Assembly: GCA_947599875.1 (NCBI GenBank)
Contig: CANQFV010000009.1
Location: forward strand, 1-64,000
Length of the DNA: 64,000 bases
Source of the DNA: an uncultured Oscillospiraceae bacterium
Lineage (GTDB): Bacteria; Bacillota; Clostridia; Oscillospirales; Oscillospiraceae
Reading direction: 5' to 3'
Position numbers and translations under genes: made by a program. The notes under the pieces are model-generated. The model made no database searches. It was not told the DNA's origin and worked only from the letters and a program-made list of their open reading frames with translations. This document shows positions 1 to 64,000 of this stretch, piece by piece (positions within the stretch are counted from its first letter, which is position 1; the number at the start of each line of letters is the position of its first letter).

Positions 1-108
1 GCCGCCGCCGTCATCGGATACCTCTTTGCGGAGGGGCTGACCGACGCCGCCCACTCCGTGGCCGGGTCTGACGAGACGGCCCCGGACGTCCAGGAGAGGG
101 ACAACTGA
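1..108 (+). CDS. C-terminal end of an unknown protein (partial)
   Basis: Frame 1 is open from the window edge to a TGA at 106-108 and gives 35 residues ending in an acidic, polar tail (DETAPDVQERDN). The first part is Ala-rich and could be the end of a helix or membrane segment. No family is recognisable from so little. It is followed by a rho-independent terminator, which supports a genuine gene end here. Confidence 0.5.
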   Translation, partial: AAAVIGYLFAEGLTDAAHSVAGSDETAPDVQERDN

Positions 109-164
109 GCCAAATCCGCCCGGTACTTGCACAGGGTCGCCGGGTGTGATTGATCCTCCTTGCT

Positions 165-199
165 TTGCCCCCTGCCGTTTTGGCAGGGGGCAATATTTT
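165..199 (+). terminator. Rho-independent terminator
   Basis: An 11-12 bp GC-rich stem (GCCCCCTGCC / GGCAGGGGGC) with a GTTT loop is followed by AATATTTTTT. It lies just after the partial first gene and upstream of the next promoter, so it separates two transcription units. Confidence 0.85.
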
Positions 200-222
200 T
201 TGAAAAAAATAATAAAATATAC

Positions 223-250
223 TTGACAAAGCATAAAATATGAGTATAAT
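223..250 (+). promoter_or_regulatory. Sigma-A promoter of the accessory operon
   Basis: Perfect -35 TTGACA (223-228) and perfect -10 TATAAT (245-250) are separated by 16 bp. An AAGGAGG ribosome site follows about 40 bp downstream, before the ATG at 302. The surroundings are strongly AT-rich compared with the genes. Confidence 0.85.
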
Positions 251-301
251 AATAATTGTAAGGGAGATAACCCCACAGCAAAAAACAAGGAGGATAATAC
301 C

Positions 302-748
302 ATGACGATCAAAGAGACTATGATTGCGATGTACAACGACGGTGTCTACGGGGCTGCGATGCTCCGGGACGGTGACAAGGCCAGGGAGGCCATTGAGCAG
401 ACCGAAAACTACTACAAGGAGAACCCGACAGACCCCTGGGCGGACGTTCCGGTAATGTTCCCGCTCCCGGAATCTGAGCCGAAGCTCACCTATGAGGAGG
501 GGCTGGCGAAGGAACTCCACGGTAAGCTTTACAAGGTGGCGCTGGCCGCTTGGTGCCGTGGATATACCAGAGAGCAGATGCTTCAGATGCTGAACCTTCT
601 GGCCGGCGGCGAGGCTGGAATCATGTACACCAATATCCGGATCTGCGACGGCGGCGAAGATGAGTCGATCGACTCACTGAGGAGAGCCTGGAACGACAGT
701 AACCCGGACGCGGCCCCCATCATGCGGGCGGATCCGGACATCGGTTAA
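302..748 (+). CDS. Hypothetical protein, 148 aa
   Basis: The start is the ATG 8 bp after AAGGAGG, directly downstream of a consensus promoter. The protein is soluble, without signal peptide or membrane segment, and is rich in acidic residues. A middle helical stretch (about residues 60-100) and an acidic C-terminus are visible. No family is recognised. The next gene follows after 13 bp, so the two are probably co-transcribed. With two XRE regulators nearby, the context suggests a prophage or integrative-element cargo or control region; this is inference from neighbours only. Confidence 0.6.
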   Translation: MTIKETMIAMYNDGVYGAAMLRDGDKAREAIEQTENYYKENPTDPWADVPVMFPLPESEPKLTYEEGLAKELHGKLYKVALAAWCRGYTREQMLQMLNLLAGGEAGIMYTNIRICDGGEDESIDSLRRAWNDSNPDAAPIMRADPDIG

Positions 749-761
749 GGAGGGCCGGGAT

Positions 762-1250
762 ATGACAAACAGAGACGCGTATATTTTTGGCTGGGTGTTT
801 GGGCGGACAAAGGCGGAGATTGAGAAAGCCGGGGGACACGTCAATGACGACCTCGGCATCTGCGCCTCCAATCCAAACCGCGCTTCTGGGAAAATCCTCC
901 ATCGGGCGTCTAACATGCGGTTGCTGCACTTGGGGAGCAAGTTTGACGAGGACATCGGCAAAGCCCTATGCCAGTTGGAGGAGATACCAGACCCGGATGA
1001 GGGCCTCCAGCCCATAGATGTGCGGAACAGTTGGACACTTGGGTATTACAAGGGGATCTATTGCGAGCCACTGCCAGCCGCTGAGAAAAAGCCGTTTGAC
1101 ATTGAGACACGCCGGAGGGAAAAGAAGCTGTCACAGGCCCAGCTTGCAGAGCTGGTGGGCGTGACACAGGCTCAGGTTTCACGGTGGGAGAAGGGCCAGG
1201 CCCAGCCGGGCGAGGAAAACAGGAAAAAGCTGATGGAGGTCTTAAGCTGA
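762..1250 (+). CDS. Protein with C-terminal XRE-type helix-turn-helix
   Basis: The 162-residue product starts at an ATG 8 bp after GGAGG. The last ~55 residues form a clear XRE/Cro helix-turn-helix (SQAQLAELVGVTQAQVSRWE), so DNA binding is expected. The first ~105 residues do not match a family I recognise. Placing the DNA-binding domain at the C-terminus is less common than the N-terminal arrangement in the neighbouring regulator at 1353-1802. The gene ends just before a terminator shared with that convergent gene. The two regulators have similar recognition helices and may bind related sites; that is inference. Confidence 0.75.
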   Translation: MTNRDAYIFGWVFGRTKAEIEKAGGHVNDDLGICASNPNRASGKILHRASNMRLLHLGSKFDEDIGKALCQLEEIPDPDEGLQPIDVRNSWTLGYYKGIYCEPLPAAEKKPFDIETRRREKKLSQAQLAELVGVTQAQVSRWEKGQAQPGEENRKKLMEVLS

Positions 1251-1297
1251 TTATTTACCCCCGCCCGCAAGGGCGGGGGCGGAGGGAGAAGCAACAC

Positions 1298-1335
1298 AAA
1301 GCCCACCTTGTTATTTGCAGGGTGGGCTTTTTTTG
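1298..1335. terminator. Bidirectional terminator between convergent genes
   Basis: A 10-bp stem (AAAGCCCACC / GGTGGGCTTT) is followed by seven T on the plus strand, and on the minus strand the stem ends in TTTGTG. A second GC hairpin (CCCCGCCC, GCAA loop) lies just before it at 1258-1277. It serves the 762-1250 gene and the convergent 1353-1802 gene. Confidence 0.8.
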
Positions 1336-1352
1336 TTTGTGCAGTGTGTAGG

Positions 1353-1802
1353 TTAAGACTCGCTGTGCCCGCGTCCGTATGCCACGCCGTCGGAGTATGC
1401 TCTCTCCAGAAGGTCGATCATGTCCGCTATATGCTCCGCGCTGTAGATCGCCCACCACTCGGAGGGGATGCGCTCAACCAGCCGTTGATATGTGGCGGGG
1501 TATCGCCCCCACTTGCTGTACTCTTTGACTTGTTCGGCCTTGAGGATCGCCCGGCGCTCCGCCGGAGTGGTGCCGTCGTAGCCCTCCTTGGTCAAGACCT
1601 CTCTGGTGGTCAATAGGTGCGGGGTGGTGATACTGTCCATCGTGACGCCAAACACCTTAGCCAGCGCCCGCAGAGTCTCCACGCCGGGCTTGACCTGCCC
1701 GCGCTCCCACCGGCTTACGTCCTTCTGCGTGCAGCCGAGCTGTTCGGCCAGCTCAGCTTGAGTCATGTCCGCCGCACGGCGGAGATCTTTAATGGTAGCC
1801 AT
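1353..1802 (-). CDS. XRE-family transcriptional regulator
   Basis: The 149-residue product begins with a canonical XRE helix-turn-helix (residues ~4-60; TQAELAEQLGCTQKDVSRWE), followed by a ~90-residue helical domain of unknown function. AAGGAGG lies 9 bp before the ATG. It is second in a minus-strand unit after the 1827-2243 gene, with only 24 bp between them, and probably shares its promoter at 2275-2304. A repressor of a mobile element or an autoregulator is the most likely role. Confidence 0.8.
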   Translation of the reverse strand: MATIKDLRRAADMTQAELAEQLGCTQKDVSRWERGQVKPGVETLRALAKVFGVTMDSITTPHLLTTREVLTKEGYDGTTPAERRAILKAEQVKEYSKWGRYPATYQRLVERIPSEWWAIYSAEHIADMIDLLERAYSDGVAYGRGHSES

Positions 1803-1826
1803 TGTGTTGTCCTCCTTATGTGATTA

Positions 1827-2243
1827 TCAGCAATAGGGTTCGGCGTCGTCGTTCATGGCATTTAATACGGCGCGCCGGTTGCGCTGGTATTCGGCATCGG
1901 CCTTCTCGGCGGCGGCGGCCCGGCGGGCCATGTCGGCCTCCTCCTCGCCAAAGATGGCCTCCACCACGTCGGCGGGGAGGGCTGCCATGAGCGAATCGTA
2001 CACGCGGCCGCGCTTGATTCGGTCGATGATAATAACGTGCTGGGAGTTGTAGTAGCTGAGTTCCTTCATGGCGGTCGGCTTGCCGTTGAGGGTCATGCGC
2101 TCCACGGTGCGGCTCCAACGATTGCACTTGGCCTCATAGCCGATGCCGTCCAGATCGCGATGCTCGGTGGTAATGTGGTTCACGGTGATGGTGGCCTCGA
2201 TCTTTGCCCCATTGGGTGTTGTCCATTTATAAGTGTTAGTCAT
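1827..2243 (-). CDS. Hypothetical protein, 138 aa
   Basis: The ATG is preceded by GGGAGG. The N-terminal half reads as a beta-rich domain (Thr/Val-rich residues 1-60). The C-terminal third is a charged, Ala-rich helix (EEEADMARRAAAAEKADAEY) that could form a coiled coil. No family is recognised. It is the first gene of a unit with the XRE regulator and lies under a strong promoter containing a palindrome. Confidence 0.65.
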   Translation of the reverse strand: MTNTYKWTTPNGAKIEATITVNHITTEHRDLDGIGYEAKCNRWSRTVERMTLNGKPTAMKELSYYNSQHVIIIDRIKRGRVYDSLMAALPADVVEAIFGEEEADMARRAAAAEKADAEYQRNRRAVLNAMNDDAEPYC

Positions 2244-2274
2244 TTGTATGACCTCCCTCTCTTAAGATGTCTAT

Positions 2275-2304
2275 ATTATACCACTCATGGTATATATAAG
2301 TCAA
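2275..2304 (-). promoter_or_regulatory. Minus-strand promoter with palindromic operator
   Basis: On the minus strand -35 TTGACT (2299-2304) and -10 TATAAT (2275-2280) are 18 bp apart. A perfect inverted repeat TATACCA-CTCA-TGGTATA (2277-2294) overlaps the -10 and spacer, a good position for repression, possibly by the XRE regulator of the same unit. Confidence 0.75.
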
Positions 2305-2320
2305 TAGGGAGGGCGAAAAA

Positions 2321-2358
2321 ATATTGCACAAATTTGGACGGTCAAATTTGTGCAATAT
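2321..2358. repeat. Perfect 16-bp inverted repeat
   Basis: ATATTGCACAAATTTG (2321-2336) and its exact reverse complement (2343-2358) are separated by 6 bp. It lies about 17 bp upstream of the minus-strand -35 at 2299-2304. The core half-site TGCACAAATTT also forms the palindrome between the GH32 and LacI genes at 49516-49544. It could be an operator, or an RNA hairpin if transcribed. Confidence 0.75.
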
Positions 2359-2365
2359 GCGCCTC

Positions 2366-2486
2366 AAGAAGAGGAAAAGCGGGCATCTGCCCGCTTTCGC
2401 TCACTTGTTACTGTGCATGTCTCTATTTCAACCCGTGGGCGCAGGGATCGGCGCGCCTCCGGCGCAGACCGCCTGTCTGTGCCGAC
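2366..2486 (-). ncRNA. Candidate small RNA, about 120 nt
   Basis: A promoter-like sequence at 2493-2521 points leftward and no ORF follows it. About 100 bp downstream lies a perfect 10-bp stem (AAAGCGGGCA / TGCCCGCTTT, 2376-2397), followed on the minus strand by TTTTCCTCTTCTT, as in a rho-independent terminator. Promoter plus terminator with no reading frame between them suggests a small RNA. No known RNA family is recognised, and transcription cannot be shown from sequence. Confidence 0.35.
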
Positions 2487-2492
2487 GCTTAC

Positions 2493-2521
2493 AATATACC
2501 ACGGCAGCGACAATAAGTCAA
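2493..2521 (-). promoter_or_regulatory. Second minus-strand promoter-like sequence
   Basis: TTGACT (2516-2521) and TATATT (2493-2498) are 17 bp apart on the minus strand. The blocks TATACCAC and ATAAGTCAATA recur in the same order as in the promoter at 2275-2304. The two promoters may therefore share a regulator. Confidence 0.5.
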
Positions 2522-2656
2522 TACGCGTTTACGGGGAAATAATAGTCTATTGGTATTTGGGCCACCGTATTGCGAAATGATAAATTTTGCCAGCGCCGGA
2601 TTGGGGTTGGCGATCTTCACGGGGTATTCCAGAGTTTTACTATAAGAGAACATACG

Positions 2657-3124
2657 TTATTTGCCCATCCTTTCCCGGTACTCCCAGGGCCAGGGGCCTC
2701 GGAGCCAGTCGTACTTGTCGCTCATTTCCAGATCCTCAAGCTTCAGCGGCCCGTAGAGCTTCACATACCGTTCCGCGCCCTCCCGCTTCAGGGCCAGCGT
2801 CTCCCGCAGGGCCTTGAAGGCGTCGGTGTCGTCCGGGTGGGTGTCCAGATAGAGCTGCAGCTCCTTGGCCATAAACGTCAGGGCCATCAGCTCCCCCAGG
2901 GGCGTCCCGGCGCAGGGGTTCGTCTTGTTGATCATGTTCCTGAAGGGCAAGTCAAGGCCGGGGAAGAGGGTTCCCCGGTTGAGGGCCTCCTCCGGCTCAT
3001 ACATGGGCGGATTCATGCCCTGGGGCGGTACCCAGGAGGTTGCCAGCGGCGCGCACATGGGAAGCGACCCGCATTTATATCCGCAGTTGCCCTCTATTTC
3101 CGTATCGGGCTTCTTGTTTTCCAA
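2657..3124 (-). CDS. Fused CotJA-CotJB spore coat protein
   Basis: The 155-residue product has a CotJA-like part (residues ~20-70: PLATSWVPPQ, YEPEEALNRGTLFPGLDLPF) running without a stop into a CotJB-like part (~75-155: KELQLYLDTHPDD, KLYGPL, WPWE). In Bacillus these are separate genes of the cotJABC operon, encoding coat-associated proteins deposited in the forespore coat. The start is taken as TTG at 3124 because GGAGG lies 8 bp before it. The first in-frame ATG that would suit CotJA (3058) has no SD, and the longest ORF begins 58 codons upstream in a region without similarity. The usual third partner, the manganese-catalase-like CotJC, is not next to it. Confidence 0.8.
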   Translation of the reverse strand: MENKKPDTEIEGNCGYKCGSLPMCAPLATSWVPPQGMNPPMYEPEEALNRGTLFPGLDLPFRNMINKTNPCAGTPLGELMALTFMAKELQLYLDTHPDDTDAFKALRETLALKREGAERYVKLYGPLKLEDLEMSDKYDWLRGPWPWEYRERMGK

Positions 3125-3277
3125 AGCGATATTCCTCCAAACAGATTTCCTCGTCTCCGTCCCCGTCCGGGCGGGGAGCGGCGGAGGTATGGATCGATGT
3201 CCGCCACATCCTATGCCCGGGTGACGCCGGGCGCCACGGCCCCAAAAAAGTTTTTTGAAAAAAGTGAGAGCAGGGGG

Positions 3278-3324
3278 TTGACATTTGTTATCCTTCATGA
3301 TATAAATAGGATAACAGCTGTTAT
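3278..3324 (+). promoter_or_regulatory. Promoter and probable BlaI-type operator
   Basis: -35 TTGACA (3278-3283) and -10 TATAAA (3301-3306) are 17 bp apart. Two nested palindromes overlap them: TGTTATCC...GGATAACA (3286-3316), centred on the -10, and ATAACAGCTGTTAT (3311-3324), just downstream. Dyads across the -10 are the expected arrangement for autorepression by the BlaI-type regulator that follows. Confidence 0.8.
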
Positions 3325-3354
3325 ATATATATACGCGGAGGAGGAAACAAAAAG

Positions 3355-3732
3355 ATGAAACTGTCGCTTTCAGACGGTGAATGGAAACTGATGAACCTGT
3401 TGTGGGAGGACAGCCCTCTGACCATCAGCGCTATGGTGGAGAGGCTTGCGGACGACACGGGGTGGAGCAAGGCCACGGTAAACATCATGCTGGGCAGGCT
3501 TTCGGAAAAAGGGGTGATCTGGGCGGACACCTCCGGAAGGGCAAAGCTCTTCTATCCCAAGGTCTCCAGAGATGAGGCGGTGAAGCAGGAGGCCAGAAAG
3601 ACCCTGGCGCGCATCAAGACAGGCGGCCTGGGGCTTCTTGTCAACACAATGGCCAGGGAGTGCGAGCTTTCCGACAGCGACATTGAGGAGCTGTACCGGG
3701 AGCTGAAGAAGGGGAGGAGTGAACATGACTGA
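3355..3732 (+). CDS. BlaI/MecI-family transcriptional repressor
   Basis: The 125-residue product has the winged helix of the BlaI/MecI family (residues ~1-70: DGEWKLMNLLWEDSPLTISAMVERL, followed by TGWSKATVNIMLGRLSEKG) and a C-terminal dimerisation part (~75-125). In known systems the repressor is cleaved after a partner M56 membrane protease senses a signal. GAGGAGG lies ~10 bp before the ATG. The gene overlaps the first M56 gene by 8 bp, and its last ~35 bp (from 3698) are part of the duplicated segment also present in front of the second M56 gene. No beta-lactamase or penicillin-binding sensor is nearby, so the signal is unknown. Confidence 0.9.
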   Translation: MKLSLSDGEWKLMNLLWEDSPLTISAMVERLADDTGWSKATVNIMLGRLSEKGVIWADTSGRAKLFYPKVSRDEAVKQEARKTLARIKTGGLGLLVNTMARECELSDSDIEELYRELKKGRSEHD

Positions 3733-4767
3733 GCTGATGTGGATCATCACAAGCAGTCTTATGATCCTCGCGGTAATCGTCATCCGGAAGAGCCTCGGGC
3801 GGAGGCTTCGTCCGGCTATGCGCTACGCGCTATGGGGTCTTGTGCTGGTAAGACTGCTGTACCCGGGCACGCTGTGGCAAAGCCCGATGAGCATCCAGTC
3901 CGCGGCGTCCGGCTCCCAGATCGTCCGGGATATGGAGACGGTCTGGGATATGGACGATATCCGCCTGGAGGAGGACGGCTCCGTCACGGGTCTTCCCCGG
4001 CAGGAGGCGGAGAACGTTCCCCCGCAGTCCGGTGAGGCCATCCAGGCCGGGTCGGACAGCCGGGAGCCGGAGAAATACGTCCCCGTGGCCACGGATGTGA
4101 CGCCGGAGCATTTCGCCCGAATGGAGCGAACCATCAACTTCCGCCAGATCTTGGAGACAGTCTGGCTGGCCGGTATCATCGTAATGGCGGCGATGATCGT
4201 TGTAACGAATCTCATATTGTACATGAAGCTTCGCAGGAGACGCACAAGGGTGCAGGTGGACTGCCCGGTGCGCGTGTGGGCCGTGGAGGGCTTAGATTCC
4301 TCCTGCCTCTTTGCCGGAGCCATCTATGTGAACGGGGAGACGGTGGGGAACCCGGAGCGGCTGCGCCACGTTCTGGCCCATGAGCTGTCCCACCGCCGCC
4401 ACCTGGATCCGGTGTGGTCTGTGCTTCGGTGCGCGGCGCTGGCGATTCACTGGTATAACCCCCTGGTGTGGTACGCCACAGTCCTTTCCCGTCAGGACGG
4501 GGAGCTTTGCGCCGACGCGGGAGCTATCCGAAGGCTGGGTCTTGATACCTGGGACAGCTACGGGGAGACGCTCATTGAGCTTTCCAGAAAACCGGAGAGC
4601 CTGTCGCCGTTGAGCGCGGCGACAACAATGGGCGGCACCAAGCGGCAGTTAAAGGAGCGCGTGATCATGATCGCCAAGAAGCCCCGGGCCACCATCGCCG
4701 TGGCTCTCGCCGCCGCGCTGATCGCCGCTATAGCCGCAGGGTGCGCCTTCGCCGGAAAGGTGGAGGA
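3698..4767 (+). repeat. Direct repeat copy 1 (1,070 bp)
   Basis: This segment matches 5841-6910 at a constant offset of 2,143 bp without gaps. It runs from the 3' end of the blaI-like gene through the M56 peptidase domain to just after the last membrane segment. Part of it (about 4380-4660 versus 6523-6800) appears base-for-base identical, while the 5' part has scattered substitutions. Confidence 0.85.
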
Positions 4768-5800
4768 CAACAACCCAGACGTCCAGGGACAGGAAAACGG
4801 TGTTCAGGAGGAGTCGTCTACGCCGCTGCCTGACGCGTCCCCCACTATAAAGGGCAATGAAATTTTGCGGCAGCTTCTGGCTGAGACGGAGCCTGGGGAT
4901 GTGACCCTCAGCTACTCCGAGGATCAGGGGCAGGGGCCCGTCCCGGGCGACGCGTGCGCCCTGGCGGAGGGGCACCTGGAGCTTCTCCGGTCTGCCTACT
5001 GGAACAACGCCGCGGAGACGTCGGCTTACGGCTTTGGCATTCAGCTGGAGACGGATCAATTTACCCTGACTGTTTACCAGAGCGGAACTGTCCACCTGGT
5101 GATGCCGGACGGAGATTTCTGGCTTGAAGTCAGCCCCGTATCCTATGGGCAGGGAATCCGCGGCTTCGCCGTCTACAGCGAGAGCGCGGGCTGGTATTTT
5201 GAGTGTGTCTCCGCAATGGAACACCGGGGGAACGGAACACCCCTGACGGCGCAGGAGCTGTCGCAGTGGAATGAGAGGTTTAGGGGCGTATACACGCTGG
5301 ACGGCGTGGGCTATCCCTCCTCCGTCAACGGCTTCTTCCTCTCCGACTGGCCCGATCCCAGGGATCTGGATCTGGGCGAGTTTATGTACTACTTCGGCTG
5401 GCCGGAGTGGATGGATTATTTCCAGGATGACGACCTCACTGATGAGGAGCTTGCGGACGTATATAAGGCCGTTCAGGAAAGAAGCGGGGAGGAAGATACC
5501 GCCTGGCTGGATGCGCTGCCCTGCCACAAGATCCCCACTTCTGTGGTGAATGTTGTGCTGGAGCATTACGCCGGGATCACGTTGGATGATCTGCGCTGCG
5601 ACTGGAGAAATGAGGAACTCTATTTGGAAAAGTATGATTCCTTCTACACCTTCTCCAGCGACTTTGGCCCCGGCAGCTTCTCCCCCTTGTACGGGGAGAG
5701 GGAGGGCGACATCCTGACCCTCTGGTCAGTAGATCACGCCCTGAGAATCCAGGAGACCTCCGAGGGGTGGAAGATGCTGTCCCACATGCCCATTGCGTAA
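3725..5800 (+). CDS. M56-family membrane metallopeptidase, copy 1
   Basis: The 691-residue product is a BlaR1/MecR1-like sensor protease. Membrane helices are visible near residues 3-20, 28-45 and 140-165, followed by the zinc motif HELSH (H219-E220-x-x-H223) and a further helix at ~320-341. The rest (~345-691) is extracytoplasmic and has no penicillin-binding sensor motif; it contains conserved blocks (NGTPLTAQE, NGFFLSDWPDPRDLDLGE) shared with copy 2. The ATG at 3725 is preferred over the GTG at 3719 because GGGGAGGA lies 7 bp before it. By family logic it detects an outside signal and triggers loss of the BlaI-type repressor. Confidence 0.88.
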   Translation: MTELMWIITSSLMILAVIVIRKSLGRRLRPAMRYALWGLVLVRLLYPGTLWQSPMSIQSAASGSQIVRDMETVWDMDDIRLEEDGSVTGLPRQEAENVPPQSGEAIQAGSDSREPEKYVPVATDVTPEHFARMERTINFRQILETVWLAGIIVMAAMIVVTNLILYMKLRRRRTRVQVDCPVRVWAVEGLDSSCLFAGAIYVNGETVGNPERLRHVLAHELSHRRHLDPVWSVLRCAALAIHWYNPLVWYATVLSRQDGELCADAGAIRRLGLDTWDSYGETLIELSRKPESLSPLSAATTMGGTKRQLKERVIMIAKKPRATIAVALAAALIAAIAAGCAFAGKVEDNNPDVQGQENGVQEESSTPLPDASPTIKGNEILRQLLAETEPGDVTLSYSEDQGQGPVPGDACALAEGHLELLRSAYWNNAAETSAYGFGIQLETDQFTLTVYQSGTVHLVMPDGDFWLEVSPVSYGQGIRGFAVYSESAGWYFECVSAMEHRGNGTPLTAQELSQWNERFRGVYTLDGVGYPSSVNGFFLSDWPDPRDLDLGEFMYYFGWPEWMDYFQDDDLTDEELADVYKAVQERSGEEDTAWLDALPCHKIPTSVVNVVLEHYAGITLDDLRCDWRNEELYLEKYDSFYTFSSDFGPGSFSPLYGEREGDILTLWSVDHALRIQETSEGWKMLSHMPIA

Positions 5801-5840
5801 CCCGTGACTGTAAAAATAACTCCCCCGGCCGTGCCGGGGG

Positions 5841-6910
5841 GGGAGCTGAAGAAGGGGAGGAGTGAACATGACTGAGCTGATGTGGATCATCACAGGCAGT
5901 CTTATGATCCTCGCGGTAATCGTCATCCGGAAGAGCCTTGGGCGGAGGCTTCGTCCGGCTATGCGCTACGCGCTATGGGGACTTGTGCTGGTAAGACTGC
6001 TGTACCCGGGTACGCTGTGGCAAAGCCCGGTGAGCATCCAGTCCGCGGCGTCCGGCTCCCAGATCGTCCGGGATATGGAGACGGTCTGGGACATGGACGA
6101 TATCCGCCTGGAGGAGGACGGCTCCGTCACGGGCCTTCCCCGGCAGGAGGCGGAGAATGTCCCCCCGCAGTCCGGTGAGGCCATCCAGGCCGGGACTGAC
6201 AGTCGGGAGCCGGAGAAATACGTCCCCGTGGCCACGGACGTGACGCCGGAGCATTTCGCCCGGATGGAGCGAACCATTAACTTCCGCCAGGTCTTAGAAG
6301 TTGTATGGCTCACCGGTATCATCGTAATGGCGGTAATGATCGTCGTCACAAACCTGATCCTGTATGTAAAGCTTCGCAGGAGACGCACGAGGGTGCAGGC
6401 GGACTGCCCGGTGCGCGTCTGGGCCGTGGAGGGCTTGGACTCCTCCTGCCTCTTTGCCGGAGCCATCTATGTAAACGGGGAGACGGTGGGGAACCCGGAG
6501 CGGCTTCGCCACGTTCTGGCCCATGAGCTGTCCCACCGCCGCCACCTGGATCCGGTGTGGTCTGTGCTTCGGTGCGCGGCGCTGGCGATTCACTGGTATA
6601 ACCCCCTGGTGTGGTACGCCACAGTCCTTTCCCGTCAGGACGGGGAGCTTTGCGCCGACGCGGGAGCTATCCGAAGGCTGGGTCTTGATACCTGGGACAG
6701 CTACGGGGAGACGCTCATTGAGCTTTCCAGAAAACCGGAGAGCCTGTCGCCGTTGAGCGCGGCGACAACAATGGGCGGCACCAAGCGGCAGTTAAAGGAG
6801 CGCGTGATCATGATCGCCAAAAGGCCCCGGGCCACCATCGCCGTGGCTCTCGCCGCCGCGCTGATCGCCGCTATAGCCGCGGGGTGCGCCTTCGCCGGAA
6901 AGGTGGAGGA
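5841..6910 (+). repeat. Direct repeat copy 2 (1,070 bp)
   Basis: This is the second copy of the segment at 3698-4767. Its left end begins inside the old 3' end of the blaI-like gene (GGGAGCTGAAG), directly after a GC hairpin at about 5821-5843, so the ribosome site of copy 1 was duplicated with the gene. Similarity stops abruptly after the codons for GKVE. Confidence 0.85.
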
Positions 6911-8354
6911 GAAGCAGAACGGCGGAACCCCGGAGGACGAAAATCCAGCCGTTTTAGGCCCGGAGGCGCTGGTTGCAAGACCCTATAAGGGCGACGGCTG
7001 GACGATGGATGTGCCGGGGGCGCTTTCCGGCGAAAAGGGGAGCGTGGAGCTTCACCGCTCTGTCAAATCCGACTCTTCGGAAACCTATTACGCGTTTAAC
7101 ACCGATGAAGAATCGTGGCTGAATGTGTATCATCTGGACGGCTCGGCCAGGGACAATCTTCAGTCGTATGCCGGCGGCGGTCAGGTGGATTGGGAAGGGA
7201 TGGTCTGCGTCGCCCAGGACGGGGACGAGATTTTAGAGACGTATTTCATTGACGACCCCAGGGGCGGGTGCTTTGAGATCCAAATCCACACGGTGGATTA
7301 TCTGGACGCTCTCCACGCCATGCTGGAGACGTTTACGCCTCTGCCCAACGTATCAAAATACCTTGACGTGGACGACATTCTGCGGCAGCTTCTGCTGGAG
7401 ACGGAGCCTGAGGATTTGACTCTCACCTTCTGGGTGGGGACCGATCATTCGGTGACGATCCCGGGGGACGGGTGCGTCTTTGCCGATGAACATTTGAAGC
7501 TCATCCAGTCCAAGCAGTGGGTCGCCCCCACCGATCCGGACAAGGACACCTCGGGCAGTCTCACGGTTCTTGAGACGGACCGGTATACCCTGAGCATTTA
7601 CGCCTATGATAGATGCCATTTGGTGACGCAGGATGTGGATCTTTGGTTTGAACCCAGCCCCATAACGTACTATCTGGACAGGACCTCTCAGAGCGTCGTT
7701 GGGGCGTTAATGGAATGGTATTATGAGACCGTCACGGCAATGGAACACCGGGGGAACGGAACACCCCTGACAGCGGAGGAGATTACGGCGTGGCGTTTGA
7801 CGCTGGATTCAGAAACCACCTGGAGGGACGAGAAGGGGGAGTATCTCTTCACCAGTCCATCCGCCGTCAGCGGCTTCTTCCGCTCCGACTGGTCTGATCC
7901 CAGAGATCTTGATCTGGGCGAGCTTCTGTACTACTTTGGCTGGCCGGAAGGCGTGACGCCTGTCGGGTATAACGATGCCACGGAGGAAGAGATTGACGAT
8001 GTCTGGAAGGCATCCGAGGAGAAAAGTGGACGAGATTTAAGCTACATGAGGGATTACCTGCCCTGCAGCAAGATTCCAGCTTCCGTGGTGGACATTGTGC
8101 TGGAGCATTACGCCGGGATCACATTGGACGATCTGCACTGCGACTGGAGAAATGAGGTACTCTATTTGGAAAAGTATGATTCCTTCTACTCCTTCGCCAG
8201 TGACTTCGATCCCGGGTCCTTCTACCCCGAATATGGCGAGAGAGAGGGCGACATCCTGACCCTATGGTCAACAGGTCACGTCCTGAGAATCCAGGAGACC
8301 CCCGACGGGTGGAAGATGCTGTCCCACATGCCCACCGAGGGAATCGAGGAATAG
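5868..8354 (+). CDS. M56-family membrane metallopeptidase, copy 2
   Basis: The 828-residue product has an N-terminal ~345 residues nearly identical to the upstream copy, including HELSH at 219-223 and the same membrane helices. It then carries an extra domain of ~150 residues (about 350-500) absent from copy 1, followed by a C-terminal region related to copy 1 but much more diverged. The start and SD are the duplicated ones. It has no repressor gene of its own, so both proteases probably report to the single BlaI-type repressor at 3355. The sharp boundary between a conserved protease half and a diverged sensor half suggests recent duplication or gene conversion with selection for different signals. 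Confidence 0.88.
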   Translation: MTELMWIITGSLMILAVIVIRKSLGRRLRPAMRYALWGLVLVRLLYPGTLWQSPVSIQSAASGSQIVRDMETVWDMDDIRLEEDGSVTGLPRQEAENVPPQSGEAIQAGTDSREPEKYVPVATDVTPEHFARMERTINFRQVLEVVWLTGIIVMAVMIVVTNLILYVKLRRRRTRVQADCPVRVWAVEGLDSSCLFAGAIYVNGETVGNPERLRHVLAHELSHRRHLDPVWSVLRCAALAIHWYNPLVWYATVLSRQDGELCADAGAIRRLGLDTWDSYGETLIELSRKPESLSPLSAATTMGGTKRQLKERVIMIAKRPRATIAVALAAALIAAIAAGCAFAGKVEEKQNGGTPEDENPAVLGPEALVARPYKGDGWTMDVPGALSGEKGSVELHRSVKSDSSETYYAFNTDEESWLNVYHLDGSARDNLQSYAGGGQVDWEGMVCVAQDGDEILETYFIDDPRGGCFEIQIHTVDYLDALHAMLETFTPLPNVSKYLDVDDILRQLLLETEPEDLTLTFWVGTDHSVTIPGDGCVFADEHLKLIQSKQWVAPTDPDKDTSGSLTVLETDRYTLSIYAYDRCHLVTQDVDLWFEPSPITYYLDRTSQSVVGALMEWYYETVTAMEHRGNGTPLTAEEITAWRLTLDSETTWRDEKGEYLFTSPSAVSGFFRSDWSDPRDLDLGELLYYFGWPEGVTPVGYNDATEEEIDDVWKASEEKSGRDLSYMRDYLPCSKIPASVVDIVLEHYAGITLDDLHCDWRNEVLYLEKYDSFYSFASDFDPGSFYPEYGEREGDILTLWSTGHVLRIQETPDGWKMLSHMPTEGIEE

Positions 8355-8370
8355 AATAACCGTAAGAAAG

Positions 8371-8400
8371 AATCCCCCGGTTTGGCCGGGGGATTTCTTT
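8371..8400. terminator. Bidirectional terminator
   Basis: The stem AATCCCCCGG / CCGGGGGATT with a short loop is followed by TCTTTG. It lies between the convergent second M56 gene and the end of the antiporter operon. Confidence 0.75.
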
Positions 8401-8444
8401 GTAATGTGAGTGTTGTGAAAAGAGCCGCAGGCTTTTTCCGGCGT

Positions 8445-10412
8445 TTACCGAGTGAGGAGGATGAAGATCAGATACCCCATCGCCAGGCACAGGCCGATGC
8501 CGAAGAGCAGGAGGCAGAAGGAGATACTGCCGGAGATGCGCATGACGGTGTAGCTCTGCCGGACGTGGGGGGTGAAGTCGCCGGGTTCATAGTCTCCGTC
8601 ATTCCGGGGTGGGATCGGCTTACGACGCAGGAGCGTGCGGTTCAGCGCCGCCACGGCCCAGTCGGTGAGATTGTCCAGCACGCGGCACACAAGGGCCGCC
8701 AGGAAGGGGAGGGCCTTCTCCAAAAGGGGCCGGTATACAAGCGTCTCCAGATCCAGCCACTGGGGCCACACGTCAACGTAGCGCTTCCGCCCGCCGTCCT
8801 CCCGGCGCATCAGCACCGTGCGGATGAAGAGGAAGTAGACCGCGGCGCCGATAGCGAGGGAGATGGCCGCGCCGCGAAGATTTGTCAGGGAGAACCACCG
8901 GATGGATACCTCCTGGGGATCCGGCACCATAAAGTCCTGCATGAGACGGGCCGCGCCGCCCATAAGAGGGGAGGGGAAAAGCCCCAGCACCGGCAGGGCC
9001 AGCGCGGGAAGGCCTATAGCCAGCGCGGAGTCCAGCCCCATGTACCGCCCGGTCTGTGGGAAGGGCTTGTCGGGCTTCTCCACAAAGACGGCCACATAGA
9101 GCTTCGTCATATACGCCGCCGTCAGCCCGCCGGAGAGGAGGAACAGCCACTCCACGGCCCGGTAGATCCCGCCGCCGGTCAATCCGATATATTCCACAAT
9201 GGATTCGTGGAGAAGCGTCTTGCTGACATACCCGTTCCACAGGGGGAAACCGGCGATGCCCAGCGCGCCCATGAGGAAGCAGACGTTGAGCAGGGGCTTG
9301 TCCCTGCCCCAGCCCCGGATGGAGTTGAGATCCAGCTTGTGGAGGTTCATATACACCACACCGGCGCACAGGAAGAGGACGAGCTTGATAAGGGAGTGGC
9401 TCAGCATGTGCAGTCCCGTACCCCAGACGGCCAGCATGTTCTCCTCCCCCAAAAGGCCCTGCATCCCGATGCCCACCAGGATAAAACCAATCTGGGACAT
9501 GGACGAGCAGGCCAGCGTCCGCTTCAGATCAACGGAGAACACCGCCAGCACGGCGCCCAGGAGCATGGTGATCACACCGAGGGCCAGAAGGGCGTTTCCC
9601 CAGATTTCATCCCGGAGGAAGACCCGCCCCGTCAGGACGAGGACACCGAAGATCCCGGCTTTCGTGAGTACGCCGGATAGAAGCGCCGACGCCGGGGCCG
9701 GGGCCACCGGGTGGGCCTTGGGAAGCCAGATGTGCAGGGGGAACATGCCCGCCTTGGCCCCGAAGCCAAAGAGGATCAGCGCCCCGGGGAGATAAAGCTC
9801 CTTAAGGTCGGCTTTTGCCGTCACCGCCTCATGGAGCCGGTCAAAGTTAAGCGTCCCCAGCCTGCTTTCCATGAGGAACAGCCCCATCAGCATCACCATG
9901 CCGCCTATGACGGCGACGGAGATATACGTCTCCCCGGCCCGCATGGCCCCGGGCTTTTCGTCCTGCACCACCATCACATAGGAGGTGAAGGACATGATCT
10001 CGAAGAAGACGAAGGTGGTGAAGAAGTCGTTGGACAGGAAGACGCCCACCGTGGCGCCGCAGGTCAGCAGGGTGAAGAGATAGTACCTGTTCCTGTTCCG
10101 GTAATGCGCCAGGTACTCCCGGGAAAAGACGGTGGTCATCATCCACATCAGCGCCGCGATCAACGCGTACAGCGCCCGGAAGCCGTCCAGCTTAAAGGAG
10201 AGGCCGTACCCGCACACCCCGGGGATCTCCAGGGAAAACACCCGCCCCGCGCACACATACGCCAGGAGCAGGGCGCAGACGGCAAATTCTCCGATGCCCA
10301 AAATATCCGCCAGGATATCCCGGGCCTTTTTGCTCCGGCGCCCTACGAGATACACGGCGGCGGCGGACAGCATGGGCAGGAAGACGGGGACAAGAAGCAC
10401 AAAATCGCTCAT
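8445..10412 (-). CDS. Mrp/complex I-type antiporter subunit (NuoL/M/N family), fourth copy
   Basis: The ~655-residue polytopic protein of the proton-conducting membrane transporter family carries the functional markers: a Glu in the fifth-helix-like segment (FFEIMSFTSYV) and the Lys-containing GAKAGMFPLHIWLPKAHPVA motif with a further LTKAG. A C-terminal extension (~530-655) has a charged loop and a final membrane helix, as in the longer L-type subunits. The ATG at 10412 is chosen because AAGGGGG lies 8-9 bp before it; the GTG 9 bp upstream overlaps that site. It is last in the operon, 13 bp after the previous gene. Role: cation/proton translocation within a multisubunit antiporter. Confidence 0.88.
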   Translation of the reverse strand: MSDFVLLVPVFLPMLSAAAVYLVGRRSKKARDILADILGIGEFAVCALLLAYVCAGRVFSLEIPGVCGYGLSFKLDGFRALYALIAALMWMMTTVFSREYLAHYRNRNRYYLFTLLTCGATVGVFLSNDFFTTFVFFEIMSFTSYVMVVQDEKPGAMRAGETYISVAVIGGMVMLMGLFLMESRLGTLNFDRLHEAVTAKADLKELYLPGALILFGFGAKAGMFPLHIWLPKAHPVAPAPASALLSGVLTKAGIFGVLVLTGRVFLRDEIWGNALLALGVITMLLGAVLAVFSVDLKRTLACSSMSQIGFILVGIGMQGLLGEENMLAVWGTGLHMLSHSLIKLVLFLCAGVVYMNLHKLDLNSIRGWGRDKPLLNVCFLMGALGIAGFPLWNGYVSKTLLHESIVEYIGLTGGGIYRAVEWLFLLSGGLTAAYMTKLYVAVFVEKPDKPFPQTGRYMGLDSALAIGLPALALPVLGLFPSPLMGGAARLMQDFMVPDPQEVSIRWFSLTNLRGAAISLAIGAAVYFLFIRTVLMRREDGGRKRYVDVWPQWLDLETLVYRPLLEKALPFLAALVCRVLDNLTDWAVAALNRTLLRRKPIPPRNDGDYEPGDFTPHVRQSYTVMRISGSISFCLLLFGIGLCLAMGYLIFILLTR

Positions 10413-10425
10413 TAACCGCACCCCC

Positions 10426-11889
10426 TTACAGCTCGCCCCAGGCGATGCGGGAGAGAAGCGTCAGCAGGCCCTTTGACCCCATCCCCAGCACGGCCATCAG
10501 CGCCGTCAGCACAAAGAACGGAAGCTTCATATAGAGGTTGGGATCCTCCGCCAGCTCCAGCCCGTGGGAACCCTCCCCGTTAACGGGGAAGAAGGCGGAG
10601 ACCACGACGGTGAACAAATACCCCGCCGTCAGCACGGCGGATATGAGCAGCGCCGCCACGCCAAGCGTGGGGATGACGCCCCCCTCGGCCAGCGCCGCCG
10701 TGGCCAGATTCCACTTGCTCAAAAATCCGGGCAGAAGCGGGACGCCCACCAGCGCGGCGGACGCCACGGTGAAGGCCGTGAAGGTCACCGGCATATACCG
10801 GCCAAGGCCCGCAAGCTCCGGCACAAACTCCCGGTGGGTCTTGTACATCACCGCCCCGGCACAGAAAAACAGGGTGATCTTCATCACGCCGTGGAACACC
10901 ATGTGGCTCAGCGCCCCGGCCAGCCCCGCCGGCGTCATCAGCGTCACGCCGAAGAGAATGTAGCTGAGATTGCTCACGGTGGAGTAGGCCAGCCGCCTCT
11001 TCAGATGCTGCTCCCGCAGGGCCATCGCCGAGCCGAAGACCACGGTGAAGACGGCGAAAGCCATAACCACTTCCTGCGCCCAGGTCCCCCGCAGAACTTC
11101 CGGGCCGAAGCAGTAAAAGGTGACGCGCATCACCGCGAACACGCCGGCCTTCACCACCGCCACGGCGTGGAGCAGCGCCGTCACCGGGGTGGGCGCCACG
11201 CCGGCGGAGGGAAGCCACCCGTGGAAGGGGAATACGGCGGCCTTCACACCGAAGCCGAAGAACGTCAGCAGATACCCGGCCAGGATCAGGGGCGTCCGCT
11301 CCTGAACAAATCCGCCGTACACGAAGGTCAGGGACTGATCGGCGTACACATACAGGATCATCATCCCCAAAAAGGCGCAGGCCGCGCCGCCGATGGAGTA
11401 GCCCAGGTACTTTTTGGCGGCCCTCACCGACCGCCTGTCGCCGGTGTGGGCCACAAGGGGCACCGTCGCCAGGGTCAGCAGCTCATAGAAAAGGTACATG
11501 GTGATAAGATTGGCGCTCATGGCGATCCCCAGCGTCACGCCGTAGGAGACGGTGTAGAAGGCGAAAAACCGGTCGTCCCCGCCCTCATGCTTGATGTACT
11601 CAAAGGCGTACAGGGAGGCGAGCGGCCACAGCACGGCCACAAGCCCCGCAAACACCCCGGAGAGGCCGTCAATGGCCAGGGAGATATCCAGCGTCCGGGT
11701 GAGGCGGATAAGGCGCAGCGCCCCCTCAGGCCGCCGCAGGAGAAGGCCCAGCACGATTAGACTCGTGGCGCAGACGGCGGACAGGACATAGATCTCCCGG
11801 CTCCGGCGCTTTTGAAAACGCCACGCGGGCAGCAGCGCCCCGGCCAGGATGGGCAGGGCGGCGGCGATCAGCATAAAGATCCGATTCAT
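10426..11889 (-). CDS. Mrp/complex I-type antiporter subunit, third copy
   Basis: The ~487-residue polytopic protein has the family markers FYELLTLATVPLV (conserved Glu), GVKAAVFPFHGWLPSAG and AVVKAG (conserved Lys). The start is the ATG at 11889, 7 bp after AAGGAGG; the longer reading frame upstream overlaps the previous gene and lacks a ribosome site. It sits between two other copies of the same family in one operon. Sequence differences between copies are large, so these are not recent duplicates. Likely a channel subunit of the antiporter; ion specificity cannot be read from sequence. Confidence 0.87.
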   Translation of the reverse strand: MNRIFMLIAAALPILAGALLPAWRFQKRRSREIYVLSAVCATSLIVLGLLLRRPEGALRLIRLTRTLDISLAIDGLSGVFAGLVAVLWPLASLYAFEYIKHEGGDDRFFAFYTVSYGVTLGIAMSANLITMYLFYELLTLATVPLVAHTGDRRSVRAAKKYLGYSIGGAACAFLGMMILYVYADQSLTFVYGGFVQERTPLILAGYLLTFFGFGVKAAVFPFHGWLPSAGVAPTPVTALLHAVAVVKAGVFAVMRVTFYCFGPEVLRGTWAQEVVMAFAVFTVVFGSAMALREQHLKRRLAYSTVSNLSYILFGVTLMTPAGLAGALSHMVFHGVMKITLFFCAGAVMYKTHREFVPELAGLGRYMPVTFTAFTVASAALVGVPLLPGFLSKWNLATAALAEGGVIPTLGVAALLISAVLTAGYLFTVVVSAFFPVNGEGSHGLELAEDPNLYMKLPFFVLTALMAVLGMGSKGLLTLLSRIAWGEL

Positions 11890-11903
11890 CGATACCGCCT
11901 CCT

Positions 11904-13376
11904 TCACATCAGCGCCGACGCAATGGCCCCGGCAAATTTCGTTATGGCCCCCGGCAGGATCCCCAGTGCCGCGCAGATGGCCGTCAGCGCCAAGAGCGGC
12001 CCCGTGATCCAAAGCGACGGCTCCCGCCGCTCCAGGGTGGAGTAGTCAAAATCCGCCCCGGGCAAAAAGGCCTTTATGGTTATGGAAAAGAGATATCCCG
12101 CGGTCAGCAGGGCGCTGAGGAGAAGCACCACCGGCCCCAGCCAGCTGAATACCGGGATGCCGGACTCCACCGCCCCCATCGCCAGATACCACTTGCTGGC
12201 AAATCCCCCCAGGGGCGGGATCCCCACAAGGCCCAGGGAACAGATGGTGAAGCACCACATGGTGACGGGCATCTCCTTGCCGATGCCGCCAAGCTCCGTC
12301 ACGTCCTTCTTCCCGGTTTTCAAGATCACCGCGCCTGCCGTGAAGAAGAGGGCGTCCTTGATCACCGAGTGGACGGCCACATGGAGGATGGCCCCCGTGA
12401 CGGCTGTGGAGTTCATTACCGCAAGGCCGAAGAGGATATACGAGACCTGGCTCACCGTGGAGTAGGCCAGCCGTTTTTTGAAGACCCGCTCCTTATACGC
12501 CAGCATGGAACCTAAAAACACCGTGAGCAGGGTGAGGGAGAGCCACGCCGTCTGCACCCATGTGCCCCGGAGAAGCCCGGCGCCAAACTGATAGTAGACC
12601 ACCCGGATGACGCTGAGGACCCCGGCCTTGGTGATGACGCCGGAGAGCAGGGCGGAGGCCCCGGCGGGGGCCTCTGGGTGGGCCGCGGGAAGCCAGGCGT
12701 GCAGGGGGAACATGCCGGCCTTCGCCCCGAAGCCCAGCACCGTGAGGAACGCCGCCGTCAGCACAAAGCCCTGGTGTCCCGCGATCTTCCCGGGATCCAT
12801 GACGCCGCCGGGGGTGAAGACCGTGGAGGAGCCGAAGGTATATACCGTGAAGAAGCCCAAAAGCCCCAGACACGCCCCAAACACGGAATACATCAAATAC
12901 TTGACCCCGCCCTTCACTGCCTTTTCCGTCTGGGTGTGGAGCGCCAGGGGAGCGGACATAAGCGTCATCAGCTCAAAGCCCAGATACAGGGTGAGGTAAT
13001 TTTCCGCAAAGCACAGGATCATCAGGGCCGCCTCGGAGAGAAGCAAAAACGTATAATACCGCCGCTGGTTTTCCTCCTTTGCCATGTACTCCCGGGAGAA
13101 AAGGGAGGACATCAGCCACATGAGGGCCACAAGCGCGGAGAAGATCCGCCCCAGCCCGTCAAGCCGGAAAGCCACCTGTAGATCCCGGCCCAGCTTTAGG
13201 ATCGGAAGCTCCGATTTGATAAAAAGTACGCAGGCGGCCACGGCCGCAAGCTCCAAGACAGCGGCGATCACCGTCAGGCCGTTGAGTCTCCCCGGTTTTT
13301 GAAAAGCCGGGTGTGCAAGCGCCGCGGCGGCGAGACAGGGGAGAAGCACAGGGATCAGCAGGAAAAGTCCGTCCAT
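11904..13376 (-). CDS. Mrp/complex I-type antiporter subunit, second copy
   Basis: The ~490-residue polytopic protein has the markers GFELMTLMSAPLAL (Glu) and GAKAGMFPLHAWLPAAHPEAPAG with ITKAG (Lys). The ATG at 13376 follows AAGGAGG by ~11 bp; 12 extra codons upstream lie inside the preceding gene. It is part of the same minus-strand operon, with tight spacing on both sides. The motif around the second Lys resembles the 8445-10412 copy more than the other two, which hints at a common D-type origin; this is a visual comparison only. Confidence 0.87.
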   Translation of the reverse strand: MDGLFLLIPVLLPCLAAAALAHPAFQKPGRLNGLTVIAAVLELAAVAACVLFIKSELPILKLGRDLQVAFRLDGLGRIFSALVALMWLMSSLFSREYMAKEENQRRYYTFLLLSEAALMILCFAENYLTLYLGFELMTLMSAPLALHTQTEKAVKGGVKYLMYSVFGACLGLLGFFTVYTFGSSTVFTPGGVMDPGKIAGHQGFVLTAAFLTVLGFGAKAGMFPLHAWLPAAHPEAPAGASALLSGVITKAGVLSVIRVVYYQFGAGLLRGTWVQTAWLSLTLLTVFLGSMLAYKERVFKKRLAYSTVSQVSYILFGLAVMNSTAVTGAILHVAVHSVIKDALFFTAGAVILKTGKKDVTELGGIGKEMPVTMWCFTICSLGLVGIPPLGGFASKWYLAMGAVESGIPVFSWLGPVVLLLSALLTAGYLFSITIKAFLPGADFDYSTLERREPSLWITGPLLALTAICAALGILPGAITKFAGAIASALM

Positions 13377-13392
13377 AATACCGTCGCCCTCC

Positions 13393-14892
13393 TTATGCGC
13401 CGAACATGGCAAGCCCGCGGCTCACCGCGTCCACAATGGCCTGTGAGAATACGCCAAAGCCCAGATTCAAAAGGATAAAGGCCACCGTCGCCCCGGCGTA
13501 GGAGGGGGTGTATCTGGCCCGGACACCGGCGTATTTCCCGTCGTCCCGCCGGGAGAAGAGGGTGAACACCGCCGGAATATAGTACAGGGCGTTGAGCAGC
13601 GTACTGACGGCAATGGCCGCGAGGGCCATGATCATCAGGGGCGTGTGCGCCTGGAGCGCCCCCTGGGTGAGCGTAAATTTCGTCATAAAGCCGGCAAAGG
13701 AGGGAATCCCGATCATAGACATGGCCCCCACGGTAAAGGCCGCCCCGCCCAGGGGATCGCGCCGCCCGGCCCCGGTCAGGGAGGCCATATCTTTATTTCC
13801 GCCGGAGACATCCATAAAGCCCCCGGCGGCAATAAAGAGCATGGGCTTTGTCACCGCGTGGGCCAGGATCTGCACACACGCCGCGACCATTCCGGCCTGG
13901 GAGTGCATCCCGAGACCGGCGTAGATGTACCCCACCTGGGCCACCGAGGAGTAGGCCAGCATCCGCTTCAGGTCACGCTCCCGCAAGGCCCCCACGGAGC
14001 CTAAGATCATAGCCAGGAAGCCGAACAGGAACAGGAAGTTGGACACCCGCTCCGAGACGATAACGGACAGCCCGAAAATCCGGTAAAAGATCTTGATGAG
14101 GACGATAATGTAGCCCTTCAGGACAAGGCCGGAGAGAACGGCGCTGGACGCGGCCGTGGCGCTGCCGTGGGCGTCGGGAAGCCAGGAGTGAAAGGGGAAG
14201 AGGGCACTTTTCACCGCAAGCCCCACGGAGAAAAGCCCGATGATTACGGTGAGGGGCAGGGAGTACTCCCCGGAGGCGAAGATCTCCCGCACCTTCTCCG
14301 CGATGCTCTCCATCAGCAGCTCCCCGGTGATCCCGTACAGCATGACGATGCCCAGAAGGAAGAGACCCGACCCCAAAAGGCTCATGATCAGATACCTGGT
14401 GGTGGCCACCAGCGTCTTGCCGGAGCTTTTCAGCATCACCAGCGCGCAGGAGGCGATGGTATTGATCTCCACGAACACATAGGCGGTGAACAGGTCGTTT
14501 GTGTAGATGAGGGCAAAGAGGGAACTCATGAGCAGAGAGATCATAGTAAAGTACAGGTTTGTCTTCTCCGCCTCGCAGTCCTCAAAGATGTGGTTGAGTC
14601 CCCCCAGGACGGAGAGGAGCATCACCCCGGAGAAGGCCGTTGCCATCAGCGCCTCCAGGACCCCTACGCGGATCTCGTTGCCCCAGGGGGCATTCCACTT
14701 GCCCATGCGGTAGATGTAATACCCGTCGGATTTCAGGGTGTAGAGGAGTACGGACAGGCTCATAAGGAACGTGACCGTCAGCCAGCTCAGGCACAGCGTC
14801 CTGGCCCTGTTCCCCCGTAAAACCGCGCAGAAGACGCCGCAGGTCAGGCTGAAGACGATGGTTATGAAGGGAAAGCTCTGCACAAGCTCCAT
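13393..14892 (-). CDS. Mrp/complex I-type antiporter subunit (MnhD-like), first copy
   Basis: The 499-residue polytopic protein has YVFVEINTIASCALVM (Glu) and AVKSALFPFHSWLPDAHGSA with LVLKGY (Lys). It directly follows the MnhC/NuoK-like gene, the usual place of mrpD. Its ATG overlaps the upstream stop codon (TGAATG) and AAAGGAG lies ~10 bp before. As in other family members, Glu and Lys lie in membrane helices and carry out proton/cation movement. Confidence 0.88.
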   Translation of the reverse strand: MELVQSFPFITIVFSLTCGVFCAVLRGNRARTLCLSWLTVTFLMSLSVLLYTLKSDGYYIYRMGKWNAPWGNEIRVGVLEALMATAFSGVMLLSVLGGLNHIFEDCEAEKTNLYFTMISLLMSSLFALIYTNDLFTAYVFVEINTIASCALVMLKSSGKTLVATTRYLIMSLLGSGLFLLGIVMLYGITGELLMESIAEKVREIFASGEYSLPLTVIIGLFSVGLAVKSALFPFHSWLPDAHGSATAASSAVLSGLVLKGYIIVLIKIFYRIFGLSVIVSERVSNFLFLFGFLAMILGSVGALRERDLKRMLAYSSVAQVGYIYAGLGMHSQAGMVAACVQILAHAVTKPMLFIAAGGFMDVSGGNKDMASLTGAGRRDPLGGAAFTVGAMSMIGIPSFAGFMTKFTLTQGALQAHTPLMIMALAAIAVSTLLNALYYIPAVFTLFSRRDDGKYAGVRARYTPSYAGATVAFILLNLGFGVFSQAIVDAVSRGLAMFGA

Positions 14893-15285
14893 TCAGTCCC
14901 GCTCCTTTCGGGCGAGATATGTGATCTCGTCAATGTCGAGGGTGTGATACTTGTCATAGAGCCGGCAGGTCAGCGCCAGGGAGAAGGCCGTCACGGAGAC
15001 GGACACCACGATCCCCGTCAGCACAAGGCCGGTGGGAATGGGGTTTACATACAGCCGGGGGTCGGTATTTCCGTCTGTGATGATGGGCGCCAGCCTCCCG
15101 GTGATGTAGCCCTTGGCCGCCAGGAAGAGATAGATGGCCGAATCCATAAAGTTAAACCCGATGATCTTCTTCACCAGATTCCGGTGCATCAGCAGGGAGG
15201 TGAAGCCGATCCCGAAGAGGATCATGGCCGCAGCCTCATAGTAGTTGGCAAAGAGATTCGTGAGAAATTCCCGGAGCTGAACCAT
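14893..15285 (-). CDS. Mrp antiporter subunit C (MnhC, NuoK-like)
   Basis: This 130-residue protein has three membrane helices. The pattern FGIGFTSLLMHRNLVKKIIGFNFMDSAIYLF is characteristic of NuoK/MnhC, and PTGLVLTGIVVSVSVTAFSLAL matches the third helix (PxxLVLTxIVI). The ATG at 15285 follows AAAGGGGGG and overlaps the stop of the upstream gene (TGATG). In Mrp and complex I this small subunit packs beside the large antiporter-like subunits. A short cytoplasmic tail (residues ~110-130) is present. Confidence 0.88.
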   Translation of the reverse strand: MVQLREFLTNLFANYYEAAAMILFGIGFTSLLMHRNLVKKIIGFNFMDSAIYLFLAAKGYITGRLAPIITDGNTDPRLYVNPIPTGLVLTGIVVSVSVTAFSLALTCRLYDKYHTLDIDEITYLARKERD

Positions 15286-16250
15286 CACAGGCCCCCCTTT
15301 CTGAACAGGGCATAGAAGCAGTACATGGTGCAGGCCACCTCAAAGCCCACCGCCACGTTGATGGGGAGGATCAGCCCGCCGCTGATGATGTTCCCCGGCA
15401 CGCCAAGCCAGACGTGGTCGTCAAAGCCGTTGGCGCCCATGTAGATGAAATACGCCATCAGCAGGGCGTAGACCGTGAGGCACGCGGTTTTCACCAGGTG
15501 GTACATCTCGTCCCCGAAAAACCGCTCCGTCCGCTGAAAGCCGAAGGCCACGGAGTTTAAAATCAGCCCCGCGCCGATCAAGGCCCCGCCGGAGAAGCCC
15601 CCGCCGGGGGAGGATGTGCCGTTTAAAATGACATACAACCCGAAAATAAAGGCCAGGGGGACCAGGAGCTTTGCGGCCTTGCGGAGGATAAGGTCGCTGT
15701 TTGGCTCATAGTCCATGTCCTCCCCTAGAAGCTCCGGATCCACAAGCCTGCCGTGCTTGCGCTCCGAGGGATCCACCCGCAGCAGCGCGATAACGCTGCA
15801 CGCCGCCACAAACAGAACGTGGGCCTCCCCCAGGGTGTCAAAGCCCCTGTACGCGGAGATCATTCCCGCCACGGCGTTGGTGGTGCCCGTCTCCTCAATG
15901 GCCTTGGAGACATACCGCTCCTCCACCTCGTTGACCGCCGGGTTGTCCGCCCCGCCAAACCGGGGGAGGAAGCTGACCACGGACAGCAGAAGGCTGATAA
16001 GTGTCAGGCAGATGAACACCGCCGCCACGCGGTAGAGATTGTCGAACACCTGAACGCCCCGGTGGGTGAACCACTTGGCGAGCCTTGCCCGGACGGGCTT
16101 TTCGGAATTTTGCACCGTGGTGAGCCACCGGTTTTCCGGATTGTCCGTGTCCAGCGTCTCCGGGGAGCGGGGGAGCTTCAGCTCCTCCTCCCGGAAGCTG
16201 CCGTAGTCCACAAAGCGGCGCAGCTTCTCCCGAAAGGAATTATTTTTCAT
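15285..16250 (-). CDS. Fusion of MbhE-like and MnhB-like antiporter subunits
   Basis: The 321-residue protein combines two modules normally found in MrpA C-termini/MbhE and in MrpB. Residues ~1-65 are a cytoplasmic, charged extension. Residues ~70-160 contain a membrane helix, then TGTTNAVAGMISAYRGFDTLGE, the MbhE/MrpA-tail signature. Residues ~185-321 carry the MnhB signature (NGTSSPGGGFSGGALIG) and four helices. The gene overlaps its upstream neighbour by 11 bp and its downstream neighbour by 1 bp. In Mrp complexes these modules are needed for assembly and ion transport. Confidence 0.85.
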   Translation of the reverse strand: MKNNSFREKLRRFVDYGSFREEELKLPRSPETLDTDNPENRWLTTVQNSEKPVRARLAKWFTHRGVQVFDNLYRVAAVFICLTLISLLLSVVSFLPRFGGADNPAVNEVEERYVSKAIEETGTTNAVAGMISAYRGFDTLGEAHVLFVAACSVIALLRVDPSERKHGRLVDPELLGEDMDYEPNSDLILRKAAKLLVPLAFIFGLYVILNGTSSPGGGFSGGALIGAGLILNSVAFGFQRTERFFGDEMYHLVKTACLTVYALLMAYFIYMGANGFDDHVWLGVPGNIISGGLILPINVAVGFEVACTMYCFYALFRKGGL

Positions 16251-16536
16251 CCCTGTTCCCGTCCTCCTCAGGCGCCCCGCTGTCAGGCTTGCCGTTTTCC
16301 GCCTTGATGGCGTGGATCTTTTTCAGCGTGGCGAAGAACAGAAGCCCCGTCACGCCCGCGCCGACAGCCGCCTCGGTGATGGCCAGATCCGGCGCCTCCA
16401 GCGTCAGCCAGATGACGCTCATGATCAGCGAAAAGCCCATGAAAATGATGACAGACGCCAATAGATTCCTCGTCACCGAGACGGAGACCGCGCAGATCAG
16501 CAAAAACGCCAGCAAAATTCCGTCAAACAGCGTCAT
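16240..16536 (-). CDS. MbhD-like small membrane subunit (DUF4040)
   Basis: The 98-residue protein has three hydrophobic helices and the signature APDLAITEAAVGAGVTGLLF, typical of the MbhD/MrpA-derived DUF4040 family. The start MTLFDG at 16536 overlaps the upstream stop (ATGA) and is preferred over the longer frame, which runs through the mnhG-like gene. The C-terminal ~25 residues are polar and acidic. Together with the following MbhE-MnhB fusion it supplies the part that canonical Mrp systems carry as the C-terminal end of MrpA. Confidence 0.85.
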   Translation of the reverse strand: MTLFDGILLAFLLICAVSVSVTRNLLASVIIFMGFSLIMSVIWLTLEAPDLAITEAAVGAGVTGLLFFATLKKIHAIKAENGKPDSGAPEEDGNRDEK

Positions 16537-16934
16537 TTTTCGTCCTCCTCCTTTTCCGGGCGCATGGCGCCCCGGTTCATGTCCACACTGTAATGCTCCA
16601 GCCCCTCCTCGTCGGAGGTCTCCTCGTGGCTTTCGCGGCTGAGACGGCCGGAGGTAAACTCCATGAGCATCAGCAGGTGACTGGCCACCGGGCTTGTGAT
16701 CCACACCAGCGCCACGATCAAAAGGAGCTTCACCGTGGTCACGTTCACCCCGTGGTAGAAGCACATCCCCAAAACGATGCCCAACAGCCCCAGTGTGTCC
16801 CCCAGCGCCGCCGAGTGCATCCGGTTTAAGGCAAATTTGAACTTGAAATTACCCACAACGGAGGACACGATGAAGAACACCCCGAAGGCCAGAAAGCCGG
16901 TGCCCAGGATAAATCTTATCCACTGCCAGACCAT
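16533..16934 (-). CDS. Mrp antiporter subunit G (MnhG-like)
   Basis: The 133-residue protein has three membrane helices and the MnhG motif RMHSAALGDTLGLLGIVLG, followed by ALVWITSPVASHLL. The start is the ATG at 16934, which overlaps the preceding stop (TGATG) after GGAGG; the longer frame upstream is a shadow of mnhF. The last ~35 residues are a charged cytoplasmic tail (ESHEETSDEEGLEHY) longer than in most family members. Confidence 0.88.
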   Translation of the reverse strand: MVWQWIRFILGTGFLAFGVFFIVSSVVGNFKFKFALNRMHSAALGDTLGLLGIVLGMCFYHGVNVTTVKLLLIVALVWITSPVASHLLMLMEFTSGRLSRESHEETSDEEGLEHYSVDMNRGAMRPEKEEDEK

Positions 16935-17320
16935 CACCGAACCTCCTTTGTGTCCCCGCCCCGGGCCGCGTGGGCCTTCCGCAGGGCCTGGGTGTGTTCC
17001 CGGGAGCGCTCCCGGCTCTTTTTCTGATCCTCCCGCCAGCACTGATAGACCCCGATATCCATCTTCGTCAGCACCGCCACCGCCAAAAAGCTGAACATGG
17101 CGTAGACGATGGCGATGTCCACCAGCCAGTCCTCCCGCAGCCGCAGAACGAGGCAGGCGATCAGGCATATGGACTGCGTCCCGATCATATTGACCCCGAT
17201 GACCCGGTCTGACATTCTCGGGCCGATAAACGTGCGAAACAGTGTGATGACGGCGGCGCCGGCCAGGATGATCATGGCCACCGTCAGCACATGGGGAGCC
17301 AGAACCTTCATAGGATCCAT
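16934..17320 (-). CDS. Mrp antiporter subunit F (MnhF-like)
   Basis: The 128-residue protein has three membrane helices with the family pattern RTFIGPRMSDRVIGVNMIGTQ and DWLVDIAIVYAMFSFLAVAVL. The ATG at 17320 overlaps the stop of mnhE and follows GGGAGG. A positively charged C-terminal tail of ~35 residues extends beyond the membrane core. MnhF subunits belong to the small membrane part of the antiporter. Confidence 0.88.
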   Translation of the reverse strand: MDPMKVLAPHVLTVAMIILAGAAVITLFRTFIGPRMSDRVIGVNMIGTQSICLIACLVLRLREDWLVDIAIVYAMFSFLAVAVLTKMDIGVYQCWREDQKKSRERSREHTQALRKAHAARGGDTKEVR

Positions 17321-17778
17321 CACTTTTCCTCCCATCTCAAAATCTTCTTGACGAAAACCCCGTCCTCCAGTCCCTGACCCATCGACCGGTCAAGGCAGTG
17401 GACTAAATACTCCGATTCCTTCAGGCTCCCGGTGATGGTCCCCGGCGTCATGGTGATGCAGTTTGCCAGGAAGACCCTGCCCGTGTCGCTCTGAATGTTC
17501 GTTTTGAAGCGCACCACCGCCGGATCCGGCTTTTTTCCGCCGTAAATGTAGGGGAGAAGGGCAAATCCCGCCTTCATGATCTCCCAAACCAGCACAAAAA
17601 AGAGAGAAATCAGCCGGGGGAGGCGCTTTGCGGTCTCCAAATCCCGGGCCAGGGAGTAGTGCATGAAGCGGCAGCAGAACAGGTAGAGCAGCAGGGAGAT
17701 CACCGCCCCAAACAGCGCCGTCTCCAGAGTAAACCGCCCGTTTAATAAAATCCACACAGCAAAAAACAGAATAAACAT
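17320..17778 (-). CDS. Mrp antiporter subunit E (MnhE-like)
   Basis: The 152-residue protein has two or three N-terminal membrane helices and the MnhE-type cytoplasmic half (FKTNIQSDTGRVFLANCITMTPGTITG...LVHCLD). It is the first gene of a ten-gene operon. The ATG at 17778 lies 7 bp after GGAGGG; a TTG two codons upstream is less well spaced. A promoter at 17815-17843 serves the whole operon. In Mrp systems subunit E is needed for full activity. Confidence 0.88.
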   Translation of the reverse strand: MFILFFAVWILLNGRFTLETALFGAVISLLLYLFCCRFMHYSLARDLETAKRLPRLISLFFVLVWEIMKAGFALLPYIYGGKKPDPAVVRFKTNIQSDTGRVFLANCITMTPGTITGSLKESEYLVHCLDRSMGQGLEDGVFVKKILRWEEK

Positions 17779-17814
17779 GCCCAATCCCTCCGAAATGAGG
17801 TTCTATAAACACCT

Positions 17815-17843
17815 ATTTTAGTGATTTTTGCCACGTTTGTAAA
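17815..17843 (-). promoter_or_regulatory. Promoter of the antiporter operon
   Basis: On the minus strand -35 TTTACA (17838-17843) and -10 TAAAAT (17815-17820) are 17 bp apart, about 37 bp before the mnhE start codon. It is divergent from the cwlD promoter within a 190-bp AT-rich spacer. Confidence 0.7.
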
Positions 17844-17905
17844 TCTTTAAAGTCACGATAAAATAAAAGGAATCCAACAAAAATTAGTGATTTTTTCAAA
17901 TCATG

Positions 17906-17914
17906 TGCTATAAT
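17906..17914 (+). promoter_or_regulatory. Extended -10 promoter of cwlD
   Basis: TGCTATAAT gives a perfect -10 (17909-17914) with a TG extension. No good -35 is seen 17 bp upstream (AGTGAT). A sporulation sigma factor would be expected for cwlD, but I do not see a convincing sigma-E or sigma-G site. Confidence 0.5.
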
Positions 17915-17969
17915 CAGTATAAAAGCGGCCCCGCCGGAATATTTTTTCCCGGAGAGGGGAGGGGCTTTT

Positions 17970-18704
17970 ATGAAAAAAAGCTATGCGGCAAACACGTTTT
18001 TGGCGATTTTTATCATCTTTATGATCACTTTAGCGGCGTTTATTCTCGTTTTTTCCCGGGTGATCCGGGAAAATCAGAATGTTTCACGCGAAACAACTCT
18101 GACAGATGTGGGGCCGTCGGCGGGGAGGGTGCTTTTCATCGACGCCGGACACGGCGGGGAGGACGGGGGAGCCGTCTCCTTAACCGGACAAAAAGAGAGC
18201 GAGCTGAACCTGAAAGTGTCCCAAAAGCTCCAAATCTTAGCCTCATTTTATGGACTTTCTACAAAAATGACACGGGATTCCCAGGAGATAGCATACCCGG
18301 AGGAGCTGAAAAATGTCCATTCCCGGAAGGTTTGGGACACAAAACAACGCGTTTCGTTGATAAATCAGGAAAAAGACGCATTTTTGATCAGTATTCACCA
18401 AAATAAGTACACAACATCCGGCCCCAGCGGCTGTCAGGTTTTTTATACGGACGAGGAGCAAAGTAAGGCGGTTTCTGACCAGATTCAGGCGGAAATGCGG
18501 TATTTTGCCCCGGGAAACAGGAAGAATGCCGTAAAAATCAGCAAGGATATCTACCTTATGAACAACATCACCTGTCCCGGCATCCTGGTGGAGTGCGCGT
18601 TTTTGTCAAACCCCGCCGACTCCATGAAAATTGAGCAGGATTCCTACCAGCTTGACCTGGTTTGCGTGATTTTGGGCGGCTATTGTTCGGTTATGGGCCG
18701 GTAA
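17970..18704 (+). CDS. cwlD: N-acetylmuramoyl-L-alanine amidase CwlD
   Basis: The 244-residue protein has one N-terminal membrane/signal helix (residues ~10-32) and an amidase_3 domain (~50-240). Zinc-site motifs are visible: DAGHGGEDGG, SIHQN and VECAFLSNP. In spore formers CwlD removes stem peptides in the cortex so that muramic-delta-lactam can form, which is needed for germination. Length and organisation match CwlD rather than larger vegetative amidases, which carry extra wall-binding repeats. The ATG follows GAGGGGAGGGG. It precedes radA, separated by an unusual repeat-rich spacer. Confidence 0.88.
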   Translation: MKKSYAANTFLAIFIIFMITLAAFILVFSRVIRENQNVSRETTLTDVGPSAGRVLFIDAGHGGEDGGAVSLTGQKESELNLKVSQKLQILASFYGLSTKMTRDSQEIAYPEELKNVHSRKVWDTKQRVSLINQEKDAFLISIHQNKYTTSGPSGCQVFYTDEEQSKAVSDQIQAEMRYFAPGNRKNAVKISKDIYLMNNITCPGILVECAFLSNPADSMKIEQDSYQLDLVCVILGGYCSVMGR

Positions 18705-18731
18705 ACGGCAATTTATCGGTTTTATAGACAA

Positions 18732-18817
18732 GTTTACATAATCATAATTGTTAACATAACATTTCATAGTTAACATAATTCTTATGACCGATTTATGTTA
18801 ACATTATGTTAACATAA
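18732..18817. repeat. Cluster of TTATGTWAAC repeats before radA
   Basis: Copies lie at 18732-18741 (variant GTTTACATAA), 18750-18759, 18769-18778, 18793-18802, 18804-18813 and, on the opposite strand, 18808-18817. The first three point one way with 18-19 bp spacing; the last ones form a palindrome. The same 10-mer recurs at 26634-26643, 26648-26657 and 26762-26771, near spoIIM-xerD. Confidence 0.8.
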
Positions 18818-18833
18818 TGTGGAGGACAGAGAG

Positions 18834-20198
18834 ATGAAACAGAAGAAGACCTTCTACTGCACCGAGTGCGGCAATGAGTTTCCCAAGTGGAGCGGACAGT
18901 GCAGCGCCTGCGGGGCCTGGAATTCCATTGTGGAGCAGACCTTTTCCCGGGAGGAGCGGATGCCGTCATCCGGCGGCGCCAAGGGGCACGGTCAGCGGCC
19001 CGTGACGCTGGATGAGGTTGACATAACGGAAGAAATCCGCTTTGAAACCGGCATGGGGGAGCTGGATCGCGTCCTGGGCGGCGGAGCCGTGGAGGGTTCG
19101 CTGGTTCTTGTGGGCGGCGCCCCCGGCATCGGGAAATCCACCTTGTTGCTGCAAATTTGTCAGTATATCGGTGAGGATCATAAGATCCTGTATGTCACCG
19201 GCGAGGAATCCCAGCGGCAGCTGAAAATGCGCGCCCAAAGGCTGGGGGTCAACACGCCGAATCTGCTGATTTTGTCCGAGACGGATATGGGCGAGATCCT
19301 CAGCGCCACGGACGCGGTAAAGCCGGAGATGCTCATCGTTGACTCCATCCAGACGCTGTTTTCCGCGGAGCTGACAAGCGCCCCCGGCAGCGTGGGACAG
19401 GTCAAGGAGTGTACAATGACGCTGATGCGGCTTGCCAAGAACACCGGGATCACCGTCTTTGTCATCGGCCATGTGAACAAGGAGGGCGCCATAGCCGGGC
19501 CGAAGGTTCTGGAGCATATGGTGGACTGCGTGCTGTATTTTGAGGGCGACGAGTCCGCCAGCTACCGCATTTTACGGGCGGCTAAGAACCGTTTCGGCTC
19601 CACCAACGAGATCGGCGTCTTTGAGATGGCCCAGCGGGGGCTTGTTGAGGTGCCTAATCCCTCGGAGTTGCTGCTGTCCGGGCGGCCCCAGAACACCCCA
19701 GGGACATGCGTCACCTGCGTCATGGAGGGTTCCAGGCCTGTCCTGGCGGAGATCCAGGCGCTGCTGACGGCCACGAGCTTTAATGTGCCCAGACGCACCT
19801 CCAACGGCTTGGATTACAGCCGTGCCATGCTCTTGCTGGCCGTACTGGAAAAGCGCGGCGGGCTTCGGATCGGCGGGGCGGACGCATATATCAACGTGAT
19901 CGGCGGGCTGTACATCAACGAGCCGGCCGCCGACCTGGCGGCGGTGTTGGCAATGGCGTCAAGCTACAGGGATATACCGATCCCGGACGACCTGGTGGCC
20001 ATCGGCGAGGTGGGACTTACCGGTGAGCTTCGGGCCGCGTCGCAGCTTGAGCTTCGGCTTTCAGAGATCGCCCGGCACGGATTTAAAAAGGCGCTGATCC
20101 CGAAGCTGCGCCGGAACAGCCTGACGGCGCCGTCCGGTCTCACCGTTTACGAGGTGAAAAACATCCGCGAGGCGATGGAGCTGCTGTTGGCCAACTGA
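18834..20198 (+). CDS. radA: DNA repair protein RadA (Sms)
   Basis: The 454-residue RadA has an N-terminal zinc finger (C9, C12, C23, C26), a RecA-like ATPase domain with Walker A GGAPGIGKST near residue 95, the RadA-specific KNRFGS motif near 245, and a Lon-protease-like C-terminal domain. RadA is a DnaB-like helicase that processes recombination intermediates. The ATG at 18834 is 8 bp after GGAGG; a GTG five codons upstream overlaps that site. The AT-rich spacer before it carries six TTATGTWAAC sites. A Xer recombinase gene follows after 178 bp. Confidence 0.93.
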   Translation: MKQKKTFYCTECGNEFPKWSGQCSACGAWNSIVEQTFSREERMPSSGGAKGHGQRPVTLDEVDITEEIRFETGMGELDRVLGGGAVEGSLVLVGGAPGIGKSTLLLQICQYIGEDHKILYVTGEESQRQLKMRAQRLGVNTPNLLILSETDMGEILSATDAVKPEMLIVDSIQTLFSAELTSAPGSVGQVKECTMTLMRLAKNTGITVFVIGHVNKEGAIAGPKVLEHMVDCVLYFEGDESASYRILRAAKNRFGSTNEIGVFEMAQRGLVEVPNPSELLLSGRPQNTPGTCVTCVMEGSRPVLAEIQALLTATSFNVPRRTSNGLDYSRAMLLLAVLEKRGGLRIGGADAYINVIGGLYINEPAADLAAVLAMASSYRDIPIPDDLVAIGEVGLTGELRAASQLELRLSEIARHGFKKALIPKLRRNSLTAPSGLTVYEVKNIREAMELLLAN

Positions 20199-20275
20199 GA
20201 AGCCCCGAGAGGGGCCTGCGGGAAAACATGCGCAAAGGGCGTTTCCGGCCCTTCCCCTGTTTTTCCCTCCCCCAC

Positions 20276-20303
20276 ATTGAACAAAATTTTTATTTTGTTC
20301 AAT
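20276..20303. promoter_or_regulatory. Perfect 12-bp palindrome upstream of the Xer gene
   Basis: ATTGAACAAAAT and ATTTTGTTCAAT are separated by four T. The site sits 73 bp before the ATG at 20377, and a TGTGGTATACT extended -10-like sequence follows at about 20329-20339. Position and symmetry suit an operator. It has no GC-rich stem, so it is an unlikely terminator for radA. Confidence 0.6.
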
Positions 20304-20376
20304 TGTGTGTGGATTTTTTCGGAGGGGTGTGGTATACTGGTTTTGCCACTTCCCTTTTACAAAGGAGATCTTTTTC

Positions 20377-21411
20377 ATGGACTATCGCACCGAGGCCCCG
20401 GAGATCATCAGGAGCTTTCTCAATTATCACGAGAATATCGTAGGACACTCGCGGAAAACCGTGGACGAGTATTATCTGGATCTGCGCACCTTTTTCCGCT
20501 ATATGAAGCTGATCAAATCCGGACTGCCCAGAAATACCGATCTTGAGACCATTTCCATTTCCGACATTGATTTGGATTTTGTACGCAGCGTTACCCTGTC
20601 GGACGTCTACGATTACCTGGGCTACATGTCCCGCGACCGGGTGAAAAATCAAAACGCCAGCGAGCCGGAGTACGGCCTGAATTCCGCCTCCCGCGCCAGG
20701 AAGGTTTCTACCATCCGCTCCTTTTATAAGTATCTCACGCTGAAGACACACCAACTGGAGGCGAACCCCATTCAGGACTTAGACTCCCCCAAGATCATGA
20801 AATCCCTGCCCCGATACCTGTCCCTCAGCGAATCCCAGCGCCTTTTGGACAGCGTGGATGGAAAAAATAAGGAGAGAGATTACTGCATCCTGACAATCTT
20901 TTTAAACTGCGGCCTGCGGATCTCCGAATTAGTTGGACTCAATCTAACAGATGTGCGCGCCGACCACCTCCGGGTGCTGGGCAAGGGCAACAAGGAGCGC
21001 GTGGTTTACATAAACGACGCCGTGGCGGAGGCCATCAACGATTACCTGAAAGTGCGGAAAACCGTTGCGCCCCTAAGCGAGAGGGCGCTTTTCCTCTCCT
21101 CCAGACGGGAGCGGATCAGCAAATCCACCGTCCACGCCCTGGTGAAAAAGCACCTGGGCGAGGCGGGCCTGGACGAGACGAAATACTCGGCCCACAAGCT
21201 CCGCCACACGGCGGCCACGCTGATGCTCCACTCCGGCGTGGATGTGCGGACGCTCCAGGAGCTGTTGGGCCACGAGCATCTGAACACCACGGAGATCTAC
21301 ACCCATGTGGAGAACGCCGGCCTGCGGGAGGCCGCGCAGCTCTCCCCTCTCGCCGGGCACAAAAAGCCCGCGGCCAGAGAACGGGACGGCCAGGAGGACG
21401 AGGAGGAATAA
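20377..21411 (+). CDS. Tyrosine recombinase, XerC/XerD-like
   Basis: The 344-residue integrase has an N-terminal SAM-like DNA-binding domain (~10-120) and a catalytic domain (~150-320). Catalytic motifs are visible: Arg in CGLRISELVGL, HKLRHTAATL, LLGHEHLNTTEIYTH with the Tyr nucleophile. The start at 20377 follows AAAGGAG; the frame continues upstream without a ribosome site. It is longer than XerD at 24969-25859 and ends in a charged tail (KKPAARERDGQEDEEE). It could be the XerC partner in chromosome dimer resolution; a phage-type integrase is less likely because no element genes are next to it. Confidence 0.82.
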   Translation: MDYRTEAPEIIRSFLNYHENIVGHSRKTVDEYYLDLRTFFRYMKLIKSGLPRNTDLETISISDIDLDFVRSVTLSDVYDYLGYMSRDRVKNQNASEPEYGLNSASRARKVSTIRSFYKYLTLKTHQLEANPIQDLDSPKIMKSLPRYLSLSESQRLLDSVDGKNKERDYCILTIFLNCGLRISELVGLNLTDVRADHLRVLGKGNKERVVYINDAVAEAINDYLKVRKTVAPLSERALFLSSRRERISKSTVHALVKKHLGEAGLDETKYSAHKLRHTAATLMLHSGVDVRTLQELLGHEHLNTTEIYTHVENAGLREAAQLSPLAGHKKPAARERDGQEDEEE

Positions 21412-21458
21412 CTTTTCGCCTATCAGACAAAGATGCTTTACGAAAGGAACCGGAGGGT

Positions 21459-22214
21459 ATGAACGAGTTTGTCAAAAATCTCTCGCGGCTTGAATTTGTC
21501 CTGACAAAGGCCTGCACCGGCAGGTGCAGGCACTGCTCCCAGGGGGATCACACCGGATCCTCCGGATGCCTGGACGCGGCCCTCGCGGTGAGGGCCATAA
21601 GGGACGTGGCCGGGCGCTGGCCCATTAGATCGATGATGGTTTTCGGCGGGGAGCCTCTGCTCTACCCCGACGCAGCCTGCGCCATTTTCAGGGCCGGCAG
21701 GGACGCGGGGATCCCCAGACGGGAACTTATCACCAACGGCTTTTTCAGCAGGAACGCAGACCGGATCAGCGCCGTCGCCGGTACGCTGGCGGAGAGCGGT
21801 GTCAACAAGATCCTCCTCTCCGTGGACGCCTTCCACCAGGAGTCGATCCCCTTAGGCCCGGTGAAGTTTTTCGCAAGACGCCTCCGGGCCTTTGGCGTGC
21901 CGGTGGGGCTTAGCCCCGCGTGGCTGGTGGCCCGGGAGGACGAAAACCCGTATAATCAGAAGACCCGTGCCGTGCTGCGGGAGTTTGCGGATCTGGAAAT
22001 TCCCGTTTGGGAGGGGAACGTCATCTTCCCGGAGGGGAACGCCCTGAAGAATCTGGCGGATTATTTTGACCCGGCCTCTCCCCCTCCCAACCCCTATGAG
22101 CAGGATCCCCGGGACATACGCGCCATCAGCTTTGAGCCGGACGGCCGCGTCCTGGGCGGGAATCTGAACCGGCAGAGCATTTTAGAGATATTGGACGGCT
22201 ACAGGCCGGAATAA
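21459..22214 (+). CDS. Radical SAM protein
   Basis: The 251-residue protein carries the CxxxCxxC iron-sulfur motif near its start (CTGRCRHC, residues 19-26), a glycine-rich GGEPLL motif (~66-71) and later strands of the partial TIM barrel (LLSVDAFHQES). It therefore binds a 4Fe-4S cluster and S-adenosylmethionine. No C-terminal SPASM cysteines are seen. The substrate is unknown. It follows the Xer gene by 47 bp, possibly in the same unit, and is closed by the terminator at 22305-22340. Confidence 0.8.
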   Translation: MNEFVKNLSRLEFVLTKACTGRCRHCSQGDHTGSSGCLDAALAVRAIRDVAGRWPIRSMMVFGGEPLLYPDAACAIFRAGRDAGIPRRELITNGFFSRNADRISAVAGTLAESGVNKILLSVDAFHQESIPLGPVKFFARRLRAFGVPVGLSPAWLVAREDENPYNQKTRAVLREFADLEIPVWEGNVIFPEGNALKNLADYFDPASPPPNPYEQDPRDIRAISFEPDGRVLGGNLNRQSILEILDGYRPE

Positions 22215-22304
22215 AAGGGCACATACTTGCGTGACAAAGGGGAATTATTCCGACGCGCATGTCGCCGCAAAAAAATGAAATCACATTTTTTAACAAACCG
22301 GCCC

Positions 22305-22340
22305 ACCCGCCGCAGGGAACTGCGGCGGGTTGTTGTTTTC
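22305..22340 (+). terminator. Terminator after the radical SAM gene
   Basis: An 11-bp GC stem (ACCCGCCGCAG / CTGCGGCGGGT) with a GGAA loop is followed by TGTTGTTTTC. Confidence 0.7.
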
Positions 22341-22386
22341 GAGAGGAAAATATGGTCTGACAGGAAAAAATTCGGGACTTTTGCGG

Positions 22387-22415
22387 TTGCTTATTTGAGA
22401 ATGTACTGTTATAAT
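22387..22415 (+). promoter_or_regulatory. Promoter of nadB-nadC
   Basis: TTGCTT (22387-22392) and TATAAT (22410-22415) are 17 bp apart, 37 bp before the nadB start. I see no palindrome that clearly marks a NAD-responsive repressor site. Confidence 0.7.
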
Positions 22416-22452
22416 AGGTCAAAACCCTTTCGAGTACGAAAGAAGGCTGGCT

Positions 22453-23991
22453 ATGCGTTACGCAATTGACGGCTCCGTGAGGCCGACGAGACATTCTAAC
22501 TATGACGTGGTGATCGTGGGGGCCGGGATCGCGGGGCTTTACTGTGCCCTGAACCTCTCCCCTTCCCTCACCTGCTGCGTTTTTGCCAAGGAGACCATAG
22601 ATATCTCCAATTCCTGGCTGGCCCAGGGGGGAATCGCCGCGGTGACGGCCCCGGACGATGATCCGGAGCTTCACTTCCGGGACACGCTGGTGGCCGGGGC
22701 GGGCCTGTGCGACGAGGCGGCTGTCCACGTCCTGGTGGACGAGGGGCCGATGGATATCCGCACATTGATCAAGATGAACGTGCCCTTTGACCTGACGGAG
22801 AACGGGGAGCTGGACAGGACCCGGGAGGGCGGCCATCACAAGAACCGCATCCTCCACGCCGGGGGCGATGCCACGGGGCGGGAGACGGTAAAGACGCTGG
22901 CGTACATCGCCTCCCAGAGGGACAACATTATCTTCCGGGACAACACCTTCTTTGTGGACGTCCTCACCGACGATAAGGGCGTCTCCGGGCTTTTGGTGAA
23001 GGATGACGACGGGCAGTATGAGACGGTGGCGACGCGCCATCTCGTCCTCTGCACCGGCGGCATCGGGCAGGTCTTTCAGACAAGCACCAACCCGGCGGTG
23101 GCCACAGGCGACGGCCTCGCCGCCGCCATCCGGGCGGGGGCGGAGCTTCGCGGCATGGAGTTTATCCAGTTCCACCCCACGGGCCTCTGGTCGCCGGACA
23201 GGGAGAGCCGGGCGTTCCTCATCTCCGAGTCCGTCCGGGGCGAGGGGGGCCTTTTGAAAAACGCCAGGGGCGAGAGGTTCATGGTGGGCAAGCACGAGCT
23301 GGCGGAGCTGGCCCCCAGGGACATCGTGGCCCGGGGGATCTACAACGAGATGCGGCGCTCCGGCGAGAGCCACGTCTATATCGATATCACCTCCCAGCCC
23401 GAGGAGGAGCTGGCGCACCGGTTCCCCACCATCTACAACGAGTGCCTGCGGCGTGGGATCAACATCGCCCATGACTTTATCCCCGTCTGCCCGGTCCACC
23501 ACTATATGATGGGCGGCGTCAAGACGGATCTGTACGCCAGGACGGCCGTTCACGGCCTGTATGCCTGCGGGGAGACGGCCTCCACCGGCGTCCACGGGGC
23601 CAACCGGCTGGCCTCCAACTCCATGCTGGAGTGCCTGGTCTTTGGCAGACGTGCGGCGGAGGACATCAACGGCTCCTTCTCCCCTGCCCTGTCCACCAGC
23701 CGGGAGCTGTGGCCCGATCTGCCTGTCAGGCCCGCGCTGGACATCGACTTCAGGGCCTTGCGGGAGAAGATGCAGGGGATCATGAGCCGGTATTGCTTTG
23801 TGATCCGCACCAAGGACGGACTGGAGACGGCCCTGCGGGAGATGCGAAAGATCCTGGATCTGCTGATGGCGGGCTTCTCCCCTGCCAAGGAGTACGACGA
23901 GGATCTGAGCCTGGCCATTATCTCCGAGTCCGTTATCCTGTCGGCGCTGGCCAGGCGCGAGAGCATTGGCGCCCACTACCGGGAGAATTGA
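22453..23991 (+). CDS. nadB: L-aspartate oxidase NadB
   Basis: The 512-residue flavoprotein has an N-terminal FAD-binding fold (VIVGAGIAGLYCALNL, ~20-35), the conserved NSWLAQGGIAA stretch, the HPTGL active-site region (~240) and the C-terminal helical domain. It oxidises L-aspartate to iminoaspartate, the first step of de novo NAD synthesis. nadC follows after 12 bp. The quinolinate synthase gene nadA is not in this window, although the three are often together in Clostridia. Confidence 0.93.
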   Translation: MRYAIDGSVRPTRHSNYDVVIVGAGIAGLYCALNLSPSLTCCVFAKETIDISNSWLAQGGIAAVTAPDDDPELHFRDTLVAGAGLCDEAAVHVLVDEGPMDIRTLIKMNVPFDLTENGELDRTREGGHHKNRILHAGGDATGRETVKTLAYIASQRDNIIFRDNTFFVDVLTDDKGVSGLLVKDDDGQYETVATRHLVLCTGGIGQVFQTSTNPAVATGDGLAAAIRAGAELRGMEFIQFHPTGLWSPDRESRAFLISESVRGEGGLLKNARGERFMVGKHELAELAPRDIVARGIYNEMRRSGESHVYIDITSQPEEELAHRFPTIYNECLRRGINIAHDFIPVCPVHHYMMGGVKTDLYARTAVHGLYACGETASTGVHGANRLASNSMLECLVFGRRAAEDINGSFSPALSTSRELWPDLPVRPALDIDFRALREKMQGIMSRYCFVIRTKDGLETALREMRKILDLLMAGFSPAKEYDEDLSLAIISESVILSALARRESIGAHYREN

Positions 23992-24003
23992 GAGGGTTTG
24001 ACT

Positions 24004-24837
24004 ATGAACTATCTGGGAATCGACAAGCTGATCACCGACGCGCTGGCGGAGGATCTGGGCACAGGAGACATCACCACCGACAGCTGTATCCCCGCCGGCG
24101 CCTGGTCGGAGGGGCACTTTGTGGCGAAGATGGACGGCGTCTTCTGCGGGGTGGAGATCCTGCGCCGGGTCTTTGCCCTTGTGGACGGGCAGGTGAGCGT
24201 CACGCCTCTTGTATCCGATGGCGACCCGGTGAAAAAGGGACAGGAGATCGCCAGGATCTCCGGCCCCTCCCGCAGCGTGCTGTACGGCGAGCGGGTGGCG
24301 CTGAATCTCGTCCAGCACATGTCCGGTGTGGCCACAGCCACGCGCCGCGCCGTGGAGGCCGTGGCGGGCACGGGCGCCGTGATCGTGGACACCAGGAAGA
24401 TGACGCCGGGCCTCCGGGTGCTGGAGAAGTACGCCGTGAAGGCCGGGGGCGGCAGGAACCACAGGTTCAACCTGGCGGACGGCGTCCTGATCAAGGACAA
24501 CCACATCGTGGCGGCGGGGGGCATCCCCCAGGCCATCGGCGCTGTGCGGAATAACGCGCCCCACACCCTGCGGGTGGAGATCGAGACGGAGACCATCGGG
24601 CAGGTGCGGCAGGCCTTAGAGGCCGGGGCCGATATCATCATGCTGGACAACATGTCCATTGAGGATATGGCAGAGTGCGTCCGGCTCATTGCGGGCCGGG
24701 CCCTCACGGAGGCCAGCGGCAACATGGGCGAGCGGGACCTGCGGGCCGTGGCGGAAACGGGCGTCAAGTATATCTCCATCGGCGCCCTGACCCACTCGGT
24801 GACGGCCCTGGATATCAGCCTGAAATTCACAAAGTGA
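24004..24837 (+). CDS. nadC: Quinolinate phosphoribosyltransferase NadC
   Basis: The 277-residue enzyme converts quinolinate and PRPP to nicotinate mononucleotide. Motifs include EDLGTGDITTD near the N-terminus, VDTRKMTPGLR and KAGGGRNHRFNLADGVLIKDNH in the barrel. The ATG at 24004 fits GAGAGGG better than the TTG two codons upstream. It forms an operon with nadB and ends at a strong terminator. Confidence 0.93.
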   Translation: MNYLGIDKLITDALAEDLGTGDITTDSCIPAGAWSEGHFVAKMDGVFCGVEILRRVFALVDGQVSVTPLVSDGDPVKKGQEIARISGPSRSVLYGERVALNLVQHMSGVATATRRAVEAVAGTGAVIVDTRKMTPGLRVLEKYAVKAGGGRNHRFNLADGVLIKDNHIVAAGGIPQAIGAVRNNAPHTLRVEIETETIGQVRQALEAGADIIMLDNMSIEDMAECVRLIAGRALTEASGNMGERDLRAVAETGVKYISIGALTHSVTALDISLKFTK

Positions 24838-24878
24838 CCCCCTCCCCGCCCCGGGAATCATAGCAGTCAAATCAAATT

Positions 24879-24920
24879 GAATCGCCCCGGCCGTTTTCCT
24901 TCGGCCGGGGCGATTCTTTT
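24879..24920 (+). terminator. Terminator after nadC
   Basis: A 15-bp stem (GAATCGCCCCGGCCG and its complement) with an 8-nt loop is followed by TTTT. It lies between convergent nadC and xerD and may act on both. Confidence 0.85.
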
Positions 24921-24968
24921 ATTAAGGAGCAACTGATTTGTTGACGTTTTCAAAATAAGGGAATCCCG

Positions 24969-25859
24969 TCAGGCCCGGGGGTGGGCCTTGTTGTACACAT
25001 CCTTCAGCTGTTTCTTGACCACCTGCGTGTAGATCTGGGTGGAGGAGATATCGGCGTGACCCAGCATCTCCTGAATGGAGCGGATGTCGGCGCCGTTCTC
25101 CAAAAGGTGGGCCGCAAAGGAGTGGCGAAGGGTGTGGGGGGTGATGTCCTTGTTGATCTTGGCCGTCTCCTGGTAGTGCTTCAGAACCTTCCAGAAGCCC
25201 TGGCGGGTCATGCGCTCGCCGTTCACATTCACGAAAAGCGCCTGCTCGGCGGGATCGGCGATCATCTGACCGCGCACAAGGTTGATGTAGTCGGAAACCG
25301 CCCGGATGGCCGCGCTGTACATGGGGATATACCGCTCCTTGCCGTGGGTGGTGCATTTGATGATCCCGGCGGAGAGCTTCACATCGTCAATGTTGAGGCT
25401 GATCAGCTCGCTGACCCGGATGCCCGTGGCGTACAGCAGCTCCAGCATGGCGCGGTCGCGGTAGCCCTTCATATCCGTACACTTGGGCTGATCCAGGAGC
25501 AGCTCCACCTCGGCGCTGGTGAGGATCTGGGGGAGCTTCTTCTCCGCCTTCTCCACGGAGATATCGTGGACGGGATTTGCGTCCGCAAAGCCCCGGGCGA
25601 GCAGGAAGTTGTAGAAATTTTTGAGAGAAGCCAGGGTTCTGGACAGGGTGGCCGGGGATTTCCCCGCCCCCTGAAGCCAGGCTATGTAACCGGAGATGAT
25701 GTCGCGATCCGCGTTTTCCAGGGGGACCTCCATGTTCTTATCCAGATATTCAGAAAACTGCTTCACATCCCTGACGTAGGACATATAGGTATTGGTGGAC
25801 ACATGCTTCTCATCCCGGAGATATTGTTCAAAAAACCCGATATAGCTCTCTTCAGGCAC
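24969..25859 (-). CDS. xerD: Site-specific tyrosine recombinase XerD
   Basis: This 296-residue protein has standard XerD length. It has an N-terminal core-binding domain (~1-90) and a catalytic domain with ATGIRVSELISL (Arg), HTLRHSFAAHLLENGADIRSIQEMLGH and STQIYTQV (Tyr). It acts with XerC at dif to resolve chromosome dimers. It follows spoIIM in the order common in Firmicutes. A second Xer-type gene lies only 3.6 kb away on the other strand. Confidence 0.92.
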   Translation of the reverse strand: MPEESYIGFFEQYLRDEKHVSTNTYMSYVRDVKQFSEYLDKNMEVPLENADRDIISGYIAWLQGAGKSPATLSRTLASLKNFYNFLLARGFADANPVHDISVEKAEKKLPQILTSAEVELLLDQPKCTDMKGYRDRAMLELLYATGIRVSELISLNIDDVKLSAGIIKCTTHGKERYIPMYSAAIRAVSDYINLVRGQMIADPAEQALFVNVNGERMTRQGFWKVLKHYQETAKINKDITPHTLRHSFAAHLLENGADIRSIQEMLGHADISSTQIYTQVVKKQLKDVYNKAHPRA

Positions 25860-25877
25860 ATGGCCACCTTCTTTCGT

Positions 25878-26495
25878 TTAAGGGAGGGAGAAATCAATGA
25901 CGCCGCTGGTGACAAGGGCGCGCTCCCCAAGTGATAGGAGAAAAAGCAGGATCAAAGCTGCGAAAAATCGGATAAAGGAGCTGCCGGAGCAGCACTCCGC
26001 CTGAACCGGAGAATGGGTCAGACAGGCGCGGAGGAGAGAAAAGCTGGCGCCCAGAGCGTCGGAGGCGATCAGAAAAAGGAGCGGAACCGCCACAAGGGCG
26101 GGAACGCCCACCAGCAGGCACCCTGCCGCCGCGCCGGAAAAGGAGCCGAGCCTTGCCAGAACCGCCAGGCTGAAGGCCAGGGTAAAGCCGCGGATGAGGC
26201 AGACCAGGGGGATCAGCGCCACACCCAGCATGGAGAAGCCCAGAAGGAACGCCGACGCATGATACAGGGAGAGCTTAAAAAAGATGCCGGCGGCGCTCCA
26301 ATCCAGAGAGCCGGAGCTGAGGGCCGCGGAGAATCCGGAGACGTACCCGTCCGCCCCGCCGCCGTCCGCATACGGCCCGGAGGCCGCCGTACCCGCCAGG
26401 ACGCCAATCAGAAAGAAGGCGGCGCAGACGGTAAAGGCCGGCAGGCGCGTGGGAGACAGCGCGGAGGCCCCCGTAAAAAGCTTTCTTTTGTTCAT
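25878..26495 (-). CDS. spoIIM: Stage II sporulation protein M (SpoIIM)
   Basis: The 205-residue protein has five or six membrane helices and the SpoIIM/DUF95 pattern: a hydrophobic N-terminus, FKLSLYHASAFLLGFSMLGVALIPLVCLIRGFTLAF in the middle, and two C-terminal helices. SpoIIM works with SpoIID and SpoIIP during engulfment of the forespore. Its position directly before xerD matches the conserved arrangement. The ATG follows GGGTGA; no clear sigma-E promoter is visible. Confidence 0.82.
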   Translation of the reverse strand: MNKRKLFTGASALSPTRLPAFTVCAAFFLIGVLAGTAASGPYADGGGADGYVSGFSAALSSGSLDWSAAGIFFKLSLYHASAFLLGFSMLGVALIPLVCLIRGFTLAFSLAVLARLGSFSGAAAGCLLVGVPALVAVPLLFLIASDALGASFSLLRACLTHSPVQAECCSGSSFIRFFAALILLFLLSLGERALVTSGVIDFSLP

Positions 26496-26823
26496 ACATC
26501 ATTCACCCGTAAGAGTCTATTCACCCGCGGCGCGAATGATGCCAATTCCCCTTTTTGGTAGGTTCTTATATAATAAACCATCAAAATTAAATAATCAAGT
26601 GAAAATCTAAATTTTGTGAATTATGCACATAAATTATGTTAACAGTATTATGTAAACTATGTTCCGGGAGGGCTGTCTCGCTGCGCAAAAGTGCCTGCAA
26701 ATCCGCTATATTTAGATTGCCGGAATCATAACAACACAAGATATTGGTTATCGTCTGTTCCTTATGTTAACTTTGCCCCTTGATTACATTTTGTAATCAA
26801 GGGGCGTGTCAAAATGCCAAATT
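26496..26823. other. Intergenic region with TTATGTWAAC sites and a perfect hairpin
   Basis: This 328-bp AT-rich gap has no plausible gene. It contains TTATGTTAAC at 26634-26643, TTATGTAAAC at 26648-26657 (extended by T it equals the XerD arm of the Bacillus dif site as I recall it) and TTATGTTAAC at 26762-26771. A perfect 14-bp inverted repeat (GCCCCTTGATTACA, loop TTT) occupies 26775-26805 but has no T-tract on either strand, so it is either an atypical terminator or a binding site. Confidence 0.6.
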
Positions 26824-27222
26824 TTATCTGCGGCGCCTCCTTTTCCCGAACCGCACGGCGCCTGTGATAAGGCCCCCGGCCAGGATGGCGAGGCAGATGA
26901 CCAGATCGCCGCCGTCCAGGGCGGAGCCGGACAGGAGCGACACCAGCATCCGAGTGGCCGCGGCGATAAGGCCGCTGACAACACCGGAGAGCAGAGCGGC
27001 GCCCCTATTTTTGATCCTGGCCGTCATGGCTCCGGCGCAGGAGGCGACGAAGGCCGCGGCGGCCGCCAGGGAGACGCCCCCCTCCTCCCCTACGCTCCCC
27101 GCGGCGATCATAGCCGAGGGAACGGCCAGTAGCGGGACGGTGAGGAGCAGCGTCACGGCCGCCCCCAGGATACAGCCCAGGGCAAATCTGCCGGGGTTTG
27201 CGCGTATATCCGTTTTGGGCAT
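26824..27222 (-). CDS. TIGR04086-family membrane protein
   Basis: The 132-residue protein has four hydrophobic helices and a very basic C-terminus (GKRRRRR). Length, topology and position after yajC fit the TIGR04086/YrzE family of unknown function. It lies 69 bp downstream of yajC on the same strand, with AGGAGGG before the ATG. Assignment rests on topology and context rather than a diagnostic motif. Confidence 0.65.
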   Translation of the reverse strand: MPKTDIRANPGRFALGCILGAAVTLLLTVPLLAVPSAMIAAGSVGEEGGVSLAAAAAFVASCAGAMTARIKNRGAALLSGVVSGLIAAATRMLVSLLSGSALDGGDLVICLAILAGGLITGAVRFGKRRRRR

Positions 27223-27291
27223 AGAAAATCCCTCCTTTTAAACAAGCCCTGGTAAGGCTTATGCAAAAGGAGGGACAACGATGACTGAATT

Positions 27292-27762
27292 TTAGGCCTC
27301 GCCTTCGCCTGCGGGCCTGTCCTCGGACTCGGTGGTGTCCTTGCCCGTGGAGGAGATGCCCCACTTGGCGATCTTGATGCGGACCCGGTCTTCGCCGGTC
27401 TCAAAGGTGATGAAATTGTCGGAGACGTTCACGATCTTGCCAACCATGCCGCCGATGGTGGTGATATTGTCGCCGACGGACAGGGAGTTGCGCATTTCCT
27501 CGGCCTTCTTCTTGCGCTTCTTTTCCGGGCGGATCATGAAGAAGTAGAAGACCAGAACGATGACCACAAGGTAGATGACCATTGTGCCGATGCCAAGCAT
27601 TCCGCCGCCGGAAGTGCCGCCCTCCGCAGCCGTACCGTCGCCGGTGGCCGTGCCGTCACCGGGGGAGACGGGTACGCAGCCGGCGAGGGCCACGACAAGA
27701 ACCACCGCGCTCAGGACAAGGCAGGCGAGACGGAAAATTGCCCTTTTATCTTTTGAAAACAT
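27292..27762 (-). CDS. yajC: YajC-type translocase accessory protein with N-terminal extension
   Basis: The YajC core is clear: one membrane helix (VIYLVVIVLVFYFFMIRP) followed by KKAEEMRNSLSVGDNITTIGGMVGKIV and a small beta domain. YajC associates with SecDF-SecYEG. The product is 156 residues, longer than the usual ~85-110, because of an N-terminal hydrophobic segment ending in LAGC, which looks like a lipobox, plus a Gly/Thr-rich linker. The ATG at 27762 follows TGGAGG; 11 more in-frame codons upstream lack a ribosome site. It lies downstream of tgt as in many bacteria. Confidence 0.88.
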   Translation of the reverse strand: MFSKDKRAIFRLACLVLSAVVLVVALAGCVPVSPGDGTATGDGTAAEGGTSGGGMLGIGTMVIYLVVIVLVFYFFMIRPEKKRKKKAEEMRNSLSVGDNITTIGGMVGKIVNVSDNFITFETGEDRVRIKIAKWGISSTGKDTTESEDRPAGEGEA

Positions 27763-27851
27763 TGCGTTACCTCCAAAATAACAGTTTATATGCAAGTATT
27801 CCTATTATAAACTCCTTTGATGCCAAATGCAAGAATATTTTTCCGCCGCTG

Positions 27852-28982
27852 TCATATTCTTCTACCGAGGATCTGGCGGTATTGGGCGTAAAATGTCCCG
27901 AAGGTCCCGCCGTCAAGGGCCTGGCGGATGCGGGCCATAAGGTCGTTATAGAACCACAGGTTGTGCATCACGGCCAGACGCAGGCCCAGGATCTCGCCGG
28001 AGACAAAGAGGTGGCGCAGATAGGCCCTGGAGTGCGTCCTGCACACAGGACAGCCGCAGGAGGCGTCCAGCGGGGCGGTGTCCCGGGCGTACCGCTCATT
28101 TTTGATGTTGATAATGCCGTCCCAGGTGAAAAGGTGGCCGTGGCGGCCGTTCCTGGCGGGCATAACGCAGTCGAAAAAGTCGATGCCCCGGTAGACGGCC
28201 TCCAGAATATTCACCGGCGTGCCCACGCCCATAAGATACCGGGGCTTGTCCTTGGGCATATGCTCCTCGGTGGCGTCGATGGTGTCGTACATCTCCTGGG
28301 TACTCTCCCCCACGGCCAGCCCGCCGATGGCGTAGCCGGGCAGATCCAACTGGGCGATGGCGTCCATGTGCCGTGTCCGGATATCCGCGTAGGTGGCGCC
28401 CTGGTTGATGCCGAAGAGAACCTGCCCCGGGTTTACCGTGTCCTCCAGGGCGTTGAGCCGGGAAAGCTCCGCCTTACAGCGCACAAGCCAGCGGTATGTA
28501 CGCTCAGCCGACGCCTTGACGTACTCATAGGGGGCGGGAAGGCCGATGCACTCGTCAAAGGACATGGCGATATCGGAGCCGAGATTCGACTGGATCCGGA
28601 TGCTGTCCTCCGGGGACATAAAAACCCGCCGCCCGTCGATGTGGGAGTTGAAGGCGGTGCCCTCCTCCGTGATCTTCCGGAGCCTGGCCAGTGAAAAGAT
28701 CTGGAAGCCGCCGGAGTCGGTGAGTATTGGGCCGCTCCACTTCATAAACTGATGGAGTCCCCCCAGCTCCCGGATCAGCGTATCCCCCGGGCGCAGATGG
28801 AGGTGGTAGGTGTTGGACAGCTCGATCTGACAGCCGATTTTTGCCAGATCCCCGGCCTCCAGTCCGCCCTTGATGGCGGCCTGGGTGCCCACATTCATAA
28901 AGACAGGCGTCTCCACCGTGCCGTGGGGCGTGGTAAAGCGCCCCCGGCGGGCGCGGCCCTCTGTTTTTATCAGCTCAAACAT
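27852..28982 (-). CDS. tgt: Queuine tRNA-ribosyltransferase Tgt
   Basis: The 376-residue enzyme exchanges guanine-34 for preQ1 in tRNAs with GUN anticodons. Motifs include TDSGGFQIFSLA (catalytic Asp), FGINQGATYADIR, MPARNGRHG and the zinc site CGCPVC...HLF near the C-terminus. The ATG at 28982 (MFELIKTEG) matches the family and follows GGAGG; the 18 upstream codons lie in the promoter region. It leads a unit with yajC. Confidence 0.93.
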   Translation of the reverse strand: MFELIKTEGRARRGRFTTPHGTVETPVFMNVGTQAAIKGGLEAGDLAKIGCQIELSNTYHLHLRPGDTLIRELGGLHQFMKWSGPILTDSGGFQIFSLARLRKITEEGTAFNSHIDGRRVFMSPEDSIRIQSNLGSDIAMSFDECIGLPAPYEYVKASAERTYRWLVRCKAELSRLNALEDTVNPGQVLFGINQGATYADIRTRHMDAIAQLDLPGYAIGGLAVGESTQEMYDTIDATEEHMPKDKPRYLMGVGTPVNILEAVYRGIDFFDCVMPARNGRHGHLFTWDGIINIKNERYARDTAPLDASCGCPVCRTHSRAYLRHLFVSGEILGLRLAVMHNLWFYNDLMARIRQALDGGTFGTFYAQYRQILGRRI

Positions 28983-29024
28983 TTTGGATATATCCTCCGT
29001 GCCATGATCGCTTGCAGCGGGTCT

Positions 29025-29053
29025 ATTATACCCCACAAAAGGCCCTTTTGCAA
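29025..29053 (-). promoter_or_regulatory. Promoter of tgt-yajC
   Basis: On the minus strand TTGCAA (29048-29053) and TATAAT (29025-29030) are 17 bp apart, 43 bp before the tgt start codon. Confidence 0.75.
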
Positions 29054-29117
29054 CAGGGGTTTTTGGTGGTATACAATTGTTAAATTTATGTTATGAAACG
29101 GCAAAAATGGAGAATTC

Positions 29118-30491
29118 ATGTTGCATAATTCCACTGACTTTGCTAAAATGAGCGCTATGGAGAGAGAAACGAAAAACTCAATCGTGTTTGGCGGCTCCAC
29201 AGGGGCGCACACGGCAAAGAAGCCGCGCAATAAGAAGAGCAGAGCGCGAAAATGGCTGATTGCCCTGGCGTGTGTTCTTGTCATCGGCGTTGCCGGGTAT
29301 CTGACGGCGGTGTACTCCCAGATCCCCTTTATCCGGGACCTGAGGGAGATGTATATCCAGACCGCCATGAGTACCCTCCACCACCACTGGCTGGCCACCT
29401 CCTTCATCCCCGGCGACGTGATCGACCAGGTGATGGACAAATACAATAAGCAGCTGGAGGAGAACATGACTCCCTCCAGCGACCTCCCGCCGGATAAGTC
29501 CGACGAGCCCAGCGTTCCGGTCATTCCCGACAGACCCTCCATCAGCGATAAGCCGGGAAAACCGGATGAGCCGCCGGAGCCTGTGGACCCCACGGGGATC
29601 GAGGCCATGCTGGCTATGTTCCCGGAGATCGACCCGGAGACGATCCCGGATGAGATCACGGATTTTCACGATCTGCAGATCAGCGATATCGTGGACATGG
29701 GGATCCTGACTACGGCCGGGGATCAGGTCTGGGCCATTGACATGCCCAATCAGCTGCTTATCCTCTACTACAAGAACAGCGATTTCACCGGCAAGCTCGC
29801 CATTGTCCGGGATCCCACCCGGGTGAAGCTGGCCCTGAACAAGCGCACTAACAAGGGCTCCACCGTGACGGAGCTTTGCGAGCAGGAGGGCGCCGTTCTG
29901 GGGGTAAACGCCGGCGGCTTTTTGGATCCCGAGGGCAAGGGCCGCGGGAATATCGTTGAGGGCCTGCTGATCTGTGAGGGGGAGCTTCTCCACGAGTCGG
30001 ACGGCGGCACATATCAGGCCTGCGCCCTGGACTGGGAGGGCAATCTGAGGCTGGGCTATGATCTGGATTACTCCCAGCTTCGCTACGCCGTGGAATTCCA
30101 GCCCATCATTGTCCTGAACGGGGAACTCCATGTGAACAGGTCGTATATGTCCAAGCAGCCGCGCACCTGCTTCGGCCAGGCCAGGGACGGCTCCATTCTC
30201 CTGCTGATCATCGAGGGACGGAGCGTCACCACGGGCCTTGGCGCGTCGGTGGAGACCTGCGCCAAGATCATGCTGAATTACGACTGCTATAACGCCATCA
30301 ACCTGGACGGCGGCTCCAGCTCCTCCATGACCTACATGGGCAAGATGATCACCAAGTCCTCCAGCCCCATGTCCGGCGGACGGACGCTTCCCAACGCCTG
30401 GGTCGTCCTCCCCCCGCAAAACGGCGGAAATGCCCAGGGAGGCTCCGAGACCGGGAGCAATCCCCAGGACACGGGAACAGAATCCCAGTGA
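29118..30491 (+). CDS. Membrane-anchored phosphodiester glycosidase-family protein
   Basis: The 457-residue protein has a short basic N-terminus, one membrane anchor (residues ~49-67), a Pro/Asp-rich linker (~120-160) and a C-terminal NAGPA-type domain (~220-440). Domain motifs include LGVNAGGF, PRTCFGQARDG, NLDGGSSSSM and the closing RTLPNAWVV. Relatives remove N-acetylglucosamine from phosphodiesters or act on cell-surface polysaccharides; substrate here is unknown. It probably faces the outside of the cell. The ATG follows GGAGA by 5 bp. Confidence 0.82.
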   Translation: MLHNSTDFAKMSAMERETKNSIVFGGSTGAHTAKKPRNKKSRARKWLIALACVLVIGVAGYLTAVYSQIPFIRDLREMYIQTAMSTLHHHWLATSFIPGDVIDQVMDKYNKQLEENMTPSSDLPPDKSDEPSVPVIPDRPSISDKPGKPDEPPEPVDPTGIEAMLAMFPEIDPETIPDEITDFHDLQISDIVDMGILTTAGDQVWAIDMPNQLLILYYKNSDFTGKLAIVRDPTRVKLALNKRTNKGSTVTELCEQEGAVLGVNAGGFLDPEGKGRGNIVEGLLICEGELLHESDGGTYQACALDWEGNLRLGYDLDYSQLRYAVEFQPIIVLNGELHVNRSYMSKQPRTCFGQARDGSILLLIIEGRSVTTGLGASVETCAKIMLNYDCYNAINLDGGSSSSMTYMGKMITKSSSPMSGGRTLPNAWVVLPPQNGGNAQGGSETGSNPQDTGTESQ

Positions 30492-30501
30492 ATTGATTTA
30501 T

Positions 30502-30535
30502 AAAAAATCCGGAGCTTCAAGCTCCGGATTTTTTT
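30502..30535 (+). terminator. Terminator after the glycosidase-family gene
   Basis: The stem AAAATCCGGAGC / GCTCCGGATTTT with a TTCAA loop is followed by a T-tract. The reverse strand also ends in T residues. Confidence 0.9.
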
Positions 30536-30540
30536 AGCCT

Positions 30541-30585
30541 GTCGAAAAAGCCCGCAGGGCTTTTTCGACAAAGGGGAACGTGCGG
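30541..30585 (+). repeat. Hairpin repeat element, copy 1
   Basis: A perfect 13-bp stem (GTCGAAAAAGCCC, loop GCA) is followed by AAAGGGGAACGTGCGG (30570-30585). The same 16-bp flank next to a different but similarly sized GTCG...CGAC hairpin occurs in reverse orientation at 42623-42669. This points to a dispersed repeat family rather than a simple terminator. Confidence 0.7.
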
Positions 30586-30631
30586 CTAATTTTTCTGATC
30601 ACCGAAAAAATAGAAGTTGAGTTTTTTTCTA

Positions 30632-31120
30632 TTACCCTTTCGGCTGAACCGCGCATCCGCAGGACCCCTCCAGGGCCAGAAGGCGGGCCTTCACGGGGAT
30701 CCCGCCGGCAAAGCCGGTGAGGTCGCCCCCGGAACCCACCACCCGATGGCAGGGGATCAGCAGCACGACGGGGTTGCGGTGACAGGCCGACCCCACGGCG
30801 CGGGCGGCCCCGGGACGGCCGATGATTTTCGCGATTTCCCCATATGTCCTGGTCTCCCCGTAGGGGATGCGCATAAGGGCGCGCCACACCTGCTTCTGAA
30901 AGGGAGTCCCGGCCAGACGGACGGGCAGGTCAAAGCTTCGCCGCCCTCCGGCAAGGTACTCCCCTATCTCCCCGCGTAAGCGCTCCAACAGGGCCAGGGA
31001 GGCCGGGCTTGGCCGGGGACTGTTCTCCCCTGCCCCGAAGCGCAGGGCGACGATCTGGCCCCCCTCAAGCCCGCAGGAGAGGGGCAGCCCGCAGATGCAG
31101 GCGGAAAAGAGATCCGGCAA
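30632..31120 (-). CDS. Methylated-DNA--protein-cysteine S-methyltransferase
   Basis: The 162-residue protein repairs O6-alkylguanine by transferring the alkyl group to its active-site Cys in IPCHRVV. The conserved helix-turn-helix (GTPFQKQVWRALMRIPYGETRTYGEIA) precedes it and VGSGGDLTGFAGG follows. The TTG at 31120 is chosen as start because GGAGG lies 7 bp before it; the longer frame has no better site and overlaps the divergent gene at 31192. It is a stand-alone Ogt-type enzyme without an Ada regulatory domain. Confidence 0.9.
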   Translation of the reverse strand: MPDLFSACICGLPLSCGLEGGQIVALRFGAGENSPRPSPASLALLERLRGEIGEYLAGGRRSFDLPVRLAGTPFQKQVWRALMRIPYGETRTYGEIAKIIGRPGAARAVGSACHRNPVVLLIPCHRVVGSGGDLTGFAGGIPVKARLLALEGSCGCAVQPKG

Positions 31121-31191
31121 AGAAAACCCTCCAATCGGAAATAAGTACCTCCCACACCGGGCATAATAGAAGAAAACGTGGGAGGCAAAGG

Positions 31192-32301
31192 ATGGATACG
31201 ATCTGGACACGGGGCGTGAGCCCCACAGAATATCCGGCGCTGGTGGGCGACACACAGACAGATGTGCTTGTTATCGGCGGAGGTATGGCGGGGATCCTTA
31301 TCGCCCGGGAGCTTTCGTCACGCGGCGTTCTGTGCGCCGTGGTGGAGGCGGGGCGGATCGGCATGGGCGTCACATCCGGGACAACGGCGGTGGTGTCGGC
31401 CCAGCACAGCACCCCGTATTCCCGGCTTCTGGATGATCTGGGGCGCGACAGGGCCAAGGCGTACCTGGATGCCAATTTGGAGGCCGTGGAGGAGATCGCC
31501 CGAACGGCCCAGGGCGTGGACTGCGACTTTGAGCGGCGGCCCTCGGTCATCTACTCCACCCGGGATAAGGAGAAGCTCATCCGGGAGGCGGAGACCGTGA
31601 AATCCTTGGGGTTCCCGGCGTATTTCTCCCGGGACTTCCCGGCAAACACCGGGGCCGTGGGGGCGGTGATCTTCCCGGATATGGCCCAGTTCCACCCGCT
31701 GAAATACCTCTACGGCATGGCCTCCGGGCTTACGATCTATGAAAACAGCGTAGTCCGGCGGGTGAAGGACATGACGGCCTACACCGACGGAGGAAGCGTC
31801 CGGGCAAAAACCATTGTCATCGCCAGCCACTTCCCCTTCCTTGACAGGCGCGGGCTGTATTTCATGAAGATGCACCAGACACGGGAGAGCGTTGTGGCCG
31901 TGGAGGGTGGGCCGGAGATCGGCTATACCGCCGTGGAGGACGAAGAAAAGGGCTTTTTCCTGCGGGGGTACGGGAAGCTCCTGCTTGTTGGCTGCGGAAA
32001 CCATCTTCCCGGCGAGGAGAACGACGACTTTGCCAGGATCGGGCTTTTCCTGGAGAAATTCGCGCCCGGCTCCCGGCAGGTGTGCCGCTGGGTGAATCAG
32101 GACTGCGTCACGCTGGACGGCGTGCCGTATATCGGGCGCTACTCCCCCGCCCTGCCGCATATCTTCTCCCTCAAGGCAAAAAAGCACCGGACGAACCCCG
32201 TTCGGTGCTTTTTTTTGCGTCAAAGCTCCAGCTTCCCCATGAAGTACGGCAGCTGCTTTTGCCACCAGCACCAGTCGTGGTTCACATCGAAGCCCCAGTA
32301 G
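31192..32301 (+). pseudogene. Truncated FAD-dependent oxidoreductase (DAO family)
   Basis: The N-terminus is a normal glycine-oxidase/DAO-type flavoprotein: FAD motif VLVIGGGMAGILIARELSSRG (~25-45), SGTTAVVSAQH, and the later VTLDGVPYIGRYSPALPHIF (~310-330). Family members continue here with an FAD-contacting segment and often a Rieske iron-sulfur domain. In this gene the homology stops at about 32170, and the reading frame then runs through a transcription terminator and into the 3' end of the opposite esterase gene, adding ~40 meaningless residues. The ATG follows GGGAGG. It is probably non-functional; a deletion that removed the 3' end is the simplest explanation. Confidence 0.7.
32177..32216. 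terminator. Bidirectional terminator inside the truncated ORF
   Basis: AAAAAAGCACC and GGTGCTTTTTTTT flank an inner GAAC/GTTC stem with a C-rich loop. T-tracts are present on both strands. It is the natural terminator of the esterase operon on the minus strand and now lies within the reading frame of the oxidoreductase. Confidence 0.85.
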
Positions 32302-32960
32302 TCAAACCAGGCGGGGATGGCCTTTTCCCGGCATACGGCGTCCAAGGCCCGCGTGCCGGCCAGCAGCTCATCCTCCCAGGCGCCCTGCCCCACGCAGAAA
32401 ATCAGCTGCGACTGTCGGTAAAGCTCCATGTACGGGTGATCAAAGGGCATGTTGGGCAGGAAATACACCGGGGAGTTGTCGTAAATCAGATCGTCCATAT
32501 ACCCCGGGATAAAGTCGTTGGCGTTGTATGTGCCGCTGAGGGCCACCACCGTGTCAAAGAGATCCGGACGGCGGAAGAAAAAGATCCCGGAGTGGACGGC
32601 GCCCATCGAACAGCCGGTGAGCATCCCCTTGCCGTGCACGTCCCCCAGATCCCGGGCGCGGGGGTACAGCTCCAGCGTGATGTAGCGGAACCACTTCTCC
32701 TGCATCTCGATGCGGTGACGGGGAGAGTCGTTTTTGGCCGACCAGCTCTCCATATCTATGCCGTCGGCGCACACAAGCATGACCCGCCCCTCGTCGATCC
32801 AGGGGCGCATACACTCCACCATGCCAAAGTTCTCAAAATCCCAGAAACGCCCGTTCTGAGGCGGGAAGGCGAAGCAAAGCTTCCCCTTGTCGCCGTAGAC
32901 CTTAAACTCCATGTCCCGGTCAAGCTCACGGCTCCACTCTTTGAAATAACGCACATCCAT
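32220..32960 (-). CDS. Esterase-family alpha/beta hydrolase
   Basis: The 246-residue protein resembles the PF00756 putative-esterase family. The nucleophile elbow is TGCSMGAVHS (Ser in GCSMG), with GTYNANDF after it and a C-terminal WGFDVNHDWCWW that supplies the catalytic His. No signal peptide is seen, so it is likely cytoplasmic. It is 24 bp downstream of the ATP-grasp gene on the same strand, and the pair probably works in one pathway. The substrate is unknown. Confidence 0.8.
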   Translation of the reverse strand: MDVRYFKEWSRELDRDMEFKVYGDKGKLCFAFPPQNGRFWDFENFGMVECMRPWIDEGRVMLVCADGIDMESWSAKNDSPRHRIEMQEKWFRYITLELYPRARDLGDVHGKGMLTGCSMGAVHSGIFFFRRPDLFDTVVALSGTYNANDFIPGYMDDLIYDNSPVYFLPNMPFDHPYMELYRQSQLIFCVGQGAWEDELLAGTRALDAVCREKAIPAWFDYWGFDVNHDWCWWQKQLPYFMGKLEL

Positions 32961-32984
32961 GATCGTCTGCTCCTGAATTTCCTC

Positions 32985-34178
32985 TTATTTGGTTTTTGTG
33001 GTCACGAATTTGATAAACTCTTTGGCGGCCTTTACATCCGGGACGTTGGCGATGAAGGTCTCGTTCCCCATCTGATCCTCCCAGAGGGCGGGCAGCCGCT
33101 CATACTTGACGATCTGGCCGCCGTATTTCTCAAAGATCTGGTCGTTTGTGTGGACGTAGCTGTAGATGTCGCGCCGGTCGGCGGTGACGCAGAAGTGGTC
33201 GTCCCCGCTCTCGGGGAGGCGCCGCTCATCGTAGGCCACCATCTCCGCCCAGATCTCGTAAACGTCCGTGGAATGGGCGTAGTTCATCATGTCCGGGGTG
33301 TAGCTGCCGGCGGGACGCATGTTCACCTCCAGCCCCACAAAATCCCCCACCTTTCCAAGGCCCTCCTTGGCCTTGCGGAGCTTGAAGAACTCCAGGTGGA
33401 TAAAGCGGCTGCGGGCGCCGAAGGATTTGGCCGTGGCGCGGCCCAGCTTCCTGAGCTTTGCGGGCATACCGGCCTCCACATAGTAGGCCAGATCCAGCTT
33501 CTGGTTGACGATATCCATGATGGAGGGGGGCCAGGCGGTCATGGACTCAAAGAGCGGCTGGCATTTCGAGTCCGTGATGGCGTCATAGCTGAAGATATCC
33601 CCGGTGATGAACTCCTCCATCACATAGGGCACCGCCGGGAGGTTATCGAAGAAGCTGTCCAGATCTGCGTCGCTCTCCAGCTTGTATGTAGCCTCGGCGC
33701 CCACGCCGTTGTCGGGCTTGACGATCACGGGGTAGCCCACAAGCCCGATAAATTCCCGGGCCGCCTTCTTTGTAGTGACCTGGTGGCACCGGGCGGTGGG
33801 GACCCCGGCGCGCTTATAAAACTCCTTCATGCCCCACTTGGACTTAAAGCACTGAACCTCCTGGATATTCACCCCGGTGGTGACGTTGAAGTCGGTGCGC
33901 AGCCGGGCGTCCTGCTCCAGCCAGTACTCGTTGTTGGACTCGATCCAGTCGATCTTGCCGTATTTAAAGGCAAAGAACGCCACGGCCCGGTACATCTGGG
34001 CGTAGTCCTCCATATTGTCCACCCGGTAGTACTCCGTCAGGGAATCCTTGAGTCCCTGGGACAGGGAGTCATAGGGGCTGTCCCCTATTCCCAGCACGTT
34101 GACGCCGTTCCTCTTCAGCCTGTCGCAGAAGCTCCAGTAGATGGACGGAAACTGGGGGGAAATGAAAATGAAATTCAT
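32985..34178 (-). CDS. ATP-grasp domain protein
   Basis: The 397-residue protein has an N-terminal Rossmann-like part (~1-100) and an ATP-grasp fold (~110-320): KWGMKEFYKRAGVPTARC, GYPVIVKPDNGVGAEATYKL (ATP-binding lysine and glycine-rich loop), VMEEFITGDIFSYDAI and GLEVNMRPAGSYTPDMMNY near the metal site. Such enzymes form amide or peptide-like bonds from a carboxylate and an amine. The ATG at 34178 has AAGGTG at good distance, better than the ATG four codons earlier. It is followed by the esterase gene. Confidence 0.82.
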   Translation of the reverse strand: MNFIFISPQFPSIYWSFCDRLKRNGVNVLGIGDSPYDSLSQGLKDSLTEYYRVDNMEDYAQMYRAVAFFAFKYGKIDWIESNNEYWLEQDARLRTDFNVTTGVNIQEVQCFKSKWGMKEFYKRAGVPTARCHQVTTKKAAREFIGLVGYPVIVKPDNGVGAEATYKLESDADLDSFFDNLPAVPYVMEEFITGDIFSYDAITDSKCQPLFESMTAWPPSIMDIVNQKLDLAYYVEAGMPAKLRKLGRATAKSFGARSRFIHLEFFKLRKAKEGLGKVGDFVGLEVNMRPAGSYTPDMMNYAHSTDVYEIWAEMVAYDERRLPESGDDHFCVTADRRDIYSYVHTNDQIFEKYGGQIVKYERLPALWEDQMGNETFIANVPDVKAAKEFIKFVTTKTK

Positions 34179-34330
34179 CTGTATCATCACCTTAGAAAAT
34201 TTAGTAGGTTAAATTACGCCAACAGGTATTATATTCCCTTTTTCCCGGCTTGTCAACATCCAGCCGCCCCCCGTTCGCATTGAGAGAGCTGGATTTCCCT
34301 CACCCGGCGATGGAGCGCCTTCCGAGGGCA

Positions 34331-34360
34331 TAAAACCGCCGCCCCGTTTTCGGGGCGGCG
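34331..34360 (-). terminator. Terminator of hppA
   Basis: A perfect 10-bp GC stem (CGCCGCCCCG / CGGGGCGGCG, loop TTTT) is followed on the minus strand by GTTTTATG. Confidence 0.8.
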
Positions 34361-34373
34361 TCAAAGGCAAATA

Positions 34374-36503
34374 TTACTTGATCAGCGTGATCGTCCGGAT
34401 GACCGGGGCCAGGGTGTTGGCCACGGTGGACATGAGCTTAATGAAGATATCCAGCGCCACGCCCACCACGTCCTTGCGGGTATCGCCAATGGTGTCGCCG
34501 GTGACGGCGGCCTTGTGGGCGGAGGAGCCTTTTCCGTGTCCGGGGATGTTCTCCCCCTCGATGTACTTCTTGGCGTTGTCAAAGGCGCCGCCGGAGTTGC
34601 CCATGAAGATGGCCCTGGGGATGGCCACGATGGTGGCGCCCACCAGGATGCCGCCCACGAACTCCACCCCGAAGATGAGGCCGCCCACCACCGGGATGAG
34701 GAGGGCGATGACGGAGGGGATGACCATCTTGTGGATGGCCTCCTGGGCCGCCAGGCGGATCATCTTGTTGTAGTCGGGCTTGACGGTGCCCTCCAGGACG
34801 CCGGGGATGGACATCATCTTGTCCCCCTCGTCGGCCATAATCTTGGCGGAATCAATGGTGTTGTCGGTGAGCATAGCGGAGAAGTACTCCACCAGCGCGC
34901 CGCCCAAAATCCCCCCGGCCACGACAGTGAAGGAGGCGAAGTTCAGCACGGGTGTCAGCCCGGCGGAGTAGCTGCCCACATACGCCACGATCAGGGAGAC
35001 GGTGGCGAAGGCGGCGGAGCCGATGGCAAAGCCCTTGCCGATAGCGGCGGTGGTGTTTCCCACGGCGTCCAGCTTGTCGGTGATCTTCCGGACATCGGGA
35101 TCCAGATGGCAGGACTCCGCCAGACCGCCGGCGTTGTCGGCGATGGGGCCGAAGGCGTCAATGGAGACGGTGGCGCCCACAAAGGCCAGCATACCCAGGG
35201 CGGCGATGGCGATGCCGTATGTGCCGCAGAGGAAGCCGGACACCAAAAGGGCGATGGCGATGATGAGGACGGGCAGCAGGCAGGAGCGGGATCCGATGGC
35301 GTCACCCTTTGTGACGACAAAGGCCTCGCCCTCCTCGCAGATCTCCGCAAGCTCCCGGGTGGGCTTGTGGTCGGTGGAGGTGTAGTACTCCGTGATGACG
35401 CCGATGGCCACGCCGGAGACGATGCCCATAATGGCGGAGACCCAGGGGGAGGCCCAGCCGATCTTAAAGTCAGCGTAAAGCTCATCGGCGCTGAGCTTAC
35501 CGAAAATCAGGTAGCTGGCAATGCCGCCGAGAATCACGGTGATCCCGGCGGAGATCCATGTGGACATGTCCAGCTCGTGGGAGGGGTTATCCCCCATCTT
35601 CTTGAAATTGGCGATCCCCAGGCCCACCAGGCACCCGGCAAAGCCGCAGGCGGCCAGGATGATGGGGAACAGCACCGTGGCGTTGAAGATGCCGTCGCCC
35701 ATGCTGCTGTTGGCGGAGTAAAGCGTCACGGCGATCATAATGGAGGCGGACATGGTGGCGACAAAGCTCTCCAGCAGGTCGGAGCAATTGCCCGCGATAT
35801 CGTTTACGTTGTCCCCGATGAAGTCGGCGATGGTGTTGGGCACGCGGCTGTCGTCCTCGGGCAGGTCGTGACGGATCTTGCCCAGGATGTCGGAGCTGAT
35901 GTCCGCCGCCTTTGTGTAGTTTCCGCCGGCGACGCGGTTGAACATCGCCACGATGGAGCAGCCCAGAGAGTAGGTAGAAACCCGCATGACCGTGGGATTG
36001 CAGGTCATCCCCTGAAGCTTGATGAGTCCCTGGCTCACGGAGGTGTGATCCACGCCGCCCTGAAGGAGCATGATCAGGATGAGGCCCAGCATACCGAAGG
36101 CCTGAACCGCCAGACCGGAGACGGAGCCGCCGCACAGGGCGACCTTCACCGTCTCGCCGATGGACAGGCTCTCCCGCGCCCGGTTGGCCGTGCGCACGTT
36201 GGCGTAAGTGGCGCTCTTCATTCCCAGGACGCAGACCACGGAACTCATAGCGCCGCCCAGCAGAAAGCTGAGGCCCGATGTTTTCTCAATGAAAAGGGTG
36301 AAAAGAATGGCCACCACCGCCAGGACAAGGCAGATGCTCTTATACTCCGTGAGCATAAAGGTGTTGGCCCCTGACCGGATGATCCCGGCCATCTCCACCA
36401 TGTCCGCTGTCCCCTCCTTCATCTTCCGCACCTTCATGTAATTGAAAAGCACATAGGCGATGCCGAGGATCACGAGACACAGCACAAGATACCATGCCGT
36501 CAT
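34374..36503 (-). CDS. hppA: K+-dependent membrane-bound pyrophosphatase (H+ or Na+ pump)
   Basis: The 709-residue integral membrane protein has ~16 helices. It couples pyrophosphate hydrolysis to export of H+ or Na+. Motifs: GGNYTKAADISSDILGK and PEDDSRVPNTIADFIGDNVNDIAG (a diverged form of the catalytic DxxADxxGK and DNVGD loops), DNAGGLAE, and GNTTAAIGKG, where Ala after NTTA marks the K+-dependent class. Several catalytic-loop positions differ from the plant and Rhodospirillum enzymes, as in a clostridial subgroup. Na+ versus H+ specificity cannot be settled here. The start follows AGGAGG. Confidence 0.9.
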   Translation of the reverse strand: MTAWYLVLCLVILGIAYVLFNYMKVRKMKEGTADMVEMAGIIRSGANTFMLTEYKSICLVLAVVAILFTLFIEKTSGLSFLLGGAMSSVVCVLGMKSATYANVRTANRARESLSIGETVKVALCGGSVSGLAVQAFGMLGLILIMLLQGGVDHTSVSQGLIKLQGMTCNPTVMRVSTYSLGCSIVAMFNRVAGGNYTKAADISSDILGKIRHDLPEDDSRVPNTIADFIGDNVNDIAGNCSDLLESFVATMSASIMIAVTLYSANSSMGDGIFNATVLFPIILAACGFAGCLVGLGIANFKKMGDNPSHELDMSTWISAGITVILGGIASYLIFGKLSADELYADFKIGWASPWVSAIMGIVSGVAIGVITEYYTSTDHKPTRELAEICEEGEAFVVTKGDAIGSRSCLLPVLIIAIALLVSGFLCGTYGIAIAALGMLAFVGATVSIDAFGPIADNAGGLAESCHLDPDVRKITDKLDAVGNTTAAIGKGFAIGSAAFATVSLIVAYVGSYSAGLTPVLNFASFTVVAGGILGGALVEYFSAMLTDNTIDSAKIMADEGDKMMSIPGVLEGTVKPDYNKMIRLAAQEAIHKMVIPSVIALLIPVVGGLIFGVEFVGGILVGATIVAIPRAIFMGNSGGAFDNAKKYIEGENIPGHGKGSSAHKAAVTGDTIGDTRKDVVGVALDIFIKLMSTVANTLAPVIRTITLIK

Positions 36504-36543
36504 AAAAAGGTTACCTCCTGATGAAATTTTTATGAACAGGCCC

Positions 36544-36577
36544 ATTATAACGCCGGAGGGAAAATGTTGCAACATTT
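36544..36577 (-). promoter_or_regulatory. hppA promoter overlapped by a 16-bp palindrome
   Basis: On the minus strand TTGCAA (36567-36572) and TATAAT (36544-36549) are 17 bp apart. The perfect palindrome AAATGTTGCAACATTT (36562-36577) covers the -35, so a regulator bound there would compete with RNA polymerase. Confidence 0.7.
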
Positions 36578-36652
36578 ATCTTGCCTTTTCTCCCAGAATC
36601 CCGGGGAAGCTCCGAAAGGCCGGGCCTTTTCCGATTTTTTCTCGGGTTCTCA

Positions 36653-36680
36653 TTGACAAGGCCCCGGGGAGTAGTATAAT
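36653..36680 (+). promoter_or_regulatory. Promoter of the nitroreductase gene
   Basis: TTGACA (36653-36658) and TATAAT (36675-36680) are both perfect, with a 16-bp spacer. Confidence 0.8.
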
Positions 36681-36764
36681 TTTATCTAAGAAAACCCGGC
36701 GGCCCTCTGCGGCTTTGCCGCCGGAAATGAGCATAAGGGGTCTGTGTGCCCGGGAGGGAATGTT

Positions 36765-37517
36765 ATGACGGAATTTGAGGCGCTGGAAAAGAGGATATCT
36801 GTCCGCTCCTATGAAAAGCGGCTTGTGGATCCCAAGCTCCTGGGGGAGCTGTCCGATGCCGTCTCGGAAGGGAATGAGCGGTACGGCCTGAATCTCCAGC
36901 TTGTGAGTACGGGAGATCCGGACAAGCCGGCGGTGAAGCTGTCGGGGGCCATGTTCTCCGGCCAGGTGAACGCGGCGCTGCTGCTGGTGGGGCCGGGCGA
37001 CGACCTGGCCGCAGAGATGCTGGGCTATTGGGGGGAGAGCCTTGTCCTGCGTGCCGTCTCCCTGGGGCTGGGCACCTGCTGGGTGGCCGGGACCTTTGAC
37101 AGGGACTCCGTCTCCCCCGCCCTGCGGGAGGGCGACAAGTTGTGGGGTGTGATTCCCCTGGGATACGCCACGGAGAAGGTGCCCCTGAAGCAGCGCACCA
37201 TTCGCGCCGCCATTCGCGCAAAGGACAGGAAGCTGGAGCTGTTTTTGGAGTCCGACCGCTCCGCCTCCTCCCTGCCAGCCTGGGTGCGGGCCGGTGTGGA
37301 GGCCGTGAAGGCCGGCCCCTCCGCTGTGAACCAGCAGCCGGTGAACATCGTCTACCGGGACGGCCTCGTCACCGCCAGACTCTGGAAGGAAAACGCCAAT
37401 ATCCTGAAATTCAACGATTTGGGCATCGCCAAGTACCAGTTCCAGGTGGGCGCCGAAAACGCCGGCGTCCGGGGCTTTTGGAATTTCGGGGACGGGGGCG
37501 AGTTTATCGTTGACTGA
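36765..37517 (+). CDS. Nitroreductase-family protein (TM-nitroreductase type)
   Basis: The 250-residue protein fits the flavin-binding putative TM nitroreductase family: an N-terminal RISVRSYEKRLVD (FMN-contacting Arg-Ser-x-Arg-type motif), GESLVLRAVSLGLGTCWV in the middle, and a second half with APSAVNQQP-like KAGPSAVNQQPVNI followed by FNDLGIAKYQF. The second half repeats features of the first, as in the double-domain members. Likely an FMN-dependent oxidoreductase using NAD(P)H; substrate unknown. The ATG at 36765 follows GGGAGG. Confidence 0.82.
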   Translation: MTEFEALEKRISVRSYEKRLVDPKLLGELSDAVSEGNERYGLNLQLVSTGDPDKPAVKLSGAMFSGQVNAALLLVGPGDDLAAEMLGYWGESLVLRAVSLGLGTCWVAGTFDRDSVSPALREGDKLWGVIPLGYATEKVPLKQRTIRAAIRAKDRKLELFLESDRSASSLPAWVRAGVEAVKAGPSAVNQQPVNIVYRDGLVTARLWKENANILKFNDLGIAKYQFQVGAENAGVRGFWNFGDGGEFIVD

Positions 37518-37637
37518 CGCCGGGCCTGTCCCCGGAACGCCCTGATATCAATCAAAAATGATAGATTTGTTAGAGAGAATAAAACCGTTATTTCGGTGAC
37601 GGCAGGGAAAACGCTGCGTACAGACCGAATAGTGTGA

Positions 37638-38153
37638 TCACGCCAAGCTCAGCTTATAATAATGGGCGTCAAAATAGGTCTCTTCTCCCCACTTTTTGTA
37701 GCGCGTTTTTCTGTCCTCTGAAAAACCGAATTTGCGAAGGAGCGCAACCGACGCAAGATTGCTGTCCGCCACTTCTCCTGTGATGGACTTGCCGCCCTCC
37801 GCCCTGACCCAGCGAATGATGGCATCGACCATTTCGGACCCGAGGCCCTCCTTCCAATGGTCTTTTGCGACGCAATACCCGATATCGTAATTCCCGTTTT
37901 CAGGGAATATGCAGCAGGTGCCCACAGGCGTACCATCCGCCTTCCACTCCGCGATCAGGTAATATCCCTCGGGGTTGTCCTCCATCTCATCGACGCATTT
38001 GAGATACGCTTCATCCATGTTCTCACGGACAGGGTCGCTCATATACCTTCCGTTCTCTCTGTCCCCCCACAGAGACAGCGTGAAGTCCTTATCGGACTTC
38101 CGCCAGGAACGGATCGTCAATCTTGGCGTCTCCAGACTCTTGATAAAAAGCAT
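37638..38153 (-). CDS. GNAT-family N-acetyltransferase
   Basis: The 171-residue protein has the RimJ/RimL-like GNAT layout: ETPRLTIRSWRKSD at the N-terminus, GTCCIFPENGNYDIGYCVAKDHWKEGLGSEMVDAII (acetyl-CoA binding site with the Q/RxxGxG/A-like WKEGLGSE) and ADSNLASVALLRKFGF at the C-terminus. It transfers an acetyl group from acetyl-CoA to an unknown amine. The ATG follows GGAGA. Upstream lies a 21-codon remnant and a conserved leader element. Confidence 0.85.
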   Translation of the reverse strand: MLFIKSLETPRLTIRSWRKSDKDFTLSLWGDRENGRYMSDPVRENMDEAYLKCVDEMEDNPEGYYLIAEWKADGTPVGTCCIFPENGNYDIGYCVAKDHWKEGLGSEMVDAIIRWVRAEGGKSITGEVADSNLASVALLRKFGFSEDRKTRYKKWGEETYFDAHYYKLSLA

Positions 38154-38183
38154 TGTTTTTCTCCTTCAAGCGCGATTATTTCC

Positions 38184-38249
38184 CTATAATAACCCTTTAC
38201 CCTTGATTTCGTCTTCACTTTCCATTTTCTTAATTATGACTTTTTCCAT
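38184..38249 (-). pseudogene. 21-codon remnant resembling a GNAT N-terminus
   Basis: An ATG at 38249, 7 bp after AGGAGA, opens MEKVIIKKMESEDEIKGKGL and then stops. The sequence resembles the first residues of GNAT acetyltransferases (pattern IRKMxSExDIxGKxYVHW). It may be the leftover start of an acetyltransferase gene that lost its body, or a translated leader peptide ahead of the GNAT gene 31 bp downstream. Both fit the ribosome site; the remnant reading is preferred because of the family-like sequence. Confidence 0.45.
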
Positions 38250-38257
38250 ATCTGTTT

Positions 38258-38335
38258 CTCCTGCAAAGTCCGATTTGCCGGTCTGCCACTAACCCGACAT
38301 TTGACATTATACCATCCAGATGTGAAGAAATCTAC
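38258..38335 (-). repeat. Promoter/leader repeat, copy A
   Basis: This 78-bp segment aligns without gaps to 46735-46812 at roughly two thirds identity. On the minus strand it holds a promoter (TAGATT, 17 bp, TATAAT) and a leader ending in a small hairpin (GCAAA / TTTGC) next to the ribosome site. It drives the remnant at 38184 and probably the GNAT gene. Confidence 0.6.
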
Positions 38336-38409
38336 CACTTGATCGTGATATACGGCTTCGGCCGGGAACACAAAAGACCAATTGGGACTAACAAAAAGGA
38401 GCGCTTGAA

Positions 38410-39012
38410 ATGACTGTCACCTACCGGGTAAAAAACGGGATCTATGTAAATATGACAAACCGCTGTCCCTGCGCCTGCACCTTCTGCATCCGGCAAAACG
38501 GGGTCGGGGTCTACGGCTCGGACTCCCTGTGGCTTGAGCGGGAGCCGACGGTCAAGGAGATCTGCATGAGCATTGACCGGTGGAACCCGGATCAGTTCCG
38601 GGAGCTTGTCTTCTGTGGCTACGGGGAACCTACGGAGCGGCTGGACGACCTCCTTGAGGTGGCCAGGTATGTGAAAAGCCGGTATTCCCTCCCCATCCGC
38701 ATCAACACAAACGGTCTTTCCGACCTTATCAACGGGCGGGAGACGGCGCCGGAGCTTCGGGGCCTCATTGATACCGTCTCCGTGAGTCTGAACGCCACGG
38801 ACGCCCAGACGTATGAGCGGCTTTGCAGGCCGAAGTTCGGGGTACGCTCCTTCCAGGCCATGCTGGACTTCACAAAGAGCTGTGTCCCCTTTGTGCCGAA
38901 CGTGGTCATGACCGTCGTGGACGTGGTCACCACAAAGGAGGAGCAGGCCAGGGCCCGGCAAATCGCCGAAGAGCTGGGCGCTGTGCTTCGCGTCAGGGCC
39001 TACGAGGGATAA
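38410..39012 (+). CDS. TatD-associated radical SAM protein
   Basis: The 200-residue protein matches the short TatD-family-associated radical SAM group (TIGR04038): YVNMTNRCPCACTFCIRQNGVGVYGSDSLWLEREPT, with the CxxxCxxC cluster motif (CACTFC context), then FCGYGEPTERLD and RINTNGLSDLI. The gene is usually found beside or fused to a TatD-type nuclease, but no tatD gene is adjacent here. Substrate unknown. AAAGGAG precedes the ATG. Confidence 0.88.
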   Translation: MTVTYRVKNGIYVNMTNRCPCACTFCIRQNGVGVYGSDSLWLEREPTVKEICMSIDRWNPDQFRELVFCGYGEPTERLDDLLEVARYVKSRYSLPIRINTNGLSDLINGRETAPELRGLIDTVSVSLNATDAQTYERLCRPKFGVRSFQAMLDFTKSCVPFVPNVVMTVVDVVTTKEEQARARQIAEELGAVLRVRAYEG

Positions 39013-39131
39013 CGGGCGATTAGATTGCGTCCAACACGCGTCGAAATGAGTCGAACGATTTTTCTGGAAATTTGTCACTGTTTGGTAGATAATAGAATTA
39101 TCCAATCAAATACATTTCCGGAGGGAAGACA

Positions 39132-39407
39132 ATGGACATCAGGTACACGGCGCTTTACAGAGGCAGTCTTAACGGTTCACCCATTACATACTCCCTGGCG
39201 GAGACGACGGTTGATACCGGGGAGACCGCCGCAGAGAGGTTCGGCGTGGCTGTGGAGTATTCCGGGCAGCACGCCAGCTACCCCGACGTATTCTCTGACA
39301 GGAGGAAGGCGGAGGCCTTTATTGCTCTCCTGTACCGGGGCATGGTCACTCCCATTACCCTGGGCGACGCGGTATACGACAGGGTGTATATGGAAGAATT
39401 CGCATAG
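39132..39407 (+). CDS. Small DUF6514-type protein
   Basis: The 91-residue protein has a beta-rich first half and the C-terminal pattern FSDRRKAEAFIALLYRGMVTPITLGDAVYD, which fits the DUF6514 family of short clostridial proteins of unknown function. CGGAGG lies before the ATG. A strong terminator follows. Two TCGAA motifs 10 bp apart (39038-39054), similar to Spo0A-box cores, lie ~80 bp upstream; their relevance is uncertain. Confidence 0.65.
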   Translation: MDIRYTALYRGSLNGSPITYSLAETTVDTGETAAERFGVAVEYSGQHASYPDVFSDRRKAEAFIALLYRGMVTPITLGDAVYDRVYMEEFA

Positions 39408-39440
39408 TCTTAAAAATCCCCTGCCTTTTTCCAAGAAGGA

Positions 39441-39482
39441 AGAAAAACTCTCTGAATTTCGGAAAATTCAGAGAGTTTTTCT
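39441..39482. terminator. Bidirectional terminator
   Basis: The ~19-bp stem AGAAAAACTCTCTGAATTT and its complement flank a CGG loop. It separates the DUF6514-type gene from the convergent P-type-ATPase-like gene. Confidence 0.9.
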
Positions 39483-39533
39483 TTTGCCGCTTTTTGCCCG
39501 ACGGGGCTGCGCAAAAATCATTTGGGCAGAAGC

Positions 39534-41423
39534 TCAGTCCATACTGATGCCGGTGTTGAAGAAGGACGCGGCCTGGAGGAGGGAGATGAGCAGGGCCGAT
39601 ACCCACAGGGGCACAGCGCCGAAAACGGCGATCAGCGCGATCAGAACGCGGACGGCGGCGGCGATGAGGAAGGTCGCGGTGATCTTCCGCTTTACCTCCT
39701 TGGCGATGCGAACCATCCTGGAGAGCTTGGACAGCTCACCGGTGGCGATAAGCACATCCGGGAAGGTCCCGGTGGCCTCCGGCCCCACGCCCAGCGTGAC
39801 GCTGAGGTTGGCCGTCTCCAAAAGCTCCTGGTCGTGCCCCGCCTCGCTGACGAAGACGGCGCGCTCGCCCTTCAGCTGTGTCTCCTGGATGTACTGGAGT
39901 CTTGCCGCCTTGTCCTGGGGGCGGCAGTCGGAGTAGACTTCGGTGATGCCCAGCCGCCGGCAGATATTGGTGGCGGAGAGGGCGTTGTCGCCGGTCATAA
40001 GGGCCACATTGGGCACGCCCACGCTTTTCAGATCGTGAACCAGGGTCACGGCGTCGCTCCGGATGGTGTCGGCAAAGTCGATCCTGCCCACGCACGTCTT
40101 CCCCACGGAGACGAAAACGCACGTCTCCCCCGGGATATACATGTCCCCGCGCACGCCCAGCTTCTCCATGAAGTCGATATTCCCCACGGCGACGATAATG
40201 CCGCCGTCCATCTGGACGAGGCTGCCAAAGCCCGGCTGGACGGTGTGGTGGAAGATCCTGTCCCGTTCAGGCGTCAGGCCCGCGTATTCCCTCAGCGCCC
40301 GGTCAAGGGGGTGGTCGGAGTAGGCCCCCGCCTGGACAGCCAGGTACAGCAGCTGCTCCTCACTGATGCGGACGGGATCCACATGGATGACCTTGCAGTT
40401 CCCCTCGGTGACGGTGCCCGTCTTGTTGAAAAGCACGGAGGAGATCTCCGCGCAGGCGGACAGCGTCCCCGCGTCGGCAAACCAGATGCCGTTGGCAATG
40501 GCGGCCTCCGCACCGTTTAAGTAGGTCATCAGCGCCCCGGCCTGGCCGCAGTAGACGCACACGGAGAGGATCACCATCCCCCGTTCAAGCCATTTTAAGA
40601 AGTTAAAACCGTCAAACAGCGGCGGGATCAGGGCGATCACCAATGCCACACCCAAGGCCCCCAGCAGCGCCAGCCACTCAAAGCGGCTCAGCTCCACAAC
40701 GGGCCTCACCCGGCCGGAGTCAAGCTCCCGGAGGGTCACGTCCAGCCGCTCCCCCACCGGCCCCTCCCCATCGGTGCGCAGGGAGAGAAGGCGGCGCTTG
40801 ATAAATCCGGTCTCCCGGTTTTTCACGGAGTCAAAGGCGCTTTGGAAGATGTTATAGATCACCGCGGCGACGACGGCCTCCACCAGGTTGCCGCAGCAGC
40901 CATAAATCACCGTGGCGGCCAGCATCACCGCGGGGGTGGGTACCCCTCCCCTGTCCCGGAGACATTTGGCGGAGCCGATGACCATAGGGATGCACGCCAC
41001 GGCGAGGCCGCCGATCACAAAAATACTCCAGGCCGGATCGTCCAGATCCGGGAAGACGGCGGCGGCCACAAGGGCCAAAGCCAGGGCCATAGCGGCCACC
41101 AGCAGGATGAACCCGTACCCAAAGGCGCTTGCCGGCTTCTCCCGGCGCGGCGTGGGATCCGGCGCCTGTGGGACATCCTCCACGGCCTTCGTCACACTGG
41201 CGGTGATATCGGCGGCGATCTGGTCGGCGCGCTCCTCCTCAGGTCCCGGGGCCGGGGCGACTCTCTTAGGCTCCGGCTTCCGGGCCGGTTCCGGCGCGCC
41301 GGACTCCTGCGCCGGCGCGGGATCCTCCCCGCCCGTCTCCGGGGCGGCGCCGCCCCCATATTCCCGGAGGATATCGTCCAGATCGTAGCTCTCGATCTCC
41401 CCCGGGCCCTTTTTTTCTATCAT
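39534..41423 (-). CDS. P-type-ATPase-like membrane protein lacking the catalytic Asp
   Basis: The 629-residue protein has a ~100-residue disordered N-terminus rich in Pro, Glu and Ala, then membrane helices (~103-150, ~255-300), a P/N-domain region and two C-terminal helices, as in metal-transporting P-type ATPases. The invariant DKTGT is NKTGT at N333 (codon AAC at 40425-40427), so the phosphoenzyme cannot form. SDHPLD corresponds to the N-domain HP motif and MTGDN is kept. The GDGxNDxP hinge is replaced by SEAGHDQELL and no TGE actuator motif is seen. The reading frame is intact and uniform, suggesting a selected pseudoenzyme rather than decay. The role is unknown; binding or regulation at the membrane is a guess. 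Confidence 0.85.
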   Translation of the reverse strand: MIEKKGPGEIESYDLDDILREYGGGAAPETGGEDPAPAQESGAPEPARKPEPKRVAPAPGPEEERADQIAADITASVTKAVEDVPQAPDPTPRREKPASAFGYGFILLVAAMALALALVAAAVFPDLDDPAWSIFVIGGLAVACIPMVIGSAKCLRDRGGVPTPAVMLAATVIYGCCGNLVEAVVAAVIYNIFQSAFDSVKNRETGFIKRRLLSLRTDGEGPVGERLDVTLRELDSGRVRPVVELSRFEWLALLGALGVALVIALIPPLFDGFNFLKWLERGMVILSVCVYCGQAGALMTYLNGAEAAIANGIWFADAGTLSACAEISSVLFNKTGTVTEGNCKVIHVDPVRISEEQLLYLAVQAGAYSDHPLDRALREYAGLTPERDRIFHHTVQPGFGSLVQMDGGIIVAVGNIDFMEKLGVRGDMYIPGETCVFVSVGKTCVGRIDFADTIRSDAVTLVHDLKSVGVPNVALMTGDNALSATNICRRLGITEVYSDCRPQDKAARLQYIQETQLKGERAVFVSEAGHDQELLETANLSVTLGVGPEATGTFPDVLIATGELSKLSRMVRIAKEVKRKITATFLIAAAVRVLIALIAVFGAVPLWVSALLISLLQAASFFNTGISMD

Positions 41424-41450
41424 CTTATCACCTACCGGCAGATAACAGCT

Positions 41451-41479
41451 CGGGAAGCGCTCGAAGCAAGCGCTTCCCG
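41451..41479 (-). terminator. Hairpin after fba
   Basis: An 11-bp stem (CGGGAAGCGCT / AGCGCTTCCCG) with a 7-nt loop lies just downstream of the fba stop. No T-tract follows on the minus strand, so terminator function is uncertain. Confidence 0.5.
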
Positions 41480-41494
41480 ATTCGGTGTATTTTC

Positions 41495-42463
41495 TTATGC
41501 CTTGCCGGCGCAGCCAAGGACGTCGATGAGCTTGTGGGTCACGATGGCCTTGATGTTGGCGCGGGCGGGGGTGAGATACTGGCGGGGATCAAAATGATCC
41601 GGGTGATCGGCGAAGTACTTGCGGATGCTGCCGGTCATGGCCAGCCTCAGGTCGGAGTCGATGTTGATCTTGCAAACGGAGAGGGTGGCCGCCTTGCGCA
41701 GCTGCTCCTCGGGGATACCTACGGCGTCGGGCATCTTGCCGCCGTTTTCGTTGATCATCTTCACGAAATCCTGAGGTACGCTGGAGGAGCCGTGAAGGAC
41801 GATGGGGAAGCCGGGCAGACGCCGGGAGACCTCCTCCAGGATGTCAAAGCGCAGCGGGGGCGGCACAAGGATGCCCTGCTCGTTGCGGGTACACTGGGCG
41901 GCGGTGAATTTGTAAGCGCCGTGGCTCGTGCCGATGGCGATGGCCAGGGAGTCACACCCGGTCTTCTGGACGAACTCCTCCACCTCCTCGGGGCGGGTAT
42001 AACTGGAGTCCTCGGCAGAGACGTTGACCTCGTCCTCCACGCCGGCCAGGGAGCCAAGCTCCGCCTCCACCACAACGCCGTGGTCGTGGGCGTACTCCAC
42101 CACCTTGCGGGTGATGGCGATATTCTCCTCAAAGGGCTTGGAGCTGGCGTCGATCATCACGGAGGTGAAGCCGCCGTCGATGCAGGACTTGCATGTCTCA
42201 AAATCCGGGCCATGATCCAGGTGCAGGGCGATGGGGATATCCGGGCACTCGATAACGGCGGCCTCCACCAGCTTCACAAGATAGGTGTGGTTGGCGTAGG
42301 CGCGGGCGCCCTTACTGACCTGAAGGATCAGCGGGGCGTGCTGTTCCCGGGCGGCCTCGGTGATCCCCTGGACGATCTCCATATTGTTCACGTTGAAAGC
42401 GCCCACGGCGTAACCGCCGTCATAGGCTTTTTTGAACATCTCGGTCGTAGTGACTAAAGGCAT
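41495..42463 (-). CDS. fba: Class II fructose-bisphosphate aldolase
   Basis: The 322-residue zinc-dependent aldolase cleaves fructose-1,6-bisphosphate in glycolysis. Signatures: GAFNVNNMEIVQGI, ALHLDHGPDFETC (zinc ligand His and catalytic Asp), SVMIDASSKPFEENI, VEAELGSLAGVEDEV, AIAIGTSHGAYKF and PIVLHGSSSVP. It is monocistronic with its own promoter at 42530-42557. AAGGAG precedes the ATG. Confidence 0.93.
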   Translation of the reverse strand: MPLVTTTEMFKKAYDGGYAVGAFNVNNMEIVQGITEAAREQHAPLILQVSKGARAYANHTYLVKLVEAAVIECPDIPIALHLDHGPDFETCKSCIDGGFTSVMIDASSKPFEENIAITRKVVEYAHDHGVVVEAELGSLAGVEDEVNVSAEDSSYTRPEEVEEFVQKTGCDSLAIAIGTSHGAYKFTAAQCTRNEQGILVPPPLRFDILEEVSRRLPGFPIVLHGSSSVPQDFVKMINENGGKMPDAVGIPEEQLRKAATLSVCKINIDSDLRLAMTGSIRKYFADHPDHFDPRQYLTPARANIKAIVTHKLIDVLGCAGKA

Positions 42464-42529
42464 GTCTACCAGCTCCTTAAGTGTAATAAGTGTAAAGTAT
42501 GGACGCGGGAAACCATCCCGCCTTTTTCC

Positions 42530-42557
42530 ATTATACCATACTCCCCGCCCAATTCAA
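42530..42557 (-). promoter_or_regulatory. Promoter of fba
   Basis: On the minus strand TTGAAT (42552-42557) and TATAAT (42530-42535) are 16 bp apart, 66 bp before the ATG. Confidence 0.65.
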
Positions 42558-42622
42558 GAGAAAATTAGCAGAACCTTTTTCAATACAGCAATATTTTTTC
42601 GGCGGCATGTACGTCAAAAAAA

Positions 42623-42669
42623 CCGCACGTTCCCCTTTGTCGGGAAAAGGCCAAAGGCCTTTTCCCGAC
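42623..42669 (-). repeat. Hairpin repeat element, copy 2
   Basis: The perfect 14-bp stem GTCGGGAAAAGGCC (loop AAA, 42639-42669) is joined to the 16-bp sequence AAAGGGGAACGTGCGG (read on the minus strand, 42623-42638). Copy 1 at 30541-30585 has the identical flank next to a different stem. Stem bases differ between copies but pairing is kept. Confidence 0.7.
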
Positions 42670-42671
42670 AG

Positions 42672-42709
42672 TTTAAGGCCCCCGGGATCAAACCCGGGGG
42701 CCTTTAAAA
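42672..42709 (-). terminator. Terminator of the ABC transporter operon
   Basis: The stem TTTAAAGGCCCCCGGG and its near complement lie 5 bp after the permease stop codon on the minus strand. Confidence 0.75.
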
Positions 42710-42713
42710 ACTG

Positions 42714-44570
42714 TTATTTTCCTTGTTCCGAAGGGACGGTGAGATTTTGACTGGCTATCTCGGAGGGGATCAGCTTCTGTAGTGCCCGGAGCGTATTGTC
42801 GCACTGCTCATTGAGATCCAGGTAGATAACGCCGCCGGCCGAATTTTCATAGTACCAGGTACCCCACTCGATCCGGATACTCTGGCTTGTATGGCTGTCA
42901 TAGACATCCGTCACGCGGCGCCGGATGCCGCCGGCCTCGATGTCCGCGTCAATGGCGTCCAGCAGCGCTACAATGTTGCTGTAGTTCTGGATGTTCAGGG
43001 AGTCTTGACCCGCGGTCTCCGGGTACAGGTTTGCGGGTGAGTCCCCGTCTTCTCCCCAGTAGCTGTAGTAAACAGTGCAGTCCCGTCCGCCGCCGTCCAG
43101 GTATTCCCGGAGACTGTCCAGCCCATAGGTGCGGCGCGTAAGCTCGGGGTCGGAGTAGATGCTCTCCAGCGCGTAGGCTGTGGAGTCCGGCACATTCAAA
43201 AGGGACTCGTCGTAATAGAAGGAATAGGTGCGGGATATGGTGCCGTGCTTCGTGTGGTAAGTGACCCGGAAGTTGGCGGTCTGGTGAAGAACGGGGGAAT
43301 TGGCCTCCCCGGACTTATAGTCCCTGACGATGCTCTTATGGAGGGCGACGACCTTGGCGATCGTCTCCCCGTCTGTGACGGTGACGTCCTCGTGGCTGCT
43401 GTCATAGGGGTAGCCGGAGAATAGGTGGAAGGTGACGCTCTCCACATCTGCGCTCTCGGGTACTCTGGTCTCGTACCCCGTCAGGTCAAAGGCCATTACG
43501 GCCAACATACCCGCCAGCACCACGGTCATGACCAGGACGCTCTTCCACTTTGAAAAGACGCGGAAGGTCTTCTCCAGGATCATCTGCGCCGCAAAGCACC
43601 CAATGGCCGCCCACACAAGGATCGCCCAGAGCAGCGACCCGATCCCCAACAGCTCGGAGGTCAGATACCCCAAAAACATGCCCGCGCAGACAGCCACGCC
43701 GTACTTGAACACCGGCCGCATAAAGGGCACGGCCACAACGTCCCCGGCGCTCTCCAGCTTGCGGGAGCGGAACAGGAGGAAGGAAAGCCCCGCCAGAAGG
43801 ATCCCCGCCAGGGCGTAGCCCCCTATGCTGACCCAGAAAGAGGATTCCAGCATCCGGAAGAGGAAGGTCCCGGAGCCTGGGGATGGCTGTGTATTCCAAC
43901 CGACACCAAACAGCTTCTCGACGGGTGTCAGCCACGCAACGGCGTTGGTTACCCCGCTTCCGAACCCGGCAAAGCCTGTGTAGAAAATGCCCGCCAGCGC
44001 CTCCAAAAGCTCCATAAAGGCGAGGGAGATGAAGTTGAAGATCCCGTAAAACACGGGGACAGCCAGAATGTGGCCGGCGAACATAGCGCAAAAGACGGCG
44101 AAGGAGTAGAAGAACAGCATCTCCCCTCCCCCGATGATCAGCCAGGCGAGGACTATCTCGATGTTCAGGATCCCCCTGCACGCGCCGAAAAGGATCGTGA
44201 CCAGCGTCAGGAGGATATTGGGCAGCTGAGTGAACAGGTACCCGGACACAAACTGGGTCAGGAAGATCCCCTCCCGGCGCACAGGCAGGGAACCGTAGAA
44301 GTTGGCCGAGCGGGGGGAATAGAGATAACTGAACACTGCCATCGCGCAGATCACCCCGTAGATCGCGGCGAAGAAGATGTGGAAGTTGCACAGATTCTGG
44401 ATCAGCGACTCGAAGTCGAAATGGTAACCCGCCTGGGGATCCGGGAGGATCAGCACCTGTATGGGCATGACGAAAAACCATATGGTCAGATACGACGCCC
44501 AGATGGGCCACCAGCGGGTGAGATTCTTTTTGAAAAGAGCCATATCAAAGAACGATGTCTCGGACGGCAT
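42714..44570 (-). CDS. ABC transporter permease with DUF6449-type C-terminal domain
   Basis: The 618-residue protein has about ten to eleven membrane helices in the first ~370 residues (the last at ~340-365), followed by an extracytoplasmic domain (~370-618) of the DUF6449 type. The N-terminus FKKNLTRWWPIWASYLTIW and the helix pattern match GntR-linked ABC-2-type exporters of the YtrC/YtrD kind. The gene overlaps the ATPase gene by 26 bp. The exported substrate is unknown; related Bacillus ytr operons respond to cell-wall antibiotics. Confidence 0.8.
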   Translation of the reverse strand: MPSETSFFDMALFKKNLTRWWPIWASYLTIWFFVMPIQVLILPDPQAGYHFDFESLIQNLCNFHIFFAAIYGVICAMAVFSYLYSPRSANFYGSLPVRREGIFLTQFVSGYLFTQLPNILLTLVTILFGACRGILNIEIVLAWLIIGGGEMLFFYSFAVFCAMFAGHILAVPVFYGIFNFISLAFMELLEALAGIFYTGFAGFGSGVTNAVAWLTPVEKLFGVGWNTQPSPGSGTFLFRMLESSFWVSIGGYALAGILLAGLSFLLFRSRKLESAGDVVAVPFMRPVFKYGVAVCAGMFLGYLTSELLGIGSLLWAILVWAAIGCFAAQMILEKTFRVFSKWKSVLVMTVVLAGMLAVMAFDLTGYETRVPESADVESVTFHLFSGYPYDSSHEDVTVTDGETIAKVVALHKSIVRDYKSGEANSPVLHQTANFRVTYHTKHGTISRTYSFYYDESLLNVPDSTAYALESIYSDPELTRRTYGLDSLREYLDGGGRDCTVYYSYWGEDGDSPANLYPETAGQDSLNIQNYSNIVALLDAIDADIEAGGIRRRVTDVYDSHTSQSIRIEWGTWYYENSAGGVIYLDLNEQCDNTLRALQKLIPSEIASQNLTVPSEQGK

Positions 44571-45447
44571 AGTCCTCGCCTCCCATCTCGTAAATAAAGA
44601 TCTCCTCCAAGGTCAGAGGAAGGGCCTCCATAAAGAGGGGCATAAACTGGGCAAAGCGGTTCTGGATATCCTGGGCGTTCCCCCGGATGATGTAGGTGTA
44701 AATGCGCCCCAGGTTGGAGGTGTGAAGGATCTTCAGATCCCCGGGAAGCTCCGGGGGTTCCGCAGAATCAAAGGCGATCTGGAGCTTCACCACACCGCCC
44801 TGCAGCTCAGACAGAGAGCGCTCCAGCGCCACCTTGCCGTGGCTGAGAAGTCCCACATGGTCGCACACATCCTCCAGCTCCCGCAGGTTGTGGGAGGAGA
44901 CCAGGACGGTGGTGCCATGCTCCGAAACGTCGCCCATGAGGATCGACCACACCTGACGGCGCATCACCGGATCCAGGCCGTCCACCGGCTCGTCCAGCAG
45001 CAGATAGTCCGGCCGGCAGGACAGCGCCAGCCAGAAGGCGGACTGCTTCTGCATCCCCTTGGACAGACGGCGCAGGGGCCTGCGCTCGTCCACCTCCGGG
45101 AAGGCGTCCCGGAGCTTCTTGTACCGCTCCATGTCAAAGGTGGGGTACATATCCCGGTAAAAGCGCATCATATCCCTCGTGGTTGCGGAGCCGAAGTAAT
45201 ACAGCTCATCCGGGATCACCGCAATGCGCCGCTTCACGCCGGGATTTTCATAGATGGGCTGCCCCTCCAGGGTGATCTGGCCGGAATCCTGCCGGTACGC
45301 GCCGGACAGATGCCGGAGTATGGTGGACTTCCCCGCCCCGTTGGGCCCCACAAGCCCGTAGACACCGCCCTTGGGCACCGTCATGGTCAGCCCGTCCAGG
45401 GCGTGGAAGCCGTCAAAGGTCTTTACCACATTTTTAACTTCGATCAT
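44545..45447 (-). CDS. ABC transporter ATP-binding protein
   Basis: The 300-residue ATPase has Walker A GPNGAGKST (~35-43), signature LSKGMQKQS (a variant of LSGGQ), Walker B YLLLDEPVDGLD and the switch His in LVSSHN. Residues ~215-300 form the extra C-terminal domain typical of export-type ATPases. It overlaps the regulator gene by 4 bp and the permease gene by 26 bp, so the three are translationally coupled. Confidence 0.9.
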   Translation of the reverse strand: MIEVKNVVKTFDGFHALDGLTMTVPKGGVYGLVGPNGAGKSTILRHLSGAYRQDSGQITLEGQPIYENPGVKRRIAVIPDELYYFGSATTRDMMRFYRDMYPTFDMERYKKLRDAFPEVDERRPLRRLSKGMQKQSAFWLALSCRPDYLLLDEPVDGLDPVMRRQVWSILMGDVSEHGTTVLVSSHNLRELEDVCDHVGLLSHGKVALERSLSELQGGVVKLQIAFDSAEPPELPGDLKILHTSNLGRIYTYIIRGNAQDIQNRFAQFMPLFMEALPLTLEEIFIYEMGGEDYAVRDIVL

Positions 45448-45812
45448 TTTTCCTCCTCCCCCGCCAGCAGGGCCGCCATAAGCTCCTCCCTGCCGACGCC
45501 CAGGAAACGCAGCTCCTGGATAAGATTTTTAAGCTGTTCCATCAGCTCCCCGCGCCGCCCCTGGCTCACGTCCGTGGGCAGAGCGGCGAAGCTCCCCTTC
45601 CCCGCCACCGTGTAGGCGTATCCCTCCTGCTCCAGGGCCTCATACGCCCTTTGGATCGTGTTGGGATTGATGGCCAGGGAGCTGGACAGGGAGCGAACCG
45701 ACGGCAGCTTGTCCCCCGCCGGTATGACCCCGGTGATAATGAGCCGTCGCAGCCCATCCCTCACCTGCTCGTAGATCGGTCTGCTGTCCCGGTAATTCAG
45801 CTGAAGCATCAC
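45444..45812 (-). CDS. GntR-family regulator (YtrA type)
   Basis: The 122-residue protein has the short YtrA-subfamily layout: a GntR winged helix (residues ~10-75: RPIYEQVRDGLRRLIITG, LPSVRSLSSSLAINPNTIQRAYEALEQEGYAYTVAGKGSF) and a small helical tail for dimerisation. Such regulators repress their own ABC-transporter operon until an effector binds. It is first in the operon, directly behind an operator-rich promoter. AGGTGATG precedes the ATG. Confidence 0.9.
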   Translation of the reverse strand: MMLQLNYRDSRPIYEQVRDGLRRLIITGVIPAGDKLPSVRSLSSSLAINPNTIQRAYEALEQEGYAYTVAGKGSFAALPTDVSQGRRGELMEQLKNLIQELRFLGVGREELMAALLAGEEEK

Positions 45813-45826
45813 ATCACCTCCGTATC

Positions 45827-45905
45827 AGATAAGATGTGTTATCTGTATTAACTGTACTAACTGTGCTAATACAGATATACTACTCCATCCCCGCCCCGTT
45901 GTCAA
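45827..45905 (-). promoter_or_regulatory. Promoter and operator array of the GntR-ABC operon
   Basis: -35 TTGACA (45900-45905, minus strand) and TAGTAT (45877-45882) are 17 bp apart. Immediately downstream are the palindrome ATCTGTATTA...TAATACAGAT (45841-45876), containing spaced AACTGT repeats, and a second dyad AGATAA-GATGTG-TTATCT (45827-45844). Operators just past the start site fit repression by the GntR protein. Confidence 0.75.
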
Positions 45906-46036
45906 CTGTTTTTTCCGCCTTAATGAAATCATAAGAATTGTCCCGGGAAGGAAATAGTCCTTGCCTTGCGAAATCTGCACTCCGGGGAAAGGAAAACCCC
46001 GTCCAAGTCCCGGCAGCCGCAAAACAATTATCTCAT

Positions 46037-46089
46037 AAAAAAGACCGTTGGCCTCCACCGGGGAACCGGTGTGCCAACGGTCTTTTTTT
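46037..46089. terminator. Bidirectional terminator
   Basis: AAAAAAGACCGTTGGC and GCCAACGGTCTTTTTTT form a long stem enclosing an inner ACCGG/CCGGT pair. It ends the minus-strand small-protein genes and faces the ABC operon promoter region. The rest of the 45813-46148 gap holds only the GntR operators. Confidence 0.88.
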
Positions 46090-46148
46090 CGGTATTCGGT
46101 TGTGTTCAGCTCGACAGCGGGAATCTATAACATTATCAAACCAGTTGT

Positions 46149-46382
46149 TTATCCCTTTTTATCTTCATCAGAATGATCTTTCCTTGATATGGACTCGATC
46201 TTCGCAATAATAAGTCCCACACAGGTGACGACCACAACGCAGAGATACATGCCCATTCCTAAAACACACGCGCTGTCGAAATCACCCATGCCATTATAGA
46301 AACGTCCCCAAAAATAAGAAAAGATAATTCCGCCGATTGCAACGGCGCATCCAATCAAAAAGTAAAATCCAATTTTCTTCAT
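46149..46382 (-). CDS. Small membrane protein, 77 aa
   Basis: The protein has two hydrophobic helices (residues ~4-22 and ~38-60) and a charged tail (RKDHSDEDKKG). The ATG at 46382 follows GGAGG by 5 bp; the longer frame starts without a ribosome site. No family is recognised. It lies 96 bp downstream of another two-helix protein on the same strand and both probably share the promoter in the leader element at 46735-46812. Confidence 0.6.
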   Translation of the reverse strand: MKKIGFYFLIGCAVAIGGIIFSYFWGRFYNGMGDFDSACVLGMGMYLCVVVVTCVGLIIAKIESISRKDHSDEDKKG

Positions 46383-46478
46383 ACTAACCTCCACGAAATG
46401 ATAGCTTTTTCGCTTCCTAAGATGCAAGTTTTATGTTTCCGAACTTATGATAGCGCGCCCTTTCGTTTCTACAGGAAG

Positions 46479-46709
46479 TTATTTATCCTTCCTAAAAAAC
46501 TCAACAGTCATCAGTATAATTCCCAAAAGCACCAATAGGATCGAAACAGCAAACCACAGCGTAAGATTGGACTGTGAGATTTGTGTCAACAGCTTTCCGG
46601 GTGGGGTTGTCCACCCATCTATTGAATAGTTATTGGCAGCACTAATAACAGCAAGAGACCAGATGCTTCCAACCAGGGAAATAAAACCGCCAATCATCGC
46701 TCTTTTCAT
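46479..46709 (-). CDS. Small membrane protein, 76 aa
   Basis: The protein has two hydrophobic helices (~4-25 and ~50-70) separated by a polar loop (NNYSIDGWTTPPGKLLTQISQSN). The ATG at 46709 follows GGGAGGA by 9 bp. No family is recognised. Size and topology resemble 46149-46382, but the sequences do not align clearly. Confidence 0.6.
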   Translation of the reverse strand: MKRAMIGGFISLVGSIWSLAVISAANNYSIDGWTTPPGKLLTQISQSNLTLWFAVSILLVLLGIILMTVEFFRKDK

Positions 46710-46734
46710 ATGACCCGATCCTCCCATTTTTCTT

Positions 46735-46812
46735 CTCAGGCAAATCCCGATTTGTCGATCAGCCGCCTGCTCGACAGTTTGCATTTTACCACCTGAATGT
46801 GAAAAAATCAAC
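46735..46812 (-). repeat. Promoter/leader repeat, copy B
   Basis: This segment aligns gap-free with 38258-38335. On the minus strand it holds TTGATT, a 17-bp spacer and TAAAAT, then a leader with the hairpin CAAATC-GG-GATTTG close to the ribosome site of the 46479-46709 gene. The hairpin position and promoter spacing are the same in both copies. Confidence 0.6.
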
Positions 46813-46880
46813 TATCTATCCGTATACTGTTTTATGATAAGCCCCGCAATGAACGGGTTTTTGTTGGATTCTTCCCAAAA

Positions 46881-46907
46881 GAAAAAGCCCGCAAAGCGGG
46901 CTTTTTC
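46881..46907. terminator. Terminator of the GH32 gene
   Basis: The perfect 12-bp stem GAAAAAGCCCGC / GCGGGCTTTTTC with an AAA loop lies just after the GH32 stop. T-tracts are part of the stem on both strands. Confidence 0.88.
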
Positions 46908-46917
46908 TCAGTGTTTT

Positions 46918-49368
46918 TTACTCGTCGCGCATACTGTTGGCAGAGGTGACGGTCACGTCAAACCGGGCCTCGCCGCCCTCGGCGTAGACCGCTACGCCGG
47001 TGTTGGCCTCCACGTCGGGGTAGATCTGCGCGGCGCAGGCGGAGGTGTAATCGGCGGAGAACACCTCAACGCTGGACTTATCCACATAGATGTGGAGTGT
47101 CACGGAGCCGTCCTCCCGCTTCTCGGTGACGACCTGAGAGAACCGGACGGAGGAGGAGAACCCGCCCAGGGAACTCCTGTCCACGTTGAGGGTGTCGGTG
47201 GCAAAATCGTAGTCCACGCTGACGCCGCTCTCGCCATCGTAGCGCACCCAGACCCCGGCCTTGGCGGTGCCCTGGGCGGGAGTGATGGTCACATCCAGGA
47301 GGTAGGCGTCCCCGGTGTAGTCCAGAACCGTGGGGGTCTCGGAGACGGTGACGGTGGTGTCCAGGGCCACGTTATCCGCCGGGAAGGTGTGCTGGGCATA
47401 CTCCTCCACGGGCTTTTGCCGGAGGATGAGTTCTCCGTTCTTGTCCCGAACCAGGGACATCTCCAGATTCAGGTTGTAGACGCCGTTGAAGCGGGTGTTG
47501 GAGCTTAAGTCGTCCACGCGGTTGCAGTAATCCCAGGAGTTCATCCAGTTCACTTCGATGACCCGGTCCTGATCGTCGGCGTTAAAGGAGGAGCCCAGGT
47601 AGTAGGACATAGCGGCGTAGGAGTCGTTGCCGAAGTTCATGGGCCGGACATCCCCCTCGGGGACAAACTCCCACTTGCCGCTGGCGTTTGTGAAGTCGCC
47701 CACCTGATACCGGCGTCCGCCGTAGCTCAGCACCCACTTATACCCATCCTCGCCCTGGATGGGGAGCCTGACAAGGTCGGGACACTCCGTCTCCACCCGG
47801 AGGCCGGAGGAGTTCTCGTACTCTCCCGGCTCGCCCTTGTAGGTGGACTCGATGTTCCAGTGGATGAGGTCGGTGCTGGAGTAGATGCGCAGAAGCCCGC
47901 CGGCGATGACCAGGAACCACTTGTCCTGATACTTAAAGACCTTAGGATCCCGGAAGGCCCCGTCCTTCAGGGGGTCGTCGTGCCAGTCGATGAGTACGTC
48001 CTCGCCGTTGAGGCGCCCGTCCTCGTCCCTGCCGCGATAGTACTGCCAGTTCTCGCCGTCCTCGCTGTAGGCGGCGATGATGCGCTGGCCGTTGCCGTTG
48101 TCGGCGCTGTTAGCGGTGATGTAGAGGATCACGCCGCCGCTCTCCCCAAAGAGCCCGGAGACGTTATTTTCATCTGCCACGGCGCAGCCGGAGAACATGG
48201 AGCCGAACTCGTTGGGATAGAATTCGATGCCCTTCTCCTCCCAGTGGATGAGGTCGGTACTCGTGGCGTGCATCCAGTGCATGGGGCCCCAGTCGGTGCC
48301 GCCGGGATACGACTGATAGAACATGTGCCAGGTGTCCCCTATTTTGATAAGACCGTTGGGATCGTTGCCCCAGCCCTCCGTGACGGAGTAGTGGTAGACG
48401 GGGCGGTATGGCTCGGAGTAGTACCCCTCCCCCCGGCGGATGACGTTGAGCCGGTAGGCCAGCATGTAGCGGCCGTCCTCCCCGGCGGTCTTAGTGAAGA
48501 TCTGGAAGCTGTTCTGTCCCACGCGCAGGGGGGCGGCGCCGGTAATTTCCGTGCCCTCCGGGGAGAGAACCACGGTCTCAACCCCATCCGGGGTCTGGGC
48601 CAGGATGTTCACGGCCTCGCAGTCGGAGGAGACGTACTGCTGATAGATGTACCAGTCGTTGGCGAGCATGTTCCCCGGGGTCTCAACGCTGCCAGAGGAG
48701 GCCTCGATGGAAAGGCTCTCGATGACCGGGACCTTGCCCTCCTCGTAGACCTCGTACTTTGCGTCCTTGAAGGTGACCTTGCTGTCCCCGGCATAGAGGC
48801 CCAGCTTGCCGGACATGAGGATGCCGTCCTGCCCGTACTCAGCCCTGGCCATAAAGTCGCCGGTGCTGCAGATGAGGATGTCGTCCACAAAGTAGGCGAT
48901 GTGGCTGTTCACCATGACGACCTGGAGTTCATAGGACTCCTTCTCGTCCAAGCCGAACTCGTTGCCCAGCTGCACCAGGGTCCCGTTTTCGTACTTATAG
49001 AGTTCCGCCCGATCCGTCATGGCGCTGACGCTGGCCACATAGCAGCTCTTGTGGTTGTCCCCGGACTGGAACACCAGAGCCGCGATGCCGGTGTTGGACT
49101 CGGAGAAGTTCACCTCCACACTGTAGCGGAAGTCCTCGTCGTACATGGAGATGTCGCTTATGTACCAGCTCTCCCAATCCTGGCCGTCAAAGGCGATACC
49201 CTCGCCCTCGGCGCTCCAGTGTTCCGGAAGATCCTTGGAGGGTAGCTCCCCAGAGGCCTGACGCCCGTCCTCCCCGCCCTGGCCGCCGTTCCCGCCGCCG
49301 CAGGAGGTGAGGAGCATGGTCAGGCACAGGATGGCGATGACCGTCAAAACAAAGCGGTTTCTTTTCAT
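46918..49368 (-). CDS. GH32-family fructan hydrolase lipoprotein
   Basis: The 816-residue protein has a lipoprotein signal peptide (lipobox LTSC, C23), a Gly-rich linker, an extra N-terminal beta domain (~45-215) and a glycoside hydrolase 32 module. The three GH32 acidic residues are in place: D336 in WGNDPNG (nucleophile), D474 in FRDPK and E528 in ECPD (acid/base). A C-terminal beta-sandwich follows. The enzyme should cleave beta-fructosides such as levan, inulin or sucrose outside the cell. It is divergent from a LacI-type regulator, with a palindrome between them. No fructose transporter is adjacent. Confidence 0.9.
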   Translation of the reverse strand: MKRNRFVLTVIAILCLTMLLTSCGGGNGGQGGEDGRQASGELPSKDLPEHWSAEGEGIAFDGQDWESWYISDISMYDEDFRYSVEVNFSESNTGIAALVFQSGDNHKSCYVASVSAMTDRAELYKYENGTLVQLGNEFGLDEKESYELQVVMVNSHIAYFVDDILICSTGDFMARAEYGQDGILMSGKLGLYAGDSKVTFKDAKYEVYEEGKVPVIESLSIEASSGSVETPGNMLANDWYIYQQYVSSDCEAVNILAQTPDGVETVVLSPEGTEITGAAPLRVGQNSFQIFTKTAGEDGRYMLAYRLNVIRRGEGYYSEPYRPVYHYSVTEGWGNDPNGLIKIGDTWHMFYQSYPGGTDWGPMHWMHATSTDLIHWEEKGIEFYPNEFGSMFSGCAVADENNVSGLFGESGGVILYITANSADNGNGQRIIAAYSEDGENWQYYRGRDEDGRLNGEDVLIDWHDDPLKDGAFRDPKVFKYQDKWFLVIAGGLLRIYSSTDLIHWNIESTYKGEPGEYENSSGLRVETECPDLVRLPIQGEDGYKWVLSYGGRRYQVGDFTNASGKWEFVPEGDVRPMNFGNDSYAAMSYYLGSSFNADDQDRVIEVNWMNSWDYCNRVDDLSSNTRFNGVYNLNLEMSLVRDKNGELILRQKPVEEYAQHTFPADNVALDTTVTVSETPTVLDYTGDAYLLDVTITPAQGTAKAGVWVRYDGESGVSVDYDFATDTLNVDRSSLGGFSSSVRFSQVVTEKREDGSVTLHIYVDKSSVEVFSADYTSACAAQIYPDVEANTGVAVYAEGGEARFDVTVTSANSMRDE

Positions 49369-49515
49369 TTTGTTATCCTCCCTTAAAATTCCCGGTTTTT
49401 CTGGGTTATCGTCAGATTTTACAGAAAAACCCTTGAAATATCCCTGTATTCAGTATAAAATAGAGAACATATTCCCGTCAATCAAATCCTCTGCCGCCCC
49501 CGGAAAATGTGCAAA

Positions 49516-49544
49516 TGCACAAATTTGCGCATTAAATTTGTGCA
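49516..49544. promoter_or_regulatory. Palindromic operator between GH32 and LacI genes
   Basis: TGCACAAATTT and AAATTTGTGCA are separated by 7 bp; an additional GTGC-AAAT-GCAC dyad abuts it at 49509-49520. The position between divergent genes suits control by the LacI-type protein. The half-site is the same as in the inverted repeat at 2321-2358. Confidence 0.7.
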
Positions 49545-49599
49545 TTTTTCTCCAAGGGTTTGGGCATTGGGGATTTCTGGTGCGAAATAGGAGGCCGCC

Positions 49600-50616
49600 A
49601 TGAACAATTCCGTCACCATCCAGGACATCGCGGGGGCGCTGGGCCTCTCCCGGAACACCGTCTCCAAGGCCCTGAACGGAAAGCACGTCCCGGACAAGAC
49701 CCGCGAGGCCGTTTTAAACGCCGCCATTGAGATGGGCTACCGGGGCTATGGGCTGGCGGCGGGCTCGGCCCCCGACGACGGCCCCAAGCGTTTTTTGGTT
49801 CTCTCCTCCCAGTACCTCATGAACATCAACTACTACGTCCACGTCCTCCGCGGCATTGAGGAGAGCTTCTCCAACAATCGCATCGACCTCATCCAGTTTT
49901 GCGTCACCTCCTTGGAGTCCTTTGAGCGGTTCAAGCGATATCTTGACCAGGCCCACATCCAGGGCGTCCTCTGCATCGAATTTTTTGAGCCGGAGTACAT
50001 CCGGGCGCTTTTGAAGGCAGGCGTACCCGTAATCTTCCTGGACTTCCCGGTGGTGGACACGGAGATCAAGGGCAGCTACGACATCGTCCTCCCCGAGTGC
50101 CGGGAGGCCGTCGCCCGGTTTTGCCTCCGGATGATCCGGGAGAAGGGGGCCAGAACCTTCGGCTTTGTGGGGGAATACCTCCACTGCCGCTCCTTTTACG
50201 AGCGCTTCGCCGGGATGCGGGAGGCGCTGTTCCTCTCGGGGCTGCCGGAGGATCTGAGCTACTCCATCACGGGCCCGGAGGCTATCCCCTACGACGAGAA
50301 TTCCCTGGAGCCCGCCCTCCGCAAGCTCCCGGCCCTCCCCGACTGCTTCGTGGCCGCCAACGACACCATCGCCATCTCCCTTTTGGAAGCCCTGCGGCGC
50401 ATGGGGGTGGAGGTCCCCGGGGCGGTTCGGGTGCTGGGCTTTGACAACGTGGCGGAGTCAAAAAAGACCGACCCGCCCCTGTCCACCGTCAACATCAACA
50501 AGACCGCCCTGGGCCGCCGCCTCACCGACCTCCTTCTGGACCGCGTCTCCCAGCCCGCCCGCGCCAACCAGACCATCTACATCGCCTCCACCGTCATCAC
50601 ACGGGGTACGACGTGA
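49600..50616 (+). CDS. LacI-family transcriptional regulator
   Basis: The 338-residue protein has the LacI helix-turn-helix and hinge (residues ~5-55: VTIQDIAGALGLSRNTVSKALNGKHVPDKTREAVLNAAIEMGY) and a periplasmic-binding-like sensor domain (~65-335). Closing motifs DCFVAANDTIAISLLEAL and VRVLGFDNV are present. It starts 7 bp after AGGAGG. Divergent from GH32, it probably responds to a sugar released from fructans. Confidence 0.9.
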   Translation: MNNSVTIQDIAGALGLSRNTVSKALNGKHVPDKTREAVLNAAIEMGYRGYGLAAGSAPDDGPKRFLVLSSQYLMNINYYVHVLRGIEESFSNNRIDLIQFCVTSLESFERFKRYLDQAHIQGVLCIEFFEPEYIRALLKAGVPVIFLDFPVVDTEIKGSYDIVLPECREAVARFCLRMIREKGARTFGFVGEYLHCRSFYERFAGMREALFLSGLPEDLSYSITGPEAIPYDENSLEPALRKLPALPDCFVAANDTIAISLLEALRRMGVEVPGAVRVLGFDNVAESKKTDPPLSTVNINKTALGRRLTDLLLDRVSQPARANQTIYIASTVITRGTT

Positions 50617-50672
50617 AGAAACGCTCAAAATTCTTCTCTTCGGGTAATCCTTATGCTATTATCAGCGGTTGA

Positions 50673-50726
50673 AGATTTCGGAGGGATTTGAGATTTCGGA
50701 GGGATTTGAGATTTCGGAAGGAGGGG
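50673..50726 (+). repeat. 18-bp tandem repeats
   Basis: Two exact copies of AGATTTCGGAGGGATTTG (50673-50690, 50691-50708) are followed by a third that keeps the first 10-11 bases (50709-50726). Each unit contains a ribosome-site-like GGAGGG, yet no start codon with a plausible gene follows. Confidence 0.85.
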
Positions 50727-50730
50727 ATCT

Positions 50731-50818
50731 GTGAAGGGGAACCATCAGGGTTCCCCTTCACGTTGAATAAATCCCCGGCGCTTCGCGCCGGGGCGGCCTT
50801 TGCCTCCGGCAAAGGCCG
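50731..50818. other. Run of three perfect hairpins
   Basis: Stems with exact complementarity lie at 50731-50761 (13 bp), 50773-50793 (9 bp) and 50794-50818 (11 bp), directly followed by the terminator at 50825-50868. The 318-bp gap between the convergent LacI and TauE genes contains no convincing ORF. The array could be a structured RNA with its own terminator or a dispersed repeat cluster. Confidence 0.6.
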
Positions 50819-50824
50819 TAAGCT

Positions 50825-50868
50825 CCAAAAAAAGAACACCAGTCCACGGACTGGTGTTCTTTTTTTGG
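50825..50868. terminator. Strong bidirectional terminator
   Basis: The 20-bp stem containing AAAAAAAGAACACCAGTCC and its exact complement has an ACG loop and T-tracts on both strands. Confidence 0.9.
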
Positions 50869-50934
50869 AATAAGTGGTTAAAAATCCTACTTTTCAAAAG
50901 CCTTGCGGCGCAACGGATTTGGGTTTTGGCTCAT

Positions 50935-51741
50935 TCATCCAAAGAGTGCGCTCCAGTAGTTGAGCACCAGCATGGCTCCGCCGAGGACCGTCAGCACTCC
51001 ACCGGTGGCAAGTCCCACGGTACGCGCGGGGACCCGGTTGGCAAACCGGGCGGACAGGAGGCTGGAGATCGTGGCCACGGCGATACACAGGATCATCACA
51101 TCCCACTTTTCCAGAACGATGGCCGGGTGGATGAGGATGTGGCTGACGGAGGCGATCAGGGCCGTGAAGGTCATGATGAAGGTGCTGGTGCCCACCGCCG
51201 TCTTCAGCTCCATGCCCAAAAACGCCGTGAAGACCACCAGCATCATCATCCCGCCGCCGGTGCCCACGAAGCCCGTGCCGAAGCCGATGGTCAGCCCAAA
51301 AAAGAGGGAGATGGCGACGCCCTTCCAGTCCAGCCTCTGGCCCTTTGCCGTCTGGCGCTCCCGGCTGGTGTCGGGCTTCACCAGGAAGCGGATGCCGATG
51401 AAGAAGGTGAGAAAAAGCGTGAAGCTCCCCAGTACCACGTTCCCCGCCAGGTACGCCACATAGCTGCCGATGGTGCTCATGGCGAGGATGCACACCAGCA
51501 TGATCCATCCGCGCCGGAGGTCGATATTTTTGTGCTTCGCGTATGTCCAGGTGGTGACGGCGGAGCCCAGTATGTCTGAGGCCAGCGCGATGGCCGTGGC
51601 CTGATAGACCCCCGTCTCCCCGGAGAAGGAGGGACACAGCACAATCAGTATCGGCACCATCACCGTGGCGGCGGACAGCCCCGCGAGCCCGGTCCCGATA
51701 CCGGCGCCCAAGGCGGCGATCATGTACCAGATCCATTCCAT
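50935..51741 (-). CDS. TauE/SafE-family sulfite/anion exporter
   Basis: The 268-residue protein has eight predicted membrane helices in two repeats of the TauE/SafE fold. The first repeat shows GAGIGTGLAGLSAATVMVPIL and the second GFGTGFVGTGGGMMMLVVF, the paired Gly-rich motifs of the family. Members export sulfite, sulfoacetate or related anions; substrate here is unknown. The ATG at 51741 follows GAGGTG; the longer frame lacks a ribosome site. Confidence 0.85.
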   Translation of the reverse strand: MEWIWYMIAALGAGIGTGLAGLSAATVMVPILIVLCPSFSGETGVYQATAIALASDILGSAVTTWTYAKHKNIDLRRGWIMLVCILAMSTIGSYVAYLAGNVVLGSFTLFLTFFIGIRFLVKPDTSRERQTAKGQRLDWKGVAISLFFGLTIGFGTGFVGTGGGMMMLVVFTAFLGMELKTAVGTSTFIMTFTALIASVSHILIHPAIVLEKWDVMILCIAVATISSLLSARFANRVPARTVGLATGGVLTVLGGAMLVLNYWSALFG

Positions 51742-51818
51742 TCCCGACACCTCGCTTCTTTGATAGTATATCACTGAATTTTGGAAAAGGAAAGATTGAT
51801 ACTCAAAATATTGTGAGA

Positions 51819-51959
51819 TCATTTTTCCGCTTTGGGAATGACTACATCTTGGCTTATAAGTTCATGTCTTGCCGCGAGAAGGTTCGTCCACTTCGTATAT
51901 GCCACCGTGGCCTTTTGAGAGTAGACCGTCTGATAGGCCCCTGATTTCTTATTTCTCAT
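51819..51959 (-). pseudogene. Remnant of a lytic transglycosylase 3' end
   Basis: A 46-codon frame contains GAYQTVYSQKATVAYTKWTN, which aligns with the very C-terminus of the intact transglycosylase at 53215-54069 (IYQTGYSQKVMSAFAKWTS). The DNA is similar over ~62 bp (51886-51948 versus 53222-53284). The N-terminal domain and catalytic part are missing. It lies on the far side of the DUF4317 gene in the same orientation. Confidence 0.6.
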
Positions 51960-51989
51960 CTCTCAATGTTTTTCAAAATTCGGCAGTAC

Positions 51990-53114
51990 TCAGACCTTAG
52001 TTTCCATGCCGTTTACCTCCACTGTGGCGCCTACGGGGATGAGGAGGTACTTCCGGCCGTCGATGACGCGGGATTCCAGGCGGAAGCTTTCCTCCTGGCT
52101 GACGGAGACGGTGAGTTCATTGGCCTTGACCACAAATTTCTTTTCATCGATGACGTTTTCAGGCTTAATGACCGCGCCCTCGCCAAGAGTTTCGCCGCAG
52201 CGGGCCTTGAAGCGCTCCACCGCCTCGCCGGAGACACCCATGTCCGTGAGCATATCCCCCACCTCTCCGGCGGTCATGGTCAGGGGTTCGGGGTCGTTCT
52301 CCTCCTTATGCTCCCGAATTTGGGCGGCCATCCGGTCGTTCAGCGCCTGGACTGTCTCAAAGCCGCACTCCTCGCCCAAAGCGTCGCTTAATGCCGACTC
52401 AAAGGCTTCCCTCTGTTCGTCCGCCGACATGGGCAGCTCCACACGGAAGAGCGCGTCGATCACGTCGGAGTGGGTGTCGGAGGCGTTCCGGGTGTAGAAA
52501 ATGGCGTTGTAGATGTTAGCGGCCCTGTCGTCGAAGGCGGGGAAAAGGAAGCCGAGCTCCGTGGGGGCGATCACCTGACTTGCGGCGGAGCTGTGGAACT
52601 CGTTGTCGCCGGGGAAAAACTGGAGCTCCGGCTTTACGTCCTTGGTGGGGCAGACGGCGCAGAGGATGTAGCTATATACGTCCTCGGAGTCCGCCTCCGA
52701 GCCGTCCTTATTCTTCCGAGGAATGTCGTAAGAGTCGTAGGCCAGAAGGATCACATAGTTGGAGTCCTCCATGTCCAGTGCGGCGATGATTTTATCATAG
52801 AGCCTGTCCCGCGCCTCCTTATTCTGGAGCTTGGAGGCGCGAAGCTCCATCAAGAGCCCGTGCTCCTCACTGCCGGCCACCTGCTGGGTAGAGAAGACAA
52901 TGTCGATGAGGTTCCGGCCCAACGCTCCGGAGAGGCTCTTTTTCAAAAGCCCCAGATATTTCTCTTGCTCGTTCTGAGCCATGGTACTCAGCGGTTCGTC
53001 TATGTAGGCGATGATCTGTCTATTGGCGTTCACATAGCAACCGTATATCCGCTGGACCGCCACACGGTCCGGCCTAAAATGCCGCCTCAGCTCCGCCAAT
53101 TCTTTGCGTGTCAT
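51990..53114 (-). CDS. DUF4317-family protein
   Basis: The 374-residue cytoplasmic protein matches the clostridial DUF4317 family of unknown function: N-terminal TRKELAELRRHFRPD, YGCYVNANRQIIAYIDEPL, and later FFPGDNEFHSSAASQVIAPTELGFLFPAFDDRAANIYNAIFYTRN. No enzymatic motif is apparent. The ATG at 53114 follows GGAGG; 20 upstream codons have no ribosome site. It is bracketed by an intact and a remnant copy of a transglycosylase 3' end, an unusual setting for this usually free-standing gene. Confidence 0.85.
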   Translation of the reverse strand: MTRKELAELRRHFRPDRVAVQRIYGCYVNANRQIIAYIDEPLSTMAQNEQEKYLGLLKKSLSGALGRNLIDIVFSTQQVAGSEEHGLLMELRASKLQNKEARDRLYDKIIAALDMEDSNYVILLAYDSYDIPRKNKDGSEADSEDVYSYILCAVCPTKDVKPELQFFPGDNEFHSSAASQVIAPTELGFLFPAFDDRAANIYNAIFYTRNASDTHSDVIDALFRVELPMSADEQREAFESALSDALGEECGFETVQALNDRMAAQIREHKEENDPEPLTMTAGEVGDMLTDMGVSGEAVERFKARCGETLGEGAVIKPENVIDEKKFVVKANELTVSVSQEESFRLESRVIDGRKYLLIPVGATVEVNGMETKV

Positions 53115-53214
53115 GGTTTTTACCTCCTGAAATGCGGTAAGGGTAATGATACCACAGAGGGCGGAAAACCGCAAGAGGCGATTCTACTAAATCGCCCGGA
53201 CAAAAATCGTGGGA

Positions 53215-54069
53215 TCATGCCCCAAGAATGCTTGTCCACTTCGCAAACGCTGACATGACCTTTTGGGAGTAACCCGTCTGATAAATCCCCTTGTTCCAGA
53301 GCTTCTTGGCACCTGTCTGACCGTTGTTGTAGGCCATCAGCGCCAGCTCCGGGTCGCCGTAGGCTTGGAGGTGCTGGGCGATGATGTAAACGCCGGATTC
53401 GATGTTTCCCGCAGGAGTCAGAGGGTCCATACCCATATCGCGGAGCCAGTCGAGGTTGATGGCGTTGATCTGCATGAGGCCAAAGTCGTTGGTGGAGCTT
53501 TTGGCGTCCGGGTCAAAATGGCTCTCAACCTCGGCGATGGCCAAAGCCAGAGCGTAGGGCACATTGTATTTCTCACAGCAGTCTTGCATGACTTCCTGAA
53601 GGTCAAAGCTCAGAAGCCGGCCTTCGCTCGTAATATCATCACGGTGGCGAACCGGCTCCGGTGCGGGGTCGGCTGCTATTGGAGCGGCTTCATGGGCCGG
53701 GCTTTCATCGGGCGTTGCGGAGGCTTGCTGGACTGTCTCAACGTGTGAGACATCATCGGATGCCGCCAGCGCCGTCGTTGTCGGCCTCGTCACCAGCCCT
53801 ATTGTAATGCCGAGCAGAAAAGCGGCGAGTAAAGCCAGCAGAAGGAGGGAGGGCCGCACCGCGATTCTGTGCATCCGGAGATGCTTCGGCGAGTATCGCT
53901 TCTTCTGGCTTGAGACGTGTCCCACGGGTCTGGTTGTCCTTGCACCAGTGGCGTTGTTGGCCGTATGCCGAACGGTCATACCCTCATGGTCGAGTGGGAT
54001 ATCGAATTCCCACGGTTTTTTCATTCCCCGTAGGTTGCCGGTACGAGAGCGTATTTTTGTTGCCGTCAT
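53215..54069 (-). CDS. Membrane-anchored lytic transglycosylase (SLT type)
   Basis: The 284-residue protein has a ~70-residue basic cytoplasmic part, one membrane helix (~73-94), a Pro/Ala-rich linker (~95-145) and an SLT domain (~155-280). Catalytic Glu is E182 in IAEVESHF, with DFGLMQIN and MAYNNGQTGAKKLW after it. Such enzymes open peptidoglycan, often for conjugative transfer. Next to serine recombinases and other element genes, a role in cell-to-cell transfer of the element is likely. AAAGGAATG precedes the ATG. Confidence 0.85.
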   Translation of the reverse strand: MTATKIRSRTGNLRGMKKPWEFDIPLDHEGMTVRHTANNATGARTTRPVGHVSSQKKRYSPKHLRMHRIAVRPSLLLLALLAAFLLGITIGLVTRPTTTALAASDDVSHVETVQQASATPDESPAHEAAPIAADPAPEPVRHRDDITSEGRLLSFDLQEVMQDCCEKYNVPYALALAIAEVESHFDPDAKSSTNDFGLMQINAINLDWLRDMGMDPLTPAGNIESGVYIIAQHLQAYGDPELALMAYNNGQTGAKKLWNKGIYQTGYSQKVMSAFAKWTSILGA

Positions 54070-54130
54070 ATTTTCATTCCTTTCGCAAAAACGGAGCCGC
54101 TCTTTGTGGCTCCGCTGTTATTTGGTTTCC

Positions 54131-55762
54131 TTATTTCTCAATATGTTGCGTGATCTCCGTCCCGTCCTTGAAGCGAATTTGGAGAGTTTCTTTGTCCACT
54201 ACCTTGATGGTGCTGATGAGCTGGCGGGTGCGTATATCGTCATATTTGGTGATGGAGGCATCCATCTGGTCGATGGCGGAGCTGATTTGCTCCATGCGCT
54301 GGTCGAGTTCACTGGTGGAGGGCTGTTCCAACTCCATCTTGGTATGTAGGAGCTTGAGGTCATTCCACTCCTCACCTATTTTGCTGAACTCGGTTTCAAC
54401 CGCCTCGAATGTAGCATCCCCGCAGGAGACGAGGGTCACAAGCTCATCCTGACGTGCTTTCAGCTCTCTCATACGATTCTCTATGGCAGGAAGGGACATT
54501 TTCGGCTGCGTGGATGCAAGCACCGTAGCCACGCTCTCCCGTAGCACGTCTCTGGCTGCCTGTTGGGAGAACATTTCGTTCATGGCAGCGACAATGGCGT
54601 TGTGCAGGACCTCCTCTCTGAAGGTGGGAGAGTTTTTACAGATTCGCTTGCCGTTTTCCATACGGTTGAGGCAGCGCCACACATATATCTTCTCGCCCTT
54701 TGGCATATAGGTCTGGCGGCGGTAAGGGCTCCCGCACTCTCCGCAGATCAATATCTCACTGAGGGCGTACTTTCCGCTATATTTGCCAAGCTCCGTCTTG
54801 GCTCTGGAGGATGTTTTTCGCTTTCCGGCGCGGCGGGCGATCTCCTCCTGCACCTTCTGGAAGGTGACCCGATCGATGATGGCCGGGTGGCAGTCGTGGA
54901 CGTAGTATTTGGGGAGCTCGCCCATGTTCTTCTTCGTTTGGTGGTTGAACAGATCCGCCACATATGTCTTTTGGAGGATGGCGTCGCCTATGTACTTCTC
55001 GTTCCGAAGGATGCCCTGGACGGTGCTGTCGTGCCACTCCGATGTACCACGTGCCGTCCTGATGCCGTCGCCCTCTAATCCTGTGCATATCTTTCGCACA
55101 CTGTAACCCATCAGGTATTGGGAGTAAATGCGTCGGACGATCTTGGCCTGTTCCTCGTCCACCACAGGCTGGCCGTCCTCCCCTTTTCTGTATCCGAGGA
55201 AGCTGTCGTAGTGGTAGTAGACCTTGCCGTCCTGGAAATTCTTCCGATGGCCCCACTTCACGTTGCCACTGAGGGACTCGCTTTCCGCCTGGGCCTGCGT
55301 GAAGAAGAAGGTCAGGAGCATTTCGTTGTCCATGTTTAGGGTATTGACATTCTCTTTCTCAAAATAGACACCAATTCCAAGGTTTTTGAGCTGTCGGACC
55401 GTTTGGAGCCCCTCCAGCGTGTTCCGGGCGAAGCGGGTGACGGACTTGGTGATTACCAAGTCTACCTTGCCCTTTTTGCAGTCGGCAATCAGCCGCAGGA
55501 ATTCCTTACGCTTCTTCATCGAGGTGCCGGTTATGCCCTCGTCAGCGTACATACGGACCATGGTCCATTCCGGGTTGTCCGCGATTTTGGCGGTGTAGTA
55601 TTCGATCTGCGCCTCGTAGCTGTTGAGCTGCTCATCGGAGTCGGTGGAGACGCGGCAGTATGGGGCCACCCGGAGACGCTTTTTGCGGATATCCCGCTGG
55701 ACGAGCGCCGGGTCGGGCGGCATGATGGTGACGTTCTTTGCGACGCGCTGTTGGGTGATCAT
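54131..55762 (-). CDS. Large serine recombinase, third gene of the set
   Basis: The 543-residue protein has a resolvase catalytic domain (~30-170) with nucleophile S39 in CRVSTDSDEQ and the conserved ITKSVTRFARNT. A recombinase domain (~195-300) follows, then a zinc ribbon (CGECGSPYRRQ...C, ~350-390) and a C-terminal coiled coil (~430-520). It can integrate and excise DNA. Its start overlaps the previous gene by 4 bp. It is the most downstream of three co-directional recombinase genes. Confidence 0.9.
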   Translation of the reverse strand: MITQQRVAKNVTIMPPDPALVQRDIRKKRLRVAPYCRVSTDSDEQLNSYEAQIEYYTAKIADNPEWTMVRMYADEGITGTSMKKRKEFLRLIADCKKGKVDLVITKSVTRFARNTLEGLQTVRQLKNLGIGVYFEKENVNTLNMDNEMLLTFFFTQAQAESESLSGNVKWGHRKNFQDGKVYYHYDSFLGYRKGEDGQPVVDEEQAKIVRRIYSQYLMGYSVRKICTGLEGDGIRTARGTSEWHDSTVQGILRNEKYIGDAILQKTYVADLFNHQTKKNMGELPKYYVHDCHPAIIDRVTFQKVQEEIARRAGKRKTSSRAKTELGKYSGKYALSEILICGECGSPYRRQTYMPKGEKIYVWRCLNRMENGKRICKNSPTFREEVLHNAIVAAMNEMFSQQAARDVLRESVATVLASTQPKMSLPAIENRMRELKARQDELVTLVSCGDATFEAVETEFSKIGEEWNDLKLLHTKMELEQPSTSELDQRMEQISSAIDQMDASITKYDDIRTRQLISTIKVVDKETLQIRFKDGTEITQHIEK

Positions 55763-56625
55763 TGCTCTGCCTCCTCCTTACTGGATATAATTTTTCCGTT
55801 TATGAGCTCTATGGAAACGCCGGATTCTCTGCCAAGGAGAATCCGGCGAACGACTTTTTGTTCTATCTCTCTGCGGTTATCTTCCGTGATGCCCTCGGCG
55901 GCAATCCTGTCCTGAAGCTCTTTCAGGGTGTGAATGAGACTCATATCCGGCAGGGCGTTGTACTGCTCGGCGGCCAGGGCGAAGATGAGGGAGCGCATAT
56001 ATTCGGGGCTCTCCGTGCCACGGTTAAAGGCGGCTGTGAGCTCGTTTTTGAGCCGGAGGACGTCCGGGCTTACCTGCTGTTCATCGTGGGCACACGGGGC
56101 CAACAAGGCGGGTGACATGGCGAGTTGTGTAATGCAATGGTCCAGCTTGGCACGGAGAACTTCATCCGGCATCGTGATTGATTTACTACATTCTTTGTTT
56201 ACACAATCCCAACGTACCACACTTGCCTTGGTGTGGCGCTGCATCATCATTCCACATTCTGAGCATACTATTTTATTCCCGATTTCCTTTAAACTTTCCA
56301 ATCGTGGTTTCCGTTGGCTTTGTTTTTCTTGTATCAGACATTGGACCGCTAAATAGGTCTTGTCGTCAACGATCCTTGGATAATCAGAGGTTCCAATGTA
56401 ACGCTCATTTTCCAAAATACGCTTGATCATATTCTTGTTCCACACACAAGTTTCATCGTGGTAGTGGGCACCATATGCCTCCATCCGCTCGGATATGCAT
56501 CGCAGTGAGTTGCCCTCCAGGTACAGGGAGAAAATCTGATTGACTGTGTCGGCCTCCGTTTCGTTTGGAACAATCTTAGCATGCTCCATTTTATATCCGA
56601 ATGGGATGGTCCGATTCTGACTCAT
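55759..56625 (-). CDS. Recombinase-like protein lacking the catalytic domain
   Basis: The 288-residue protein begins directly with the DNA-binding recombinase domain (residues ~1-110: PFGYKMEHAKIVPNE, NKNMIKRILENERYIGTSDYP), then a zinc ribbon (CSECGMMM...C...C) and a C-terminal helix. The ~150-residue resolvase domain with its Ser is absent. The start codon and 4-bp overlaps with both neighbours are intact, so this is a designed short member of the operon rather than a broken gene. It may help its partners recognise attachment sites. Confidence 0.85.
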   Translation of the reverse strand: MSQNRTIPFGYKMEHAKIVPNETEADTVNQIFSLYLEGNSLRCISERMEAYGAHYHDETCVWNKNMIKRILENERYIGTSDYPRIVDDKTYLAVQCLIQEKQSQRKPRLESLKEIGNKIVCSECGMMMQRHTKASVVRWDCVNKECSKSITMPDEVLRAKLDHCITQLAMSPALLAPCAHDEQQVSPDVLRLKNELTAAFNRGTESPEYMRSLIFALAAEQYNALPDMSLIHTLKELQDRIAAEGITEDNRREIEQKVVRRILLGRESGVSIELINGKIISSKEEAEQ

Positions 56626-58202
56626 TTTCTCACCGTCCTTCCCAGACTTTCCGTAAACGTCATACCATTTATAGCGGTAATCTGAATCTGACCATTGGGA
56701 GCGAGGTGCATTTTCTCAATTAACATTGTAAAGATATTACTATCGGTTGGATCTGGTAGGTTTTCACTTTCCAAATATTCAAGCATCATTTCGGTCTTGC
56801 GGATAGTTTCATCCTCCTGACTGCTTTCAAGGATGTTGCGGCGAAGTTTTCGGAGCTCCCAGGTCCTTCTGTTGATCATGCTCCGTTCCGATATATAAAT
56901 AGCGGGATCCATGTACCCTTTGGTCTTTAGCTTTGTGAGTACAAGATCCCGCTGTGTAAGTTTTGCTGTTTCCTCATCGATATCCGCAACTTTTCTGTTC
57001 TTTCTTACGCTCAGTTCCCGCAGTTCTCTTAAACTGTCCATGGCAGGAATGAGAATCGTTCCTTTACCGGATATCATTTTTAAACAGAAGTTTTGGATGG
57101 CATTTCTTATTTCCGCATCAGAGACCTGTGGAACTTGGCAAAATTGTTTGCCTTGGTCACGCCTCCGACATACCCAGTACGTTTTTTCGTTTATGATTTT
57201 TGTACGGCACACGCATCCGCATTCTGCACAATATATATGTCCTTTAAAGGGGTTAGGACAAATATTTTGAGTTTTTCTTTTTCCCTCTCTCTTGCGTATC
57301 AACTCTTGTGTTAAGTCGAATTCTTCTTGGGTGATAATGGCAGGGCAACATTTTTCAACGTAATATTTCGGTTTACTCCCTTTGTTCCGTACCTGTCTGA
57401 ATGGTATCACATCCGTTCTATTGTACTTCTGCCATATTTGATTTCCCGTGTATGTAATGTTCTTGAGAATGTATCCGATACTGCTTGGATACCAAGTGTC
57501 GCATTCCGTTTTCTTTTTGACACCGCGATTATTGAGTTCCCTGGCGATAATATCCCTCCCGCTCCCATTGAGGAATGCGTGAAAGATGTATCGGATTACC
57601 TCAGCCTCCTCCGGTATAATAACAAGCTCCTTATCTTTCAACCTATATCCGTAAGGAGCAGTTGGCGGGGTGAACAGCCCCTTCTCCATCCGAATCCGGT
57701 TACTCACCCGCATATTCTGCGAATGCCCCGTGGTTTCCATCTGGGCGAAAGCTCCGTAGATGTCGGCGGCCTGTTCATTGGACATTTTCCCGGTGTCCAG
57801 ATTCTCCTTCTCGAAGTAGATGGTGACGCCTAGCCGAAGAAGCTCCCGCATATAGAGGATGTACTCCTGGGTGTTCCGGGCGAAGCGGGAGACGGACTTG
57901 ACAAGGACGCGGTCAATCTTTCCGTCACGGCAATCCTGGATCATACGGTTGAAATCGTCCCGGTGCTTCGTTTCCATCCCCGTCAGACCCTCGTCGGCGT
58001 AGATGTCCACCAGCTCCCAGCCCTCATGGGTGGTGATGTACTTGGTGTAGAAGTCCACTTGGGCGATGTAGGAATTGAGCTGGTCCTCGGAGTCGCTGCT
58101 GACGCGGGCATAGGCCGCCACACGGAGCTTGACCGGCTCTGTATCGATTTTGTCGATCACAGTGACGTGAGTGCCATATGCCACATTTTTTACGTTTTCC
58201 AT
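56622..58202 (-). CDS. Large serine recombinase, first gene of the set
   Basis: The 526-residue protein has a catalytic domain with S35 in YARVSSDSEDQ and VKSVSRFARNTQE, a recombinase domain (~190-300), a zinc ribbon (CAECGCVCR...CRRR) and a C-terminal helical tail. Its base composition is lower in GC in the middle and C-terminal parts (56.6-57.7 kb) than the surrounding genes, a sign of a separate origin. A GGAGG site lies 11 bp before the ATG. It starts the three-gene operon under a TGGTATTGT-type -10 element. Confidence 0.9.
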   Translation of the reverse strand: MENVKNVAYGTHVTVIDKIDTEPVKLRVAAYARVSSDSEDQLNSYIAQVDFYTKYITTHEGWELVDIYADEGLTGMETKHRDDFNRMIQDCRDGKIDRVLVKSVSRFARNTQEYILYMRELLRLGVTIYFEKENLDTGKMSNEQAADIYGAFAQMETTGHSQNMRVSNRIRMEKGLFTPPTAPYGYRLKDKELVIIPEEAEVIRYIFHAFLNGSGRDIIARELNNRGVKKKTECDTWYPSSIGYILKNITYTGNQIWQKYNRTDVIPFRQVRNKGSKPKYYVEKCCPAIITQEEFDLTQELIRKREGKRKTQNICPNPFKGHIYCAECGCVCRTKIINEKTYWVCRRRDQGKQFCQVPQVSDAEIRNAIQNFCLKMISGKGTILIPAMDSLRELRELSVRKNRKVADIDEETAKLTQRDLVLTKLKTKGYMDPAIYISERSMINRRTWELRKLRRNILESSQEDETIRKTEMMLEYLESENLPDPTDSNIFTMLIEKMHLAPNGQIQITAINGMTFTESLGRTVRK

Positions 58203-58208
58203 AGTGTT

Positions 58209-58305
58209 TTTAACCTCCTTTCAGCGACCACAATACCAAAACAATTCCTGAAAAGCTATCACCAAACCCAACGAAATAAGGGGTCTGGATCTGTGCGGAA
58301 AGCTA
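58209..58305 (-). repeat. Duplicated leader in front of recombinase genes, copy 1
   Basis: The ~100 bp upstream of the 58202 start are repeated upstream of the decayed recombinase at 58851 (58859-58957). Similarity extends into the first ~18 codons of both genes. Shared blocks include CAGCGACCACAATACCAA, CCAAACCCAACGAAA and GGATCTGTGCGGAAAGCTA. Confidence 0.8.
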
Positions 58306-58350
58306 ATCCATTGTGCCGGTCAGAACTTTCGCAGGTTCATGTGCATTCAA

Positions 58351-58851
58351 TCAAGTTAACTCATGCTCCGCCAGCGTTCCCGGATTTTCCCCGCAGGAAA
58401 GCGATGCCGCCGTCATCAACCGCAGGAATGTGTTTGTCCCGGTATCCATATTTTCTTTTTCAAAGAAGACGGTGACGCCAAGCCGGAGAAGCATCAGGAT
58501 ATAGTTGATACACTCCTGAGTGTTCCGGGAGAAGCGAGACATGGATCTAACAAAGATGCGGTCGATTTTACCGTCTTTGCAGTCCTGAATCATCCTGTGA
58601 AAAGACTCCCGATGTTCCGCATCCGTCCCCGCAGGTCCAAAGTCGGAATAAACATCTACCAGCTCCCAGCCATCATATGCTGTGATAAATTTGGTGTAGT
58701 GGTCCACATGGGTATCGAGAAGATCAAATTGATTCTGAGAACCGTTGTCCATTCGAACATAGGCCGCAACGCGGAGCTTCGTTGGCTCCGGCGTTACCTT
58801 GTCGATTACGGTGACGTGGGTGCCATATGCCACATTTTTAACATTTTCCAT
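58351..58851 (-). pseudogene. Decayed serine recombinase with Ser-to-Asp change
   Basis: The 166-residue frame has the same first 18 residues as the 56622-58202 recombinase and keeps its resolvase-like domain, but RVSSDS is RMDNGS: the nucleophile S35 is D35. The frame ends soon after the catalytic domain (after ENMDTG) with unrelated residues, so DNA-binding and zinc domains are gone. The upstream leader is conserved. It is either a pseudogene left by a tandem duplication or a catalytically dead regulator. Confidence 0.7.
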
Positions 58852-58858
58852 AGTTTTT

Positions 58859-58957
58859 TTATTCTCCTTTCAGCGACCACAATACCAAAGCAATCCATGG
58901 AAAGCCATTACCAAACCCAACGAAAAAGAGGGCTTGGATCTGTGCGGAAAGCTACGT
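58859..58957 (-). repeat. Duplicated leader in front of recombinase genes, copy 2
   Basis: This is the second copy of the leader at 58209-58305. Both contain TGGTATTGTGGTCGCTGAAA followed by GGAG, so promoter and ribosome site were duplicated with the gene start. Confidence 0.8.
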
Positions 58958-59103
58958 TATATGGTGGGGCGGAGCCTTCGCACAAGCTCCGCCCGTACCT
59001 TCTCCGCCTCGGCCTCTGTAAGCACATTGTCCTCCGTAAGATGCCGAAGCATCTGGACGGCGGACACGAAGGTCAGGTTGTCAGTCAGTTCACTGCGGGT
59101 CAT
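58957..59103 (-). CDS. SHOCT-like small protein, 48 aa
   Basis: The frame has GGAGGTGA 6-7 bp before its ATG and overlaps the end of the DUF3789 gene by 14 bp. The sequence (SELTDNLTFVSAVQMLRHL, then EDNVLTEAEAEKVRAELVRR) resembles the short SHOCT-type helical proteins found beside recombinases in integrative elements of Clostridia. Function unknown. Confidence 0.6.
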   Translation of the reverse strand: MTRSELTDNLTFVSAVQMLRHLTEDNVLTEAEAEKVRAELVRRLRPTI

Positions 59104-59275
59104 CCGACCTCACCTCCGTGCCGGTGTCCCTGATTTGAACATACTGCGCGTCCTCAAAAGAGTTGCGTCCGGATTCCTCCTCATACCTGTCGCTGTCCTT
59201 GCCCGCGGTCAACAGACAGAAAGCAAAAAAGCCGACGATGCCGCCGACCATCATTCCTATGATAAATGTAAGCAT
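59090..59275 (-). CDS. DUF3789-type small membrane protein, 61 aa
   Basis: One N-terminal membrane helix (LTFIIGMMVGGIVGFFAFCLL) is followed by a charged tail. The pattern matches DUF3789 proteins common on conjugative elements. The ATG at 59275 has AAGGAGG at 6 bp; seven upstream codons do not. Function unknown. Confidence 0.75.
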   Translation of the reverse strand: MLTFIIGMMVGGIVGFFAFCLLTAGKDSDRYEEESGRNSFEDAQYVQIRDTGTEVRSDDPQ

Positions 59276-59292
59276 ATTCTCCTCCTTAAATG

Positions 59293-59661
59293 TCAATCGC
59301 CGCCGACGCTGATGGCGAGGGCGGCATCCACTTTGTTCATTATTTCCGGGCTTGCCGCACAGATGCGGTCAAGCAGGCGGCTTTTATCTATCGTCCGGAT
59401 CTGCTCCAACAGCACTATGGAGCGTTTCCGCATTCCGGGCAGTCCGGCCAGCGACACATGGGTGGGTAACCGTGACTTTGTTCGGCTGGTAGTAATTGCC
59501 GCCGCTATGACTGTGGGGCTGTGCTTGTTGCCCGTGTTGTTTTGAAGGATCAGCACGGGACGGACGCCGCCCTGCTCACAGCCACGGACGGGGCGCAGGT
59601 CTGCGTAGAAGATGTCCCCGCGTCTGATCTGCCGTCCTCCGTTTTGCTGGCCCTGCTCCAT
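59293..59661 (-). CDS. MazF/PemK-family toxin-like endoribonuclease
   Basis: The 122-residue protein has the MazF fold signatures: IRRGDIFYADLRPVRGCEQGGVRPVLILQN (RGD and RPVLI), NTGNKHSPTVIAAAIT and the Arg-Thr-Ile-Asp stretch EQIRTIDKSRL. MazF enzymes cut mRNA at short motifs. No MazE-like antitoxin is recognised beside it; the 196-residue neighbour is not an obvious antitoxin. The gene begins 4 bp after that neighbour ends and its start lacks a strong ribosome site, suggesting translational coupling. Confidence 0.85.
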   Translation of the reverse strand: MEQGQQNGGRQIRRGDIFYADLRPVRGCEQGGVRPVLILQNNTGNKHSPTVIAAAITTSRTKSRLPTHVSLAGLPGMRKRSIVLLEQIRTIDKSRLLDRICAASPEIMNKVDAALAISVGGD

Positions 59662-59664
59662 GTG

Positions 59665-60255
59665 TCAAGGGGCGAGACTGAGGACGGCGGGGCCGTATTG
59701 GGACACCATGAGCGCTGTCAGGATGAGTTGGAAGGCCGCGTCGTCGATGGGATCTCTGCCGGTAAGGTCTGTCAGGAGCACTTGGTCGTTTCCGTTGTAT
59801 ATCTTACACGCGGCGTTGAACAGCGCCCTGTTGTGAGGCGAGATATTCCGAAGTTCAGCACGATTCAGATGTAGGCCCTCCTCGCTGAAACAGCCGAGGA
59901 TGCGAGCGAACAAATCAAAGCTCGACGTTAGCAGATACATGACCGCGTGGTAGCGCGAAGTGTCCTTTTCGGTGAAGCACCGGGTCATTTTCCTGGCTGT
60001 CTGCATCCGCGGTATGTGGCCGATGTTTGTCCACGGCCCCTCATACTTATTGACTGCCTGATTGACGCGGGGACGAAGCTCCTTATAGCGGAAGAAGTGC
60101 TTTGTGGCCGCCTCGCCGTATGTGACGCTCCCCATCGGAATCTGGTTTTCAAGCCAGGGACATCTGTCCTTGGAGCATCCTCCATATAGACGGCGGTCGG
60201 CACAATCCTCGCAGTCGATTTTGATGAGGGGCTGTTCTTTTTGCTTTCTGCCCAT
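59665..60255 (-). CDS. Hypothetical element protein with Cys-rich N-terminus
   Basis: The 196-residue protein starts with a Cys cluster (CEDCADRRLYGGCSKDRCPW, ~16-35), possibly a metal site, followed by a helical domain. No family is recognised. AAAGGAGA precedes the ATG. It leads a minus-strand unit with MazF, DUF3789 and the SHOCT-like protein. Confidence 0.65.
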   Translation of the reverse strand: MGRKQKEQPLIKIDCEDCADRRLYGGCSKDRCPWLENQIPMGSVTYGEAATKHFFRYKELRPRVNQAVNKYEGPWTNIGHIPRMQTARKMTRCFTEKDTSRYHAVMYLLTSSFDLFARILGCFSEEGLHLNRAELRNISPHNRALFNAACKIYNGNDQVLLTDLTGRDPIDDAAFQLILTALMVSQYGPAVLSLAP

Positions 60256-60317
60256 GACTCTCCTTTCCGAGACAACAAAAGAGGCGAAAGCTCCGCCCCA
60301 TGTCCCTTTTTTGTATG

Positions 60318-61064
60318 TTATATGACCTGCACGATGTTCTTGTACAAGACAGTGAATTTGCTGCTAATCTCCTTGTTTTCGTGGTAATGTCCGCAGTACC
60401 AATGGCGGAACGTGACCGTGTGATAGACCTCCTCCAAGAAGTCCGTCAGGCGGTCGTGAACGTATGTAGATTTGCCGATGATGTCTTCGATACTCGACGG
60501 AGCGCAGTGGGTGATGATGAAGTCCACCTGATAATTGACTCTCGCAAGATTCCTTCTGGCCTCGGCGTACTCCTCATCGGATGGCAGTTCCTCCTTCCAC
60601 CAGCTTTCATGGTTTATGCGGAAACGGGCGTGTTCACGGCGTAGGTAGTAGAACTTGAGGTCGAATTCAGGGTCGTCCCTGTCCAATATCCCGCCCTGCA
60701 CGTCGTGGGAGCTGGCGCCGCCCATGGTGAAGAAGGTGTGGCCGTCAATGTTGAAGACCTGTCCGCGCATGAGATGGAGCACATGGGGCCGAAGCCGATG
60801 GATTTTGCCTCCGTTCCAACGCTCCACAGGGAGCTTATAGAGGAGGTCATAATTCTCATGGTTACCGTCTGCGAAAAGCGTGGTGAAGGGCAGAGCCTCC
60901 AGCCAGTCGAGGGCCATGTCGTCCAGCACCGTGCCGGACCACAAGCCGCCGAAGTCACCGCAGATGAGGACATAGTCGCTGCGGTCCATGGTTTCCCGCT
61001 CCGGGAAGAACCGCATTTTGAAACGGTCAAAATCTCCGTGGGTATCTCCTGTGCATAATAGCAT
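60318..61064 (-). CDS. Calcineurin-like metallophosphoesterase
   Basis: The 248-residue protein has the phosphoesterase metal motifs GDTHGDF (N-terminus), CGDFGGLW, DGNHENYD (GNHE), THCAP and GHYHENKEI. It should use a dinuclear metal centre to hydrolyse a phosphate ester or diester; the substrate is unknown. The ATG at 61064 is preceded by GGAGGG; ~86 upstream codons run into the IS element. The IS21 insertion begins only 59 bp upstream and may have cut its promoter. Confidence 0.88.
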   Translation of the reverse strand: MLLCTGDTHGDFDRFKMRFFPERETMDRSDYVLICGDFGGLWSGTVLDDMALDWLEALPFTTLFADGNHENYDLLYKLPVERWNGGKIHRLRPHVLHLMRGQVFNIDGHTFFTMGGASSHDVQGGILDRDDPEFDLKFYYLRREHARFRINHESWWKEELPSDEEYAEARRNLARVNYQVDFIITHCAPSSIEDIIGKSTYVHDRLTDFLEEVYHTVTFRHWYCGHYHENKEISSKFTVLYKNIVQVI

Positions 61065-61273
61065 TTTTCTCCCTCCGTTCGTGCCTTTTGACAGCAACAC
61101 ACAATACCACAGTTTTTTCGGATGAATACGCCGCCTCCCGTTGCGCACCGTGACCGCTCGAATTGCGCAGGCTGACCGGCTGGATTGACCACCTTTTCCG
61201 GCGGCGTTGACCACCCTCCTGTATAATGGGTCCAGCATCTGCGGATGCGAATCCATTATGAGGAGGTAGTCGA

Positions 61274-62812
61274 ATGACAGACTACAAAGAGATCCTGAGG
61301 CTCCAGGCACTGGGGTTCTCAAAGCAGGCCATTGCCACGTCTATCGGGTGTTCCCGGAACACAGTGCGGTCGGCTCTGGCGGCGGCTGAGGCAAACGGCG
61401 TGACCTGGAAAAACAGCCGTGGTACCGGCAACGAGGCGCTTCGCAAGAAGCTCTATCCCGGCAGCGCGGAACGTCCGGAGTACAGGATGCCGGACTATGA
61501 GAAGGTCCACCGGGAGATGCAGAAAAGCGGCGTCACGCTGAGCCTGCTTTGGGTGGAATACTGCGAGGAGTGCCGCGCCGCGGGAGAGCTGCCGTACCAG
61601 TCCACGCAGTTCAACAAATACTACGCGGACTACGTCCACAAGACGAAGGCCACCATGCGCCTGGAGCACCGGCCCGGCGAGACGATGCAGGTGGACTGGG
61701 CGGGAGATACCATGGGGATCGTGGATACGGACACTGGGGAGTTCATCCCCGCGTACCTTTTTGTTGCCGTCCTCCCGTACAGCGGCTACGCCTACGCCGA
61801 GGCTTTCCAGGACATGAAGCAGGAGGCCTGGATCACCGCCCACGTCAACGCCTACCGCTTCTTCGGCGGCGTCACGCGCATCCTGACCCCGGACAACCTC
61901 AAGACCGGCGTCCTCAAAAATACAAGAGATGAGACCGTCATCAACCAGGCGTACCGTGAGATGGCCGAGCATTACAACACCGCTATCCTTCCCGCGCGGC
62001 CCCGGAAACCCAAGGACAAGGCCTTCGTGGAGGGCTCGGTGGGCGTAGTATCCACATGGATCATCGCCGCCCTTCGCAACGTCCAATTCTTCAGCTTTCA
62101 GGAACTGAATGAGGCGGTCCATGAGAAGCTGTACGCCTTCAACCACAAGCCGTTCCAGAAGAAGGACGGCAGCCGTGCCGCGCTCTTTGAGGAGGAGAAG
62201 CCATTCCTGTTTCCCCTGCCGCCAGCGCCCTTTGAGCTGGCGGAGTGGAGGACCGCCACGGTGGCGTATAACTACCACATCAGTGTGGACAGGCAGAACT
62301 ACTCCGTGCCATACGAGTACATCAAGCAGAGGGTGGATGTGCGGCTGACGCGCTCCGCAGTGGAGGTGTTTTTTGAAGGCACCCGGATCGTGTCCCATCT
62401 GCGTCTGTATGGCCGTCCGAACCAATACAGCACCGTGGAGACCCATATGCCGCCGGATCACCAGAAGTATTTGGAGTGGAATGGCGACCGTTTCCTCCGA
62501 TGGGCCGGCTCTGTTGGGCCGAATACGCAGGCGGTGGTCAGGCAATACTTGACGGCGTATAAGATAGAGCAGCAGGGGTACAAGGCGTGTATGGCGCTGT
62601 TGAAGCTCCAGGATAAATACCCCGCCCAGCGGCTCGAGGACGCTTGCCGCAGGGCGCTCACCTTCACACCCAGGCCCGGCGTCAAGGCCGTACAGTCGAT
62701 CCTCAGGTCCGGTCAGGACAAGCTCCTGAGCGAGGACAAGGAGGAGAGTCCGAAGGCGGCCTCCCAGTACAGCTTCACCCGTGGGGCGGACTACTACAGG
62801 AGGGACAAGTGA
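61274..62812 (+). CDS. istA: IS21-family transposase IstA
   Basis: The 512-residue transposase has an N-terminal helix-turn-helix (SKQAIATSIGCSRNTVRSAL) and a DDE/RNase H-like core: MQVDWAGD (first Asp, ~140), LTPDNLKTGV (second Asp) and FVEGSVGVVSTWI (Glu). The C-terminal part contains the usual beta-barrel (RQNYSVPYEY). AGGAGG precedes the ATG. It is full length, with no frameshift seen. Confidence 0.93.
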   Translation: MTDYKEILRLQALGFSKQAIATSIGCSRNTVRSALAAAEANGVTWKNSRGTGNEALRKKLYPGSAERPEYRMPDYEKVHREMQKSGVTLSLLWVEYCEECRAAGELPYQSTQFNKYYADYVHKTKATMRLEHRPGETMQVDWAGDTMGIVDTDTGEFIPAYLFVAVLPYSGYAYAEAFQDMKQEAWITAHVNAYRFFGGVTRILTPDNLKTGVLKNTRDETVINQAYREMAEHYNTAILPARPRKPKDKAFVEGSVGVVSTWIIAALRNVQFFSFQELNEAVHEKLYAFNHKPFQKKDGSRAALFEEEKPFLFPLPPAPFELAEWRTATVAYNYHISVDRQNYSVPYEYIKQRVDVRLTRSAVEVFFEGTRIVSHLRLYGRPNQYSTVETHMPPDHQKYLEWNGDRFLRWAGSVGPNTQAVVRQYLTAYKIEQQGYKACMALLKLQDKYPAQRLEDACRRALTFTPRPGVKAVQSILRSGQDKLLSEDKEESPKAASQYSFTRGADYYRRDK

Positions 62813-63552
62813 TGCTGACGAATCCCACCGTTTCAAAGCTCTATGAGCTGCACATGAGCGCCATGGCCGCGGCCTTCACACAGCAGATGGAGAATCCGCA
62901 GTTCAACGAGCTGTCCTTTGAGGACCGTTTCTCCCTGCTGGTGGAAGCGGAGTGGAGCTCCAGGAAGAGCAATCATCTGCGCAGGCTCGTCAAGAAGGCC
63001 GGGTATGCCATCCCAAGCGCCTGCGTGGAGGATATCTCCTACCACGCCGGGCGCCAGCTGGACAAAGGGCTGATCCTGAAGCTGGCCTCCTGCTCCTACA
63101 TTGAGAACACAAACAACGTGATCGTCCTCGGGGCTACGGGAACGGGCAAGACCTACCTTGCCTGCGCCCTTGGCATCGCGGCGAACAGGAAGTTCTACGA
63201 GGTGAAATATGTCCGCCTCCCCGACCTGCTGGTGGAGATCGCTCTGGCGAGGAGCGATGGGACATACCGCGACGTGATGAAGAAGTACAGGAAGCCCCGG
63301 GTCCTGATCCTGGACGAGTGGCTGCTGTATCCGCTGAAGGAGACCGAGGCCAAGGACCTTTTGGAGATCATTGAGCTCCGGAACCAAACCGCCTCCACGA
63401 TCTTCTGCTCCCAGATAGACATCCCCGGCTGGCACGAGTATCTCTACGACCCGACGCTTGCCGATGCCATCTGCGACAGAATTAAGCACAACTCATATGT
63501 GATCACCTTGAAGGGCGAGTCCATGCGAAAGCTCACCGCGACGGTAGACTGA
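62812..63552 (+). CDS. istB: IS21-family helper ATPase IstB
   Basis: The 246-residue AAA+ ATPase has Walker A GATGTGKTY (~107-115) and Walker B VLILDEW. It assembles on DNA and helps select the target for IstA. The ATG at 62812 overlaps the istA stop (TGATG) and AGGAGG lies 10 bp before; the longer frame runs inside istA and is not used. Confidence 0.93.
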   Translation: MLTNPTVSKLYELHMSAMAAAFTQQMENPQFNELSFEDRFSLLVEAEWSSRKSNHLRRLVKKAGYAIPSACVEDISYHAGRQLDKGLILKLASCSYIENTNNVIVLGATGTGKTYLACALGIAANRKFYEVKYVRLPDLLVEIALARSDGTYRDVMKKYRKPRVLILDEWLLYPLKETEAKDLLEIIELRNQTASTIFCSQIDIPGWHEYLYDPTLADAICDRIKHNSYVITLKGESMRKLTATVD

Positions 63553-63704
63553 CCGCAAAGGGGTGACTGCTCAACCAGTGCGGTCACCCCGCTCAATCTG
63601 AGCGGAGGGGCTGCTCAATCCATCGCGGTCAGGGGTGGGCAACGGGGGCGGAATATTCATTCGGAATTGCTATTAAAAGATGCGGAGAAAGGATAAAATT
63701 TTGA

Positions 63705-63733
63705 AAGGGGCCGTTCAGATAGAGCGGCCCCTT
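63705..63733 (-). terminator. Hairpin after the partial right-edge gene
   Basis: The perfect 9-bp stem AAGGGGCCG / CGGCCCCTT has an 11-nt loop and is followed on the minus strand by TCAAAATTTT. It lies 24 bp after the stop of the frame at 63757-64000. Confidence 0.6.
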
Positions 63734-63756
63734 GGCTGTGTTTTGATGCTTTCTTC

Positions 63757-64000
63757 TTACGGCTTCCATTCGACACTACTTCCCGAAGCCAAGGGCGCAC
63801 AACTGGACCGCGTCTGGCGACGCGCACCGGGAATCTCACCCCTCCGAGGATCTCTCCGAGCTGCCCCCATTGCTTGAGTCTGTGGCTGGGCAGGGGTATC
63901 ATTGTAGGCGGACGGGGTCATGGCGCGGCTTGCCAAAGCCGGTGCGGTTCGGATGGGTTGTACGCTCGCTTCCTTAAAGGCCGTCTTTTTATGCAGAAGT
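63757..64000 (-). CDS. Possible C-terminal end of an element protein (partial)
   Basis: A minus-strand frame is open for 80 codons from the window edge to a TAA at 63757-63759. The peptide is basic and rich in Ala, Pro, Arg and Gln (TAPALASRAMTPSAYNDTPA), like the low-complexity tails of conjugation membrane proteins. A hairpin follows the stop. The region is GC-rich, where open frames arise by chance, and the opposite frames are also partly open, so support is limited. Confidence 0.35.
   Translation of the reverse strand, partial: LLHKKTAFKEASVQPIRTAPALASRAMTPSAYNDTPAQPQTQAMGAARRDPRRGEIPGARRQTRSSCAPLASGSSVEWKP

Follow-up and report, generated by a model that had tools for sequence, protein, structure and literature searches.

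A P1B-type ATPase family that has apparently lost its pump chemistry and kept its nucleotide pocket, encoded next to the fructose-bisphosphate aldolase gene in a genus of Oscillospiraceae

Introduction

Why would a bacterium keep, in an intact reading frame, a P-type ATPase whose catalytic cycle appears to be broken? This question arises from a stretch of 64,000 nucleotides (the window; positions 1 to 64,000 of contig CANQFV010000009.1, assembly GCA_947599875.1) from an uncultured Oscillospiraceae bacterium. A first-pass annotation had described one of its genes as a P-type ATPase pseudoenzyme with Asn in place of the catalytic Asp, and had proposed that it belonged to a family that lost transport and kept the fold. 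Dead enzymes, pseudokinases among them, are well known. We searched the open-licence literature and met no account of a bacterial family of dead P-type ATPases; neither of the two families reported here, family A (that of the window gene) and family B (a far more diverged homologue), was described in it.

Results

Motifs and predicted structure of the window gene

The pseudo-P1B-ATPase gene occupies 39534-41423, has an ATG start and encodes 629 aa; its frame is intact, as had been annotated, and it lies on the minus strand, as do all the features of the gene given below. The best NCBIfam match was ATPase-IB_hvy, the heavy-metal P1B model (E 2.8e-56), with 191.6 bits, i.e. below the cut-off of 346.25; in Pfam the HAD hydrolase match alone was above cut-off, and the nearest solved relatives by sequence were ZntA (4umv, E 1.6e-28) and CopA-type pumps. 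The exchange of the phosphorylated Asp was confirmed: NKTGT (residues 333-337, 40413-40427) stands in place of DKTGT, and because Asn333 (AAC, 40425-40427) replaces Asp, no aspartyl-phosphate would be formed. At the position of GDGxND, correctly reported as missing, the protein reads SEAGHD (526-531, 39831-39848), and the catalytic Mg2+ could not be placed because the Mg-binding Asp is gone. The reported absence of TGE proved to be part of a larger loss, as M2 and M3 are 63 aa apart in the window protein, against 145 aa in a true pump that the same genome encodes; the entire actuator (A) domain is deleted, at approximately residues 200-245 (40689-40826), and for this reason neither dephosphorylation nor conformational coupling would be expected. 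In addition, CVY (40551-40559) replaces the metal-binding motif CPC. With Asp, Mg site, A domain and CPC all lost, the window protein is almost certainly not a pump: judged by its motifs, it would be a dead ATPase that carries out no transport.

The MTGDN and HP motifs were retained, as the annotation had said, and they belong to a larger set: His371-Pro372 of the N-domain HP motif (40308-40313), GFG of the GxG nucleotide-pocket motif (398-400, 40224-40232), Gly414-Asn415 of the GN nucleotide-pocket motif (40179-40184), TGD of HAD motif II (477-479, 39987-39995) and the stretch from Pro502 to Lys505, which carries the HAD motif III lysine (39909-39920). In P-type ATPase structures the kept residues hold the nucleotide, and the lost ones make and remove the phosphoenzyme, place Mg2+ and carry the metal. 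Intact HAD motifs II and III would suit an enzyme that works by other chemistry, such as a HAD-fold phosphohydrolase or a residual ATPase without a phosphoenzyme, but with the nucleophile of HAD motif I and the metal Asp of GDGxND both lost, the known HAD chemistry is removed, and we consider such an enzyme highly improbable.

Structure prediction, one of the checks that the annotation had proposed, gave a confident P1B fold. The AlphaFold2 model (25-sequence alignment) had a mean pLDDT of 82, with the core mostly >90, and contained the eight-helix membrane core and the P and N domains. The top Foldseek matches were P1B ATPases (ZntA/CopA), and the P and N domains matched those of CopA bound to AMPPCP-Mg or ADP-Mg with a TM score of 0.84-0.85, normalised to the CopA domain. 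The disordered acidic tail of the annotation was also found, at the N terminus (residues 1-99, 41127-41423; pLDDT mostly <50, namely in residues 1-14, 23-43 and 45-99). It is interrupted by an isolated predicted helix, residues 15-22, within the short linear motif YDLDDILREYG (13-23, 41355-41387).

Distribution of family A and selection on its members

Family A was present in 29 of the 34 genomes of the source genus, the genome records being mostly metagenome assemblies, and the same genes were recovered from a separate, public collection that spans 84,980 species, under record names such as 'uncultured Oscillospiraceae bacterium' (sources: rabbit, rumen, goat gut). Genome-wide counts rest on searches, and site counts were taken over an alignment of 29 members, one per genome. 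The search match of one genus member, L029 (G003:C111), contains an in-frame TGA, which represents an assembly error or a broken copy.

The phospho-acceptor site is occupied by Asn in 24 members, by Ser in 4 and by Asp in 1 (n = 29), so that the conservation of Asn among homologues, a further check proposed by the annotation, holds as Asn or Ser in 28/29. A sequencing or assembly error at the Asn codon was ruled out, since the change recurs across many genomes. The sole Asp member (L028) reads DKRGT and has neither the A domain nor GDGxND. The Mg-binding Asp of GDGxND, a feature of functional pumps, was found in 0/29; the actuator domain with TGE(S) is deleted in all 29 (M2-M3 of 46-68 aa vs 145); CPC is nearly gone (about 1/29, the member L031) and the C-terminal metal-ligand Asp is kept in 5/29. 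These last remnants, together with the eight membrane helices kept in the model, would fit a metal channel, passive or residual, that has become independent of ATP turnover; however, the clade of the window gene has neither CPC nor the Asp ligand, and the membrane part showed no newly conserved set of polar residues, which makes a channel very unlikely.

The pocket presented the opposite picture. His of HP, GxG, GN and TGD were each kept in 29/29, as was Gly of KTGT; Lys of PxxK was kept in 28/28 aligned members and Pro of HP in 26/29, and the Glu five residues ahead of the HP His, kept in 7/29, was lost in most. Moreover, dN/dS was low in the core, as the annotation had thought it might be (0.03-0.24; pairwise Nei-Gojobori, twelve pairs, of which some were near synonymous saturation, so that single values are rough), and in the tail, where measurable, it was 0.07-0.59, above the core in nearly all pairs. 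Ordinary decay toward a pseudogene could explain that several catalytic motifs are broken and that the gene diverges fast compared with its neighbour fba, but the frames are open in nearly all members over a wide divergence, core dN/dS is low, the pocket residues stand at 29/29 and gene order is fixed; decay or frameshift was ruled out on these frames and dN/dS values, and the pseudogene reading, already contradicted, is hardly credible. These alignments give good support to the view that selection maintains family A as a protein whose nucleotide pocket is intact.

The annotation had also asked for a true ATPase in the same cell, and indeed the same genome has pumps of the Zn and Cu types, in which DKTGT and GDGIND are present. 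Other P-type ATPases were likewise found in nearly every searched genome carrying family A, and this, with the descent from the P1B group, might point to a protein that acts on a true P1B pump as dominant partner or regulator, e.g. in a hetero-oligomer with a ZntA-like pump. Against this, the gene is linked to fba and shows no linkage to a pump or metal regulator, and relatives without family A also have true pumps, so we regard a pump regulator as unlikely.

With regard to other roles, the window protein matched no PADLOC model of anti-phage defence. Plasmid carriage was rejected, as no plasmid record covered 80% of the query, all were <60% identical and the annotated ones among those listed were true pumps.

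The fba neighbourhood

In the window, the class II fructose-bisphosphate aldolase gene (fba, 41495-42463, minus strand) lies upstream of the pseudo-ATPase gene with a gap of 71 nt, which contains a 14-bp hairpin (41450-41480, minus strand). A promoter-like TTGAAT-16-TATAAT with an extended TG, a consensus match only, is located upstream of fba (42530-42557, minus strand), and no promoter-like site was found in the gap between the two genes. fba is directly upstream of family A, on the same strand, in all loci that a contig end does not cut short, and the linkage extends to L084 (in genome G036), L087 and L090, whose proteins are about 25% identical; most other Oscillospiraceae genera that we read have a different gene after fba. 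The five genus genomes without family A were also without an fba match and are 76-87% complete, so that the joint loss is either a true absence or a matter of missing contigs. fba is 94-99% identical across loci whose family A proteins share only 42-60% identity, which indicates that family A is conserved in function yet divergent.

Comparable strong hairpins of differing sequence, often followed by a T-rich stretch, occur in nearly all genus loci read, including the gaps of L053-L080, and no comparable hairpin was seen in the gaps of L084, L087 and L090. The hairpin could act as an attenuator, a leaky terminator or a processing site, and we infer that fba and the pseudo-ATPase gene would be co-transcribed with partial termination.

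On the other side of the locus, the gene for a radical-SAM-like protein (CPCACTFC; 38410-39012, plus strand), with a small uncharacterised gene (39132-39407) as its neighbour, is convergent with the pseudo-ATPase gene, and several genomes of the genus have similar genes close to the locus. Further away, a 619-aa open frame (34515-36374, plus strand) lies antisense to a 733-aa membrane protein (34374-36575, minus strand), which we take to resemble proton-pumping pyrophosphatases; the 619-aa frame is probably an artefact of high third-position GC.

Evolution of the inactivation

Two trees were built after removal of the motif columns. Window-type sequences fell among P1B sequences. Tree 1 needed six changes from Asp to Asn or Ser, at least 3 of which were forced by well-supported branches, and a single origin of Asn was rejected on the latter ground. 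Tree 2 placed the fba-linked genes and one gene each of genomes G034 and G035 on one side of a branch with support of 83/87, which is not decisive. The G034 gene (L217), about 4.5 kb downstream of fba, has DKNGT and SSE for TGD and has lost the HP His and GDGxND; the G035 gene (L136), with no fba linkage, has DKTGS, SED for TGD and GNGIGN for GDGxND. By their motifs, these two genes are half-way stages of inactivation, and as they keep Asp with other motifs broken, the other catalytic losses need not await the loss of Asp. The first-pass annotation had held that close relatives with Asp would speak against its reading. Such relatives do exist (L028 and the G034 and G035 genes), but each is inactivated elsewhere, so the objection applies in letter only.

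In the fba-linked sister group L084/L087/L090, HP is lost, and GxG and GN are also lost in some. Asn was further observed in the cultured Agathobaculum butyriciproducens DSM 100391 (L081; NKTGT, actuator domain present, GDGVSD), in a rumen Clostridia group (NKTGT, GDGVKD, TGG for TGD) and in a Methanobacteriaceae archaeon. Besides L081, the P1B ATPases with NKTGT or NKSGT comprise L086, L088, L089, L092, L099 and L105 from rumen and gut Clostridia, L103, L098 from Methanobacteriaceae, and L108; several still have the actuator domain. All these cases apparently stem from independent changes. A strict FNK(T/S/A)G pattern gave few matches in 394 genomes of the order, and therefore Asn-bearing pumps are rare outside these lineages.

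Family B and the shared N-terminal motif

Family B was first met in genome G091, where the neighbour of fba, on the opposite strand, encodes a far more degenerate P-type-ATPase-like protein that had no match in Pfam. One member lies at G000:C4:96776-99271 (L162 8768-11272) on the minus strand. Family B was found in 76/81 Oscillospiraceae genomes and in 53/53 good ones; a profile search of Oscillospirales found it in 105/117 genomes and 90/97 good ones, although true pumps may be among the weakest of these matches. Family B is possibly a core gene of Oscillospirales, as far as these searches indicate. rlmB adjoins it in nearly all of 20 loci in one set and in 20/20 loci of other families. Its members have TDxDLFPPG at the DKTGT position and RDFN at TGDN, and HP and GDGxND are gone.

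The A and B profiles aligned with a probability of 98.8 (hhalign, E 8e-17), the family B profile matched CopA chains with E 3.5e-11, and the best folds for the family B AlphaFold2 model (mean pLDDT 73) were P1B pumps. The two families are homologous; compared with A, family B is far more diverged, order-wide, and linked to rlmB, not to fba. Both have a long acidic tail with (L/V)(D/E)xILxE near its start, found in 16/25 family A tails and 33/40 family B tails (20/20 in Oscillospiraceae and 13/20 elsewhere). Shuffled tails gave a mean of 0.12-0.16 sequences with the motif, a figure that overstates the case because family members are not independent; the presence of the motif in both families carries more weight. 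In the source genome, the N-terminal motif was found solely in the window gene and the family B gene. We found no genome-wide set of proteins with it at the N terminus, and its other matches sit inside unrelated proteins. Its absence in 9/25 family A members means that it is not needed everywhere.

Discussion

Motif counts, selection and the P1B model all support the proposal that this family lost transport yet kept the fold. We favour, with a probability of roughly 55%, the reading in which the window gene, whose product is a dead P1B ATPase, has been kept to provide a nucleotide-binding sensor or scaffold at the membrane, with a tie to glycolysis. Nucleotide sensing by family A, and the ATP binding that it would require, are what we infer from residue conservation. 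Under the favoured reading, the N and P domains would close on ATP or ADP without turnover; P-type ATPase mutants that lack the Asp carboxylate tend to bind ATP more tightly. The output would then be this closure of N on P, relayed to partners that the disordered tail recruits, with the short helical motif that recurs in family B as the presumed recruiter. Read-through from fba would set expression and thus might tie the dose to glycolytic flux or to the ATP state of the cell.

A purely structural scaffold or membrane anchor, in which the pocket residues are kept just to hold the P and N domains together, would account for family B, which has the same architecture and tail motif, lacks HP and GDGxND and is still conserved order-wide, and for L084/L087/L090, which retain the gene without HP. 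Since the latter are fba-linked yet HP-less, fba linkage needs no intact pocket, and the adjacency may be simple operon inheritance. Within the genus, however, the pocket His, GxG and GN are invariant while other once-invariant catalytic positions vary freely, and we hold a purely structural role to be rather doubtful, and prefer the nucleotide-binding protein.

Family A shares with the P1B ATPases ZntA/CadA and CopA (TIGR01525, TIGR01512, TIGR01511) the fold, the eight-helix topology, the P and N domains and the TGD, PxxK, HP, GxG and GN motifs. Unlike them, it lacks the phospho-acceptor Asp (in nearly all members), GDGxND and the actuator domain, and in most members CPC; it also has a long N-terminal tail, and its scores do not reach the family cut-offs. 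Automated annotation would probably label such a protein either a metal-transporting ATPase or hypothetical. Human TMEM94 (ERMA) offers a precedent for nucleotide binding by a P-type fold that lacks ATPase activity: by its published description it has a P-type-like fold without TGES, binds AMPPCP at micromolar affinity and has no ATPase activity (PMC12134183), although it has also been argued to be a Mg2+ ATPase (PMC13322241). Unlike family A, TMEM94 is eukaryotic and keeps an A-like domain and an Asp (D417). Similarly, the guanylyl cyclase beta of Plasmodium has a degenerate P4-ATPase domain that lost most signature residues and is kept in a signalling protein (PMC6592433); that module differs from family A in being fused to a cyclase and of eukaryotic P4 type.

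In a wider and still tentative picture, which we consider possible at best, pseudo-P-type-ATPases would form a class of signalling or scaffold proteins in the membranes of Oscillospirales, the rlmB-linked one an order-wide core and the fba-linked one arisen in one family, both recruiting a common partner through the (L/V)(D/E)xILxE helix, and the fba-linked one reporting the ATP/ADP state to glycolysis. Family B, for which we found no assigned function, would be part of the core genome of a dominant gut lineage. In family A, a pump has been dismantled selectively across many species: the sites for phosphorylation, Mg2+, actuator and metal are gone and the pocket is near-invariant, a natural experiment on the separable parts of the Post-Albers machine. 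If ATP is bound and left unused, the protein could be a direct membrane sensor of ATP/ADP beside a central glycolytic enzyme.
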